From assembly GCA_017656385.1 (NCBI GenBank), contig JACDNX010000012.1:1-46123 (forward strand): a DNA stretch of 46,123 bases. Direction: 5' to 3'. The notes under the pieces were generated by a model. That model searched no databases, had not been told where the DNA came from, and saw only the letters and a list, made by a program, of their open reading frames with translations. The stretch is from Thermodesulfobacterium sp. (GTDB lineage Bacteria > Desulfobacterota > Thermodesulfobacteria > Thermodesulfobacteriales > Thermodesulfobacteriaceae). Position 1 is the stretch's first letter. Every line of letters starts with the position of its first letter. The position numbers and the translations under genes are program-made. Shown here in pieces: positions 1 to 46,123 of the stretch.

Positions 1-54
1 GTTATAGAAGAACCTTACAAAGGTGAATTTACTGATTTTAAAATTCGTTATTAA
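1..54 (+). CDS. C-terminal end of an unidentified protein (partial)
   Basis: An open frame runs from base 1 to a TAA at 52-54 and reads VIEEPYKGEFTDFKIRY. It enters from outside the window, so only the last 17 residues are visible. It stops 11 bases before the M20 peptidase on the same strand, which fits a shared operon. The fragment is too short to assign a family. Confidence 0.4.
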   Translation, partial: VIEEPYKGEFTDFKIRY

Positions 55-65
55 AATTTTTTAAA

Positions 66-1202
66 ATGATAGATCCTGACAGATTAGCTTTAGAATTTCA
101 AACCCTTCTAACCATAGAAAGTCCTTCTAAAAAAGAAGGGAAATTGGCTTATTATTTAGCAGACATTTTTAAAGCTTTGGAATACAGGTGCTTTTTTGAT
201 AAGTCTTCAGAAAATACAGGCTCTGAAGTAGGAAATCTTATAGTAAAAATTCCAGGCACACTCCCCTCCAGTCCTATATTTTTCTGTGCCCATCTTGATA
301 CAGTTGGTCCCTGTGAAAATCCTAAAATTATCTTTGATAAAGGTATTTACAAAAGCGATGGAAGAACCATACTGGGAGCAGACGATAAATCCGGAATTGC
401 AGTTCTTATTGAAGTTGCTAAAGTTCTAAAAGAAAATCTTTTTTCCTATCCTCCTATAGAACTTATATTTACCACCTGTGAAGAAATTGGACTTCTTGGT
501 GCAAAATATTTAGATTATAATCTCATTGATGCTAAAGAAGGTTTTGTGCTTGATAGTGAAAATCCTAATGAAGTTATAAACGCAGCTCCTTCCTCTTACC
601 AGTTCAAAATTGAAATAAAAGGTAAATCTGCTCATGCTGGACTGGAACCAGAAAAAGGAATAAATGCTATTCACATTCTTTCCAAGGTGCTGGCTGATCT
701 TCCCTTTGGAAGAATAGATGAAGAAACCACTATGAATGTGGGTATTATAAGTGGCGGAGGCTATGTAAATATTGTTCCTGACTATGCAGAAGCAAAAGGA
801 GAAATGAGAAGTCACAGCGAGGAAAAACTCTCAAAATTGCAAAAAAAAATCCAAAGTCAGCTTGAAAGAGTTCTCTCTTCCTATCCTAAAACCGAAGATA
901 ATTTTCCTTCTGGAAAGGTAAAATTTGAAAAACTTTTTAAAGCTTTTAATATCCCCTTAGATGATCCCCTCTGCAAAGTTGTTCAAAAAGCAGCAGAAAA
1001 AATAGGATTAAATGCGATTTTTAAAAAACGCGAAGGTGGTTCTGATGCTAATATTTTAAATGAGGCTGGACTAAAGTGCCTTATACTGGGAACAGGTATG
1101 CAAAAAGTGCATACTACAGAAGAATTCATTAGATTAAAAGATCTCATCCTTACAGCTAATCTTGTTCTTGAAATCATAAAAACAAAAAGTGAAATGGCTT
1201 AA
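66..1202 (+). CDS. M20-family metallopeptidase (PepT-like di/tripeptidase)
   Basis: Probably a cytoplasmic zinc aminopeptidase that releases N-terminal residues from short peptides. Expected metal ligands are visible in order: AHLDT (His76, with catalytic Asp78), GADDKSG (bridging Asp near 106), TTCEEIG (catalytic/ligand Glu139-140), VLDSE (Asp163) and the C-terminal VHTTEE (His349). The dimerisation insert lies around residues 170-290. The 378-residue length is normal for PepT-like members of M20. The ATG at 66 has no obvious Shine-Dalgarno, and its 3' end overlaps the next gene by 14 bases, so the two are probably co-translated. Substrate specificity cannot be read from sequence. Confidence 0.85.
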   Translation: MIDPDRLALEFQTLLTIESPSKKEGKLAYYLADIFKALEYRCFFDKSSENTGSEVGNLIVKIPGTLPSSPIFFCAHLDTVGPCENPKIIFDKGIYKSDGRTILGADDKSGIAVLIEVAKVLKENLFSYPPIELIFTTCEEIGLLGAKYLDYNLIDAKEGFVLDSENPNEVINAAPSSYQFKIEIKGKSAHAGLEPEKGINAIHILSKVLADLPFGRIDEETTMNVGIISGGGYVNIVPDYAEAKGEMRSHSEEKLSKLQKKIQSQLERVLSSYPKTEDNFPSGKVKFEKLFKAFNIPLDDPLCKVVQKAAEKIGLNAIFKKREGGSDANILNEAGLKCLILGTGMQKVHTTEEFIRLKDLILTANLVLEIIKTKSEMA

Positions 1203-1905
1203 AGAGATCCTTAATTTTTTCTTTCCTGAAGGTTGTAAGATCTGCCAAAAACCTCTCAATAACAATGAAGTCCTTGTTTGTTCAAAATGTCTTAGTGCTC
1301 TTCCTTTTATAAAAATTCATTGCCTTAAATGTGGAAATCCTTTAGATGAAACCCTAAAAGAATATTTAAAAAATAATAACATTTCCTATTGTAGTTACTG
1401 TGAAAAACAAAAATTATACTTTGACAAAGCAGTAGTCTGTTTCTTTTACAAACCTCCTGTTTCAGACTGGATAAATGAAGTAAAATTTGGTAAAAATTTT
1501 TCCTTAGCGTATAAGCTTGGTATTCTTTTAAAAATGATTTTAAAAGAAAAAATCCCAAAAGTTGATCTAACAATCCCTCTACCTCTATCTTTAAAAAGGC
1601 TTAGAGAAAGAGGTTTTAACCAAAGTTTTTTAATTACTTGGGGATTTTTAGGTAAAAGACCTTCTGAAAAGATTTTAAAACGCATTGTACATACAAAACC
1701 TCAAGCAGAACTCTCACAGAAAGAAAGGTGGAAAAATGTTAAAAATGCTTTTTTAGCAAGTGATGTGGTGAAAGGCAAATCCATTTTGGTGATAGATGAT
1801 GTAATGACAACCGGAGCTACCTTAAATGAGGCTGCTAAAGCTTTGAAAAACAAAGGTGCAAACAAAGTTTATGTAGTAGCTCTTGCAAGAAGTAGCTTAA
1901 CTTAA
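1189..1905 (+). CDS. comF: ComF-family amidophosphoribosyltransferase-like protein
   Basis: The N-terminus carries four CxxC pairs (Cys16/19, 31/34, 45/48, 68/71), the zinc-binding part of the ComFC family. The C-terminus has the type I phosphoribosyltransferase PRPP loop in VIDDVMTTGATL (near residues 200-212). Members are associated with DNA uptake and recombination in competent bacteria, although many non-competent species have one. The GTG at 1189 gives the N-terminus MKWLKEILNF and overlaps the upstream peptidase gene by 14 bases. At 238 residues the protein is full length. No other competence gene is visible here. Confidence 0.85.
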   Translation: MKWLKEILNFFFPEGCKICQKPLNNNEVLVCSKCLSALPFIKIHCLKCGNPLDETLKEYLKNNNISYCSYCEKQKLYFDKAVVCFFYKPPVSDWINEVKFGKNFSLAYKLGILLKMILKEKIPKVDLTIPLPLSLKRLRERGFNQSFLITWGFLGKRPSEKILKRIVHTKPQAELSQKERWKNVKNAFLASDVVKGKSILVIDDVMTTGATLNEAAKALKNKGANKVYVVALARSSLT

Positions 1906-1918
1906 AAAGGAGCTAAAT

Positions 1919-3133
1919 ATGTTAAAGATAAGCATTGTTCAGATGAAAGTTAGACACAGTTTAGAAGACAATTTGCAAAAAATTAAAGACTTTATCAAAT
2001 TCGCTAAAGGTGACCTTGTTTTTTTCCCAGAACTTGCCTTAACAGGCTATAAATTTCCTTTTGATTCCTTTTCTCAAGAAAGCATTAATGAAGCTTTTTT
2101 AGAAGTTCAAAAATTAACAAAAAGTTACGGAAAATCTGTTTTATTAGGTGCTCCGCATTATGAAAAGAATGAAATTTACAACGCAGTTTATTTTATCTCT
2201 CCACAAAGCATAGAGGTTTTAGCAGAAAAAAATTTGCTTTTCCCTGAACTGGATAAAAGTTTTTCTTCTGGTAAAAAAAGGAAATTTTTGGAAATAAGTG
2301 GACTTAAAGTAGGAATTATCATATGTTTTGAATTAAGAAGCCCTGAAGTAGCAAGGAATTTAACCAAGGAAGGGATGGATTTGTTAGCAGTTTTTGCCCA
2401 ATGGCCAAAAGCAAGAATAAAACACTGGGAAGCACTTCTCAGAGCAAGAGCTATAGAAAATCAAATATTTGTAGTAGGAGTAAATGCCCTCTCCCAAATA
2501 GAAAATCTTGTAATAGCAGGACACTCCCTTAGCTTTTCTCCTTCTGGAGACGCTCTTAACAAAAAATCAGAAAAAGAAGAAATTATAGAGATTTCTCTTC
2601 CTTTAAAATTGGAAAAATTGCCTTATCCTATGAAAACTCCCTGTTTAAAAATTTCTCATAAAATTAAAAGCTTAGATGAGCTAAAGTCTATTATTCAAAA
2701 AAGAAAAGAAAAGGGTCAAGTTATGGTTTTTACAAACGGGTGCTTTGATATTTTACACGCAGGACATATTCACTACTTAAACTCTGCAAGGGCTTTAGGA
2801 GATTTTTTGGTAGTTGGATTAAATAGTGATAAATCAGTAAAAAAAATAAAAGGTGCTCTGAGGCCTATAAATTCTGAAAAAGAAAGAGCTTATGCTTTAG
2901 CTGGCTTAGAATGTGTGGATTATGTTATCTTTTTTGATGAAGAAACTCCAGAAAGGTTAATAAAAGCGCTTAAACCCGATGTTCTTGTTAAAGGTGCTGA
3001 TTGGGAAGAAAATAAAATTGTAGGTGCTTCTTTTGTTAAAAGCTACGGAGGAAAAGTGGAGAGAATTTCCTTTGAATTTGATACCTCTACTACTAAAATT
3101 ATAGAAAAAATTTTAAAAATTTATAAGGATTAA
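1919..3133 (+). CDS. Nitrilase/amidohydrolase fused to RfaE-domain-II nucleotidyltransferase
   Basis: Two enzymes in one chain. Residues 1 to about 230 form a carbon-nitrogen hydrolase with the Glu-Lys-Cys triad visible: E38 in FFPELALTGY, K104 in AEKNLLFP and C136 in IIICFELRSPE. From about residue 255 the chain is a cytidylyltransferase-fold domain with FTNGCFDILHAGH and DVLVKGADW, matching domain II of RfaE/HldE. In that family it transfers AMP to heptose 1-phosphate for LPS core. The gene has a strong AAGGAG at about 1907-1912. Its stop overlaps the convergent flgM stop by four bases. The nitrilase substrate is unknown, and the fusion is not a standard architecture known to me. Confidence 0.85.
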   Translation: MLKISIVQMKVRHSLEDNLQKIKDFIKFAKGDLVFFPELALTGYKFPFDSFSQESINEAFLEVQKLTKSYGKSVLLGAPHYEKNEIYNAVYFISPQSIEVLAEKNLLFPELDKSFSSGKKRKFLEISGLKVGIIICFELRSPEVARNLTKEGMDLLAVFAQWPKARIKHWEALLRARAIENQIFVVGVNALSQIENLVIAGHSLSFSPSGDALNKKSEKEEIIEISLPLKLEKLPYPMKTPCLKISHKIKSLDELKSIIQKRKEKGQVMVFTNGCFDILHAGHIHYLNSARALGDFLVVGLNSDKSVKKIKGALRPINSEKERAYALAGLECVDYVIFFDEETPERLIKALKPDVLVKGADWEENKIVGASFVKSYGGKVERISFEFDTSTTKIIEKILKIYKD

Positions 3134-3441
3134 GCTATTTCATTAAGAAGATTAGCAATCATTGCACGAGCAATTTCTCTGTTGGAAACTCTATAAGTTC
3201 CTGATTGAATCTTTTCTCTTATCTCGGCAACCTTTTCCTCTCTAACTTCAGACATGGAAAGAGTCTTTTTAACTGCACGCTCCACAAGCTTTTGAGAAGA
3301 AACTTCAACTACTTCAGTTTGATTGGTTGTCTTTTCTTCTGGTTTTGTTGTTCCTACTTTTAAAGTCTCTTCCCTTTTTCTTGCTTCCTTTATATCTTTT
3401 AAATTTTCTATATTTTTTCCAGTAATACCATTAATTTTCAT
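3130..3441 (-). CDS. flgM: Anti-sigma-28 factor FlgM
   Basis: A 103-residue protein whose C-terminal half (VREEKVAEIREKI, GTYRVSNREIARAMI) is the FlgM signature that binds sigma-28 (FliA). The N-terminus starts MKINGITGK and is followed by a low-complexity, charged, probably disordered stretch, as usual for FlgM. FlgM holds sigma-28 inactive until the flagellar hook is complete and is then exported. Translation starts at the ATG at 3441 with GGAG about 10 bases upstream. The gene stands alone, convergent with the nitrilase fusion. A perfect sigma-28 promoter lies just upstream, which strongly supports the call and implies that the organism is flagellated. Confidence 0.9.
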   Translation of the reverse strand: MKINGITGKNIENLKDIKEARKREETLKVGTTKPEEKTTNQTEVVEVSSQKLVERAVKKTLSMSEVREEKVAEIREKIQSGTYRVSNREIARAMIANLLNEIA

Positions 3442-3468
3442 GGCTATACCACTCCATTTTTTTATTAT

Positions 3469-3495
3469 TTATCGGCATTATTTAATTTTACTTTA
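3469..3495 (-). promoter_or_regulatory. Sigma-28 (FliA) promoter of flgM
   Basis: On the minus strand the sequence reads TAAA (3492-3495), a 15-base spacer, then GCCGATAA (3469-3476). This is an exact match to the sigma-28 consensus TAAA-N15-GCCGATAA. The -10 lies 28 bases upstream of the flgM ATG. It implies autoregulated late-class expression of flgM. Confidence 0.88.
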
Positions 3496-3540
3496 ATAAT
3501 TTAAAATTTTTTGTCAAGTTTTATTCTCCCAACCAAGTTT

Positions 3541-4017
3541 TTAAAAATTTAAAGGAACATTTCCTAACATTTCACTTAAAGAATTAGTAATTTGCTGGTC
3601 AGTAATCACAGTAATGTTTATTATCAAATTATTTTCTATAATATTGTTTGAACCTGGAACCTGATTAATTTGAAAAATACCATTCGCCCCATTAAAGCCT
3701 CCTATTAAAGCCAAACTTTTTACATCTGTTCCTGATGATGAGGCTACTGGATCTACTGAAAAATCAGAATTACTATCTCCTTCTAATATACTAACACTAT
3801 GTCCCAAATTATCCCAAAAACCTGTAAAAACTACCTGAAAATAAACTCCCATATAGCCACCTCTTATTTCTTGTAAAGACTCTTCTTTTGCCAATTCTGC
3901 AGTAGTAAAAATGTTTTCTTCTTCAAATGCAAATGCTTTAGAAACTCCCATACATAAGGTAAATAATAAAACGAAACATATATATAAATTGGTTTTCAAT
4001 TTAGTCTTTTTAAACAT
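3541..4017 (-). CDS. Secreted Fap-locus protein with double-glycine motif and one amyloid-like repeat (FapE-like)
   Basis: The start was moved to the ATG at 4017 because AGGAGG lies five bases upstream; the TTG at 4032 precedes that signal. The 158-residue product has a Sec signal peptide ending near AFA, then SLQEIRGG with Gly-Gly at residues 53-54. This matches a C39-type leader pattern (Leu -7, Ile -4, Gly -2, Gly -1). The C-terminal half has one degenerate Fap-like unit, with GGFNGANGIFQINQVPGSNN as its core. It is the last gene of the minus-strand Fap run, 25 bases after the C39 peptidase, the place fapE occupies in Pseudomonas. The FapE assignment rests on position and motif, not clear homology. 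Confidence 0.6.
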   Translation of the reverse strand: MFKKTKLKTNLYICFVLLFTLCMGVSKAFAFEEENIFTTAELAKEESLQEIRGGYMGVYFQVVFTGFWDNLGHSVSILEGDSNSDFSVDPVASSSGTDVKSLALIGGFNGANGIFQINQVPGSNNIIENNLIINITVITDQQITNSLSEMLGNVPLNF

Positions 4018-4042
4018 AAAATCCTCCTGCAAGTATTTCTTT

Positions 4043-4744
4043 TTAAGGTTTTATTTCAAAAGGCTGTCTTGTAAAAATAAAATTTGTAGTAATGGCATCT
4101 CTTAAAGCCCAAATATTTTCTTTTGGAACTTCTTTATTATCAAGTTCCCACACTGTTTTAGAGGAATTTTTCCCAAAAACAGCAAGAAGAATATTATTCC
4201 AGGATTTTTTAAACTCTTCTACATTCATTACTTTATGCCCATAAGCTGGATCTGCTAAAAATACTTTATTACCTTTTATACCTTTTAAAATTACAAAATG
4301 TTGGTATCCATTTGTATTTAAAAGAATTATAGTAGGAATTTTTATCAAATGAAGCTTTTCAACAGGAACTTTATAACCTTCTGCTTTAAGACCAAATCTT
4401 TCAGCACTTTTTTTAAGGTCTAACATTGAAAAACCACGAGCTTTTATCTTTCTAATATCACTATGTTTTAATATGTCTTTTATTATAGTTTCTTCGTCTA
4501 TATTAAAGTCATAATAATATTTAAGTAAAGAAGCAAGAGCAGCGCTACCACAACTAAGGTCATATTTTTGTTTAATAAGATTTTTAAAACGGAGCTCTTT
4601 TACACTCAGAATACGCTTCTGAATATACACTCCACTAAACCCTGTTTTAACTTCTACCTCTCCTGAATAAGCACTTTGATATAGAAAAAAATATACAAAA
4701 AGAAAAAAACTCAGGCTCAAAATTTTTACTATCTTAAAATTCAT
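4043..4744 (-). CDS. fapD: C39-family cysteine peptidase of the amyloid locus (FapD-like)
   Basis: A 233-residue protein with an N-terminal hydrophobic signal/anchor (residues about 5-25) and a single C39 peptidase domain. Catalytic elements are visible: Gln59 and Cys65 in KQKYDLSCGSAAL, His149 in NGYQHFVILKG and Asp165 in FLADPAYG. There is no ABC transporter region, so it is a stand-alone, probably periplasmic protease like Pseudomonas FapD. C39 peptidases cut after Gly-Gly leaders, and two neighbours (3541-4017 and 6573-6881) carry such motifs. Lower expression than the amyloid subunit is likely because a strong hairpin separates the two genes. Confidence 0.85.
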   Translation of the reverse strand: MNFKIVKILSLSFFLFVYFFLYQSAYSGEVEVKTGFSGVYIQKRILSVKELRFKNLIKQKYDLSCGSAALASLLKYYYDFNIDEETIIKDILKHSDIRKIKARGFSMLDLKKSAERFGLKAEGYKVPVEKLHLIKIPTIILLNTNGYQHFVILKGIKGNKVFLADPAYGHKVMNVEEFKKSWNNILLAVFGKNSSKTVWELDNKEVPKENIWALRDAITTNFIFTRQPFEIKP

Positions 4745-4767
4745 TTCCTAAAACTCCTAAACAAAAT

Positions 4768-4787
4768 AAGGGGGCAAAAGCCCCCTT
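4768..4787 (-). terminator. GC-rich hairpin between amyloid subunit and peptidase genes
   Basis: AAGGGGGC and GCCCCCTT form a perfect 8-bp stem around a four-base loop. On the minus strand this is followed by a T-rich run (ATTTTGTTT). It starts 18 bases after the stop of the amyloid gene and ends 23 bases before the peptidase start. In such AT-rich DNA a six-G/C stem is conspicuous. It is either an intrinsic (partial) terminator or an mRNA-stabilising element that would favour subunit over protease. Confidence 0.75.
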
Positions 4788-4805
4788 GATACTATTTGAT
4801 ACTAC

Positions 4806-5972
4806 TTAGAATCCAGGGGTAATAAGAGGAGTTACATTTCCAGCTGCAGGTGTATAACTAACAGAAAGAGTATTTGCCTGAAGGTTATTAGTGCCTGCTG
4901 CCACATTAACACCTATATTTCCTACTGCACCTGAAAGCGCGCTACCACTTAAAGATGCTGTATTTGTGGTGTTAATGTTGGCTATGCCTATAGGTATAGA
5001 ACCTGTAATAGTGCCAGTAAGATCAATATTTTCTATACCTATATCTCCACTAACCGTCCCTTCTGCAGTTCCCTCATATGTATTTTCTTCATAAGTAGTA
5101 CCACCCGGATCCTGCGTATATATCGTTCCTTCTTCTGTTCCCTCATAAGTACCATCCAAATTACCAGTAATATCCTCACTCATCTGAACTGTTAATTCAA
5201 TAGGAATTCCATCACCATTTGTTTCTTCTACGATAGGTTGATTGTTTACCGTGTTATATTTAGATTTCTGCTGAACATAGGCTACACCCATTCCAACCTT
5301 AGCTGGCCCAACAGCTATGCCCAGTTGATTTGTCTGAGCATTATCAACTCCAGCAACAATATTAAGTCCGATATTTCCCTGTGCATTTGACAATGCATTG
5401 TCACTTGCGGAAGCAGTATTTGTTACTCCTTCATTTTTTACATTGTTAAACATAGCTTTTTGAACACTAAAAGTTTTAGATTCAACTAAGGAAGACTTTT
5501 GTTCACCAGCAGCTATTGCAACTACATTACTCTGTGCATTGTAATCTCCTGCTGCTACATTAGCACCTATGTTACCTTGTGCTCCACTAAGAACATCACC
5601 GCTAACTGATGCCTCATTTTCAGTTCCATAATTTTTTACTTCGTTAAACATTAGAAACTGATCATTTTTGCTAAGGGCTCTTACCAATCCACTTACTTCC
5701 ATCTCATCATTTTTAATGTGGATTTCAGAAGTAGCAAGAGATAAGTAGGCTTCCAAATCAGCTACCCCCATTACTTGAAGTGTAACATCTAAATTACCAC
5801 TCAATTCTCCCTCAAAATCAAAATACCCTGTGCACTCCATACCACATAATTGAGATAAATCTGGTAATTCTGGCAATTCTTGAGCCTTGGCTCCTACAGG
5901 AGCTAAAAAAGATACAGAAATTGCTAATGCTCCTGCTAACATCAATTTCTTTCTGAGCACTCTTTTTAACAT
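4806..5972 (-). CDS. fapC: Functional amyloid subunit with three Fap-type repeats (FapB/FapC-like)
   Basis: A 388-residue secreted protein with a signal peptide ending about AKA (residue 30). Three imperfect repeats are visible at about residues 109-155, 175-222 and 330-372. They share a core like GNIGxNVAAGxxNxQxN flanked by Asn/Thr/Ala/Ser-rich strands. The second linker (about 223-329) holds related GTYEGTEEGT and EGTAEGTVSGD stretches. A CGMEC pair sits near residues 43-47. The R1-L1-R2-L2-R3 layout with Asn/Gln-rich cores is that of Pseudomonas FapB/FapC, which form extracellular fibres in biofilms. A strong AGGAGG precedes the ATG. Whether it is the major fibre protein or a nucleator cannot be told from sequence; size and strong translation signals favour major. 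Confidence 0.82.
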   Translation of the reverse strand: MLKRVLRKKLMLAGALAISVSFLAPVGAKAQELPELPDLSQLCGMECTGYFDFEGELSGNLDVTLQVMGVADLEAYLSLATSEIHIKNDEMEVSGLVRALSKNDQFLMFNEVKNYGTENEASVSGDVLSGAQGNIGANVAAGDYNAQSNVVAIAAGEQKSSLVESKTFSVQKAMFNNVKNEGVTNTASASDNALSNAQGNIGLNIVAGVDNAQTNQLGIAVGPAKVGMGVAYVQQKSKYNTVNNQPIVEETNGDGIPIELTVQMSEDITGNLDGTYEGTEEGTIYTQDPGGTTYEENTYEGTAEGTVSGDIGIENIDLTGTITGSIPIGIANINTTNTASLSGSALSGAVGNIGVNVAAGTNNLQANTLSVSYTPAAGNVTPLITPGF

Positions 5973-5999
5973 GATACACCTCCTTTTTGGTTTTTTATG

Positions 6000-6563
6000 T
6001 TATTTAAGAGTTGCCCTGTTAAAATTTAAATGGAAATTATTGGCAATACCATTTCCTATCCCAGCTGATTGATTCACCTGAACTAATCCTCTTGCTCCTG
6101 AAAAAGCTGAATCAGAAATAATATCTGAAAATTCCCCTGAATATAAAGACTTGTTTTTTATTTTAGCTACATTTTGACCAAGATCTGAAGTATTAATCTT
6201 TTTTCCTACAGAAATAGATACTAAATTAGCCTCAGCATTTCCAGAACCTGAAGCTTGATTTATAGAAAAAATACCTTTTATGTCAGAAAATGCATTATCT
6301 CCAATTTTGTCCATAGCTTTGTCAGGCACTTCACTTTTACATACCGTCTCCTGATTTATAAATCCTCGGTTTAAACTCTCTATTCCTATTATCCACATGT
6401 TTGATTGAACATGATCGTCTCCTGAAGCCATGTTTATTCCTGTTATTCCAGAAGCTCCTTTTAATACATAATCTGTAATTAAACTCTGATTTATTTCTTC
6501 ACCAAAAACTTTGTGGTCAATTGAAAAAATTAGAAGAACTGCTATTAGTGCTAACCTTTTCAA
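6000..6563 (-). CDS. Short secreted Fap-repeat protein (FapB-like)
   Basis: A 187-residue protein beginning at TTG 6563, chosen because AGGAGG lies six bases upstream. It has a short signal peptide and three degenerate copies of the amyloid repeat, with cores GITGINMASGDDHVQSN, GIFSINQASGSGNAEAN and GLVQVNQSAGIGNGIAN. It ends 27 bases before the main subunit gene. Position and repeats fit FapB, the proposed nucleator of the fibre. Its repeats diverge more from the consensus than those of the 388-residue subunit. Confidence 0.68.
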   Translation of the reverse strand: MKRLALIAVLLIFSIDHKVFGEEINQSLITDYVLKGASGITGINMASGDDHVQSNMWIIGIESLNRGFINQETVCKSEVPDKAMDKIGDNAFSDIKGIFSINQASGSGNAEANLVSISVGKKINTSDLGQNVAKIKNKSLYSGEFSDIISDSAFSGARGLVQVNQSAGIGNGIANNFHLNFNRATLK

Positions 6564-6572
6564 AGTATCCTC

Positions 6573-6881
6573 CTATTTACCAAATATCACAATTTTAAAG
6601 ATACCTACATTATTACCAGTCGAAATCTCTAATTGATTAGAAGCAACCTTCGAATTTTCATCCCATAAAATGATCTTGTCAGAGTTTACAAATTGTAAAA
6701 CGGATCTCGTTGCTCCTCCACGAATATTATCAAGAACATTTTTATCTAAAACCTGCATACCCAAAATATTCAGGTTGTTAACTAAGTTCTTTTCAGCCTT
6801 CCCAACAACAGGAAAAATAAAAAAGAAAATAATAAACAGGTTAAAAATAATCAGTCTTTTTATTTTGCTTTTTGTTTTCAT
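6573..6881 (-). CDS. Small secreted protein with double-glycine leader motif (first gene of Fap run)
   Basis: A 102-residue protein with a Sec-type signal (about residues 8-29). It is followed by VLDKNVLDNIRGG, which matches the double-glycine leader consensus closely: Leu -12, Leu -7, Ile -4, Gly -2, Gly -1, with Gly-Gly at 55-56. The remaining 46 residues contain SNQLEISTGNNVGIF, faintly like one Fap repeat end. It is the promoter-proximal gene, nine bases ahead of the FapB-like gene, where fapA lies in Pseudomonas. Function is unassigned. The motif makes it a candidate substrate of the locus C39 peptidase. Confidence 0.6.
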   Translation of the reverse strand: MKTKSKIKRLIIFNLFIIFFFIFPVVGKAEKNLVNNLNILGMQVLDKNVLDNIRGGATRSVLQFVNSDKIILWDENSKVASNQLEISTGNNVGIFKIVIFGK

Positions 6882-6894
6882 AACATCTCTTTAT

Positions 6895-6912
6895 CAATCA
6901 ATAAATGTGCCT
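6895..6912 (-). promoter_or_regulatory. Weak sigma-54-like promoter ahead of the Fap run
   Basis: On the minus strand AGGCACATTTATTGATTG gives GG-N10-GA against the sigma-54 pattern GG-N10-GC (consensus TGGCAC-N5-TTGC). The match is imperfect at -12. It would put the transcript start only about five bases before the ATG at 6881. It is listed because the divergent neighbour is a sigma-54 activator. Confidence 0.25.
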
Positions 6913-6954
6913 GATTTTGAAACCTTTGATTTATCTAATAAAAAGATTTTTTGA

Positions 6955-6992
6955 TTGTAAAAGTTGTAAAATTAGTTTTTACACTTTTACAA
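6955..6992. promoter_or_regulatory. Large inverted repeat between amyloid genes and sigma-54 activator
   Basis: TTGTAAAAGT (6955-6964) and ACTTTTACAA (6983-6992) are perfect 10-bp arms. GTAAAA/TTTTAC inside extend the stem to about 16 bp with one bulge. Further TTTTACA-like words follow to about 7018. The element is about 75 bases upstream of the first Fap gene and 130 upstream of the activator. This is a typical place for an activator binding site serving both. Confidence 0.5.
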
Positions 6993-7123
6993 TTTTTACT
7001 TTAACAATTTTACACAAATTAAATTTTTTTTAATTTTAAAGCTTTAACTTTTTTCATTCTGTATTAGATTTAAAATTGTATAGTATTTTTTTGCAACTCA
7101 CTTTTAAATAACTGGATACATTT

Positions 7124-8593
7124 ATGCGTTTAGATATCCGTCTAAAAAATCCTATAAAAGCTTTCATACCTTTAAAAGAGTCTGGAAAAAAGAAAAAAAT
7201 AATATTAGAAGGATTGAGCTTAAGAGGAGCGCTTTTAAAACTTCCAAAAGATGAAAATTTCTCTAAAAAAGATATTGTAGAAATTTTAATTCCCTATCAA
7301 GGTATAGAATTAAAAATACTTGCTAAAAAAATAAGAAAAAGCAAAGATGGTATAGCTTTAGAATTTTTAATTATAGAAAGAGAGACTCTTTTAAAACTAT
7401 GGAAATTCATTTGTAATAATTTGTATCCTGTTTCTTGGGAAGTGTGTCCCTATTGCAATTCTCCTATTAATCACAACAAAATTTGTCCAAATTGTAAATT
7501 TTCCTTAGAAATATTTAATCCTGAGTATGTGTTTAATCATTTTAAACGAACCTTTTTATACCGAGTTAAATATTTAATAAACCAAGTAAAAATTGATGAC
7601 TTAATTAATTTATATTTAAATTTAAACAAACTTCTTTTACCTAAAAAATACTACAATGAAAACATAGAATTTGTAGGGACCTGCAAAGAGATGTTAAAAG
7701 TCTTCTCTTTAATCCGAAAAGTTGCGCCTTTAAATATACCTGTTTTAATTTTGGGAAAAAGTGGGACAGGAAAAGAATTAGTAGCCCAAGCTATTTATGA
7801 AAAAAGCTTAAGAAAAGATAAACCTTTTATTGTAATAAATTGTGCAGCAATTCCAGAAACTTTACTGGAAGCAGAACTTTTTGGATACGAAAAAGGAGCT
7901 TTCACAGGAGCACATACTTCTAAAAAAGGAAAAGTAGAATTAGCAAACGGAGGGGTACTTTTTCTTGACGAAATAGGGGAGCTACCTTTATCTTTACAAG
8001 CAAAAATTTTAAGATTTTTAGAAGATGGGACAGTAGAAAGAATAGGAAGTGAAAAGTCTAAAAAAGTTGATGTAAGAGTTATAGCTGCAACTAATCGCGA
8101 TCTTGAGGAAGAAGTAAAAAACGGAAACTTTAGAGCAGATCTGTATTATCGTTTAAGTGTTTTTACTATAAAACTTCCACCCTTAAAAGAAAGGGGAAAC
8201 GATAAAATTATTTTAGCTAATTATTTTTTAAAAAAGTTTGGTAAAGAATATGGTATAACTTCTAAACAGTTTTCTGAAGATGCAAAAAAAGCTATTATGG
8301 AATATCACTGGCCCGGAAATGTAAGGGAATTGATTAACAAAATTAGAAGGGCTCTCGTATTATCTGAAAATGAAAAAATTTCTCCAAAAGATTTAGGACT
8401 TGATATTACATTAAATCCAGAATTTATGGAAACAAATACCAAAAAGTATAAAAAAATTTTTATAGACCGATCTAAACTATTAGAAACTCTTGAAAGATGT
8501 AGTTTTAATATAAGTAAAACAGCAAAAATATTAAATATAAGCAGACCAACAGTTTACAATCTTATCAAAAAATACAAGATAAATCTTCACTAA
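7124..8593 (+). CDS. Sigma-54-dependent transcriptional activator with PilZ-like domain and zinc ribbon
   Basis: A 489-residue enhancer-binding protein. Residues 1 to about 100 look like a small beta-rich PilZ-type domain. Residues 108-124 hold a CxxC...CxxC zinc ribbon. The AAA+ domain covers about 180-415 with Walker A GKSGTGKE (211-218), the sigma-54 contact loop GAFTGA (258-263) and Walker B LFLDEIGE (279-286). A Fis-type helix-turn-helix (NISKTAKILNISRPTVYNLI) closes the protein. There is no response-regulator receiver domain, so the signal must act through the N-terminus, possibly cyclic di-GMP if the PilZ reading is right. It lies divergent to the Fap genes and convergent to the barrel gene, and is the obvious candidate regulator. 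Confidence 0.85.
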   Translation: MRLDIRLKNPIKAFIPLKESGKKKKIILEGLSLRGALLKLPKDENFSKKDIVEILIPYQGIELKILAKKIRKSKDGIALEFLIIERETLLKLWKFICNNLYPVSWEVCPYCNSPINHNKICPNCKFSLEIFNPEYVFNHFKRTFLYRVKYLINQVKIDDLINLYLNLNKLLLPKKYYNENIEFVGTCKEMLKVFSLIRKVAPLNIPVLILGKSGTGKELVAQAIYEKSLRKDKPFIVINCAAIPETLLEAELFGYEKGAFTGAHTSKKGKVELANGGVLFLDEIGELPLSLQAKILRFLEDGTVERIGSEKSKKVDVRVIAATNRDLEEEVKNGNFRADLYYRLSVFTIKLPPLKERGNDKIILANYFLKKFGKEYGITSKQFSEDAKKAIMEYHWPGNVRELINKIRRALVLSENEKISPKDLGLDITLNPEFMETNTKKYKKIFIDRSKLLETLERCSFNISKTAKILNISRPTVYNLIKKYKINLH

Positions 8594-8601
8594 CCCAAAT
8601 T

Positions 8602-9579
8602 TTAAAATCTTATAGGCAGTCTTATTTCCAAGGTAACATCCGGGGCATCGTTAGTAAGTCCTACGCCAACGGAAAAATTGAGAAAACTTTTGGGAGATGT
8701 TACATAGGAAGCTCCAAAGTAAAGCATACCCACATTAAAATCGGTTCCTGCAATATCCTCACCATTTCGTGTAGTATGAGAATATATTTTTTGGTCATAA
8801 GAAATATAAGTAGAAAGCTTTTCATTTAGAGCGTATGCCATACCTATACTAAAATCTATACTGCTACCGGGTTTCATTTCTCCATAATCTTCTACATCAC
8901 GTTCAAAATTGTAAAAATAAGCTAAACTACCAAATAAAACTGCTGGATCACTACGTTTTACTAATGTAATACCTGCAGAGACCCCCCAATGACCATTTCC
9001 TGTAGGAAGTTCCTTGGGAACTCCTGAAGCATCACTTTCTATACCGTAAGGATCTTTACCAGTATTAGTTTTTACTTTAAAATTCAACACAACATCTGGA
9101 ATGCTACCTTTTTCATATAAAAGTTGATAAGAAGCTCCAAAGGTAATATCACCAATATTTGAATCTGTAACTGTTTTTTCTGTATTAGAAGAATCTTCAG
9201 CATATCGTTCTCTACGGTAAAGATATGGAATCTGTGCTTCAAGTTGAAGATTGTCTAAAAGTCCATAACGAAAATTAAGATAACCCATAAAAACATCTTT
9301 CTTGATATCTTCTGTTTTAATCTCACCTATTACTATTGCTTCTAAAATAGTAAATCCACTTATAGCTATTCTGGTTCTTGAAGTATGTGAATATTGAAAA
9401 CCGGGTTCAATAACCAGGGTTCCCTTGGGAACTAAAACTCCACCCTTTTCTTGCAGAATTGCTTCTTCAGAAGTTGGGGGTTTTTTATTTTCTTCACATA
9501 TTCCTGAACTTAGTCCAAAAAGAGAAACTGAAATCATTAACAAAATTGTTAATAATAAAACCTTTTTAAATCTTCTCAT
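8602..9579 (-). CDS. Outer-membrane beta-barrel, FapF-like amyloid exporter candidate
   Basis: The start was set at ATG 9579, seven bases after AAGGAGG. The product is 325 residues with a signal peptide, then alternating beta-strand segments with aromatic girdles and a C-terminal RLPIRF ending typical of outer-membrane barrels. It resembles the family annotated as transporter/MetA-pathway of phenol degradation. Within a Fap locus the only barrel is expected to be FapF, the trimeric pore that exports the subunits, and it sits beside the sigma-54 activator. A short charged stretch (ENKKPPTSEEAILQEKGG) precedes the barrel; no long coiled coil is obvious, unlike Pseudomonas FapF. The functional call is by context. 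Confidence 0.62.
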   Translation of the reverse strand: MRRFKKVLLLTILLMISVSLFGLSSGICEENKKPPTSEEAILQEKGGVLVPKGTLVIEPGFQYSHTSRTRIAISGFTILEAIVIGEIKTEDIKKDVFMGYLNFRYGLLDNLQLEAQIPYLYRRERYAEDSSNTEKTVTDSNIGDITFGASYQLLYEKGSIPDVVLNFKVKTNTGKDPYGIESDASGVPKELPTGNGHWGVSAGITLVKRSDPAVLFGSLAYFYNFERDVEDYGEMKPGSSIDFSIGMAYALNEKLSTYISYDQKIYSHTTRNGEDIAGTDFNVGMLYFGASYVTSPKSFLNFSVGVGLTNDAPDVTLEIRLPIRF

Positions 9580-9631
9580 AGCAAATACCTCCTTATAATA
9601 GCTTTTTAACAATGTTTTAAATATTAAAGAT

Positions 9632-9660
9632 TATATAGCATAAGCTATTTTAAAAGTCAA
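9632..9660 (-). promoter_or_regulatory. Sigma-70-type promoter of the barrel gene
   Basis: On the minus strand TTGACT (9655-9660) and TATATA (9632-9637) are 17 bases apart; an overlapping TATAAT lies at 9630-9635. The -10 is about 50 bases upstream of the ATG at 9579. The barrel gene therefore has its own promoter, separate from the amyloid run. Confidence 0.6.
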
Positions 9661-9673
9661 AGCTATTTTAAAA
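9642..9673. repeat. 14-bp direct repeat over the barrel-gene promoter
   Basis: AAGCTATTTTAAAA occurs at 9642-9655 and 9660-9673, a period of 18 bases, covering the -35 and spacer of the promoter on the other strand. It is a plausible regulator site. No regulator can be assigned. Confidence 0.6.
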
Positions 9674-9716
9674 ATTAATTCGGAAACCAAAATTATAAAT
9701 GACCGGGGGTTGCAGA

Positions 9717-10238
9717 TTAAAGTTTGAGAAAATCAGATATTTCTCGGATGAGTTGAGACATTATATCTTCGTAAAGAGGAATAAGCTCTCTAAAATTGTT
9801 AACCTTAGAAACCTTAGTAAAAATAAATTCTTTGGTCTGGTTTCCTAAAATAATTTTTCCCTTTAAAGTCATTTTAACACTATTTTTTTCCATAAATGGA
9901 TAAAAATCAGTAATTACAATTTCTAAGAGCTCTCTCTCTGGAGAAAAACAGGTAAAGGAGGATATGAAATAGGTTTCTAAAATACATGATAAAGGACAAA
10001 TCCAGGCATTTTTAGAAAAGTAATGAAAGCCTTCTTCATCCTTATAAAGTATTCTTTCAGTATCAAGATACTCAGGAAGAACAATCTTAAAACTCACAGG
10101 TTTTTTACATTCTACTGTGTTTTGTGGTTCTAATTTGTGAAGATTTATTTTTTCTGATTTCATAAGAAAAAAATTGGGGGCACATCCCCATAAAATAATA
10201 AGTACTCCTATAATACAAAAAATTTTTAGTCTTTTCAC
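9717..10238 (-). CDS. ABC-transport auxiliary lipoprotein of the Mla/MCE operon (PqiC-like)
   Basis: A 173-residue lipoprotein: signal peptide with lipobox LWGC (lipidated Cys near residue 19). Its middle segment FKIVLPEYLDTERILY matches the PqiC/YmbA-type ABC auxiliary family (typical LPEYLDRPQIV). It starts two bases after the MCE gene stop and is the fourth gene of the operon. Such proteins sit in the outer membrane and help MCE assemblies move phospholipids across the periplasm. Sequence identity to known members appears low, so the family call leans on the motif and position. Confidence 0.72.
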   Translation of the reverse strand: MKRLKIFCIIGVLIILWGCAPNFFLMKSEKINLHKLEPQNTVECKKPVSFKIVLPEYLDTERILYKDEEGFHYFSKNAWICPLSCILETYFISSFTCFSPERELLEIVITDFYPFMEKNSVKMTLKGKIILGNQTKEFIFTKVSKVNNFRELIPLYEDIMSQLIREISDFLKL

Positions 10239-10240
10239 TT

Positions 10241-11173
10241 TTACTCCTCCAGATGGCTTTTTTTGACTGTAGCATCTGGAAATAAGGTTAATTTTTCTTT
10301 TAAACTTTTTGAAAGTTCAGAAAGATTTTGTGAAGTTCTTTCAATCTCTTTCACTGTCTTTAAAATCTGAGGTAAAAGTTCGGCATCAGCAGTATTTAAA
10401 ATTTTAGAAGATTTTGAAAAAAGTTCATCCAGTTTTTTAATCTCCTTTTCCAGTTCCTCTGCAACTATTGTATATTGAGCAATTAACTTTCTACTATCGC
10501 GGGTCACATTATTAAATTCCTCTATATCAATCTGGTAAAGCTTCTCTTTTGCTTGATTTATTAAATAAGAAGCTTCTTTGACGGTTAATTGAGATTCTTT
10601 TAATACCTGAGAGAGTTCATCGGAATTTTTTTCAAGCTTAGCTAACACCCTGTTTATTCTTTCAAATTCTAACTTGTTTAAAATCTGATTTATGTTTTCA
10701 AGAAGTTTATTGGTGTTGTAAATAGTTTCGGGAAGAGCAGAAACCAGACGCTGTAAATTAGATTCTTTCATAGGAATAACTTTTAACTTTTCTTTTTTAT
10801 CAAAAGTTATTTTTGCTTCAGGATCCTCTGTTAACAAAAGATAAGCAATTCCTGTAATTCCTTGAACTCCTAAAGTAGCAGAAATCCCTTTATCTATGTT
10901 TAATTTTTTATCTATTAGAACTTTTATTCTTATTAATTTTTGATTTTCTGGATCAATTTCCATACTCTTTACTTTTCCTATCTGAACCCCTTTATAATAA
11001 ACTGATGCAGAGGGTTTTAATCCTTGCACTGATTGCGAAGTTACGATAAGATATTCTGTATATTTTGAGCTTTCTCCTATATGGGAAAAAGTATACAAAA
11101 CGATACCAAAAAGAAGTATGCCTAAAATTACAAAAATTCCTACAATCAGGTAATTTACTCTCCCTTCTATCAT
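10241..11173 (-). CDS. mlaD: MCE-domain phospholipid-binding protein (MlaD-like)
   Basis: A single N-terminal membrane helix (about residues 8-30) is followed by one MCE domain (about 38-120). VYYKGVQIGKV and the hydrophobic loop GVQGITGIAYLLL are typical. Then comes a long helical, coiled-coil-prone tail (about 140-290). The MCE ring in the periplasm binds lipids delivered to or from the MlaFE ATPase. At 310 residues it is longer than E. coli MlaD (183), because of the tail, as in many non-enteric MCE proteins. It lies between mlaF and the auxiliary lipoprotein with 2-3-base gaps. Confidence 0.88.
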   Translation of the reverse strand: MIEGRVNYLIVGIFVILGILLFGIVLYTFSHIGESSKYTEYLIVTSQSVQGLKPSASVYYKGVQIGKVKSMEIDPENQKLIRIKVLIDKKLNIDKGISATLGVQGITGIAYLLLTEDPEAKITFDKKEKLKVIPMKESNLQRLVSALPETIYNTNKLLENINQILNKLEFERINRVLAKLEKNSDELSQVLKESQLTVKEASYLINQAKEKLYQIDIEEFNNVTRDSRKLIAQYTIVAEELEKEIKKLDELFSKSSKILNTADAELLPQILKTVKEIERTSQNLSELSKSLKEKLTLFPDATVKKSHLEE

Positions 11174-11176
11174 TTC

Positions 11177-11938
11177 CTACTCTCTTGCTTCTGAGATTGT
11201 AATTTTCCATCGTTTGGTAGAAAAAAGTTGTTGTAACCAGGGATCAGGTAAAAATTTTATTTCTTCTGGTTTACCATCGTAAACTATTTTACCCTCAGCC
11301 AATACCAAAACTCTATCACAAATACTTAAGGTAAAAAGGTCATGAGTAACCATAAAAATGGTAATTCCTGTTAAATCTCTCAATTTTTTTAAAATGGATT
11401 CTATTTCTTCAGAACTTACAGGATCAAGCCCTGAAGTAGGTTCATCAAGAAGGAGCAACTCTGGATCCAGAGCAAGGGCTCTGGCTAAAGCTACTTTTTT
11501 CTTCATACCTCCTGATAATTCTTCTGGATATTTATTAAAAACCTCATCACTTAGTCCCACCATTCTTAATTTAATATAAGCCAAATCTTTCAAAATATCT
11601 AAAGGATATTTTCCTATTTTTCTTAAAGGATAAATAATGTTTTCTCTTACAGTCATAGAATTAAACAAAGCTGAGAACTGAAAAACCACTCCGGTTTTGT
11701 TTCTCAATTCTTGTTTTTCTTCTTCTGAAAGATTATTAGTATTTTTGCCATAAAGATGAATTTCTCCCTTTTGAGGAGAAAGTAAAAGCAAGATCAATTT
11801 AAGAATAGTTGTTTTACCAGAACCACTGCCTCCTACAAGAGCTACAATTTCACCTTTATTTACAGAAAAATTTAAGTTTTTATGCACAACTATTTTCTCA
11901 TAACCAGATTGAACATTTTTAAACTCAATTACTTTCAT
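11177..11938 (-). CDS. mlaF: ABC transporter ATPase MlaF
   Basis: A 253-residue ABC ATPase. Visible motifs: Walker A GGSGSGKTT, Q-loop VVFQFSALF, signature LSGGMKKKVALARAL, Walker B LLLLDEPTSGLDP and the H-loop THD. The SGGMKKKVALAR form and FSALF Q-loop are characteristic of the MlaF/Ttg2A branch. The start is the ATG at 11938, whose ATGA overlaps the mlaE stop; the longer open frame reads back into mlaE and is not coding. It energises phospholipid trafficking between membranes together with MlaE and MlaD. Confidence 0.92.
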   Translation of the reverse strand: MKVIEFKNVQSGYEKIVVHKNLNFSVNKGEIVALVGGSGSGKTTILKLILLLLSPQKGEIHLYGKNTNNLSEEEKQELRNKTGVVFQFSALFNSMTVRENIIYPLRKIGKYPLDILKDLAYIKLRMVGLSDEVFNKYPEELSGGMKKKVALARALALDPELLLLDEPTSGLDPVSSEEIESILKKLRDLTGITIFMVTHDLFTLSICDRVLVLAEGKIVYDGKPEEIKFLPDPWLQQLFSTKRWKITISEARE

Positions 11939-12963
11939 AATCCGACCTTTGTAAATATAATAGAAAAAATAGCATCCATCACAATTACTCCTGCTATGCA
12001 ATAAACCACGCTTTTCATTACTGAATTGGCAAGGCTTTGAGGATTTTTTTCTGAAATATAACCAAAATAACATCCTACGAGAGCCGTATATAATCCAAAA
12101 AAGGGCATTTTGATAATTCCTGCTATTACATGATTAGAACTAACAGCTTCTGGCAATCTGGAGAAAAAATCCAGCACAGGTATATTAAGATAAATCTCTG
12201 AAATTAAAGCTCCTCCCAAAATCATAAAAAAAGAAGAAAAGAGCATTAAAATAGGAGCTGAGATTATTAAAGATAGCACTCTCGGTAACACGAGTAAACT
12301 CACCCAGGAAAGTCCCATTACTTCCAAAGCATCAAGTTCTTCAGAAACTTTTCTTAAACCAATATTAGCAGAATAACCGCTTGCTACCCTTCCGGCTAAA
12401 AGGATTCCAGTAATAATAGGAGCAAGCTCTCTAAAAGTAGGAATGCCTATAAGTTCAACTATAAATATGTTTGCACCAAAAGTTCTTAATAAAAACGCAC
12501 TTTGATAAGCCATAACTATTCCCAATAAAAAAGATAAAGCTCCCAGTAAGAGAAGAGTTCCTGCTCCTGAAACTTGTAAATCTTTTAGTAAAGCCGAAAT
12601 TTCCATCTGACGGATATTTTTAAAGGCTTCTACCAAAAAATATCCCAGATACTCTACAGGAGCAAGGATTTTATAAAACAGATGTTTTAAATTTAAAGAA
12701 ATAAGCTTTTTACTGTTGGTCTTTGTTTCTTTTGGATATTCAAGATATCTTTCCAGAAGATGTATCAATTCCAACTGCTTATTGGTTGCTATTAGATTGT
12801 TCAAGGTTAACTTTTTGTTTTTGAGCTCCTTTAAAATAATTAAGAGCAAACAGGTATTTATATCTTCAAGTTTTGTAATATCTAAAAATTTAAAAGAAGA
12901 GGCTTTTAGCTTTTTCTCAAGTTCATAGCATGAGATTTTGCCCTTTATCTCAAGCTTTTCCAT
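11935..12963 (-). CDS. mlaE: ABC permease MlaE with N-terminal STAS-like extension
   Basis: The C-terminal 250 residues are the MlaE permease: LLGALSFLLGIVMAYQSA, the family-typical ELAPIITGILLAGRVASGYSA and EELDALEVMGL, with about five membrane helices. Residues 1 to about 90 are a hydrophilic domain that looks like a degenerate STAS (MlaB-type) module fused in the same chain. That agrees with the lack of a separate mlaB. It is the first gene of a four-gene operon (mlaE-F-D-lipoprotein) tied together by overlaps and 2-3-base gaps. Confidence 0.9.
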   Translation of the reverse strand: MEKLEIKGKISCYELEKKLKASSFKFLDITKLEDINTCLLLIILKELKNKKLTLNNLIATNKQLELIHLLERYLEYPKETKTNSKKLISLNLKHLFYKILAPVEYLGYFLVEAFKNIRQMEISALLKDLQVSGAGTLLLLGALSFLLGIVMAYQSAFLLRTFGANIFIVELIGIPTFRELAPIITGILLAGRVASGYSANIGLRKVSEELDALEVMGLSWVSLLVLPRVLSLIISAPILMLFSSFFMILGGALISEIYLNIPVLDFFSRLPEAVSSNHVIAGIIKMPFFGLYTALVGCYFGYISEKNPQSLANSVMKSVVYCIAGVIVMDAIFSIIFTKVGL

Positions 12964-13024
12964 GTTAAAATTTAAAATTTACACTTTTAATTTATCACCA
13001 ATTTAAATTTTAAAAATTCTTAAA

Positions 13025-13042
13025 AACCTCTTTTTAAAGGTT
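13025..13042 (-). terminator. Weak hairpin after era
   Basis: On the minus strand AACCT and AGGTT pair around an AT-rich centre and are followed by a short T run. It lies about 40 bases past the era stop. The stem is short, so it is at best a weak terminator separating era from the mla operon. Confidence 0.25.
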
Positions 13043-13082
13043 AATCATGATTGATCAAAATCTTGATTTATGAAAAGGCTTA

Positions 13083-13994
13083 TTATTCTCTAAAAGGAAT
13101 GGCAAGTCTTCTGATGTGAGATTCTCTTTCTCTCCAGTCTTTTAATGCCTTAACCCAGAGATCTAAATATATCTTTTTGCCTAATAAAAATTCAAGCTCT
13201 TCTCTGGCAAGAGTTCCTATCTTTTTTAACATCCTCCCACCTTTCCCAATTATAATTCCCTTTTGAGAATCTCTTTCTATAAATATAGTTGCCTGAATGT
13301 AAAGCAAGTTCTTCTCCGGTTCTTCTCTTATTTCCTCCACTTTTACAGCTGTAGAATATGGGATTTCCTGATAGGTTAACATAAAAACCTTTTCACGGAT
13401 TATTTCTGCTATAAGCAAGCTTAACGGTAAATCTGTAACTCTGTCCGGCTCATAATAAAAGGGACCTTCTGGAAGAATTTTTATGATTTCATCAAGCAGT
13501 CTATCAAGCCCATCATTTTTTAAAGCTGAAACAGGAACTATAGCGTGAAAATCATGAAGTTTGGAAAAATAATCTATTATAGGAAGAAGTTCCTGTTTTT
13601 TTATAAGATCTATCTTATTTAGAGCTAAAATAGCTGGTTTACCAGCTTTTTTTATTAAATCCAAAATCCTTTCTTCCTCTGGAATACGATGGGTAACATC
13701 CATAACCCACAAAATAATATCAACTTCCTCTAAGGTATTTAGTGCTTCCTTTACCATTATCTGGTTAAAAAGATCCTTTGCATCGTGAATTCCTGGAGTA
13801 TCAACAAAAACAACCTGGTAATTATCTTTTGTCAAAACTCCCCTAATATTAAATCTTGTAGTCTGAGGTTTTGGACTAACTATGGAAACTTTAGTTCCTA
13901 AAAGTTGATTTAAAAGCGTTGATTTTCCAACATTCGGAAGCCCTATAATACCGACAAATCCAGACCTGGTGATTTTTAAATTATTTTCTGTCAT
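13083..13994 (-). CDS. era: GTPase Era
   Basis: A 303-residue protein with G1 GLPNVGKS (18-25), G3 DTPG (65-68) and G4 NKID (126-129), followed by a C-terminal KH domain with IIGKGGRMLKKIG. Era binds 16S rRNA and supports 30S maturation. Length and domain order are standard. It follows rnc on the same strand after a 31-base gap, the widely conserved rnc-era pairing, and is the last gene of the pgi-hemB-rlpA-rnc-era run. Confidence 0.96.
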   Translation of the reverse strand: MTENNLKITRSGFVGIIGLPNVGKSTLLNQLLGTKVSIVSPKPQTTRFNIRGVLTKDNYQVVFVDTPGIHDAKDLFNQIMVKEALNTLEEVDIILWVMDVTHRIPEEERILDLIKKAGKPAILALNKIDLIKKQELLPIIDYFSKLHDFHAIVPVSALKNDGLDRLLDEIIKILPEGPFYYEPDRVTDLPLSLLIAEIIREKVFMLTYQEIPYSTAVKVEEIREEPEKNLLYIQATIFIERDSQKGIIIGKGGRMLKKIGTLAREELEFLLGKKIYLDLWVKALKDWRERESHIRRLAIPFRE

Positions 13995-14025
13995 CTTTTA
14001 AAAGATAAAACCAAACTCAAGTTTA

Positions 14026-14730
14026 TCAATCTAAAACAGCCTTTTCTTTCAAAATTTTTAAAGCCCTTTTAGCAGCTAAAACTTCTGCTTCTTTTTTAGA
14101 ACCTCCTTGAGCCTTAGCAATTAATTCTCCATTTAATTTAATTCCAATTTCAAATTTAGGATTGTGAGAAGGACCTTTAATAGACAATACCTCATATTCA
14201 AGATTTTTATTGTATTGCTTCTGAATTAATTCTTGAAGCTGTGTTTTATAATCCTGAATTTTTTTCTGACGAAATTTAATAAAATAAGGAGAAAACCACT
14301 TTTTTACCCTTTCAAAAGTTACTTCAAAACCTCCTTCTATAAACAAAGCTCCTATAAGTGCTTCCATAGCCCTTGCACAAATATTTTCCTTACTCTTTTT
14401 ATCAAGTCTTCTTTCTCTTTTCCCAAGATATATGTAATCAAGAAGATTCAGTTTCTTAGAAACCTTTACCAGTGTATTTTTACAAACAAGATAAGCTCTT
14501 TTTTGAGTAAGGTCTCCTTCTCTATCCTCTTTAAACTTTTGAAAAAGCAAAAAAGAAATACATAAATTTAGAACCGAATCTCCTAAAAATTCAAGTCTTT
14601 CGTTATCTTCCCAGTTAATTTCTTTATGACTGACTTTGTATGATCTGTGAGTTAAAGCACTTTTTAGAAGTTCTTTGTTTTTGAACTTGAAATTTAAAAT
14701 ATCTTCAAGCTTTTCCAAATCTTTTTCCAT
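14026..14730 (-). CDS. rnc: Ribonuclease III
   Basis: Contains the RNase III signature ERLEFLGDSVL (residues 44-54, with catalytic Asp) and the second acidic site in ALIGALFIEGG. A C-terminal double-stranded RNA-binding domain carries GPSHNPKFEIG and GGSKKEAEVLAAKRAL. At 234 residues it is full length. It processes rRNA precursors and structured mRNAs. The start codon overlaps the rlpA stop by one base (TAATG), so translation is likely coupled. Confidence 0.96.
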   Translation of the reverse strand: MEKDLEKLEDILNFKFKNKELLKSALTHRSYKVSHKEINWEDNERLEFLGDSVLNLCISFLLFQKFKEDREGDLTQKRAYLVCKNTLVKVSKKLNLLDYIYLGKRERRLDKKSKENICARAMEALIGALFIEGGFEVTFERVKKWFSPYFIKFRQKKIQDYKTQLQELIQKQYNKNLEYEVLSIKGPSHNPKFEIGIKLNGELIAKAQGGSKKEAEVLAAKRALKILKEKAVLD

Positions 14731-15479
14731 TACTTTGCCACAAGAAAAGCTGAGCTAAATCTTTCTTTTTTTAACTTTTCAGCTAATTTAAAGGCTTCAT
14801 AAAAATCATTGGCAAGATAAATCTGAACTCTATAAAAAATTGTATCACCCTTTTGAAACGGTTCTATGTTGATCTTTTTAAATTCTTTTTCTAATTCCGA
14901 TTTTAGTCTCAAAGCATTCTGATAAATCGTAAATGCTCCAACTTGAAGATAAAACTTTCTAAATCTTATATTAGGAACATTTTTATAAACTATTCCTCCT
15001 TCTGTTAGCATACCTTCACTCAAAGCCACTATTTTCACCTTTGCAAGACCTTTACCAATCATTCCCAATTCTTTTGCTGCTGCATAACTAAGATCTATAC
15101 ACCTATTATCAACAAAAGGACCTCTATCATTTATTCTTACAACTACCTGTTTACCATTTTCTAAGTTCGTAACAAGAACATAAGTTCCTATAGGAAGAAT
15201 TTTGTGAGCTGCAGTAAAATCATGCATGTTGTATATCTCTCCGCTTGCCGATTTATTTCCGTGAAACTTAGGACCATACCAGGATGCAATACATACCTCT
15301 TCGTATCCCTGTGCTGATGGTAAAGGAAAATAGGTTTTCCCGTTTATTGTATAAGGTTTAAGCCATGCTGGAATCTTTTTTGAGTAATCCTCATAACCAT
15401 ATTCTGGTGCTCTTTTGGGAGGTCTTGCACAAGCTGTTAAAATTAATACCAAAAAAAGAAATAAAATTTTTTTTGTCAT
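14730..15479 (-). CDS. rlpA: RlpA-family septal lytic transglycosylase with SPOR domain
   Basis: A lipoprotein with lipobox LTAC (Cys17). The double-psi beta-barrel domain carries ASWYGPKFHGNKSASGE and VRINDRGPF, including the expected catalytic Asp. A C-terminal SPOR domain (about 172-249) carries the module's FYLQVGAF and FYRVQIY. RlpA cleaves denuded glycan strands at the septum during daughter-cell separation, and SPOR recruits it to the division site. It is joined by one-base TAATG overlaps to both hemB upstream and rnc downstream. Confidence 0.92.
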   Translation of the reverse strand: MTKKILFLFLVLILTACARPPKRAPEYGYEDYSKKIPAWLKPYTINGKTYFPLPSAQGYEEVCIASWYGPKFHGNKSASGEIYNMHDFTAAHKILPIGTYVLVTNLENGKQVVVRINDRGPFVDNRCIDLSYAAAKELGMIGKGLAKVKIVALSEGMLTEGGIVYKNVPNIRFRKFYLQVGAFTIYQNALRLKSELEKEFKKINIEPFQKGDTIFYRVQIYLANDFYEAFKLAEKLKKERFSSAFLVAK

Positions 15480-16453
15480 TACTTATGCAATCTCTCTGCA
15501 ATTTTTTTTGCAAAATAAGTGATAATAAGATCTGCTCCTGCTCTTTTAATGGAAATTAGGCTTTCCCAAAGAATTCTATCTTCATCCAGATATCCCAGTT
15601 TTCCTGCAGCCTTTATCATAGCATACTCTCCGCTTACCTGATAAGCTGCTACAGGATAATTAAATTCCTGTCTCAACATTTTAATAATATCTAAATAAGG
15701 CATAGCAGGTTTTACCATAATAATGTCAGCACCTTCTTCTATATCTAAGTAAGCTTCTCTTAAAGCTTCTCTGCTATTTGCAGGATCCATCTGATAAGAG
15801 CGTCTGTCTCCAAATTTAGGAGCTGAGTCTGCAGCTTCTCTAAAAGGTCCGTAAAAAGCTGAACAATACTTTACAGAATAACTCATAATGGCAACATTGG
15901 TAAATCCTGCAGAATCAAGTGCTTCTCTTATTCTTCCTACTCTTCCATCCATCATATCAGAAGGAGCAACTATATCTGCTCCTGCTTTAGCATGGGAAAC
16001 CGCAGTCCTTGCAAGCTGTTCCAAAGTTAAATCATTATCAACTTCTCCGTTTTTTATAATACCGCAATGCCCATGAGAAGTATATTCGCAAAGGCAAACA
16101 TCTGTAATTACTATAAGTTCAGGAAATTTTTCTTTTATTTTCCTTACTGCCCTTTGAATTATCCCTTTTTCAATATAAGCAGATGTTCCCACTTCATCTT
16201 TTTTATCAGGTATTCCAAAAAGTAAAACAGCCTTTATCCCGAGATCAAGTGCTTCTTTTATCTCTTCTAAAGCTTTATCAATAGAAAATCTGTAAACCTC
16301 TGGCATTGATTTTATTTCCTGTTTAATATTCTTTCCTTCACAAATAAAAAGTGGATAGATCAAATCATCCACAGTAATTTGGGTCTCTCTTACAAGCGAC
16401 CTTATAAACTCATTTCTTCTAAGCCTTCTTGGACGATATTCCGGGAAAATCAT
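15479..16453 (-). CDS. hemB: Porphobilinogen synthase (delta-aminolevulinate dehydratase)
   Basis: A 324-residue enzyme that condenses two 5-aminolevulinate molecules to porphobilinogen, an early step to haem, sirohaem and cobalamin. The zinc-site motif [14 protein letters not shown] has all three cysteines (120, 122, 130), so this is the Zn-dependent type. The two Schiff-base lysines are in SVKYCSAF (K195) and [10 protein letters not shown] (K248). It lies 11 bases after pgi and overlaps rlpA by one base. Confidence 0.97.
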
Positions 16454-16464
16454 TTTCTTACCCC

Positions 16465-18186
16465 CTATTCAAAACTCAGGGCTTTTTCAAGATAGCTGTA
16501 AAATTTTTTCAGGTCTTCCTTATAATTTTCTGTAAGGTGTATCATAATTACAGGTTTTTTCTTCTCTTCCAGGGCTCTAAAATCTCCACAGGCTTGAGCA
16601 AATTGCTGATCCCAAAAAGTATATCCCTCTTCAGGGATAATCTGCTCGGCTTTTCTGCCTTTTCTTGTAAATATCATAAACCTTGACAAAAGCGGACCAC
16701 CTTTGTAAAGCTGTCCAGTAGAATGAAGATACCTTGGTCCAAAACCAAAAACTGTGCTACAATTTTTCTTTTCTCTTACCAAAGTTCTGAAATCTCTAAA
16801 TATATCCTCTATTTCTGAATCAACCGGTAAATAAGCTAAAAATCCTATATATGTCCAAGGAGAAAGGTCCTTAAAAAATTTTTTTAGCAGAGCTGTAAAT
16901 TTAGGATACTCAATAGTAACAGTTTTTCCATAAAAAAATCCCCAGTTGGTATCCTCATCTAAGTAAAATTCTATTCCAAAATCTTTTTCTTTTTTGAATT
17001 TTTCCAAAAATTCCTTAGTCTTTTGTTTAGTAAGAACTACATCTGGCTCATCAAAAGGATTAAGGTTCATAAAATGACCACAAAGAGCTACTGCAACCAT
17101 CCATCTAAATACTTCTGCAAAGACTTCATATCTATCCTCTAAAAATATGGTCTTTACAGGGAAACCTTCTTCTTTTAACTCCATTACAAGCCTTTGATAA
17201 ATTTGCTGTCTTCCCTTCAAAGCTAAATAAACAAAAGATCTATCAGTTGCGTAAACCGTCGGGGACCCAGGAGATTCATTAACTATAGGAACTATCCCTG
17301 TGTATTCTTTTCCAAGGCTTTCAGCAATAAGCTGTTCTAACCAGAGAGTAAAAGGTCTTAGAAGAGGATCACTTATAAAAGTAAGTTTATCCTGTCCCTG
17401 AATGTAGCTTTCCATTAAAAATTCTGCCAAGCTTGCACCGAGATTATATCCCCAAGGAATATCAGGCAAGCAGGCAGAATACATATTTTTAGCATAGCTC
17501 AGAGCCTCATTTATATCCAAACCCATAAGACAGGCTGGTAAAAATCCTATTTCACTAAGAGCTGCGTATCTTCCTCCTATAAAAGGTGGATGATGAAAAA
17601 GCTTTCTAAACCCAAGTTCTTTTGCAAGCTTTTCAAGAGGAGAGCCTGGATCAGTAAGAGCTACAAAATTAGAGCCTGGGTCTGATTTTATACCTTCTAC
17701 CTTTTTCCAGAAGTATTTAAAGTGAGAGAGGGTTTCAATAGTTGTTCCAGATTTAGAAACTATTACAAAAAGTGTATTTTCTAATGGTAACTCTTCTATT
17801 TGGGAAATATTTTCTGGATCGTTGGTATCAAGAACATAAAAATTGGGATACCCCTCTTTTGGTGCAAAAATCTGAGAAAGAACAAGAGGGAAAAGGGCAG
17901 AACCTCCCATTCCACACCAGACAATATTTGAAAATTCTTTTTTAATCTCTTCTGCAAAGCTTTGAATTTCTTTTATCTTGGGAATAATATAATTAGGACC
18001 ATCTACCCAATCAAGCCTGTTTTTCACTTTTTCCTGAATCTCCTTATCAGAAGAAAAGATTTCCGGATTTTTTTGAAAAAGGTTTTCCAGAAGCTTTTTT
18101 TTAGCTTCCTCAGAAAGTTTTTTAGGTCTCTTTATTCTTTCTGTCGCTTTATAAGTTTTTCTGATAACAAAAGGACCTTTTTGCAT
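16465..18186 (-). CDS. pgi: Glucose-6-phosphate isomerase
   Basis: Interconverts glucose 6-phosphate and fructose 6-phosphate. The SIS-fold phosphate-binding regions are visible: [14 protein letters not shown] and [13 protein letters not shown], followed by [15 protein letters not shown] and the C-terminal [18 protein letters not shown]. At 573 residues it resembles the type found as the isomerase half of bacterial transaldolase-isomerase fusions rather than the short archaeal enzyme; no transaldolase domain is present here. AAGGAG precedes the ATG at 18186. It heads the minus-strand run ending in era. Confidence 0.92.
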
Positions 18187-18322
18187 AAAAACTCCTTTTT
18201 ATTTGTTTTTTGGAAGCTTTTTAATAAAAGACATTTTAAAAGACTGAGGTGTTTTGTCAAGTTCTTGATTTTTCTTAAAAGTTGAAAAATTCTTGGTTTA
18301 TATTAAATTTTAACTAAATTTA

Positions 18323-18406
18323 GCGGGAGTGGCGGAACGGTAGACGCTCCGGACTTAGGATCCGGTGGGGATTATCCCCGTGAGGGTTCAAATCCCTCCT
18401 CCCGCA
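18323..18406 (+). tRNA. tRNA-Leu, anticodon TAG
   Basis: A complete class II tRNA folds by eye. The acceptor GCGGGAG pairs with CTCCCGC. The D arm is GGCGGAACGGTAGACGC. The anticodon stem CCGGA/TCCGG has loop CTTAGGA, giving anticodon TAG. A long variable arm TGGGGATTATCCCCG follows, then T arm GAGGG-TTCAAAT-CCCTC. The discriminator is A and no CCA is encoded. It reads CUA leucine codons. Confidence 0.97.
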
Positions 18407-18506
18407 TATTAATTTACTTTAGCAAAAATGCCTTTCCACTTTCTAAAAAGTTTTTTCTTTAAAAAATTAAGCACCATAGATTCTACTATGATTTAAGGTA
18501 TAAAAA

Positions 18507-19232
18507 CTAAACACGGGCTCTTGATATTCTTGCTTTAACAAGGTCAAGTTGATAACCATAAATATGAGCTCCTGCTGAGTATGCATACATAGGTCCGTTT
18601 TCTAATTCTGCTTCCGTTGCTACATACTGCTTTAGCAGTTCTATTCCTCCAAGATTGGTAGGGAATCCAGCCCACAAGTCCCAACTTCTGAAATAAACCG
18701 AAACTGAAAGTACGAGTTTGCTATCAACAGGAATGACCTTAAAGTCTATTATCCTTAAACATGGTGGGTCAAGTTTTCCGTCTTTACCATAGCAAATATC
18801 GTGATCCTCTGGTGTCCCCACTTCAATCACTGCCTGATTGGTAAGTGGTGTTTCTTTAAGCATTTGAATAACTCTTTCAAGCTGGGTTCCACCTTTCGGC
18901 ATGGGATATTGTATTCTTGAAGAGTATCTATACGTTTCATTTGGTGCAAGCTCTGGATTCATAAGATATTCTGCAAAATATTCTCCTATGTATTCCATAC
19001 TTGTTGGAGATGGTATACCAAGATGAGGGGGAATCTCCGGCACCATATCTTCCCAAGGTCTTTCTATAAAAACAGACAATCCCGGAAGCTGATATCTTAT
19101 CTGCTCTTTTTCAAAGGACCCCTTCTGAATATGTTGAATGTAACTCCTGTCAAGAATGTTATAAATTATCTGAAACCATGCATCAGAAATGGTTTTTGCA
19201 CAAATTAGCAAAGGTTTTAAATCAATCTGCAT
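18507..19232 (-). CDS. Thymidylate synthase family protein, archaeal-like
   Basis: A 241-residue protein with the ThyA layout: YRYSSRIQ (the TYxERL equivalent), ERVIQMLKETPLTNQAVI, catalytic Cys in DPPCLRIIDF, and the dUMP-binding VYFRSWDLWAGFPTNLGG and AHIYGY. It is shorter than E. coli ThyA (264) and lacks several bacterial insertions, looking more like the archaeal thymidylate synthase family. The reaction would be reductive methylation of dUMP with methylene-tetrahydrofolate. No folA or thyX is nearby. The start at 19232 has no clear Shine-Dalgarno. Confidence 0.82.
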   Translation of the reverse strand: MQIDLKPLLICAKTISDAWFQIIYNILDRSYIQHIQKGSFEKEQIRYQLPGLSVFIERPWEDMVPEIPPHLGIPSPTSMEYIGEYFAEYLMNPELAPNETYRYSSRIQYPMPKGGTQLERVIQMLKETPLTNQAVIEVGTPEDHDICYGKDGKLDPPCLRIIDFKVIPVDSKLVLSVSVYFRSWDLWAGFPTNLGGIELLKQYVATEAELENGPMYAYSAGAHIYGYQLDLVKARISRARV

Positions 19233-19304
19233 AATCTAAATGTTAATTTTAAAATAAGTTTTAAGAATAGGTAGTCTAAATTTTTAAAATACATGTAAAC
19301 TTTA

Positions 19305-19333
19305 TTGACACAAAAAGGTTTTCGTGATAATAT
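19305..19333 (+). promoter_or_regulatory. Promoter of the efflux operon
   Basis: TTGACA (19305-19310) and TAATAT (19328-19333) are separated by 17 bases. The predicted start falls near 19340, just ahead of the palindrome at 19353. The -35 is perfect; the -10 matches four of six consensus bases. Confidence 0.65.
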
Positions 19334-19352
19334 TTGACCTTAATCATAGTAA

Positions 19353-19364
19353 GTAAGTACTTAC
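19353..19364. promoter_or_regulatory. Palindromic operator candidate
   Basis: GTAAGTACTTAC is a perfect 12-bp palindrome located about 20 bases downstream of the -10 and 18 bases ahead of the emrA-like ATG. The site and its position are typical of TetR-type repressors of efflux pumps. No TetR gene is in the window, so the regulator would be encoded elsewhere. Confidence 0.6.
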
Positions 19365-19381
19365 ATATTAAAATTAGAACT

Positions 19382-20518
19382 ATGATTCAAAACAAGAAAA
19401 AAATAGGATTTTTTATCCTTATTACCTTAGCCCTTTTTTTCCTCAGTTGGCTTGTCTATTTCCTCTGGCATAGATACCACTATGCTGTTACAGATGCAGT
19501 TTTTGTTCAGGCAGATAATCTTATATATGTAAGTTTCCCAAAAGTAAACGGGAGGCTTATAAAATTATATAAAAATGAGGGAGATTTGGTTAAAAAAGGA
19601 GAAATTCTTGCTGAGCTGGAAAATATAGACTATGCACTCAAAGTTGCTCAATTAGAAAAAGCTTTAAAAGAAATTGAAAATCAGCAAAGTGCTTTAAGGT
19701 TTAACATAAAAAAACTTGAAAGAGAAATACCTTTAAAAGTGGCTCAGCTTACCAAGCAAAAGGAAAGATTAAAAGAACAAGAAAAAGCACAAGTTTATAA
19801 TATAGAAAAATTAACGGTTCGTTTAGCTCAAGTAAAACGGGATAAAGAAAGGTATGAAAAACTTTATAAAGATGGATTAATTTCTGCTCATGACTTAGAA
19901 GAAATTCAAACACAAGAAAAAGAATTAGAGAATCAAATCTCTGCTACAAAAGCACAACTTTTAGCTATTAAAAAACAACAAGAAGAAGTTGATAAAAACA
20001 TAAACCTTGTCTTAAATGAAAAAAATACTGTTCTTGCTTATAAATCCTTTTTAATTTCTTTAGAAGCAAAAAAGAAAAATATAGAAAAACAAAAAGAAGA
20101 AGCTAAGGTTTATTATACTTATACAAAACTTTATAGTCCTGTTGATGGAGTAATTGCTAAAAAATTTCATTCAGAAGGTGATGTTTTAAATCCAGGAGAG
20201 CCTGTTTATGCCATAGTTGATCCTAATTCTTTTTATATTCTTGTCTTACTTGAAGAAACAAAACTTAGAGGAGTTAAAAAGGGGTGTCCAGCTAAAATTA
20301 AGCTTGATGCCTATCCAGATGAGGAATTTGAAGGAGTAGTAGATGAAGTTTTACCAGCTTCTGCTGCTACTTTTGCTCTTGTTCCAAGAGACATCTCTGC
20401 TGGAGAATTTACCAAACTTGCTCAAAGAATTTATGTAAAAATTAAAATCACTAAGGGTAACAAAAATCTTTTAAGAGTCGGGCTCGGTGGAGAAGTAGAA
20501 ATCAAAAGAATTTTTTAA
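19382..20518 (+). CDS. emrA: HlyD/EmrA-family membrane-fusion protein
   Basis: The ATG at 19382 (MIQNKKKIGFF) was chosen over the upstream TTG at 19334, which lies within the promoter/operator region. The 378-residue product has one N-terminal membrane helix, a biotinyl-lipoyl half-motif (VNGRLIKLYKNEGDLVKKGE), a long coiled-coil hairpin (about residues 85-230), then the returning lipoyl half (YSPVDGVIAKKFHSEGDVL) and a beta-barrel. It links an inner-membrane pump to the outer membrane. It ends three bases before the MFS partner, giving an EmrAB-type drug efflux pair. Confidence 0.9.
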   Translation: MIQNKKKIGFFILITLALFFLSWLVYFLWHRYHYAVTDAVFVQADNLIYVSFPKVNGRLIKLYKNEGDLVKKGEILAELENIDYALKVAQLEKALKEIENQQSALRFNIKKLEREIPLKVAQLTKQKERLKEQEKAQVYNIEKLTVRLAQVKRDKERYEKLYKDGLISAHDLEEIQTQEKELENQISATKAQLLAIKKQQEEVDKNINLVLNEKNTVLAYKSFLISLEAKKKNIEKQKEEAKVYYTYTKLYSPVDGVIAKKFHSEGDVLNPGEPVYAIVDPNSFYILVLLEETKLRGVKKGCPAKIKLDAYPDEEFEGVVDEVLPASAATFALVPRDISAGEFTKLAQRIYVKIKITKGNKNLLRVGLGGEVEIKRIF

Positions 20519-20521
20519 AAA

Positions 20522-22132
20522 ATGTCTTCGCTTGATAAGAAAGAAGTTCAGATACCTCCTGAAAAAATTTACACATTAATTTCAACAAAGGAAAGAATTT
20601 TCATTACTATTTCTGTAATGATAGGTACATTCATGGCTATTCTTGATACAACCATTGTAGATGTGGTTTTGCCTAAAATGATGGGGCCTCTTTCAACAGA
20701 CCTTTACGGAATTCAATGGGTTATTACAAGTTATATGATAGCTGCTGCAACTGCCCTTCTTTTTGTAGAAAATTTTTCCAAATACATTGGATATTCCTAT
20801 ACTTTTATAATTGGAATGGCAATTTTTACTTTTGCAAGTTTCTTTTGTGCAAGTGCTACATCTTTGGCTCAAATGATTACTTTTAGAAGTATTCAGGGGA
20901 TGGGTGAAGCTTTTATCATGGCCAGTGCTCAAACCATTCTTATACTCACTTATCCACTAGAAAAAAGAGGAACGGCTCTTGGAATTTATGGTCTCGGAGT
21001 TAGCTTTGCCCCTGCACTTGGTCCCACAGCAGGAGGATTTATCACTGAACATCTTAATTGGAGATGGGTTTTTTACATAAATGTTCCTATTGGCATCCTA
21101 AATATCCTTTCCTCTTTTCTTATATTGCCAAAATTTCTTGGAAAAGAAAAAATTTTCCATTTCAATTTTGTGAGCTATTTTTTTATCGCCTTAGCTACTA
21201 TTTTTCTTCTTATTATGCTTTCCAAAGGACAACAATATGGATGGTTCCAATCAGTTTTTATTATAAAGTGTTTTTTTATAAGCCTTATTTCTTTTTCTTT
21301 ATTTTTCGCGAGTGAAATCTGGGCTTCTATTCATTCTAAAAATACTTTAATAAATTGGGAAATATTTAAATTTCCAGAATATAGTTGGAGTATGGGATTT
21401 TATTTTTTCATTCTCGGTTTTGTATTATATCAAATTTTCTACCTTCTTCCTCTTTATTATGAAAATTTAAAAGGATTAACAACTTTTCAAACAGGACTTC
21501 ATATGCTACCCCCTGCTATGTTAATAGGAACTTGTAGTATTATTGCAGGAATACTTTCTGATAAATTTTCTCCTTTAATTATTTTAGTAATAGACTGGTT
21601 TCTCCTTTTAATAATTACCTTTTTTATAATCCCTAAACTTAATTACTACACTCCTGCTTATAAGGCAGTTATTTTAACCTTACCCTTAGGAATAAGTATA
21701 GGTATTTTCTTTTCTCCTTTAACAACTCTTGCTATGAGAAATTTGGGGAAATTGACAGGTCTTGGAGTGGCTCTCATGCATTACATAAGATTTTTGGGAG
21801 GGTCCTTTGGAACAGCTATTGCAACTAATCATCTGGAAAGAAACACTAAAGAGTTCTTTTTAAGGATAAATGAACTTCAAAACTGGACTTATGTAAAACA
21901 TTTTATATATTCTAAAGTTTTTCTTATAGATAAATTCTTTCCTTTAGAACTTGCTATTAAAAAGTCTAAAGCTCTTTTATATCATGCCCAATACATACAG
22001 GCTTTAAGCTGGGGATTTCAGGAAACTTTTAGAGCTATTGGATTTTGGGCACTTGTAGGAGGAATATTCCTACTTGGTTTAGTTTCGATAAACTTTAAAA
22101 AATTCTTCTTTAAACAAAAATCTTTAACTTAG
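20522..22132 (+). CDS. emrB: DHA2-family MFS drug exporter (EmrB-like)
   Basis: A 536-residue, roughly 14-helix membrane protein. Motif A/D1 region LDTTIVDVVLPKM is followed by QWVITSYMIAAA. Antiporter motif C appears as GVSFAPALGPTAGG, followed by NWRWVFYINVPIG. These are diagnostic of the DHA2 (14-TM) proton antiporters. It works with the adjoining EmrA-like adaptor to export hydrophobic compounds. Substrate is unknown. The stop is directly abutted by the convergent VKOR gene. Confidence 0.92.
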   Translation: MSSLDKKEVQIPPEKIYTLISTKERIFITISVMIGTFMAILDTTIVDVVLPKMMGPLSTDLYGIQWVITSYMIAAATALLFVENFSKYIGYSYTFIIGMAIFTFASFFCASATSLAQMITFRSIQGMGEAFIMASAQTILILTYPLEKRGTALGIYGLGVSFAPALGPTAGGFITEHLNWRWVFYINVPIGILNILSSFLILPKFLGKEKIFHFNFVSYFFIALATIFLLIMLSKGQQYGWFQSVFIIKCFFISLISFSLFFASEIWASIHSKNTLINWEIFKFPEYSWSMGFYFFILGFVLYQIFYLLPLYYENLKGLTTFQTGLHMLPPAMLIGTCSIIAGILSDKFSPLIILVIDWFLLLIITFFIIPKLNYYTPAYKAVILTLPLGISIGIFFSPLTTLAMRNLGKLTGLGVALMHYIRFLGGSFGTAIATNHLERNTKEFFLRINELQNWTYVKHFIYSKVFLIDKFFPLELAIKKSKALLYHAQYIQALSWGFQETFRAIGFWALVGGIFLLGLVSINFKKFFFKQKSLT

Positions 22133-23107
22133 CTATTCACAAGGCTTATCTATGGTGCAAACTCCACTTTCTTCTGTATTATTTGTATTATTAAATTGTG
22201 TACTGTTAGACTGTTTAAATATAAAAAACCGTATTTTCTCTGGTTGAACTTCTTTTTCTTCTTTAGTTTTGTAAGCCTTTTTTTTCTTTGTAATATCAGT
22301 TTCCCTCTTTTTACTCAAGGACGCCTTTTTTATATTCTTCCCATATTTTTCATTAAACCAGATTTCTATTTCTTTTTTTCCCTTTATTATTAATATTTTG
22401 TCTCCAACTTTTTCCAGCAAAAGAGGAACACTATTTATATTAACTATTCTCATCAAAGGAATAACATCTTTGGCAGGATAAAGCTTAATTTTAATGTTTT
22501 TCTCTTTTGCATAAGAGATCACTTCCTTACAGTGAATGCAATCTTCCTTATAAATTAAGATTGGAAGACTAAGATCTAAGGTTTTTAAGGAAACATTTAC
22601 CAGCCAAGTTGCAAAAACTACTGAAGCAAAGCCAAGAATAGCTATTTTATAAAGTTGATTCTTTTTTTCTTTTTTTATAAAAAGCAAACTTGCTTCTTTT
22701 TCAGGATAGAAATAATCCAGAAAGAAGGCCAAAAACAAAAGAACTGCTATTGTTAAACAGTATTGACAGTAAGTATTAAGAAACCAAGTTTGAAATCCTA
22801 TAAAATATCCTTCTACCATAACGGAAAGAAAAAGAAGGTATGTTCTAAGTTTAAGAAAAAATCCAAGATGGAAATTTAATATATCTAAAATAGAAATGAG
22901 AAACAGATAAAAAAACATGGCAAGTCCGATATAGTTTAAGACACCGTAATTATCAAATATATGAACAAGAGTGCAAGCTTCGGTTTTACATAAAGATGCA
23001 TTCTTTGAGTTTAGATAAATTTCAATTCCTATTAAGCTCAGACCTATTAGACTTATTAAAAGGTGTAAAAATTTTATACGATTTATATTAGAAGAACGAG
23101 GTGTCAT
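22133..23107 (-). CDS. VKOR-family quinone-linked disulfide oxidoreductase with thioredoxin-like domain
   Basis: The N-terminal half has four to five membrane helices with the VKOR cysteines: loop pair Cys40/Cys45 (SLCKTEAC) and active-site CQYC (114/117). After a further helix, a periplasmic glutaredoxin/thioredoxin-like domain carries CIHC (190/193). The last 70 residues are a Lys-rich, low-complexity tail. Bacterial VKOR proteins pass electrons from a DsbA-like partner to quinone and so make disulfides; here the partner is fused. No separate dsbA/dsbB is visible. It ends directly against emrB and is followed two bases upstream by thiC, so co-transcription with thiC is possible. Confidence 0.85.
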   Translation of the reverse strand: MTPRSSNINRIKFLHLLISLIGLSLIGIEIYLNSKNASLCKTEACTLVHIFDNYGVLNYIGLAMFFYLFLISILDILNFHLGFFLKLRTYLLFLSVMVEGYFIGFQTWFLNTYCQYCLTIAVLLFLAFFLDYFYPEKEASLLFIKKEKKNQLYKIAILGFASVVFATWLVNVSLKTLDLSLPILIYKEDCIHCKEVISYAKEKNIKIKLYPAKDVIPLMRIVNINSVPLLLEKVGDKILIIKGKKEIEIWFNEKYGKNIKKASLSKKRETDITKKKKAYKTKEEKEVQPEKIRFFIFKQSNSTQFNNTNNTEESGVCTIDKPCE

Positions 23108-23109
23108 TT

Positions 23110-24420
23110 TTAAACTTCTCTTTTTCCCTTCAAAATTTTAAAAGCAGAATCAAAAATTTTTATAGCACAATATGGGCCACACATAGTGCAGGCTTTACTT
23201 TGAGAAATTCCTCCCTCAATTCTGTATTTTCTTGCTTTATCTGGATCGATAGAGAGCTCTATTTGAGCTTCCCAGTCAAGTTTTGCTCTTGCTTTTGCCA
23301 TTTTTAAATCACATTCCCAGGCCCCTTTAACACCCTTTGCAAGATCTGCTACATGAGCAGCTATCTTAGAAGCTATAAGCCCCTCTTTAACATCTTCAAT
23401 AGTGGGAAGTCTCAGGTGTTCTGCAGGAGTAAGGTAGCATAAAAAGTCAGCTCCTGCTGCTGCTGCAATGGCACCTCCTATTGCTCCTACAATATGATCA
23501 TAGCCTGGTGCAATATCAGTAGGAAGTGGACCTAAAACATAAAAAGGGGCGGAATGACAAAGTTTTTTCTGAAGTTTTACATTGGCTTCAATCTGATCCA
23601 GGGGAACATGCCCCGGGCCTTCAATCATTACTTGCACTCCCTTTTCCCAAGCTCTTAAAGTTAATTCTCCAAGTATAATCAATTCGTGAATCTGTCCTCC
23701 ATCTGTGGCATCAGCAATACAACCTGGTCTTATGCCATCTCCTAAGGAAAGTGTAATATCATAATTATATGCAATATCAAGAAGTTCGTCAAAATATTCA
23801 TAAAGAGGATTCTCTTTATTATTATAAATCATCCACTCTGCAATGAAAGATCCTCCACGAGAAACAATACCAAGTATTCTTTCTTTATTTTCAAGTCTTT
23901 TAAGCCCTTCCTTAGTAATTCCGCAGTGCACTGTCATAAAGTCTACACCATCTTCAGCTTGTTTTTCTATTACTTTAAAAATCTCAGAAACCGTCATCTC
24001 AACAATAGATTTATGATGTTTTTCAACTGCTTCAATTGCAGCTTGATAAATAGGAACTGTTCCCAGTGGAACAGGACAGTTCTCCCTTATAATCTTTCTT
24101 ATCTCATCAAGGTCTCCACCAGTTGAAAGATCCATCACAGTATCTGTTCCGTATTTTAAAGCTATCTCAAGCTTTTTTAACTCTTCCTCAATAGAAAATC
24201 TATCTTTAGAAGTTCCGATATTTACATTCACTTTTGTTTTTAAACCTTTTCCAATGGCACAGGGCTTGGCAAGTTTATTTTTTTTATTTTTACAAATTAC
24301 TATATATCCCTTAGCAATACCTTCTCTTATATATTCAATTTCCAATCCTTCAGCTTCTGCACAAATTTTCATTTCTTCTGTAATTACACCCTTTTCTGCA
24401 AGTTTTTTTAAAGTGCTCAT
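23110..24420 (-). CDS. thiC: Phosphomethylpyrimidine synthase ThiC
   Basis: The radical SAM enzyme that rearranges aminoimidazole ribotide to the pyrimidine of thiamine. Family motifs include NVNIGTSKDR, EGPGHVPLDQIE and FLCYLTPAEHL. The C-terminal 4Fe-4S motif is CTMCGPYC, the CxxCxxxC form seen in anaerobe ThiC rather than the CxxCxxxxC of E. coli. At 436 residues it is the short type. AGGAGG precedes the ATG. No TPP riboswitch is recognisable in the 117 bases upstream, which instead hold a 12-bp inverted repeat. Confidence 0.95.
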   Translation of the reverse strand: MSTLKKLAEKGVITEEMKICAEAEGLEIEYIREGIAKGYIVICKNKKNKLAKPCAIGKGLKTKVNVNIGTSKDRFSIEEELKKLEIALKYGTDTVMDLSTGGDLDEIRKIIRENCPVPLGTVPIYQAAIEAVEKHHKSIVEMTVSEIFKVIEKQAEDGVDFMTVHCGITKEGLKRLENKERILGIVSRGGSFIAEWMIYNNKENPLYEYFDELLDIAYNYDITLSLGDGIRPGCIADATDGGQIHELIILGELTLRAWEKGVQVMIEGPGHVPLDQIEANVKLQKKLCHSAPFYVLGPLPTDIAPGYDHIVGAIGGAIAAAAGADFLCYLTPAEHLRLPTIEDVKEGLIASKIAAHVADLAKGVKGAWECDLKMAKARAKLDWEAQIELSIDPDKARKYRIEGGISQSKACTMCGPYCAIKIFDSAFKILKGKREV

Positions 24421-24441
24421 GTTTTAAAGAACCTCCTCTAT

Positions 24442-24468
24442 AACAAAATTTTTACAAAAAATTTTGTT
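24442..24468. repeat. 12-bp inverted repeat upstream of thiC
   Basis: AACAAAATTTTT (24442-24453) and AAAAATTTTGTT (24457-24468) are perfect arms with a three-base loop. They lie 22-48 bases ahead of the thiC start, in the gap after pyrR. It could be an operator or a weak RNA hairpin; there is no T-run following it on the minus strand. Confidence 0.6.
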
Positions 24469-24537
24469 CAAGTTTGAAATTATACACCAAAATTGAAAAT
24501 TTCTTAGGAGACAAGAAAAATTTCACTATTAGATAAG

Positions 24538-25101
24538 TTATTGATAAATTTCCAGGCAGATTTGATCCTTTTGGTGAAGCTCTTCAAAGTATACGGAAAT
24601 ATATTCATTAAAATCAATTTTTTTAATTTTTAGTCCCACATAATTGGGCTCAATGGGAAACTCTCTGCCTCCTCTGTCAACCAGAACAGCAAGCTCTATT
24701 TTCTTAGGTCGTCCCATATCTATTAAAGCATCCATAGCTGCTCTTACAGTTCTTCCAGTATATATCACATCATCTACCAGAATAATGTTAAGATTTTCTA
24801 TAGAAAAGGGAATCTCTGTTCTTTTTACTTTGGGATAATTGGTAATCCTTGTCCAGTCATCTCTATATAAAGTTATATCCAAATATCCGATCGGTATTTC
24901 AACACCTGTTTTTTGAAAAAGTATTTCTTTTAATCTCTGAGTAAATGGAGCACCTCCTGTTTGAATACCTATTAAAGCTACTTTCTCCAGAATTGGGTGC
25001 TTTTTCAAAATCTGTTCAGCAACCTTTTCAATAAGTTTCTTAATTCTTTTAGGACCTGCTATTACTTTTTTAACTTTTTGAGTTAAAATTTGATTATCCA
25101 T
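24538..25101 (-). CDS. pyrR: PyrR-type uracil phosphoribosyltransferase / pyrimidine regulator
   Basis: A 187-residue PRTase with the PRPP loop IILVDDVIYTGRTVRAA (about 106-122), preceded by GIQTGGAPFTQRL and followed by the PyrR-typical LAVLVDRGGREFPI. PyrR binds pyr mRNA to promote attenuation and has uracil phosphoribosyltransferase activity. No pyr genes or anti-antiterminator structure are seen here, so it could act in trans or mainly as a salvage enzyme. It is divergent from the thioesterase gene. Confidence 0.9.
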   Translation of the reverse strand: MDNQILTQKVKKVIAGPKRIKKLIEKVAEQILKKHPILEKVALIGIQTGGAPFTQRLKEILFQKTGVEIPIGYLDITLYRDDWTRITNYPKVKRTEIPFSIENLNIILVDDVIYTGRTVRAAMDALIDMGRPKKIELAVLVDRGGREFPIEPNYVGLKIKKIDFNEYISVYFEELHQKDQICLEIYQ

Positions 25102-25148
25102 AGGTTACATATTAAACATAGTTTAAAAATTTTGCAAGGGTAACACTC

Positions 25149-25553
25149 ATGATAAAGGAAGTAAACTACAGGGTAATTTACGGAGATACCGATTGTGGAA
25201 ATGTTATGTATTATGGTAATTATCTTCGTCTTTTTGAAATAGGGAGAACAGAGTTAATACGCTCAACAGGTTTGAGTTATAAAGAGATTGAAGAAGAGAA
25301 AGGGATTATTCTGCCTGTGGTAGAAGTTTTTGCTAAATACAGAGCTCCTGCTAAGTATGATGATCTTTTAACTATAAAAACCTCTTTAAAGGAATTAAAA
25401 ACGCATAAAATAGTTTTTGAATACAAAATTTTTAAAAACACTACTCTCTTAACCGAAGGTTATACCGTTCATGTACCCATCAATAGAGAAGGAAAGATTG
25501 TAAAATTTCCTGAAGATATTTATAAAATACTGAAAAATCTTTTAAAGAAGTAA
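25149..25553 (+). CDS. YbgC-like acyl-CoA thioesterase (hot-dog fold)
   Basis: A 134-residue 4-hydroxybenzoyl-CoA thioesterase family protein. The catalytic segment is YGDTDCGNVMYYGNYLRLFE (Asp at 13/15), then the usual GRTELIRSTGLSY. Family members hydrolyse short- to medium-chain acyl-CoA, and in proteobacteria YbgC is linked to the Tol-Pal operon. No tol genes are present here. It lies four bases ahead of ychF and probably shares a transcript with it. Confidence 0.85.
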   Translation: MIKEVNYRVIYGDTDCGNVMYYGNYLRLFEIGRTELIRSTGLSYKEIEEEKGIILPVVEVFAKYRAPAKYDDLLTIKTSLKELKTHKIVFEYKIFKNTTLLTEGYTVHVPINREGKIVKFPEDIYKILKNLLKK

Positions 25554-25557
25554 GCTT

Positions 25558-26661
25558 ATGGAAATAGGAATTATTGGGCTTCCAAATGTAGGTAAGTCTA
25601 CTATTTTTAATGCCTTAATCCAGTCTAATAAAGCTCAGGTTGCTAACTATCCCTTTTGCACCATAGAGCCTAATGTAGGAGTGGTAAGTGTTCCTGATGA
25701 AAGAGTGTATAAAATTGCAGAAATTGAAAAAAGCGGAAAAGCAATTCCTGCTACAATAAAATTTATTGATATAGCGGGTCTTGTAAAGGGAGCAAATAAA
25801 GGTGAGGGGCTGGGAAATCAATTTCTTTCTTATATAAGACAGGCCTCTGCCGTTGCTCATGTAATAAGATGTTTTGAAAGTTCAGATGTCTCCCATGTGG
25901 AAGGTAGTATAGATCCTATAAGAGATGCAGAAATAGTGGAGTTTGAACTTATAATGGCTGATCTCAAAACCATAGAAAAAAGACTGGAAAAAACACAAAA
26001 ACTTGCAAAATCAGATAGCAAATCTGCTAAAGCTGAACTTGAAACTCTACTAAAAGCAAAAGAATTGCTGGAAGATCTTAAGCCTTTAAGAAAAAACTTA
26101 AAAACCTTTGATGAAACTGAAATAACTTTTCTTAGTAAAACACTTTCTTTGCTTACTATTAAACCAATGATGTATATTGCCAACATCTCTGAAAAAGATC
26201 TTCCTCAAGGAGAAAAAAATCCCCTGGTAAAAAATTTTAAAAATTATGCCCTTGAAAATGAAATTCCAATAATAGTTATCTGCGGAAAAATTGAACAGGA
26301 GTTAATAGAGCTTCCTGAAGAAGAAAGAGAAGAATTTATGAATGCACTTAATTTAAAAGAATCTGGCCTTAATAAGTTAATAAAAGCCGGCTATGAGCTG
26401 TTAAATCTTATTACTTTTTTCACCACAAATCCCAAAGAAACAAGAGCCTGGACTATAAAAAGAGGGACAAAAGCTTTAAAAGCTGCAGGGAAAATTCATT
26501 CTGATATGGAAAAAGGATTTATTGCAGCTGAAGTAATCAACTATGTAGATTACATTAAAATAGCTTCGCTTCACAAAGCCAAAGAACTCGGAGCAGTTAA
26601 AATCGAAGGCAAAGACTACGAAATCAAAGATGGCGATATAATCTATTTCAGATTTAATTAA
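25558..26661 (+). CDS. ychF: Ribosome-binding ATPase YchF
   Basis: An Obg-family protein with G1 GLPNVGKSTIFNAL and the switch region DIAGLVKGANKGEGLG. A coiled-coil insert covers about residues 130-200, and a C-terminal TGS domain carries TKALKAAGKIHSDMEKGFIAAEV. At 367 residues it is standard length. YchF prefers ATP over GTP, binds ribosomes and is involved in translation and stress responses. A short four-base gap follows the thioesterase gene. Confidence 0.95.
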   Translation: MEIGIIGLPNVGKSTIFNALIQSNKAQVANYPFCTIEPNVGVVSVPDERVYKIAEIEKSGKAIPATIKFIDIAGLVKGANKGEGLGNQFLSYIRQASAVAHVIRCFESSDVSHVEGSIDPIRDAEIVEFELIMADLKTIEKRLEKTQKLAKSDSKSAKAELETLLKAKELLEDLKPLRKNLKTFDETEITFLSKTLSLLTIKPMMYIANISEKDLPQGEKNPLVKNFKNYALENEIPIIVICGKIEQELIELPEEEREEFMNALNLKESGLNKLIKAGYELLNLITFFTTNPKETRAWTIKRGTKALKAAGKIHSDMEKGFIAAEVINYVDYIKIASLHKAKELGAVKIEGKDYEIKDGDIIYFRFN

Positions 26662-26965
26662 AGCCATAAGCACTTATCCTTTTAACCTGAAGTCAGACCT
26701 AAATTTTCTTTCAGAGCTAACTATAAGTTTCAATTTGAAAGGCATTGAAAAGAGGTTATACTTAAAATAGATATTTTTTAAATAGAACTCTTGTTTTAAA
26801 AATGACCTAAATCTTCTTTTTGAAGCTAATCAAATATATAAATTAGAATATTTTAGTTAAAAAAAGAAATATAATCTCACCTAATCAAGTTGAAAAATTA
26901 AATCCATGTTTTATCTTTTTTAAATAAAGAGTTAATTTAAAATACTCTAAAAAAGGAGTAATCCT
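26662..26965. other. 304-base gene-free stretch with an imperfect repeat
   Basis: No open frame with a start signal is visible here. Two related 27-base segments begin GACCTAAAT (26696-26722 and 26804-26830) and share a TTCTTT centre and an AGCTAA-type end. TTTCAATTTGAAA (26728-26740) is a near-palindrome. The stretch ends in the Shine-Dalgarno of the next gene. It may hold a promoter for the DUF948/YtxH pair. Confidence 0.5.
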
Positions 26966-27526
26966 ATGGAAATTTTAATATATATTTTGTTAATTTTAGC
27001 TATAGCTCTGGTAAGCATTTCTATTTTTGTATTTATTAAAATTAATAAAACCGTTACTAATTTAAATAAAAATTTGTCAGACATTAATCCTCTTTTAGAA
27101 AATCTCAATAACACTTTAAATTCTGTTCAGGGAACGGTAAATAACTTGAATGAACTTATTACTAATTTAAAAATTGTTCCTAAGATATTAGAAGAGCTTG
27201 GTGAAACCTTAAAAGATTTTGAAACTTATGTAAAGGGCAGAATAGAAATAATCACAGATGAAATAAGGGAGATATCAGAAGAAACAAAGGAAAGTATTAA
27301 AAATGTTAAGATGGTTACAGAAAAAATCAAAACTACAACAAACTCTTTTGATCCCCTTATAAATTCTCTTTTAGACTTTAGCAACACTTTAAAACTCTTA
27401 TTAGATTCCCTTAATGACCAGGTTAAATCTTTATATATTGAAGTTAGCTCTTTAATTACAGGTGCAAAAGAAGTAAGCAGTAGTTTAAAAAAAGTATTAT
27501 CACTATCATCTTTTAAAAGAAACTAA
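26966..27526 (+). CDS. DUF948-like membrane-anchored coiled-coil protein
   Basis: A 186-residue protein with one N-terminal membrane helix (about 3-26) and a long Asn/Leu/Thr-rich helical region with heptad-like repeats (NKNLSDINPLLENLNNTLNS and so on). It resembles the DUF948 family, often encoded next to YtxH-type proteins in Firmicutes and deeply branching bacteria, which matches the downstream gene. The function of the pair is not established; general-stress association is known for Bacillus YtxG/YtxH. AAGGAG precedes the ATG. Confidence 0.7.
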   Translation: MEILIYILLILAIALVSISIFVFIKINKTVTNLNKNLSDINPLLENLNNTLNSVQGTVNNLNELITNLKIVPKILEELGETLKDFETYVKGRIEIITDEIREISEETKESIKNVKMVTEKIKTTTNSFDPLINSLLDFSNTLKLLLDSLNDQVKSLYIEVSSLITGAKEVSSSLKKVLSLSSFKRN

Positions 27527-27557
27527 TTATAGAAACTAATTATTAGAAACTAATTAT
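27518..27557. repeat. Three tandem copies of a 13-14-base unit at a gene end
   Basis: AGAAACTAATTAT is present at 27518-27530, 27531-27543 and, after one extra T, 27545-27557. The first copy contains the stop codon of the DUF948 gene; the others are non-coding. It looks like slipped-strand duplication. Confidence 0.85.
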
Positions 27558-27584
27558 TAAAAATTTCAAAAAGGAGGTGTAAAG

Positions 27585-27905
27585 ATGGGAGAAAAGAAAG
27601 CAGTATTTATGGCATTTTTGGTAGGTTTTGTAGCAGGAGGCATAACTGCACTCTTTCTTGCTCCTGCAAGTGGAGAGGAGACAAGAAAAAAGCTTAAAGA
27701 GGAAGTTGATAAAACAACTGAAAAATTAAAAGCTGAAGCTGAAACATTAAAAACTAAAGCTGAAGAACTTTCATCAAAAGCAAAAGATATTCTTAAGACT
27801 AAAAAAGAAGAAGTAAAAGAAGCTATTGAAAAAGGAAAAGAAGTTGTTAAAGAAAAAAAAGAGGAATTGGCTTCTAAACTGCTTAAGAAAGAAGGAGAAG
27901 CTTAA
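27585..27905 (+). CDS. YtxH-family protein
   Basis: A 106-residue protein with an N-terminal glycine-rich membrane helix (FLVGFVAGGITALFLAPASG, the YtxH hallmark with its APxSG turn) and a Lys/Glu-rich amphipathic helix to the end that resembles LEA/apolipoprotein-type repeats. A strong AAGGAGG lies upstream. YtxH in Bacillus belongs to the general stress regulon; the molecular function is unknown. It forms a two-gene unit with the DUF948 protein and is convergent with nadK. Confidence 0.82.
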   Translation: MGEKKAVFMAFLVGFVAGGITALFLAPASGEETRKKLKEEVDKTTEKLKAEAETLKTKAEELSSKAKDILKTKKEEVKEAIEKGKEVVKEKKEELASKLLKKEGEA

Positions 27906-27906
27906 T

Positions 27907-28701
27907 TCACCACTGAAATTTGTTTTTTAAAATGTGAAAATACCCTCTTTTTAAAGAAGGGATTAATTTGAGTGGCCTTTCGGCCTTTTTTATTAATATA
28001 GGATCTTCTTTTTGAATAAATAGGTTTATTTGGCCATCTATTAAAAGGTGTATTTCCTCATCTGTTTTATTAACAGAGACTTCAATCAAAGAATCATCAG
28101 GAATTACCAAAGGTCTTATATTTATTTTAAATGAGCAAATAGGGGTGCAAATAAATACCTTTGACTTAGGATGAACTATAGGTCCTCCAGCAGAAAGGTT
28201 ATAGGCAGTGGATCCGGTTGGAGTTGAGACAATTAAACCATCACCATAAACAGTTGTTACTTCTGTATCATTTATTTTTAAGTTCAGATAAATAATCTTT
28301 CCTGCCGGGCCTTTCATTATAGCCCCTTCATTTAAACCTACATATTCTTCATTTTGATAAGTTACTTTTAAAAGAGCCCTTTCTTCAAAAAGATTAAAAC
28401 CTTTTTCTAATGCCAGAATTGTCTGTGGCAATTCTTCTATATAGGTTTCAGTTAAAAAACCAAATTTACCCATATTTACTCCAAGAATTGGCAAATCATA
28501 TCTATAGGCATAGGGGACAGCTTTTAGAAATGTGCCATCTCCTCCAAGAACCAAAATGGCTTTTACTCCTTTCAATTCTTCTAAGGATAGTTTTGAAATT
28601 TCCTCTAAAGGGATAAGTTCCAATTTTTTTTCTTTTATAAAATTTTTTAAAACCTCTGGCAAAGGTGTGTGTTCTTTTATTAAAAGCAAAAACCTAAGCA
28701 T
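27907..28701 (-). CDS. nadK: NAD kinase
   Basis: Phosphorylates NAD to NADP. Family motifs are clear: LVLGGDGTFLKAV (GGDG), GVNMGKFGFLTE, NEGAIMKGP and STPTGSTAYNLSAGGPIVHP. At 264 residues it is slightly shorter than E. coli NadK. It ends one base from the convergent ytxH stop. Confidence 0.95.
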   Translation of the reverse strand: MLRFLLLIKEHTPLPEVLKNFIKEKKLELIPLEEISKLSLEELKGVKAILVLGGDGTFLKAVPYAYRYDLPILGVNMGKFGFLTETYIEELPQTILALEKGFNLFEERALLKVTYQNEEYVGLNEGAIMKGPAGKIIYLNLKINDTEVTTVYGDGLIVSTPTGSTAYNLSAGGPIVHPKSKVFICTPICSFKINIRPLVIPDDSLIEVSVNKTDEEIHLLIDGQINLFIQKEDPILIKKAERPLKLIPSLKRGYFHILKNKFQW

Positions 28702-28756
28702 AGTAAAAATTTTAAATTTTCTGAATAAAATATCAAGTTTTTTTGTTTTCTCATAT

Positions 28757-28785
28757 TAGACACATTTAGATTTTTATGATATAAT
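28757..28785 (+). promoter_or_regulatory. Promoter of the ClC channel gene
   Basis: TAGACA (28757-28762), a 17-base spacer and a perfect TATAAT (28780-28785) lie about 50 bases upstream of the predicted start. Confidence 0.65.
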
Positions 28786-28837
28786 TTGATTTTTGTAATC
28801 TTTAGTTTTTCAAATTGTCTCAAAAAATTTTAAAGCC

Positions 28838-30628
28838 TTGTTTAAATTAAAAACAAAAAATTATAAAAATAATTTCAGAGCAAAAAAATTTTCTTTAAAT
28901 AGGTTTATTCTTTTAAAAAAAAATTACATTCTTTTTGCCTTTCTCACTGGTTTAGGAGCTGGTATATTTGCTATCCTTTTTATGTATTTACTAAATCTTA
29001 TTAATCATTTAGTTCTTGAAAACATTGTAGGGTATATTCAACCAAGACCAGCTGGAGAGGGGGGAATAAGTAAAACATACACTTTGTTTTTTAAAAAACC
29101 CTATTTACTTCCTTTAACAGTAGGATTAGGAGGTTTAATTTCTGGGATTTTAGTTTATCTTTTTTCTCCAGAATCAGCAGGTGTAGGAACTGATTCTGCA
29201 ATAAATGCTTATCATAATCAAAAAAAGCTTTCTATAAAAAGTTCCATAGTTAAACTTATCACCTCTGCTATTACCATAGGAACAGGAGGGGTTTCAGGAA
29301 GAGAAGGTCCTATTGCTTTGATAGGAGCAGGTATAGGTTCTACTGTTGCCAATTTTTTTAAATTAGGAGAAAGGGAAAGAAGACTTTTTTTAGCTGTGGG
29401 ACTTGGAGCAGGAATAGCTGCTATATTTAAAGCTCCTCTTGCAGGAGCTATTATAAGTGGTGAAGTATTTTTTAAAAAAGATTTTGATATAGAAGCAACA
29501 GTTTTAAGTTTTATTGCCTCAATTACCTCTTATACAGTGTATTGCCTGTTTTTTGGATTTCAACCCATATTTCTAACAGACATTCCAACTTATATTAAGG
29601 TTTCTCATCTACTTTTTTACATAGGACTTGGGGTTTTTTGTGCTTTAATTACAAGAGTATATGTCTTCTTTTTTCATAAAGTAACAGAAGTTTTTAATAA
29701 TTTAAAATTGCCTCTTTATTTTAAACCTCTTTTAGGAGGACTTTTAGCAGGAACAATCGGAGCTTTTATTCCTATGGCTATTGGCAATGGATACGGCTGG
29801 CTACAGTTAATAATGGATGGAAAGACCATAGACCCTTATTTTATTGCTTTAGGGACAATAGGAGTGATCTTGGGAGTCTCTTTTACTCTTGGATCAGGAG
29901 GATCAGGAGGTGTTTTTGGCCCCTCTGTAATGATAGGAGGGCTGGCAGGAGCTTTATTTTCTATACTACTTAATACATTTTTTAATTTAAACTTAAATAT
30001 AACCTCTTTTATGATAGTAGGAATGGTATCACTTTTTGGAAGTGCTGCCAAAGCTCCACTTTCTACTCTTATCCTTGTTGCTGAAATGACAGGAGGATAT
30101 AGCCTTCTCTTACCTGCTATGTTATCTGTTTTTACAGCTTATTTTCTCAGTGGTAAAAGAAGTATCTTCCCAAGTCAAGTTGATACGAAATTTGATTCTC
30201 CGGCTTATAGAAATGAATACGGAGTTTATATCCTTGAAAGATTAAGAATTAAAGATTACATGAAAAATCCCATAACTATAGATCCTGAGGCATCACTGGA
30301 AGAAGCTTTTAATTTAATGAAAAAAAATTTTATAGGAGGGTTACCGGTAGTAAAGAATGGAGAGCTTATCGGTATCATAACTAAAACGGATCTTTCTGGA
30401 TTTTCACCTACGGAAAGAAAACATAGAAAGGTCCAAGAAGTTATGAATAAAAATCTGATAACTGTAACTGCATTAGATACCTTAGCTCATGCCTTGGAAT
30501 TGATGATCAATAACGGTATAGGTAGACTGCCTGTAGTTGAAAAAGAAAATAAAAAAAATTTGATAGGAATCATTGCAAGAGCTGATATAGGAAAAGCTTT
30601 AAGAGAACAATTAAATCAATCTTTATAA
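28838..30628 (+). CDS. ClC-family chloride channel/transporter with two CBS domains
   Basis: Selectivity-filter regions of ClC proteins are visible: GVGTDS (the GSGIP position), GTGGVSGREGPIA with the gating glutamate near residue 156, and GSGGSGGVFGPS. About 16 membrane helices fill residues 28-450. A CBS pair (about 470-590: MKNPITIDPEASLEEAF, MNKNLITVTALDTLAHAL) completes the protein and probably senses adenosine nucleotides. The start is uncertain: TTG 28838 is the best upstream codon with no clear Shine-Dalgarno, and no ATG is available before the first helix. Its end overlaps the convergent cyclase gene by 13 bases. Confidence 0.9.
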   Translation: MFKLKTKNYKNNFRAKKFSLNRFILLKKNYILFAFLTGLGAGIFAILFMYLLNLINHLVLENIVGYIQPRPAGEGGISKTYTLFFKKPYLLPLTVGLGGLISGILVYLFSPESAGVGTDSAINAYHNQKKLSIKSSIVKLITSAITIGTGGVSGREGPIALIGAGIGSTVANFFKLGERERRLFLAVGLGAGIAAIFKAPLAGAIISGEVFFKKDFDIEATVLSFIASITSYTVYCLFFGFQPIFLTDIPTYIKVSHLLFYIGLGVFCALITRVYVFFFHKVTEVFNNLKLPLYFKPLLGGLLAGTIGAFIPMAIGNGYGWLQLIMDGKTIDPYFIALGTIGVILGVSFTLGSGGSGGVFGPSVMIGGLAGALFSILLNTFFNLNLNITSFMIVGMVSLFGSAAKAPLSTLILVAEMTGGYSLLLPAMLSVFTAYFLSGKRSIFPSQVDTKFDSPAYRNEYGVYILERLRIKDYMKNPITIDPEASLEEAFNLMKKNFIGGLPVVKNGELIGIITKTDLSGFSPTERKHRKVQEVMNKNLITVTALDTLAHALELMINNGIGRLPVVEKENKKNLIGIIARADIGKALREQLNQSL

Positions 30629-32049
30629 ATTATTGTATTTTTTATTTTTTTTGCCTTAAGAAGTCTTCTATCTGCTTTGTCTATGATTTCAGTTCTTGTT
30701 TCCCCATCTAAGGGATAGCAAGAAATACCTGCGCTTATAGTAACTTCTCTATTTTTCATTTTTTCTTCTATTTCCTTTCTCATTCTTTCTATCACTTTTA
30801 TAGCTTCCTTTAAGGATGTATTAGGCATAATTATAGCAAATTCGTCTCCGCCGTATCTAAAAACAAAATCTGTTTTTCTGATAACTACTTTCATAATCTG
30901 AGCCACTTTTTTTAAACATCTGTCTCCCTCTATATGTCCATATAGATCATTATATTTTTTAAAATTATCAAAATCACAAAGACACAAACAAAACCCCCCT
31001 CCATATCTTTCTCTATATCTCAGTTCTTCATCTATTTTCTCATCAAAATATCTACGATTATATACTTCGGTCAAATGATCATAAAATGGAGAATATATAT
31101 AAGAAATAGCTATTGCACTTGAAATTAGAGAAACCAAACTTTCTATAACTAACTTTTCCCATTCTCCATAAATATTCGGCTTAGTTGAAGAAAGATTAAT
31201 TGTTCCAAAAACTTTTCCTTTATACATTAAAGGAGCATGAAGGGTTGATCTTATACCCTGCTTAACCTTTTTCTCTTCTAAAAAAAATTTCTTTTCTTTT
31301 AACAAATCCCTTCTTATAAGTGTTTTCTTATTTTTTATTACCCAGGATGACGCGGTATATTCAAGAGGCAATCTTACACCTTCAAATCTTCCTGTTTTAA
31401 TAACCTCTGAAACTGCCGCATATCTTATATTATCTCCTTCTACAATTCCAATGCTTAATCTTTCAAAGGGAATATATTTTTTTAACTCATCTGTAAATTT
31501 TTTAAAAACTGAATGAATATCTAGATCTGAAAGAATAATTCCTGCAAGTTTATTAACACTCTTTAAAAGTTCTAACTCTTTTTTAGTTTCTTCATAAAAA
31601 AGAAAAGTTCTTAAAGGAGCTGAAATCTGAGAAGCAATAAGTTTTAAAAGTTCTATGTCTTTTTCGGTATAAGAATTGGCCTTTTTTGAAAAAACAACCC
31701 ATACTGCAAAAACTTTTCCTTTAAACAATAAAGGAACATAGATTACTGATCTTATACCCTTTTTATAAAACTCTTTCTCTATCGGAGAATACTTTTCTTG
31801 TTCAAGATCCCTTTTATAAATTATCGAACCTTTTTTAATTAACTTTTTAGCTTGTATTTCTTTCAAAGGCAATACTTGTCCCTTCCAATAAATATAAAGG
31901 TTTTCTTTCTTTACTATCCATACCTCCATTCCATCAATAGAAATTATTTTAGAAAGTATTTCAATGATTTTATTTTCTATATCTAAAAAATCTTTCGCAG
32001 TTATAATAGTTTCATCAAGTTCGTAAACTAACTTTAAAATATCCTCCAT
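30616..32049 (-). CDS. Diguanylate cyclase with two GAF domains
   Basis: A 477-residue cytosolic protein: two GAF sensor domains (about 15-150 and 165-310; IRSVIYVPLLFKGKVFAVWV and IRSTLHAPLMYKGKVFGTIN are equivalent core strands) and a C-terminal GGDEF domain. GGDEF is intact at about 400-404. The product-inhibition site RKTD lies exactly five residues before it. It should therefore make cyclic di-GMP under feedback control, favouring biofilm. A functional link with the Fap amyloid locus and its PilZ-like activator is plausible but not shown by position. Confidence 0.92.
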   Translation of the reverse strand: MEDILKLVYELDETIITAKDFLDIENKIIEILSKIISIDGMEVWIVKKENLYIYWKGQVLPLKEIQAKKLIKKGSIIYKRDLEQEKYSPIEKEFYKKGIRSVIYVPLLFKGKVFAVWVVFSKKANSYTEKDIELLKLIASQISAPLRTFLFYEETKKELELLKSVNKLAGIILSDLDIHSVFKKFTDELKKYIPFERLSIGIVEGDNIRYAAVSEVIKTGRFEGVRLPLEYTASSWVIKNKKTLIRRDLLKEKKFFLEEKKVKQGIRSTLHAPLMYKGKVFGTINLSSTKPNIYGEWEKLVIESLVSLISSAIAISYIYSPFYDHLTEVYNRRYFDEKIDEELRYRERYGGGFCLCLCDFDNFKKYNDLYGHIEGDRCLKKVAQIMKVVIRKTDFVFRYGGDEFAIIMPNTSLKEAIKVIERMRKEIEEKMKNREVTISAGISCYPLDGETRTEIIDKADRRLLKAKKIKNTIIYKD

Positions 32050-32254
32050 TTGTAAACCTTTCTGCAGATTAATTACTCAATTAGAATTAGAATAAATATT
32101 ATTTTTTATGATAAATTTTAAGTATTTATTGTCAAATGTAATCTTTTTATTTTAAAAATAATTTTAAAAAATTTTCCTTATTTTTTAATCTAATTTTAAA
32201 TTTTTTCACATCTAAATTTCCTTTATTTTTTATAACAATCTAATCTTTAAAAAC

Positions 32255-32282
32255 TTGACAATAAAAAATTTGATACTATAAT
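32255..32282 (+). promoter_or_regulatory. Consensus promoter of the ORP-like gene cluster
   Basis: TTGACA (32255-32260), 16-base spacer, TATAAT (32277-32282): both hexamers are perfect. It stands in a 292-base AT-rich gap (32050-32341) that otherwise shows no gene, and about 60 bases before the first gene of a 13-gene same-strand run. Confidence 0.8.
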
Positions 32283-32341
32283 TTCAATTGATACTGAAAA
32301 TGTTTCTCAATTTTGATTTTAAAAAGAGGAGGTGATAAAAT

Positions 32342-32578
32342 ATGCCTTGGTTTGCACCAGGGTTTGGTTGGGGAAGAGGTAGAGGCTGGAGATGGTGTTG
32401 GTGGTGGTTTGGAGGACCTGGTAGAGGTTGGGGTTGGAGATGGTGGTGGAGATTAGCCTATCTTGGAGAGACATATCCAGAAATAGAAAGAGACATTCTT
32501 AAAGATGAAGCGGAGTTTCTTAAAAGAAGACTCTCAGCAATTGAAAAAAGATTGGCTCAGTTAGAAAAAGCAGCTTAA
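32342..32578 (+). CDS. Trp/Gly/Arg-rich DUF5320-type protein (copy 1)
   Basis: A 78-residue protein. The first half is an extreme Trp-Gly-Arg stretch (GRGRGWRWCWWWFGGPGRG). The second half is a leucine-heptad helix ending LKRRLSAIEKRLAQLEKAA, the DUF5320 tail. It shares 31 identical bases with copy 2 (32366-32396 versus 32726-32756). It is the first gene after the promoter, with GAGGTG just ahead of the ATG. Such proteins accompany NifX/ORP-type clusters in anaerobes. Their function is unknown, and metal or nucleic-acid binding is speculation. Confidence 0.72.
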   Translation: MPWFAPGFGWGRGRGWRWCWWWFGGPGRGWGWRWWWRLAYLGETYPEIERDILKDEAEFLKRRLSAIEKRLAQLEKAA

Positions 32579-32595
32579 AAATTTAAAAGGAGGTG

Positions 32596-32679
32596 AAAAG
32601 ATATGCCTTGGGGAGATAGAACAGGTCCTTTAGGAATGGGACCAAGAACAGGAAGAGGTCTGGGTTTTTGTAGTGGTTT
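32596..32679 (+). repeat. 84-base exact direct repeat, copy A
   Basis: Bases 32596-32679 are identical to 33182-33265, covering the end of the leader and the first 71 coding bases of DUF5320 copies 2 and 3. Exact identity at third positions implies recent duplication or ongoing gene conversion. Confidence 0.9.
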
Positions 32680-32902
32680 CAATAGTCCAGGATTTTTAAA
32701 AGGGCCTGGTTGGGGATTTGGAAGAGGTTGGGGAAGAGGTAGAGGCTGGAGATGGTTTTGGGCAATGAATTACTTCCCAGAGGAAGTTACTTCTCCAGTT
32801 GATGAAAAAGAGCTTCTTAAAGAAGAAGCTGAATCTTTAAAAAGAAGACTTGCTGCAATTGAAAAAAGATTATCTCAATTAGAACAAGCAGAACAAAAAT
32901 AG
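32603..32902 (+). CDS. DUF5320-type protein (copy 2)
   Basis: A 99-residue protein beginning MPWGDRTGPLGMGPRTGRG, the typical DUF5320 N-terminus, followed by a Gly/Trp/Arg region and the same C-terminal coiled coil as copy 1 (LKRRLAAIEKRLSQLEQ). Its first 70-odd coding bases are identical to copy 3. AAGGAGGTG precedes it. It is probably co-expressed with all downstream cluster genes. Confidence 0.8.
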   Translation: MPWGDRTGPLGMGPRTGRGLGFCSGFNSPGFLKGPGWGFGRGWGRGRGWRWFWAMNYFPEEVTSPVDEKELLKEEAESLKRRLAAIEKRLSQLEQAEQK

Positions 32903-32914
32903 TAGGATAGAAAA

Positions 32915-33163
32915 ATGCCTATTTATGAATATAAGTGCCTTGAGTGTGGGAAAATAAGTGAATACTTTATTAGTGCAAACTTAAAAGAAAAAGTGGTATG
33001 TAAACATTGTGGTAGTGAAAATGTAAAGAAAGTATTTTCTCCTGTAACTGTTTTAAATAGTGAAGCTTCAACCAATCGAAGGAAGGGGAAAACTTGTTGT
33101 GGAAGAGAAGAAAGATGTAGCACCCCTCCATGCGCAGAAAGTGGAGTTTGTAAAAGAGGTTAA
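32915..33163 (+). CDS. FmdB-family zinc-ribbon protein
   Basis: An 82-residue protein opening MPIYEYKCLECGKISEYF with a CxxC-CxxC zinc ribbon (CLEC and CKHC), the FmdB regulatory-protein motif. The C-terminal third is Cys-rich (TCCGREERCSTPPC), adding further potential metal ligands. FmdB proteins are found with C1/molybdenum metabolism genes; direct function is unproven. It is inserted between DUF5320 copies 2 and 3. Confidence 0.85.
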   Translation: MPIYEYKCLECGKISEYFISANLKEKVVCKHCGSENVKKVFSPVTVLNSEASTNRRKGKTCCGREERCSTPPCAESGVCKRG

Positions 33164-33181
33164 AAATTTTAAAAGGAGGAA

Positions 33182-33265
33182 AAAAGATATGCCTTGGGGA
33201 GATAGAACAGGTCCTTTAGGAATGGGACCAAGAACAGGAAGAGGTCTGGGTTTTTGTAGTGGTTT
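33182..33265 (+). repeat. 84-base exact direct repeat, copy B
   Basis: Second copy of the sequence at 32596-32679, 586 bases downstream, at the start of DUF5320 copy 3. Confidence 0.9.
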
Positions 33266-33407
33266 TTACAGCCCTGGTTTTACTAAAGGCCCTGGATTTA
33301 GCTGGGGTTGGAGATGGTGGGGATTTGGTACAGGATTTGGTAGAGGTGGAAGAAGACGTGGTTTTGGTAGAGGAATGGCTTGGAGAAGAGGCTGGGGTTG
33401 GTTATAA
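33189..33407 (+). CDS. DUF5320-type protein (copy 3, lacks coiled-coil tail)
   Basis: The start is ATG 33189 (MPWGDRTGPLG), after AAAAGGAGG; a longer frame from 33060 runs through the FmdB gene and is a shadow. The 72-residue product has the same N-terminus as copy 2 but ends in a Gly/Arg/Trp-rich tail (GRGMAWRRGWGWL) with no helical region. It therefore keeps only the glycine-rich module. Confidence 0.75.
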   Translation: MPWGDRTGPLGMGPRTGRGLGFCSGFYSPGFTKGPGFSWGWRWWGFGTGFGRGGRRRGFGRGMAWRRGWGWL

Positions 33408-33430
33408 AATAAACTGAAAAGGAGAAATTT

Positions 33431-33604
33431 ATGTTTAAAAATAATTGTTGTCCAGGTGGTGGAAGAGGAAAAGGTGGTGGCTGTGGAAGAGGTAAAGGAG
33501 GTGGTAAAGGTAAAGGTGGAGGTGGTGGCTGTGGAAGAGGTAAAGGAGGTGGTAGAGGACAAGGAAGAGGTGGAGGGAAAGGAAGTGGAAGGAATGGACA
33601 ATAA
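33431..33604 (+). CDS. Tiny Gly/Lys/Arg/Cys-rich protein
   Basis: A 57-residue frame from ATG 33431 with AAAGGAGA seven bases upstream. It starts MFKNNCCPGGGRGKGGG and contains two GGGCGRGKGGG-like units, about half glycine, with four cysteines and many Lys/Arg and no acidic residue. It overlaps the DGC-domain gene by 11 bases, indicating coupled translation. It may bind metal through Cys or be a scaffold; no family is recognised. The antisense and +1 frames here are also open because of the repeat, but lack start signals. Confidence 0.65.
   Translation: MFKNNCCPGGGRGKGGGCGRGKGGGKGKGGGGGCGRGKGGGRGQGRGGGKGSGRNGQ
33473..33554 (+). repeat. 34-base direct repeat, period 48, inside the Gly-rich gene
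   Basis: Bases 33473-33506 recur exactly at 33521-33554. Period 48 is 16 codons, so the frame is kept and the GGGCGRGKGGG module is doubled. Confidence 0.85.
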
Positions 33605-33974
33605 TCAGAAATCAGGTAAAGCTAAAATAGCTATTTTTACCTGTGCTGGTGGTTCTAATACAGGCCAGTTAGCTAATGCTATAGGTATAAAATTAGTAAA
33701 AGCTAACTTAGGATATATGGTTTGTTTAGCAGGAATTGCTGCAGGAATAAAAACTTCTTTTAAAAAAGTTTCTCAAGCTAAAGATGTTATAGTTATAGAT
33801 GGATGTCCTAAAAGTTGTGCAAAAAAAATTTTGGAAAAAGCTGGAATAGAAATAAATTATCATTATGATGTAACTAAATTAGGAATTAAAAAAGTTCCAG
33901 GTAGTATAGATTTTACTCCTCAAGAGGTAGAAATTGTTGAAAAACTTATCACTGAAAATTTAAATTCAATTTAA
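33594..33974 (+). CDS. DGC-domain putative zinc-binding protein
   Basis: A 126-residue protein from ATG 33594 (MDNNQKSGKAKIAIFTCAGG). The DGC family features are the N-terminal FTCAGGSNTGQLAN, the central CLAGIAAG and IDGCPKSCAKKILE with its Asp-Gly-Cys. Four conserved cysteines are likely to bind zinc or another metal. The longer frame starting at 33456 is an Glu/Val-rich shadow of the glycine-rich gene. It overlaps that gene by 11 bases and precedes two ORP/NifX genes. Confidence 0.82.
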   Translation: MDNNQKSGKAKIAIFTCAGGSNTGQLANAIGIKLVKANLGYMVCLAGIAAGIKTSFKKVSQAKDVIVIDGCPKSCAKKILEKAGIEINYHYDVTKLGIKKVPGSIDFTPQEVEIVEKLITENLNSI

Positions 33975-34003
33975 AAATTTGATTTTACTGAGGAGGTTTT
34001 TGT

Positions 34004-34372
34004 ATGCGTATAGCCATAGCTTCAGACGAAGGTTTTGTTTCTGCTCATTTTGGCAGATGTCCTCATTTTTTAATAGTGGATATTGATGAAACAGGTAATA
34101 TTATAAAACAGGAATTAGTTGAAAATCCAGGTTTTACTAATCATCAACCTGGATTAATTCCAAAATTTTTACAAAGCATAGGAGTTGATTATATTATTGC
34201 AGGAGGAATGGGACCAAAAGCCGTTATGATGCTTGAATCTATGGGGATTCAGGTTATTTTAGGGGTAACCGGAAAAGTGAAAGATGTGTTAAATGCTTTC
34301 TTAGCCGGAACTCTTAAAGGTGGAGAAAGTCTTTGCGATCATCCTCATGGACATGGTTGTGAGCATCATTAA
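34004..34372 (+). CDS. NifX/ORP-family metal-cluster protein with His-rich tail
   Basis: A 122-residue member of the dinitrogenase iron-molybdenum cofactor family (COG1433): MRIAIASDEGFVSAHFGRC, then GGMGPKAVMMLESMGIQVI. The end HPHGHGCEHH is a probable metal-binding tail. In Desulfovibrio the related orange protein (ORP) carries a Mo-Cu sulfide cluster and is encoded with Mrp and MinD/ferredoxin ATPases, the same partners as here. AGGAGG precedes the ATG. No nitrogenase genes are visible, so an ORP-like role is favoured over nitrogen fixation. Confidence 0.87.
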   Translation: MRIAIASDEGFVSAHFGRCPHFLIVDIDETGNIIKQELVENPGFTNHQPGLIPKFLQSIGVDYIIAGGMGPKAVMMLESMGIQVILGVTGKVKDVLNAFLAGTLKGGESLCDHPHGHGCEHH

Positions 34373-34397
34373 ATTAAAAATTTACAGGAGGTAAAAA

Positions 34398-34700
34398 ATG
34401 ATAGTTTGTATTACAGCTAAAGGTGATACTCTTGATTCTGAAATTGATCCAAGATTTGGAAGATGCAGTTATTTTATATTTTACGATACAGAAACTAAAA
34501 ATTATGAAGTTTTTCCAAATAAATGGAAAGAAGCAATGGGTGGAGCAGGAACTCAGGCTGCACAATTTGTATTAGAGAAAGGAGCAAAAAAAGTTGTAAC
34601 TGGAAATTTAGGACCCCGTGCTGAAGCAATTTTTAAATTAGCTGGTATTGAAGTAATTCTAACTTCTGGCAAGGTAAAAGATACTATAAATAATCTTTAG
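34398..34700 (+). CDS. NifX/ORP-family protein, second copy
   Basis: A 100-residue COG1433 protein: MIVCITAKGDTLDSEIDPRFGRC, then QAAQFVLEKGAKKVVTGNLG and IEVILTSG. It is diverged from its neighbour (different N-terminus, no His tail), so the two are not recent duplicates and may hold different clusters or form a heteromer. AGGAGG precedes the ATG; the gap from the first copy is 25 bases. Confidence 0.87.
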   Translation: MIVCITAKGDTLDSEIDPRFGRCSYFIFYDTETKNYEVFPNKWKEAMGGAGTQAAQFVLEKGAKKVVTGNLGPRAEAIFKLAGIEVILTSGKVKDTINNL

Positions 34701-34714
34701 AAAGGTGATTGATT

Positions 34715-35521
34715 ATGAAAGAAAAACAATCTGAAACTGAAAAAATTCAAGAAAAATTTTCTAAAATTAAACAAAAAATTGTGGTCTTGTCAGGGAAAGG
34801 AGGAGTTGGAAAAAGCACAGTTTCCACTAATCTTGCTGTGGGGTTATCTTTAAAAAGTTATAAAGTTGGTCTTTTAGATGTTGATCTCCATGGACCAAAT
34901 GTACCCAATATGCTCGGTCTCAAAAACACATCTCCTAAAATCACTCCAGAGGGAATTTATCCAGTGGAATATTCTGAAAATTTAAAAGTAATATCTATTG
35001 GATTTTTTGCTAAGGATGAAGATGCTATTATCTGGCGTGGACCATTAAAACATAAAGCTATACAACAATTTTTAACTGATACAATCTGGGGAGAACTCGA
35101 TTTTCTTATTGCTGACTGTCCACCAGGGACAGGAGATGAAATTCTTTCTATTTATCATGTTCTTAGTAAGGTAGATGGAGCTATTATAGTCGCAACTCCC
35201 CAAAATGTAGCTTTAGCTGATGTAAAAAGATCTATTAGGTTTTGTCAAGAAACAAAAATTCCTATTATAGGGATAGTTGAAAATATGAGTGGTTTTGTTT
35301 GTCCTAAATGTGGAACACAAATTGATATTTTTAAAACTAACGGAGCAAGAAATTTAGCTAAAAAATATAATATTCCATTCTTAGGAAAGATTCCAATAGA
35401 GCCCACATTAGTTCAAGCTGAAGATGAAGGAAAACCTTATGTAAAATATTATCCAGAAAGTGAAACTGCTAAGGCTTTTTTTCAAATAATTGAAAACTTG
35501 GAAAATCAATTGATGAAATAA
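34715..35521 (+). CDS. mrp: Mrp/NBP35-family iron-sulfur carrier ATPase
   Basis: The ATG at 34715 was preferred over TTG 34709 because of the AAAGGTG spacing. The 268-residue P-loop protein has deviant Walker A GKGGVGKS (27-34), DVDLHGPNVPNMLG, DCPPGTGDE and a C-terminal CPKC (196-199). The CxxC binds a transferable Fe-S cluster in this family. In the ORP gene cluster of Desulfovibrio an Mrp protein is a partner of ORP and may load its metal cluster, which the order here supports. Confidence 0.93.
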   Translation: MKEKQSETEKIQEKFSKIKQKIVVLSGKGGVGKSTVSTNLAVGLSLKSYKVGLLDVDLHGPNVPNMLGLKNTSPKITPEGIYPVEYSENLKVISIGFFAKDEDAIIWRGPLKHKAIQQFLTDTIWGELDFLIADCPPGTGDEILSIYHVLSKVDGAIIVATPQNVALADVKRSIRFCQETKIPIIGIVENMSGFVCPKCGTQIDIFKTNGARNLAKKYNIPFLGKIPIEPTLVQAEDEGKPYVKYYPESETAKAFFQIIENLENQLMK

Positions 35522-35534
35522 ACCGGAAGAAATT

Positions 35535-36362
35535 ATGAAAATTACAGTTTTAATAGAAAACTCAGTGGGTGTTTTAATCCCTACAGGTCTTTGTGGAGAA
35601 CATGGCTTAAGTTTATGGATTGAGCATGAAGGACATAAGATTTTATTTGATACTGGGCAAACAGGAAAAGTTGTAGAAAATGCGCTTCGCTTGGGTATAA
35701 ATCTAAAAGAAGCTAATGCTATTATTTTGAGTCACGGGCATTATGACCATACAGGTGGATTAAAGGCAGTTTTAGAATTTATAGAAAAACCTATTGATAT
35801 TTATGCTCATAAGGATGTTTTCAGCCTGCATTATGCTTCTCCTGTAGATCGTTATATTGGAATACCTTTTAGAAAAGAAGAATTAGAAGGACTTGGAGCT
35901 AATTTTAGGTGGATAAAAGAGCCTACTGAAATATTTTCTAATATCTGGGTAAGTGGGGAAGTTCCAAGAAAAACAACTTTTGAAAAAATAGACGAAAGAC
36001 TGTATATAAAAGAAGATGAGAAAAAACTTCCAGATCTTATACTTGATGATATAAGTCTATTTATAAAAACAGATAAGGGACTTATTATAATTCTTGGATG
36101 CGCCCATTCTGGTGTGGTAAATATTATAGAACATGCTAAAAAGGTTACAAAAGAAAATAAAATTTATGCTATTATTGGAGGAACTCATCTTAGCTCTGCA
36201 GCAGGATTACAACTTGAAGAAACACTTGTTTATTTAGCAAGACTTAACTTGGGGCTTATTGCAACTAATCACTGTACAGGTCTAAATGTAGCAGCAAGAT
36301 TTAAAGAAATTTTTGGAAACAAATTTAGATTTGGTGCTACTGGTGAAGTTATAACTATTTAA
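35535..36362 (+). CDS. MBL-fold metallohydrolase
   Basis: A 275-residue metallo-beta-lactamase-fold protein: metal motif SHGHYDHTGG (HxHxDH at 67-72), GCAHSG (188-193) and GGTHLSSA. The subfamily resembles the archaeal dihydropterin ribofuranosylaminobenzene phosphate synthase-like group (COG1237), which includes many uncharacterised enzymes. It sits between mrp and the two MinD/ferredoxin genes with 10-13-base gaps. Substrate unknown. Confidence 0.88.
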   Translation: MKITVLIENSVGVLIPTGLCGEHGLSLWIEHEGHKILFDTGQTGKVVENALRLGINLKEANAIILSHGHYDHTGGLKAVLEFIEKPIDIYAHKDVFSLHYASPVDRYIGIPFRKEELEGLGANFRWIKEPTEIFSNIWVSGEVPRKTTFEKIDERLYIKEDEKKLPDLILDDISLFIKTDKGLIIILGCAHSGVVNIIEHAKKVTKENKIYAIIGGTHLSSAAGLQLEETLVYLARLNLGLIATNHCTGLNVAARFKEIFGNKFRFGATGEVITI

Positions 36363-36372
36363 GGAGTTCTAT

Positions 36373-37227
36373 TTGATTATAGCAGTTGCAAGCGGAAAAG
36401 GAGGGACTGGAAAGACTACGGTTTCCGTAAATCTTGCATTAAGCTTAGAGAAAGTCCAATTAGTTGACTGTGATGTAGAAGAACCTAATGTTCACATTTT
36501 TTTAAAGCCTGAAATACTTGAAACTTATCCTGTAAAAACAACGGTTCCGGAAATAGATAGAAATAAATGCACATACTGTAGAAAATGTAGTGAAATCTGT
36601 GCTTACAATGCCTTATCTGTAATTAAATTTGAAGATGGCGAAAAAACTTCAGGAGAAGTAATTTTCTTTCCTCATTTATGTCATGGATGTGAAGGTTGCA
36701 TTTTACTTTGTCCTGAAGAAGCTATAAAAAAAGGAGAAAGAGAAATAGGGCTGATAAGAATTGGGGGGAAGGGAAATATTCGCTTTATTGAGGGAAAACT
36801 CAATATTTCTGAAGTTTTAGCACCAAAAGTTATTGAAACTGCTAAGTCTTTTATAGATAGAAATATTCCCACTATCATTGATGCACCACCTGGTACTTCA
36901 TGCCCTGTTGTCGCTTCTCTAAATGGAGTTGATTTTTGTATTTTAGTTACTGAACCAACACCTTTTGGACTTCATGATCTTGAAATAGCTTATGAAGTTA
37001 CTAAAGTCCTTAAAATACCTTCTGGAGTAGTTATAAATAAGTCTGAAGATGATAGTTTAATTGAGAAGTTTTGTCAAAAAAACAAAATACCCATTTTAAT
37101 GAAAATACCCTTTGATAAAAAAATAGCCGAAACTTATTCTAAAGGAATACCTTTAGTAGAAGCTTTCCCAGAATATAAAGAAAATTTCTTAAAACTTTTT
37201 GAAAAAATTAAAGGACAGCTTAAATGA
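36373..37227 (+). CDS. MinD-like ATPase with inserted ferredoxin domain (1)
   Basis: A 284-residue P-loop ATPase with Walker A GKGGTGKT (8-15). An inserted two-[4Fe-4S] ferredoxin module has cysteines 66/69/72/76 and 103/106/109/113. The DAPPGTSCPV segment corresponds to the A' motif. The start is TTG 36373, six bases after AAGGAG. Paralogues in Desulfovibrio are part of the ORP complex, where they are linked to cell-division positioning. It overlaps the next gene by four bases (ATGA), consistent with making a heterodimer. Confidence 0.92.
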   Translation: MIIAVASGKGGTGKTTVSVNLALSLEKVQLVDCDVEEPNVHIFLKPEILETYPVKTTVPEIDRNKCTYCRKCSEICAYNALSVIKFEDGEKTSGEVIFFPHLCHGCEGCILLCPEEAIKKGEREIGLIRIGGKGNIRFIEGKLNISEVLAPKVIETAKSFIDRNIPTIIDAPPGTSCPVVASLNGVDFCILVTEPTPFGLHDLEIAYEVTKVLKIPSGVVINKSEDDSLIEKFCQKNKIPILMKIPFDKKIAETYSKGIPLVEAFPEYKENFLKLFEKIKGQLK

Positions 37228-38099
37228 AACAAATTTTGATTATCAGCGGAAAAGGAGGAACAGGAAAAACAGTTGTTTCTGGTTGCTTAGCTGTTTTTTT
37301 AAAAAATAAAGCTATAGTAGATGCTGATGTCGATGCAGCAAATTTGCATCTTCTTCTTCATCCAAAAATTAAGGAGAGTTATGACTTTGTAGGAGGAAAA
37401 CTTGCAAAAATTGATAAAGAGAAATGTTCTGAATGTGGAACTTGTATAGAAATTTGCAAATTTTCTGCAATTTCAGAAGATTTTGAAATTGCCCCTCTTT
37501 TTTGTGAAGGCTGCACCATTTGTAGTTATTTTTGTCCTGAATCTGCTATAATTTTAGAAGACAGAATTTCTGGAAAGTATTTTATTTCTGAAACAAAATA
37601 TGGTCCTTTAGTTCATGCAAGGCTTGGAATTGCTCAGGAAAATTCAGGAAAATTGGTAGCAAAATTAAGGGAGCTTGCAAAAAATATTGCAGAAAAAGAA
37701 AAGAGAGATTTTATAGTTATTGATGGTCCACCTGGAGTGGGATGTCCTGTTATGGCAAGTATGACAGGTGTAGATTTAGTTATTGCAGTAACTGAACCTA
37801 CGCTCTCTGGGCTTCATGACTTAGAAAGAATTTTAGAACTTGCTAATCATTTTAAAATACCAGTTAAAGTGATTATAAATAAGTTTGACCTTAATCCAGA
37901 AATGAGTTCAAAGATAGAGTCAAATTTAAAACAAAAAAATATAGATGTTGTAGGGAAAATACCATTTTCAGAGGAAATAATAAATTCTGTAAAAAAACAA
38001 ATTCCTTTTTTAGAGTATGCTAAAATGTTCAATAAAAACAGAGATATTGCTGAGCTTATAGAAAAAATTTTAAATAATGCCGTATATTCAACCTTTTGA
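37224..38099 (+). CDS. MinD-like ATPase with inserted ferredoxin domain (2)
   Basis: A 291-residue paralogue of the previous gene: Walker A GKGGTGKT (9-16), ferredoxin cysteines 68/71/74/78 and 94/97/100/104, DGPPGVGCPV. Eight cluster ligands are all present. The pair is typical of anaerobes and always adjacent in ORP-type clusters known to me. The 3' end overlaps the radical SAM gene by 23 bases. Confidence 0.92.
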   Translation: MKQILIISGKGGTGKTVVSGCLAVFLKNKAIVDADVDAANLHLLLHPKIKESYDFVGGKLAKIDKEKCSECGTCIEICKFSAISEDFEIAPLFCEGCTICSYFCPESAIILEDRISGKYFISETKYGPLVHARLGIAQENSGKLVAKLRELAKNIAEKEKRDFIVIDGPPGVGCPVMASMTGVDLVIAVTEPTLSGLHDLERILELANHFKIPVKVIINKFDLNPEMSSKIESNLKQKNIDVVGKIPFSEEIINSVKKQIPFLEYAKMFNKNRDIAELIEKILNNAVYSTF

Positions 38100-38928
38100 T
38101 CCATGGAAATCTTCTCTTTGCACCTGTCCTCCTAAATACAGCTTAAATCCCTATACTGGATGTGGGCATCGTTGCCTATATTGTTATGCTACAAGTTTCA
38201 TAAAAAATTTCTATAGACCAAGACCTAAAAAAAACTTTTTAAAAATTGTAGAAAGGGAACTTAAAAAACTTCCGGAAAATAGTCTTATTTCCCTTTCCAA
38301 CTCTTCCGATCCTTATCAACCTCTGGAAAGCACTTACAAGTATACAAGAAAATTCCTGGAACTTTTGGTAGAAAAAAACTACAGGATCTTAATTATTACC
38401 AAATCAGATCTTATTCTAAGAGATCTGGATCTTTTAAAAAACCTTAGATGTGCAGTAAGTATTACCATTACTTCTAAAACTTTAACTTCAAAACTTGAAC
38501 CTGGAGCACCAAGTTACGAAAGAAGAATAAATGCAATAAAAAGTCTTTATAAATCTAATATCCCTGTTTCAGTAAGGCTTGATCCTGTTATACCAGGGCT
38601 AAATGAAAAGGAAATACTTGAAATTCTTGATGAAGTGGCTCCTTTTGTAAAACACATAACTGCAAGCACCTATAAAGCTAAACCAGATTCCTTAAAAAGA
38701 CTGACTGATGCCTTTCCAGAAAAAAGAGTTTTCTGGGAAGAGCTTTATTTAAAAGGCGGGAAAAAGCTCGGAAATGCAATCTATTTGAAAGATGAAATAA
38801 GATATGAATTGATTAATCCTCTCTATAAAAAGGCAAAAGAATACGGAATTTCTTTTGCAACTTGTAGAGAAGCCTTAAAAGTATTTGAAAGCCCTCAAAA
38901 ATGTGACGGAAGTTTTTTGATTTCTTAA
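38077..38928 (+). CDS. Radical SAM protein, SPL/Rv2578c-like
   Basis: A 283-residue radical SAM protein with the cluster motif in GCGHRCLYCYA (CxxxCxxC). The preceding CTCPPKYSLNPYTG and following SLSNSSDPYQPLE are typical of the spore-photoproduct-lyase-like COG1533 group. The true lyase role is unlikely in a Gram-negative; the group is mostly uncharacterised. The start ATG 38077 lies 23 bases inside the MinD-like gene, so it is the last gene of the ORP-like run. Confidence 0.85.
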   Translation: MPYIQPFDPWKSSLCTCPPKYSLNPYTGCGHRCLYCYATSFIKNFYRPRPKKNFLKIVERELKKLPENSLISLSNSSDPYQPLESTYKYTRKFLELLVEKNYRILIITKSDLILRDLDLLKNLRCAVSITITSKTLTSKLEPGAPSYERRINAIKSLYKSNIPVSVRLDPVIPGLNEKEILEILDEVAPFVKHITASTYKAKPDSLKRLTDAFPEKRVFWEELYLKGGKKLGNAIYLKDEIRYELINPLYKKAKEYGISFATCREALKVFESPQKCDGSFLIS

Positions 38929-39135
38929 GTTATTTAAACAGTTTTTACTTTTTCTTGGTAGTGTACAATATCTTGTGTAAGGTAAAAATTGAAGTAACCT
39001 CCTGGGGAACAAGCCTCTTTATAAAATCCCAATCCAACAGAAGGTGAAAAATGAAATTAACAAAAATTTGGGTAAAAGCCGTAATACACAAATCTTTTAT
39101 GCTATATTATATACTGTATTACTTGGGATATTTCC
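38929..39135. other. Gene-free stretch with possible insertion-sequence relic
   Basis: No supported gene here. The segment near 38959-38990 (AGTGTACAATATCTTGTGTA) is reminiscent of ends of IS256-type elements, but no transposase, inverted partner or target duplication is visible. This remains a hunch. Confidence 0.2.
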
Positions 39136-39660
39136 TCATTTTCCCTCCATTATTTTATAATTTCTTTTCTCCAAATAATCACCTAATAAAATTGAAGATA
39201 TAATCACCAATGGCAAAGATACCAGTAATCTTATTGATGAAAATTTTATTCCCATAAAGGATGCTTCAAATATCGTCATTGGAACCCTGCAAATCGCAGA
39301 AGCCCCTATGTATGTGAAAATAACACTAAGCTTTGCTCCTTTATTATACAAAGAATATGCAACAGGAAAAGCTACATATAAACCACCAACTGTAGTGCCT
39401 GCAAGTAACACTGCCCACATATACCCTCTAATACCAGCCTCTTTTCCAAAATGCTTTTCAACAGTTTCTTTTTTAACCCATACCTCAAACAAACCTATTA
39501 AAACAAAAGCACACGGCAGGATTTTAAGCATATCTACCGAAAAAGTAACGAAATTTTCACCTATCTGCTTCCCTGGATCAAATCCAGTTATGAAAGAAAA
39601 AAGTATGAAACCAATGTAAGCAGATATACTTACTATTTTAATGTCCTTTCGCTTCATCAA
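39136..39660 (-). CDS. Permease half, subunit B (COG0701/ArsP-like)
   Basis: A 174-residue membrane protein with about four to five helices; GTTVGGLYVAFPVAYSLYNK and FTYIGASAICRVPM resemble one half of COG0701 permeases (ArsP-like). Those are normally single chains of about 300-340 residues with two such halves. The start overlaps the preceding half-gene by four bases, so the two halves are co-made and probably form one transporter. Substrate unknown. Confidence 0.62.
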   Translation of the reverse strand: MMKRKDIKIVSISAYIGFILFSFITGFDPGKQIGENFVTFSVDMLKILPCAFVLIGLFEVWVKKETVEKHFGKEAGIRGYMWAVLLAGTTVGGLYVAFPVAYSLYNKGAKLSVIFTYIGASAICRVPMTIFEASFMGIKFSSIRLLVSLPLVIISSILLGDYLEKRNYKIMEGK

Positions 39661-40139
39661 AACACTTCACCGAAAAAAATGCCAATCACTAAAGCCACAA
39701 TAATCGCTATAAAGAAGCTGATTACATTTCTTATTACAGTTACTTTCATTCCAAAATATTCTTTTTCTATTGGGTAAGTAAGGACCCCTACCATCATTAG
39801 AGTAGTTGTAAAAGCAGACAAAACCATATATGGAACTCCTTTTTTCAACAAAATTCCACACAACGGAAAGGCAATAAAACCGGGCATTAGTGTAATGGAG
39901 CCAAAAACAGAAGCGAAAATCATGCCAACGAATTTATTGTTATTCCCGAGACAATTTGAGATAGTTTTGTCTGGAACAAGAAAAAGAACAATTGAAACAA
40001 GAATGAGCATGGTCAAAAAAGCAGGTAAAATATTTACAAATTTCTTGACCGCTATCTTAATTGCCATAAGTGTCTTCTTGCGGTCTGCGATAAGAGAAAA
40101 TGCTAAGGCAAATGCTGTTACTATATATAGGTAATACAT
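39657..40139 (-). CDS. Permease half, subunit A (COG0701/ArsP-like)
   Basis: A 160-residue membrane protein with about five helices. SVFGSITLMPGFIAFPLCGI corresponds to the intramembrane loop of the N-terminal half of COG0701 permeases. It is followed with a four-base overlap by the other half. The cysteine-rich metal site of true ArsP is not evident. It overlaps the end of a small upstream ORF by 19 bases. Confidence 0.62.
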   Translation of the reverse strand: MYYLYIVTAFALAFSLIADRKKTLMAIKIAVKKFVNILPAFLTMLILVSIVLFLVPDKTISNCLGNNNKFVGMIFASVFGSITLMPGFIAFPLCGILLKKGVPYMVLSAFTTTLMMVGVLTYPIEKEYFGMKVTVIRNVISFFIAIIVALVIGIFFGEVF

Positions 40140-40294
40140 CTTACATCACCTGCCAAGTAATATTGCGTATAACGCTCTGGGGATATGTAAAGTTTCACCT
40201 CGCGAAATTTGGACAAGTGTAAGCAAGCCACATATCCACCTGTTGTCCAAGTGCAAAGGCACAGAAGCAAACAGAAAGTTACCCAAAGTCCCAT
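40121..40294 (-). CDS. Small Cys-containing hydrophobic ORF
   Basis: A 57-residue frame starting MGLWVTFCLLLCLCTWTTGG and ending ITYI. Its ATG lies one base after the stop of the restriction-enzyme fragment, with AAAGGAGG eight bases upstream. Its end overlaps the permease gene by 19 bases, so it fits the translational chain on this strand. It has five cysteines, an N-terminal hydrophobic stretch and a more polar end. Base composition is richer in G+C than its surroundings. No family is recognised. Coding is inferred from start signal and spacing only. Confidence 0.45.
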   Translation of the reverse strand: MGLWVTFCLLLCLCTWTTGGYVACLHLSKFREVKLYISPERYTQYYLAGDVRCITYI

Positions 40295-40295
40295 T

Positions 40296-40733
40296 TTATT
40301 TGCCTCCTTTAAGCCTCTCTATTTCTTTTCTTATATCATCAACCACTTCTAAATTATAAATTTCTTTTTTGTTGTCTTTTTTGATTGAAAATACAATAAA
40401 CACTTTTCCACCAAAATTTTCTTCAAACTTTTTATGTATCCTGCCAAGCCATTCCTTCCATCTGTAAATCTCAGGTGTTTGTTCATAGGTTATAGGTTTT
40501 ATTTGTAGACCAATATATTTTCCCCCAATCTGAATATAAAAGTCCACATTGTAAAGTCTATCCCATTCATCAGGTGCAGGTTTTATTTCAACACCTAAAT
40601 CTCTCTGTAATCTCCCGTATATTGTCTTTATCTCTGTTAGATAACCCTCATATGTTCTATTAATTACTAAAATATACAGAAAAGGAAAACAAAAAGTAAA
40701 TTTGTTTTCAAAATTTTTTACTTTCCTGATCAA
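40296..40733 (-). pseudogene. 5'-truncated MjaI-type restriction endonuclease
   Basis: From about residue 28 the frame reads YEGYLTEIKTIYGRLQ, then NVDFYIQIGGKYIGLQIKPI and GGKVFIVFSI. These match my memory of the C-terminal part of MjaI-family (CTAG-specific) endonucleases, including a plausible D-x(n)-QxK catalytic core. The N-terminal 25 residues (MIRKVKNFENKF...) look unrelated, and menG begins only 40 bases upstream, so the front of the gene is missing. No methyltransferase gene is adjacent. It is probably a relic of a restriction-modification system. It could still be expressed, because the downstream small ORF depends on its end for its Shine-Dalgarno. Confidence 0.6.
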
Positions 40734-40773
40734 AAGTAGGTTTCTTTCTTAATTTCGCTTATAAAAATATTTT

Positions 40774-41457
40774 TTAAACTTTATAAGCTGTATAAAGAGT
40801 TACAATACCCATGGTTAAAAATTCATATTTTACTTTCTTAAAACCGGTTTCTAAAAGTATTTCTTTAATCTCCTCTGGAGGCGGAAATTTTTTAATTGAG
40901 TCTGCCAGATAAAGGTAAGCAGATTTATCTCCAGTTAGAACACTTCCCAAAATGGGCATGTATTTATCTAAATAAATTTTATAAATTTTCTGAAAAATTC
41001 TATTTCTGGGCCAAGAAAATTCTAAAATAACAAGTGTTCCTTCAAATTTTAAAACCCGATAAAACTCGTTTAAGGCTTTTTCCATATTAGGTAGATTTCT
41101 TAAACCAAAAGCTATACTTATTCCTCCGAAAGTATTACCTTTAAAAGGTAAAACCTCTGCATCTCCGCAAACAGGATAAATAGAATTATTTAAAATCCGC
41201 CTTTTTCCGTAATAAAGCATAGAGAAACTAAAATCAAGAGCAAAAAGTGAATGAGAATTCTTTTTAAAGATTTCTACACTTAAAGTATAAGGACCACAGC
41301 AGAGATCAAGAATAGGTGGTTTTGATGCCTTTAAAATTTCAGCAACTTTTCTTCTCCATAATTTATCCTGTCCCAGACTCCCTATTAAATTAACTAAATC
41401 GTATCTTCTGACAATTTTATCAAATTTTTCTTTAATAAATTTTTTGTCTTTTTTCAT
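40774..41457 (-). CDS. menG: Demethylmenaquinone methyltransferase MenG/UbiE
   Basis: The start at ATG 41457 was chosen over 41481 because GAAAGGA lies five bases upstream. The 227-residue class I SAM methyltransferase has LDLCCGPYTLSVEIF (motif I), GDAEVLPFKGNTF and the UbiE-typical IAFGLRNLPNMEKALNEFYRV, then VLTGDKSAYLYLADSI. It adds the final C-methyl of menaquinone. It follows mqnA on the same strand, which confirms a menaquinone role. Confidence 0.92.
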   Translation of the reverse strand: MKKDKKFIKEKFDKIVRRYDLVNLIGSLGQDKLWRRKVAEILKASKPPILDLCCGPYTLSVEIFKKNSHSLFALDFSFSMLYYGKRRILNNSIYPVCGDAEVLPFKGNTFGGISIAFGLRNLPNMEKALNEFYRVLKFEGTLVILEFSWPRNRIFQKIYKIYLDKYMPILGSVLTGDKSAYLYLADSIKKFPPPEEIKEILLETGFKKVKYEFLTMGIVTLYTAYKV

Positions 41458-41467
41458 TAAAGTCCTT

Positions 41468-42307
41468 TCATAAAACTTCAAAAAATCTAAGCTCTGGCAA
41501 TTCCTTTATTAAACCTTTTTTTAACAAATACTCACAAAAAGTCATAAATGCTCTCTGTTTCAGCCCTGAAAAATCATATTCTAAATGAGTCAAATAGTTA
41601 AATATAAATTCCTTGGGAAGGTTCAAATAGCTTTTTTCAACTATTTCTTTCAAATTAGAAAAAGAACGAGCCCTGGCATGATAAAGATTAAGGCAAAATT
41701 CTTTCAATTCTTCCCTATATTTTTTAGCTACATCATCCCTTACTATAAAAAGTGCGAATACAAAAGGTAAATGGGTGTATTTTAACCAGAGTTCAGCAAG
41801 ATCTGTAATTAATGCTGACCTATTTGTGTCTTTGTTATTAAATTGAAGGGTTAAGGCTTCATCGCCTATAGCTAAATACCCTGAAAGCTCATTTTTTTCT
41901 TCTGCCAAACTTTCCCAATTTTTAGAAAGTTCCACATATTGAGGCCTTACTCCAATAAAGTTCTCCAATAATATTTTCAATAAATTAAAGGAACTTTCTG
42001 TTTCAGGAGTAATTCCTATTTTTTTGCCATCAAGTTTTTCCAAAGGAACTTTATGATAAAGTATTACACTTTTTACTTCACCTACTGCACTTATAGATAT
42101 ATCAGGAAGTATTAAGTATTTGCGGAAATTTCTGGCGTAAAAAATACTTGAACTTAGACTTCCGTGAATTTCTCCCCTGGCTAAACTCTGATTGAGCTTT
42201 TTAGGAACTTCAAGGATTATTTCAAAATAGGGATTGTTCTGAGGAAAGTAAAATAACAAAGGAAGAGTATTAATGTATAAAGGGCTCCCTAATTTCAATT
42301 TAGACAT
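41468..42307 (-). CDS. mqnA: Chorismate dehydratase MqnA
   Basis: A 279-residue periplasmic-binding-fold enzyme that dehydrates chorismate to 3-enolpyruvylbenzoate, the first step of the futalosine route to menaquinone. Family features are LGSPLYINTLPLLFYF, GEIHGSLSSSIFYARN and GIVTPETES-like GKKIGITPETESS. It overlaps the mqnX gene by eight bases and is followed by menG. Confidence 0.9.
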   Translation of the reverse strand: MSKLKLGSPLYINTLPLLFYFPQNNPYFEIILEVPKKLNQSLARGEIHGSLSSSIFYARNFRKYLILPDISISAVGEVKSVILYHKVPLEKLDGKKIGITPETESSFNLLKILLENFIGVRPQYVELSKNWESLAEEKNELSGYLAIGDEALTLQFNNKDTNRSALITDLAELWLKYTHLPFVFALFIVRDDVAKKYREELKEFCLNLYHARARSFSNLKEIVEKSYLNLPKEFIFNYLTHLEYDFSGLKQRAFMTFCEYLLKKGLIKELPELRFFEVL

Positions 42308-43529
42308 AAAATCGGAATTTCACCTCCTTTCCCGCATTTATTAAACTTCTGAGTACATCTTCTGGTCTTTCATTCAAATAATCCCTTATTTCTACAACAA
42401 GCATATTTGGATAATATCCAGCAAGTATTGCTCCCATCTTATTAAATCCAAAAACTTTTGCACCTGTAAAGGTTGCCATTTTTAAAATTTCTCCAGGAGA
42501 AATATCTGGATAATAGGTATAAATGGTTTTCATTTCTTCCCAGACAGAAAGATGATCATTGCTTGCCAAGCTGTCTGTTCCTATACAAACATCAAGTCCA
42601 GCTGAAAGAAGTTCTTTTAATTTTGGAATACCCACTCCTATAAATAAATTACTTCTAAGGCAAATACAAATCTTAGATCTGGTTTTTTTTAGTATCTCCA
42701 AATCCTCCTCATCTATATGAATTACATGAATAAGAAGTGTATCTTCATCCAGAAGCTTAAGATTATGGAGGTATTTTACAGGACTAACTCCAGGAGGAAT
42801 AAAATTTTCATCCCACTGCCCCCTTTCTTTTAAAAATTCTAAAAGAGGACCTTCTCCCTTTTTTAAAAATTTAACCTCTTCATAAGACTCAGCACAGTGG
42901 ATACAAAAAAGTTTTTTTCTCTTTTTGTTATACGATTTGATAGCTTGCAATAAAAGAGGGGAAACACTATAGGGAGCATGGGCTGAATAAGTAATTCTAA
43001 AATTTGAAGAAGGGGCTTTTAACTGAATTTCTTTTAAATTATAGCCTCCCTTAAAACTAATAACTTCTTGAAAAAAATATCCATAAAATGGTGAATTATA
43101 AAGAAGATCAAAGGTTATGGCAGTATTCCCTACATCACCAATTATTCCTGTCCCGTCTTTCCAGAGATGATAGAGACCCAGTTTAGCAGACTCCCTAATC
43201 TCAATCAAACTCATCTCCTGTTTTAACTTAATTACATTTTTAACCCAGGAAATAAAGTCTCCTGAAGAGGGTGAAACTCTAAATCTTAAACCTGAAAGTT
43301 CTAAATGAGTGTGAGCATTAACCAGCGCAGGAAGTATTACTGCTTCTTCAAAATCGATAGGTTTTGCAAAAACCGCTTCCTTAGATATTTCCTTAAATTT
43401 ACCTACATTTACTATTTTTTTATTCTTGATTTCCACTGCTCCATCTAAAATTGGTGGAGAAAGAACTGGAAAAATCCACTTTGCTCTAATAATATAATGA
43501 TGATAATGTTGAAGTTTTAATTCTCCCAT
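42300..43529 (-). CDS. mqnX: Aminodeoxyfutalosine deaminase MqnX (amidohydrolase)
   Basis: A 409-residue TIM-barrel amidohydrolase with metal ligands in ALVNAHTHLELSG, HCAES, HVIHID and GTDSLASNDHLSVW. The ADE/TRZ type acting on 6-amino-6-deoxyfutalosine is the best fit because it lies between mqnC and mqnA. Sequence alone would also allow guanine deaminase-like or chlorohydrolase-like members. Five bases separate it from mqnC. Confidence 0.85.
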   Translation of the reverse strand: MGELKLQHYHHYIIRAKWIFPVLSPPILDGAVEIKNKKIVNVGKFKEISKEAVFAKPIDFEEAVILPALVNAHTHLELSGLRFRVSPSSGDFISWVKNVIKLKQEMSLIEIRESAKLGLYHLWKDGTGIIGDVGNTAITFDLLYNSPFYGYFFQEVISFKGGYNLKEIQLKAPSSNFRITYSAHAPYSVSPLLLQAIKSYNKKRKKLFCIHCAESYEEVKFLKKGEGPLLEFLKERGQWDENFIPPGVSPVKYLHNLKLLDEDTLLIHVIHIDEEDLEILKKTRSKICICLRSNLFIGVGIPKLKELLSAGLDVCIGTDSLASNDHLSVWEEMKTIYTYYPDISPGEILKMATFTGAKVFGFNKMGAILAGYYPNMLVVEIRDYLNERPEDVLRSLINAGKEVKFRFYV

Positions 43530-43534
43530 AAAAA

Positions 43535-44593
43535 TTATTCTAAAAGGGTATAATCCATCTTTCTTCTCTTAGGAATGTATCCCGCACTTTCTATATAACA
43601 TCTTATTTGTTCTTCACTAAGTCTGTGGGAAACTCCTGCTGCTGCAACTACATTTTCTTCTATCATAGTGCTTCCAAAGTCATTTCCACCAAACTCTAAA
43701 GCTAATTGAGCTATATGAGGTCCCTGAGTAACCCAAGAAACCTGAATATTTTTTATGTTATCAAGAAAAATACGAGAAATAGCAAGCACTTTCAAATATT
43801 CTGCAGCTCCAACCTTAATTAGATGTCTTAAACGGGTATTTTTGGGCTGGAAAGTCCAAGGTATAAAAGCTGTAAAACCTCCTGTTTTATCCTGTAAATT
43901 TCTGATTTTAGAAAGATGTTCCACTATCTCTTCTTTTGTTTCTATGTGTCCAAACATCATGGTTGCTGTAGTTTTAAGTCCGAGTTTATGAGCTGTTTCC
44001 ATTACATTGAGCCATTCCTCTGAAGAGCATTTATTAGGAGAAATAAGCCTTCTTACTCTATCTGAAAGAATTTCAGCTCCACCTCCTGGAATAGAGTCAA
44101 GACCTGCTTTTATTAGCCTTTCCAAAACCTCCTTTACAGTTAATCCAGAAATCTTGCTAAAATGCACAATTTCAGGAGGAGAAAAGGCATGCAGATGTAT
44201 TTTAGGAAAGTTGGTTTTCACAAATCTTAACATTTCCTCATAAAAAGAAAAAGGAAGCTCTGGATGGAGCCCTCCTTGAAGCAAAATCTGATAACCTCCA
44301 AGACTTATAGTCTCTTCTATTTTTTTACCAAGTTCTTCAAAACTTAACACATATCCTCCCGAAGCACCAGGAGACTTATAATATGCACAAAACTTACATC
44401 CTGAAATACAAATATTGGTATAGTTAATGTTTCTATCTACCACATAAGTTACTATCCTTTTGGGATTAATTCTAAATCTGACAATTCTTGCTAAATACCC
44501 AAGCTCAGGCAATTCAAAATCAAAAAGTATCAGTGCTTCTTTTTCGTCTATTCTTTCTCCATTTAAAACTTTATTAATAATTTTTTCCTTCAT
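43535..44593 (-). CDS. mqnC: Cyclic dehypoxanthine futalosine synthase MqnC
   Basis: A 352-residue radical SAM enzyme with CISGCKFCAYY (CxxxCxxC), QILLQGGLHPELPFSFYEEM, HAFSPPEI, DSIPGGGAEIL and GGNDFGSTMIEENVV. These features separate MqnC from its paralogue MqnE. It cyclises dehypoxanthine futalosine. MqnE, MqnB and MqnD are not in the window. It overlaps cobO by four bases. Confidence 0.92.
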   Translation of the reverse strand: MKEKIINKVLNGERIDEKEALILFDFELPELGYLARIVRFRINPKRIVTYVVDRNINYTNICISGCKFCAYYKSPGASGGYVLSFEELGKKIEETISLGGYQILLQGGLHPELPFSFYEEMLRFVKTNFPKIHLHAFSPPEIVHFSKISGLTVKEVLERLIKAGLDSIPGGGAEILSDRVRRLISPNKCSSEEWLNVMETAHKLGLKTTATMMFGHIETKEEIVEHLSKIRNLQDKTGGFTAFIPWTFQPKNTRLRHLIKVGAAEYLKVLAISRIFLDNIKNIQVSWVTQGPHIAQLALEFGGNDFGSTMIEENVVAAAGVSHRLSEEQIRCYIESAGYIPKRRKMDYTLLE

Positions 44594-45114
44594 TTTTCTA
44601 TTCCTTTTCTTGACTTTACACCTTTTTCATAATAATGCTTGATGTTTTTCATTTCTGTTACCAGATCTGCTACCTCTATAATTTCTTCTGGTGCATACCT
44701 TCCTGTTATAACAATCTCAAGACTTTTGGGTTTGTTCCTAAGAATTTCTAAAAACTCTTTTAAATCAACTATTCCCCAGTTTATTGCATATGTAATTTCA
44801 TCTAAAACTATTATATTATAAATATTTGCTTTTACCAATTCTTTTACCTCTTCCCAGCCTTTAAGAGTAAGATCTCTCACTTCAGGACTAACTCTTTCTT
44901 TTATAAAATCTTCTTTACCAAAATTTTTGTAATAAAGCTGAGGATAAAAATTTTTTAAAATTTTTATCTCGCTCGAAGTTCCTGCTTTAAAAAACTGAAA
45001 AAATGCAACTTTTAGCCCAGCTCCTATAGCTCTTACAGTTAATCCAATAGCTGCTGTAGTTTTTCCCTTCCCTTCTCCTGTATAAACCTGAATGTAACCT
45101 TTAAAATTTTCCAT
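44590..45114 (-). CDS. cobO: Cob(I)yrinic acid a,c-diamide adenosyltransferase
   Basis: A 174-residue P-loop protein: GYIQVYTGEGKGKTTAAIGL, VAFFQFFKAG, VLDEITYAINWGIV and ITGRYAPEEIIEVADLVTEM are the CobA/CobO/BtuR motifs. It transfers adenosyl from ATP to corrinoid cobalt. Its C-terminus ends KGVKSRKGIEK, as in the family. It shares a transcript with the menaquinone genes by a four-base overlap, although the pathways are not directly linked. Confidence 0.93.
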   Translation of the reverse strand: MENFKGYIQVYTGEGKGKTTAAIGLTVRAIGAGLKVAFFQFFKAGTSSEIKILKNFYPQLYYKNFGKEDFIKERVSPEVRDLTLKGWEEVKELVKANIYNIIVLDEITYAINWGIVDLKEFLEILRNKPKSLEIVITGRYAPEEIIEVADLVTEMKNIKHYYEKGVKSRKGIEK

Positions 45115-45126
45115 CTTTGCTCACCT

Positions 45127-46014
45127 TTATCTCAAAAAAGTAATAATAAAAATCCCAGCAAACATAAGAATTACTGCAAAAAGTCTTACCAAAACATGCT
45201 TTTCTTTAAATATAAAATACCCCAAAATCACTGCAAAAAGAATACTTGTTCTTTTAAGAGCTATCATATAAGCTGTTTCTATTTGATTTAAAGCTATCAT
45301 ATGGCAATAACACATAAGTGCCTGAGTTAGTCCTATAAGCAAGATTGGTTTATAGTGGATTTTAATAAATTCCCAGAGCTTTATTTTATAAAAAATTTTA
45401 ATAACAAAAGTTGAAACTATTCCTAAGATCGAAAAGTAAAATCCTGCAAACCACAAAGGATTGCTGAGTAATATTCCTTTTTTACCCAGAACCGAAGTTA
45501 TGGAATAAATGAAAGCAACTTGAAAAAGTAAAAAACTTCCTTTTTCTTTTTTTATAGCTTTGATAGGGGCTAAAACTCCTTCTTTTATAGATGGTAAATT
45601 AATACAGTAACTACCTGTTACGACCAAAATTATTCCCAAAGTTCCTTTTTCAGAAATCTTTTCTCCCAGAAGAAGGTAGCCTGTAAGTATTATAAAAATC
45701 GGGGTAAAGGATAAAAAAGGAATGGTTAAAGATAGAGGAGAAACTTTAATTCCTTTCATATAAAGAATTGTAGCTGTTATTTCCAAAAGAAGAAGTAAAG
45801 AAACATTGGAAACAAACTGAAAACTGAAGTAACTTAATCCGTTGTAATGATGGGTTAGAAATAAGAAAACAGGAAAAAGAAAAGGTAAGCTTCCTAAGGT
45901 TCTTGCAATAACCATATAAGGGTAACCGAGAGAAGACAGGTATTTTTTGTTTAAGGCATCACTTAAAGCTACAAAAAAACCTGCCAAAACTGCAAATAAG
46001 CACCAAATAAGCAT
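45127..46014 (-). CDS. EamA/DMT-family transporter
   Basis: A 295-residue protein with ten hydrophobic helices in two EamA repeats (LLEITATILYMKGIKVSPLS and LTQALMCYCHMIALNQIETA are equivalent segments, each followed by ILTGYLLLGEK-like/VILGYFIFKEK endings). Substrates of such exporters vary (amino acids, nucleotides, sugars). The ATG at 46014 is only two bases from a palindromic hairpin and has no clear Shine-Dalgarno. It is 12 bases upstream of cobO on the same strand. Confidence 0.85.
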   Translation of the reverse strand: MLIWCLFAVLAGFFVALSDALNKKYLSSLGYPYMVIARTLGSLPFLFPVFLFLTHHYNGLSYFSFQFVSNVSLLLLLEITATILYMKGIKVSPLSLTIPFLSFTPIFIILTGYLLLGEKISEKGTLGIILVVTGSYCINLPSIKEGVLAPIKAIKKEKGSFLLFQVAFIYSITSVLGKKGILLSNPLWFAGFYFSILGIVSTFVIKIFYKIKLWEFIKIHYKPILLIGLTQALMCYCHMIALNQIETAYMIALKRTSILFAVILGYFIFKEKHVLVRLFAVILMFAGIFIITFLR

Positions 46015-46016
46015 TT

Positions 46017-46075
46017 CGCACTTCGCAAGTGTGATAATTTAAAATTATTATAAACTAACGCACTTCGTAAGTGCG
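46017..46075. repeat. Pair of palindromic hairpins with AT-rich spacer
   Basis: CGCACTT-CGC-AAGTGTG (46017-46033) and CGCACTT-CGT-AAGTGCG (46059-46075) are near-identical 17-base hairpins 42 bases apart. Between them ATAATTT-A-AAATTAT (46034-46048) is another perfect inverted repeat. This looks like a REP- or mini-element-type repeat unit and lies against the start codon of the transporter gene. Confidence 0.8.
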
Positions 46076-46083
46076 AAGATGGT

Positions 46084-46123
46084 TTAAAGGGCAGGAAGTG
46101 CAAAGAGAAACTTTTTTCTTGCA
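46084..46123 (-). CDS. Possible C-terminal end of another gene (partial)
   Basis: A minus-strand frame entering from the right edge reads ARKKFLFALPAL and stops at 46084-46086. Another frame (CKKKVSLCTSCPL..., stop 46055-46057) is also open but runs into the palindrome. The window is too short to decide which is real. Confidence 0.2.
   Translation of the reverse strand, partial: ARKKFLFALPAL

Follow-up and report, generated by a model that had tools for sequence, protein, structure and literature searches.

FapE and the protein encoded at the fapA position of a Thermodesulfobacterium functional-amyloid operon are probably pre-pro-proteins that FapD, a Sec-exported C39 peptidase, cuts after a Gly-Gly pair, their release gating the secretion of the amyloid subunits FapB and FapC. 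Cleavage is inferred here, whereas the identities of the genes, the sites and their conservation across phyla, the link to exported C39 peptidases and the intact catalytic triad are all directly observed. The window, by which we mean the whole 46,123-nucleotide stretch analysed, comes from a thermophile and carries the genes for biofilm amyloid fibres: fapA, fapB, fapC, fapD and fapE, with fapF nearby.

All of these genes lie on the minus strand. The fapA-position gene (6573-6881, 102 aa) comes first and precedes fapB as in the fapABCDE order, followed by the nucleator-type amyloid subunit gene fapB (6000-6563; NCBIfam NF058557, E=4.3e-25), the major amyloid subunit gene fapC (4806-5972; NCBIfam NF058558, E=7.6e-41), fapD, coding for the exported C39 cysteine peptidase (4043-4744; Pfam PF03412, E=1.3e-27; NF058616, E=3.2e-54), and fapE (3541-4017, 158 aa; NCBIfam NF058559, E=7e-4, weak), which begins with ATG but could alternatively start at a TTG at 4032. 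The genes thus stand in the order fapABCDE, and fapF, which codes for the outer-membrane secretion pore (8602-9612; NF058560, E=7.9e-64), lies apart from the other fap genes. All Fap-family matches in the window score below the NCBIfam equivalog cut-offs. Assignment of FapB and FapC rests on their profile matches and on the three imperfect repeats in each, and that of FapE on its weak match, which spans residues 22-144 and falls far below the 250-bit cut-off, together with its place downstream of fapD, kept in relatives; the FapE profile also weakly matches the fapB repeats. FapA is named by position only, with no Pfam match, no significant NCBIfam match and no homology to Pseudomonas FapA shown. 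A sigma-54 activator gene divergent from fapA (7124-8593, plus strand; PF00158, E=1.3e-72) codes for the probable regulator. Genes of this type also adjoin fap in loci L018, L019 and L022, and a -24/-12-like element (GGCACATTTATTGA; 6898-6911, minus strand) located 30 nt upstream of fapA has counterparts in relatives L021, L022, L074 and L020 (TTGGCACGCACCTTGC in L020). A terminator-like hairpin in the gap between fapC and fapD (4768-4787, minus strand), recognized by pattern only, is a possible attenuator.

A preliminary description of this DNA had reported two secreted proteins with double-glycine motifs beside the C39 gene, and we confirmed both minus-strand open reading frames and their sites. 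The exported, site-bearing pair stands, but its members are not anonymous accessory proteins: they are FapE and the FapA-position protein. Both N-termini display an n-region followed by a hydrophobic core (Sec signals were called by eye and with a simple hydropathy rule, without a signal-peptide program), and past the signal peptide both proteins share L(-7)xxI(-4)RG(-2)G(-1). The FapA-position protein has the site VLDKNVLDNIRGG, with Leu at -12 and -7, Ile at -4 and Gly at -2 and -1; its putative FapD recognition helix and site (LDKNVLDNIRGG, -12 to -1) map to 6714-6749 (minus strand), with a predicted cut after residue 56. The equivalent in FapE (AKEESLQEIRGG, -12 to -1; 3856-3891, minus strand; predicted cut after residue 54) has Leu -7, Ile -4 and the two glycines, and its -12 residue is Ala, so that Leu -12 is, as first described, confined to the FapA-position protein. 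Taking as criteria for a double-glycine leader a hydrophobic -12, Leu -7, a hydrophobic -4, Gly -2 and Gly, Ala or Ser at -1, FapA meets all of them and FapE all except the large hydrophobic residue at -12. In FapA, the signal peptide is followed by a propeptide ending in LDNIRGG and a short domain with a conserved [IV][IV]LWDE; in FapE, by a propeptide ending in LQEIRGG, a YMGVYFQVVFTGFW domain and one Fap-type repeat (FQINQVPGSNN).

The occurrence of paired motifs in these two proteins is not due to chance. We scanned the window together with a sample of about 390 kb (roughly a quarter) of its genome, a set of 435 open reading frames, 86 of which have a hydrophobic N-terminus and 47 of these no further transmembrane segment. 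The strict pattern [LM]xx[IVL]xGG past the hydrophobic core was found in FapE and the FapA-position protein only; four further matches fit a looser pattern, in transmembrane-type or cytoplasmic-looking proteins, and the strict pattern is absent from FapB, FapC, FapD and FapF of the window. When the mature sequences were shuffled, such a site fell within the N-terminal 45 residues in about 1% of cases for either protein. A scoring matrix trained exclusively on FapE sites of other families placed the window FapE site 1st and the unrelated FapA site 3rd among 132,028 positions. This ranking also bears on the possibility that FapF is the relevant substrate of FapD, through a GG in its linker or plug junction, which would make the FapE and FapA motifs incidental. 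Rouse et al. raised cleavage of FapF on account of GG/GA near the plug and missing linker peptides (PMC5557850), and the window FapF has a GG as well. However, this GG (TSEEAILQEKGG) has Glu instead of a hydrophobic residue at -4, ranks only 79th and, unlike the conserved sites of FapE and FapA, becomes PG or AGG in relatives. We therefore rejected FapF on account of its poor site and consider such a role very improbable.

Conservation of IRGG among orthologues, put forward in the preliminary description as a check, was borne out. Across 24 FapE homologues, which represent several phyla or classes, conservation is highest at the site, with Gly(-2) and Leu/Met(-7) in 24/24, Arg(-3) in 21/24 and Gly(-1) in 20/24; the remaining four have Arg or Lys at -1, and the hydrophobic -4 is missing from several sites (Gln, Ser, Thr, Tyr). 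A search of 395 Desulfobacterota genomes with the NCBIfam FapE profile returned no match, not even in the genome under study, because the model is too Pseudomonas-specific; homologues were instead found with the window protein and operon position. With the window protein as query, FapE and a close FapD co-occur exactly, in the same 10 of 99 related genomes. Among the FapA-position proteins, the LWDE segment and leader are kept in relatives, and an IRGG-type site recurs in non-homologous proteins of at least two families at a similar distance past the signal peptide. An exception is locus L023, in which the FapA site is shifted and degenerate (ILGIQTGG). In L075, Arg occupies -1 in both FapA (LKEIRGR) and FapE (LEQTRGR), which counts in favour of processing by FapD. 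The recurrence of the site in non-homologous FapA-position proteins, together with the enrichment of the motif beside C39 genes described below, makes it extremely unlikely that IRGG is merely a structural turn for the FapE fold or fibril packing, unrelated to FapD and present in FapA by chance, even though glycines are often structural and a conserved beta-like segment, YMGVYFQV, lies directly C-terminal of the FapE site. The AF2 model of FapE is poor (pLDDT 44), and the short helix that ends at the GG in it carries no evidential weight.

The candidate enzyme, FapD, is a 233-aa protein that consists of a C39 domain only. Its membership of peptidase family C39 is supported by the PF03412 match and the catalytic residues Cys65, His149 and Asp165 with the oxyanion Gln59, all four of which are invariant in 21 homologues. 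The AF2 fold, computed from an alignment that left out plasmid-record rows, matches the peptidase domains of LahT, PCAT1 and ComA (Foldseek top: 6mpz, 7n87, 3k8u). Without fused transmembrane and nucleotide-binding domains, FapD does not qualify as a PCAT ABC exporter. The preliminary suggestion of a scheme not tied to an ABC exporter holds, because FapD, the sole C39 peptidase match in the genome, is free of ABC transporter domains. The site pattern equals the PCAT/LahT consensus, L(-12)xxxE(-8)L(-7)xxxxG(-2)G(-1) (PMC6959990, PMC6363468). In our reading of the sequence alignment, the hydrophobic-knot pair A55 and I59 of PCAT1 align with Met107 and Lys111 of FapD, whose groove is therefore not identical to that of PCAT1.

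We propose that FapE and the FapA-position protein would be made as pre-pro-proteins from fapABCDE and exported by Sec, signal peptidase taking off about 25 N-terminal residues. A propeptide of another ~25 residues would follow, closing with a C39 recognition helix (Leu -7, Ile -4, plus the hydrophobic -12 in FapA) and Gly-Gly. LahT and PCAT1 dock the leader helix in the cytosol; FapD, Sec-exported too, would dock it in its leader-binding groove after export and cut after the GG. Mature FapE (and FapA) thus released may permit or time the secretion of FapB and FapC through FapF. Removal of a short propeptide after Sec export is the most likely role of FapD, although no cleavage data exist, and binding by FapD, cleavage, the exact scissile bond and the effect on secretion all remain inferences. 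To our knowledge, characterised C39 enzymes do not cut with Arg, Lys, Gln or Glu at -1; cleavage may be elsewhere or absent at some sites, since -1 is Arg or Lys in some FapE proteins and Gln, Glu or Arg in Fil-type ones.

Other exported C39 peptidases, FilB with FilA/DUF6160 proteins among them, probably work in this way too and form a wider class. Most stand-alone exported C39 peptidases (FapD, FilB) adjoin Sec proteins with such sites, the DUF6160/FilA neighbours carrying LxxVxGQ; at two stand-alone loci, L089 and L103, no motif-bearing neighbour was seen. The strict motif occurs in 33/163 Sec-like open reading frames beside C39 genes against 1/122 elsewhere (p=3.5e-8, a value that ignores kinship, operons not being phylogenetically independent). 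Aligned with hhalign, the leader profiles of FapE and of Fil-type proteins coincide in register (78%, score 18.9, against a column-shuffled maximum of 11.2 in 150). Across this wider class, position -1 varies freely (G, R, K, Q, E, A), in contrast to the almost fixed -7 and -2, as might be expected if FapD bound the LxxIxG helix of FapE, FapA and related exported proteins mainly as a chaperone or docking module, like the C39-like domains of RTX exporters, cleavage being beside the point. The amyloid repeats, which show a related, GN/GI-ended pattern, also speak for this possibility. Yet almost all of the peptidases retain the catalytic Cys, His, Asp and Gln, and Cys38 of Pseudomonas FapD is required for Fap secretion, namely that of FapC (PMC5557850); we regard a role mainly as chaperone or docking module as unlikely.

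The earlier statement that the amyloid subunits lack the motif stands for its strict form but not beyond, as a degenerate relative of it occurs, in register, in their repeats. Resemblance to the leader motif is seen at three fapC repeat starts, VSGDVLSGAQGN (5571-5606), ASDNALSNAQGN (5373-5408) and LSGSALSGAVGN (4917-4952), all on the minus strand. Because each repeat opens with this uncuttable relative ([IL]-[ST]-D-x-A-[LF]-x-x-A-x-G-N), FapD might read one code in two ways, cutting the FapE and FapA propeptides and gripping the FapB and FapC repeats in the same groove as a periplasmic holdase. Repeat and C39 leader would then have a common origin or be convergent on a single binder, and the Sec-plus-C39 class (FapD, FilB and kin) would form a general periplasmic maturation pathway. 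We offer this only as a speculation with a small chance of being correct.

Returning to cleavage of FapE and FapA by FapD, Pseudomonas offers partial points of reference. By probing the NCBIfam FapE model, rather than from Pseudomonas sequences, we inferred that Pseudomonas-type FapE has LxxLRGRY in place of IRGG: scores rose with Arg at -1 (+2.8 bits), Arg at -3 (+5.3), Leu at -4 (+2.1) and Tyr at +1 (+7.3), and fell with Ala at -2 (-3.9) and Asp at -7 (-5.1). Such a sequence would explain why no canonical site has been reported there. No Pseudomonas was among the tblastn matches listed against plasmids. The N-terminus of mature Pseudomonas FapE has never been seen by mass spectrometry, and for FapA of Pseudomonas Rouse et al. 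detected peptides along the whole protein, with "no processing" (PMC5557850); maturation of FapA may thus be lineage-specific. The preliminary description found the substrates of FapD unclear in the literature; FapE has in fact already been suspected (PMC5557850, PMC12822426), and our search, which left out most subscription papers and preprints, revealed neither an identified substrate nor a report of a Sec-plus-C39 class. What appears to be new is hence the precise location of the site, a second substrate and the generality of the rule. With cleavage still to be shown, our results support the original interpretation of the two proteins as FapD substrates. Since 2017 it has been asked without an answer what FapD cuts, although amyloid secretion requires the protease activity of this enzyme; the two sites bring the question within reach of a straightforward cleavage test on defined mutants, and LxxLRGRY, as inferred, points to the matching residues in Pseudomonas. 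If the rule is general, it supplies a maturation route for numerous exported proteins whose function is unknown, DUF6160/FilA and others encoded next to exported C39 genes, and it extends double-glycine processing beyond ABC exporters.

Compared with known systems, the window shares with Pseudomonas Fap (FapA-F) the order A-B-C-D-E, the FapB and FapC repeats, the FapD C39 peptidase, the FapF pore and a one-repeat FapE. It differs in that fapF is split off beside the sigma-54 activator gene, the IRGG of FapE is canonical at the place where the NCBI FapE model prefers LRGR, and the FapA-position protein, which has an IRGG as well, belongs to a short LWDE family. With PCAT1, LahT and ComA and their double-glycine leaders, FapD shares the peptidase fold, the catalytic residues and the consensus of Leu -7, hydrophobic -4 and GG, but it is exported and stand-alone, lacks an ABC domain, and its putative substrates arrive by Sec with the leader placed after the signal peptide. 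The Fil "putative pilus" system (FilA/DUF6160, the C39 peptidase FilB and the FapF-like FilC) likewise combines an exported C39 peptidase, a FapF-like pore and Sec proteins with the same recognition pattern; it departs from Fap in having Gln, Glu, Arg or His at -1 and Gly or Ala at -2, in showing no Fap repeats that we could see, and in the position of its peptidases on a separate branch of the tree.

The fap operon comprises minus-strand genes running from position 6881 down to 3541, which encode a 102-aa protein (6573-6881), FapB (6000-6563), FapC (4806-5972), the exported C39 peptidase FapD (4043-4744) and FapE (3541-4017). FapF (8602-9612) lies apart from the other fap genes, beyond a divergent sigma-54 activator. 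The closest named genomes are those of Thermodesulfobacterium. FapE was identified by a positive, though weak, model match (E=7e-4) and a position conserved in relatives, and the 102-aa product is called the FapA-position protein from its place before fapB. These products of the first and last genes are indeed the two secreted proteins that the preliminary description had singled out as possible FapD substrates. Each bears a double-glycine site about 25 residues past its signal peptide (AKEESLQEIRGG in FapE and LDKNVLDNIRGG in the FapA-position protein), and no other exported protein has [LM]xx[IVL]xGG at this place in a sample of about one quarter of the genome (435 ORFs, of which 86 have a hydrophobic N-terminus). 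With a matrix built solely from FapE sites of other families, FapE and the non-homologous FapA ranked first and third, respectively, of the 132,028 positions in this sample. FapD is the only C39 peptidase of the genome and is devoid of ABC domains.

A −24/−12-like promoter (6898-6911), 30 nt upstream of fapA, has a counterpart in relatives (TTGGCACGCACCTTGC in locus L020) and adjoins the sigma-54 activator gene (7124-8593), whose product is extended at its N-terminus and weakly matches a zinc ribbon; expression of fap is probably RpoN-dependent. Between fapC and fapD (4768-4787) lies a strong terminator-like hairpin that could reduce expression of fapDE compared with the subunits. One Fap-type amyloid repeat makes up the C-terminal part of FapE (FNGANGIFQINQVPGSNN), and FapB repeats are weakly matched by the FapE profile.

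Conservation of IRGG among orthologues, the check initially proposed, was borne out in 24 homologues of FapE. These come from Desulfobacterota and from proteobacteria of the alpha, beta, gamma and Acidithiobacillia classes; they were selected by their place behind fapD, and the motif was used to help retrieve them. Numbering from the predicted cut, Gly(−2) is invariant (24/24), Leu or Met fills −7 throughout, Arg(−3) occurs in 21/24 and Gly(−1) in 20/24, being otherwise Arg or Lys. The site columns are among the best conserved of the entire protein. All fap-type loci whose downstream region is intact have the site, including two (L034 and L079) in which FapE was initially overlooked owing to ORF overlap, and among 99 related genomes the 10 with FapE are exactly those with a close FapD. 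The 6.5-kb Acidithiobacillus plasmid p5 carries fap genes with fapD broken up over two frames, apparently a decayed copy.

The site also recurs in the FapA-position family, defined by a conserved LWDE: it is present at five loci (L019, L020, L021, L022 and L074), varies to RGQ in L076 and RGR in L075, and is degenerate in L023. In L075, Arg occupies −1 in both FapA and FapE, although the proteins are unrelated. Photobacterium, Cupriavidus and sphingomonads have one small motif protein upstream of fapD, from a different family, and FapE downstream; sphingomonad sites are looser (LGEVAGK, LQATAGR).

For Pseudomonas-type FapE, we changed single residues of Acidithiobacillus FapE and read the score shift of NCBI's FapE model: the score rises with Arg at −3 or −1, Leu at −4 or Tyr at +1 and falls when Gly(−2) or Leu(−7) is replaced. 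The site inferred from the model, with no sequence read, is LxxLRGRY; such a site would account for the published comment that no canonical C39 site is present in Fap proteins (PMC5557850). In the work of Rouse et al., FapD Cys38 proved essential, the target of FapD was called unclear, no N-terminal peptides of mature FapE were seen and Pseudomonas FapA was reported as unprocessed (PMC5557850); a 2025 review describes FapD as "thought to process" FapE and FapF (PMC12822426). A substrate role of FapE is therefore not new, having already been suspected; what does appear new is the site itself, its reach, the second substrate in the window and the wider class.

This class comprises stand-alone exported C39 peptidases in Desulfobacterota and plasmid records, nearly all of which have Sec-like neighbours with the motif [LIM](−12)...[DE](−8)L(−7)xx[VI](−4)x[GA](−2)[QGRE](−1); counts from this alignment are approximate, a few rows being in the wrong register. 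Several neighbours are DUF6160/FilA proteins. A strict motif, counted automatically, occurs in 33/163 Sec-like ORFs beside a peptidase versus 1/122 elsewhere (p=3.5e-8), and a broad motif, defined after the data had been seen, in 79/163 versus 10/122; in neither count are loci independent. The FapE leader profile aligns in register with the Fil-type one (hhalign 78%). Sites ending in RG[GRK] and [GA]Q lie largely on separate branches of the peptidase tree, a split unaffected by four rows trimmed at the wrong Cys-Gly, but block inheritance of operons would yield the same pattern. At loci L027-L031 and L082-L096 (Desulfobacterota) and in Acinetobacter fil (L039), DUF6160/FilA-type exported proteins, often several per operon, adjoin exported C39 peptidases and carry LxxVx[GA]Q directly past the signal peptide; DUF6160 proteins may be substrates of FilB-type peptidases. 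Acinetobacter plasmids encode, also next to a stand-alone C39 peptidase, small Sec-signal proteins (L102, 404-970; L105, 2441-2767 and 5218-5631) carrying LSxQEMKDTQGA, a double-glycine pattern of the classical bacteriocin type.

Each amyloid repeat of FapB and FapC (4806-6563) opens with a sequence related to the leader motif and in the same register (for example ASDNALSNAQGN|IGLN). FapC/FapB repeats rank 7, 12, 19 and 35 of 132,028 with the FapE matrix, repeats from 25 proteins peak in score at the exact register only, and the repeat and leader profiles compare above all 150 column shuffles, with low probability scores (7-11%). Because the repeats are homologous to one another, this likeness counts as one event, and could reflect chance or convergence on a turn. 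The likeness leaves room for FapD also holding the amyloid subunits.

The likely order of events would be Sec export of FapE and the FapA-position protein, removal of the signal peptide by signal peptidase, and cleavage by FapD after GG, the cleavage and its effect on secretion being inferred. FapD shares its fold and catalytic residues with LahT and PCAT1: its predicted model (pLDDT 71 overall, ~85-93 in the domain) matches 6mpz, 7n87 and 3k8u in Foldseek. In LahT and PCAT1 structures, the −10 to −4 helix occupies a hydrophobic groove and GG lies at the catalytic Cys, and the site pattern of FapE and FapA is the consensus that these two peptidases recognise (PMC6363468, PMC6959990).
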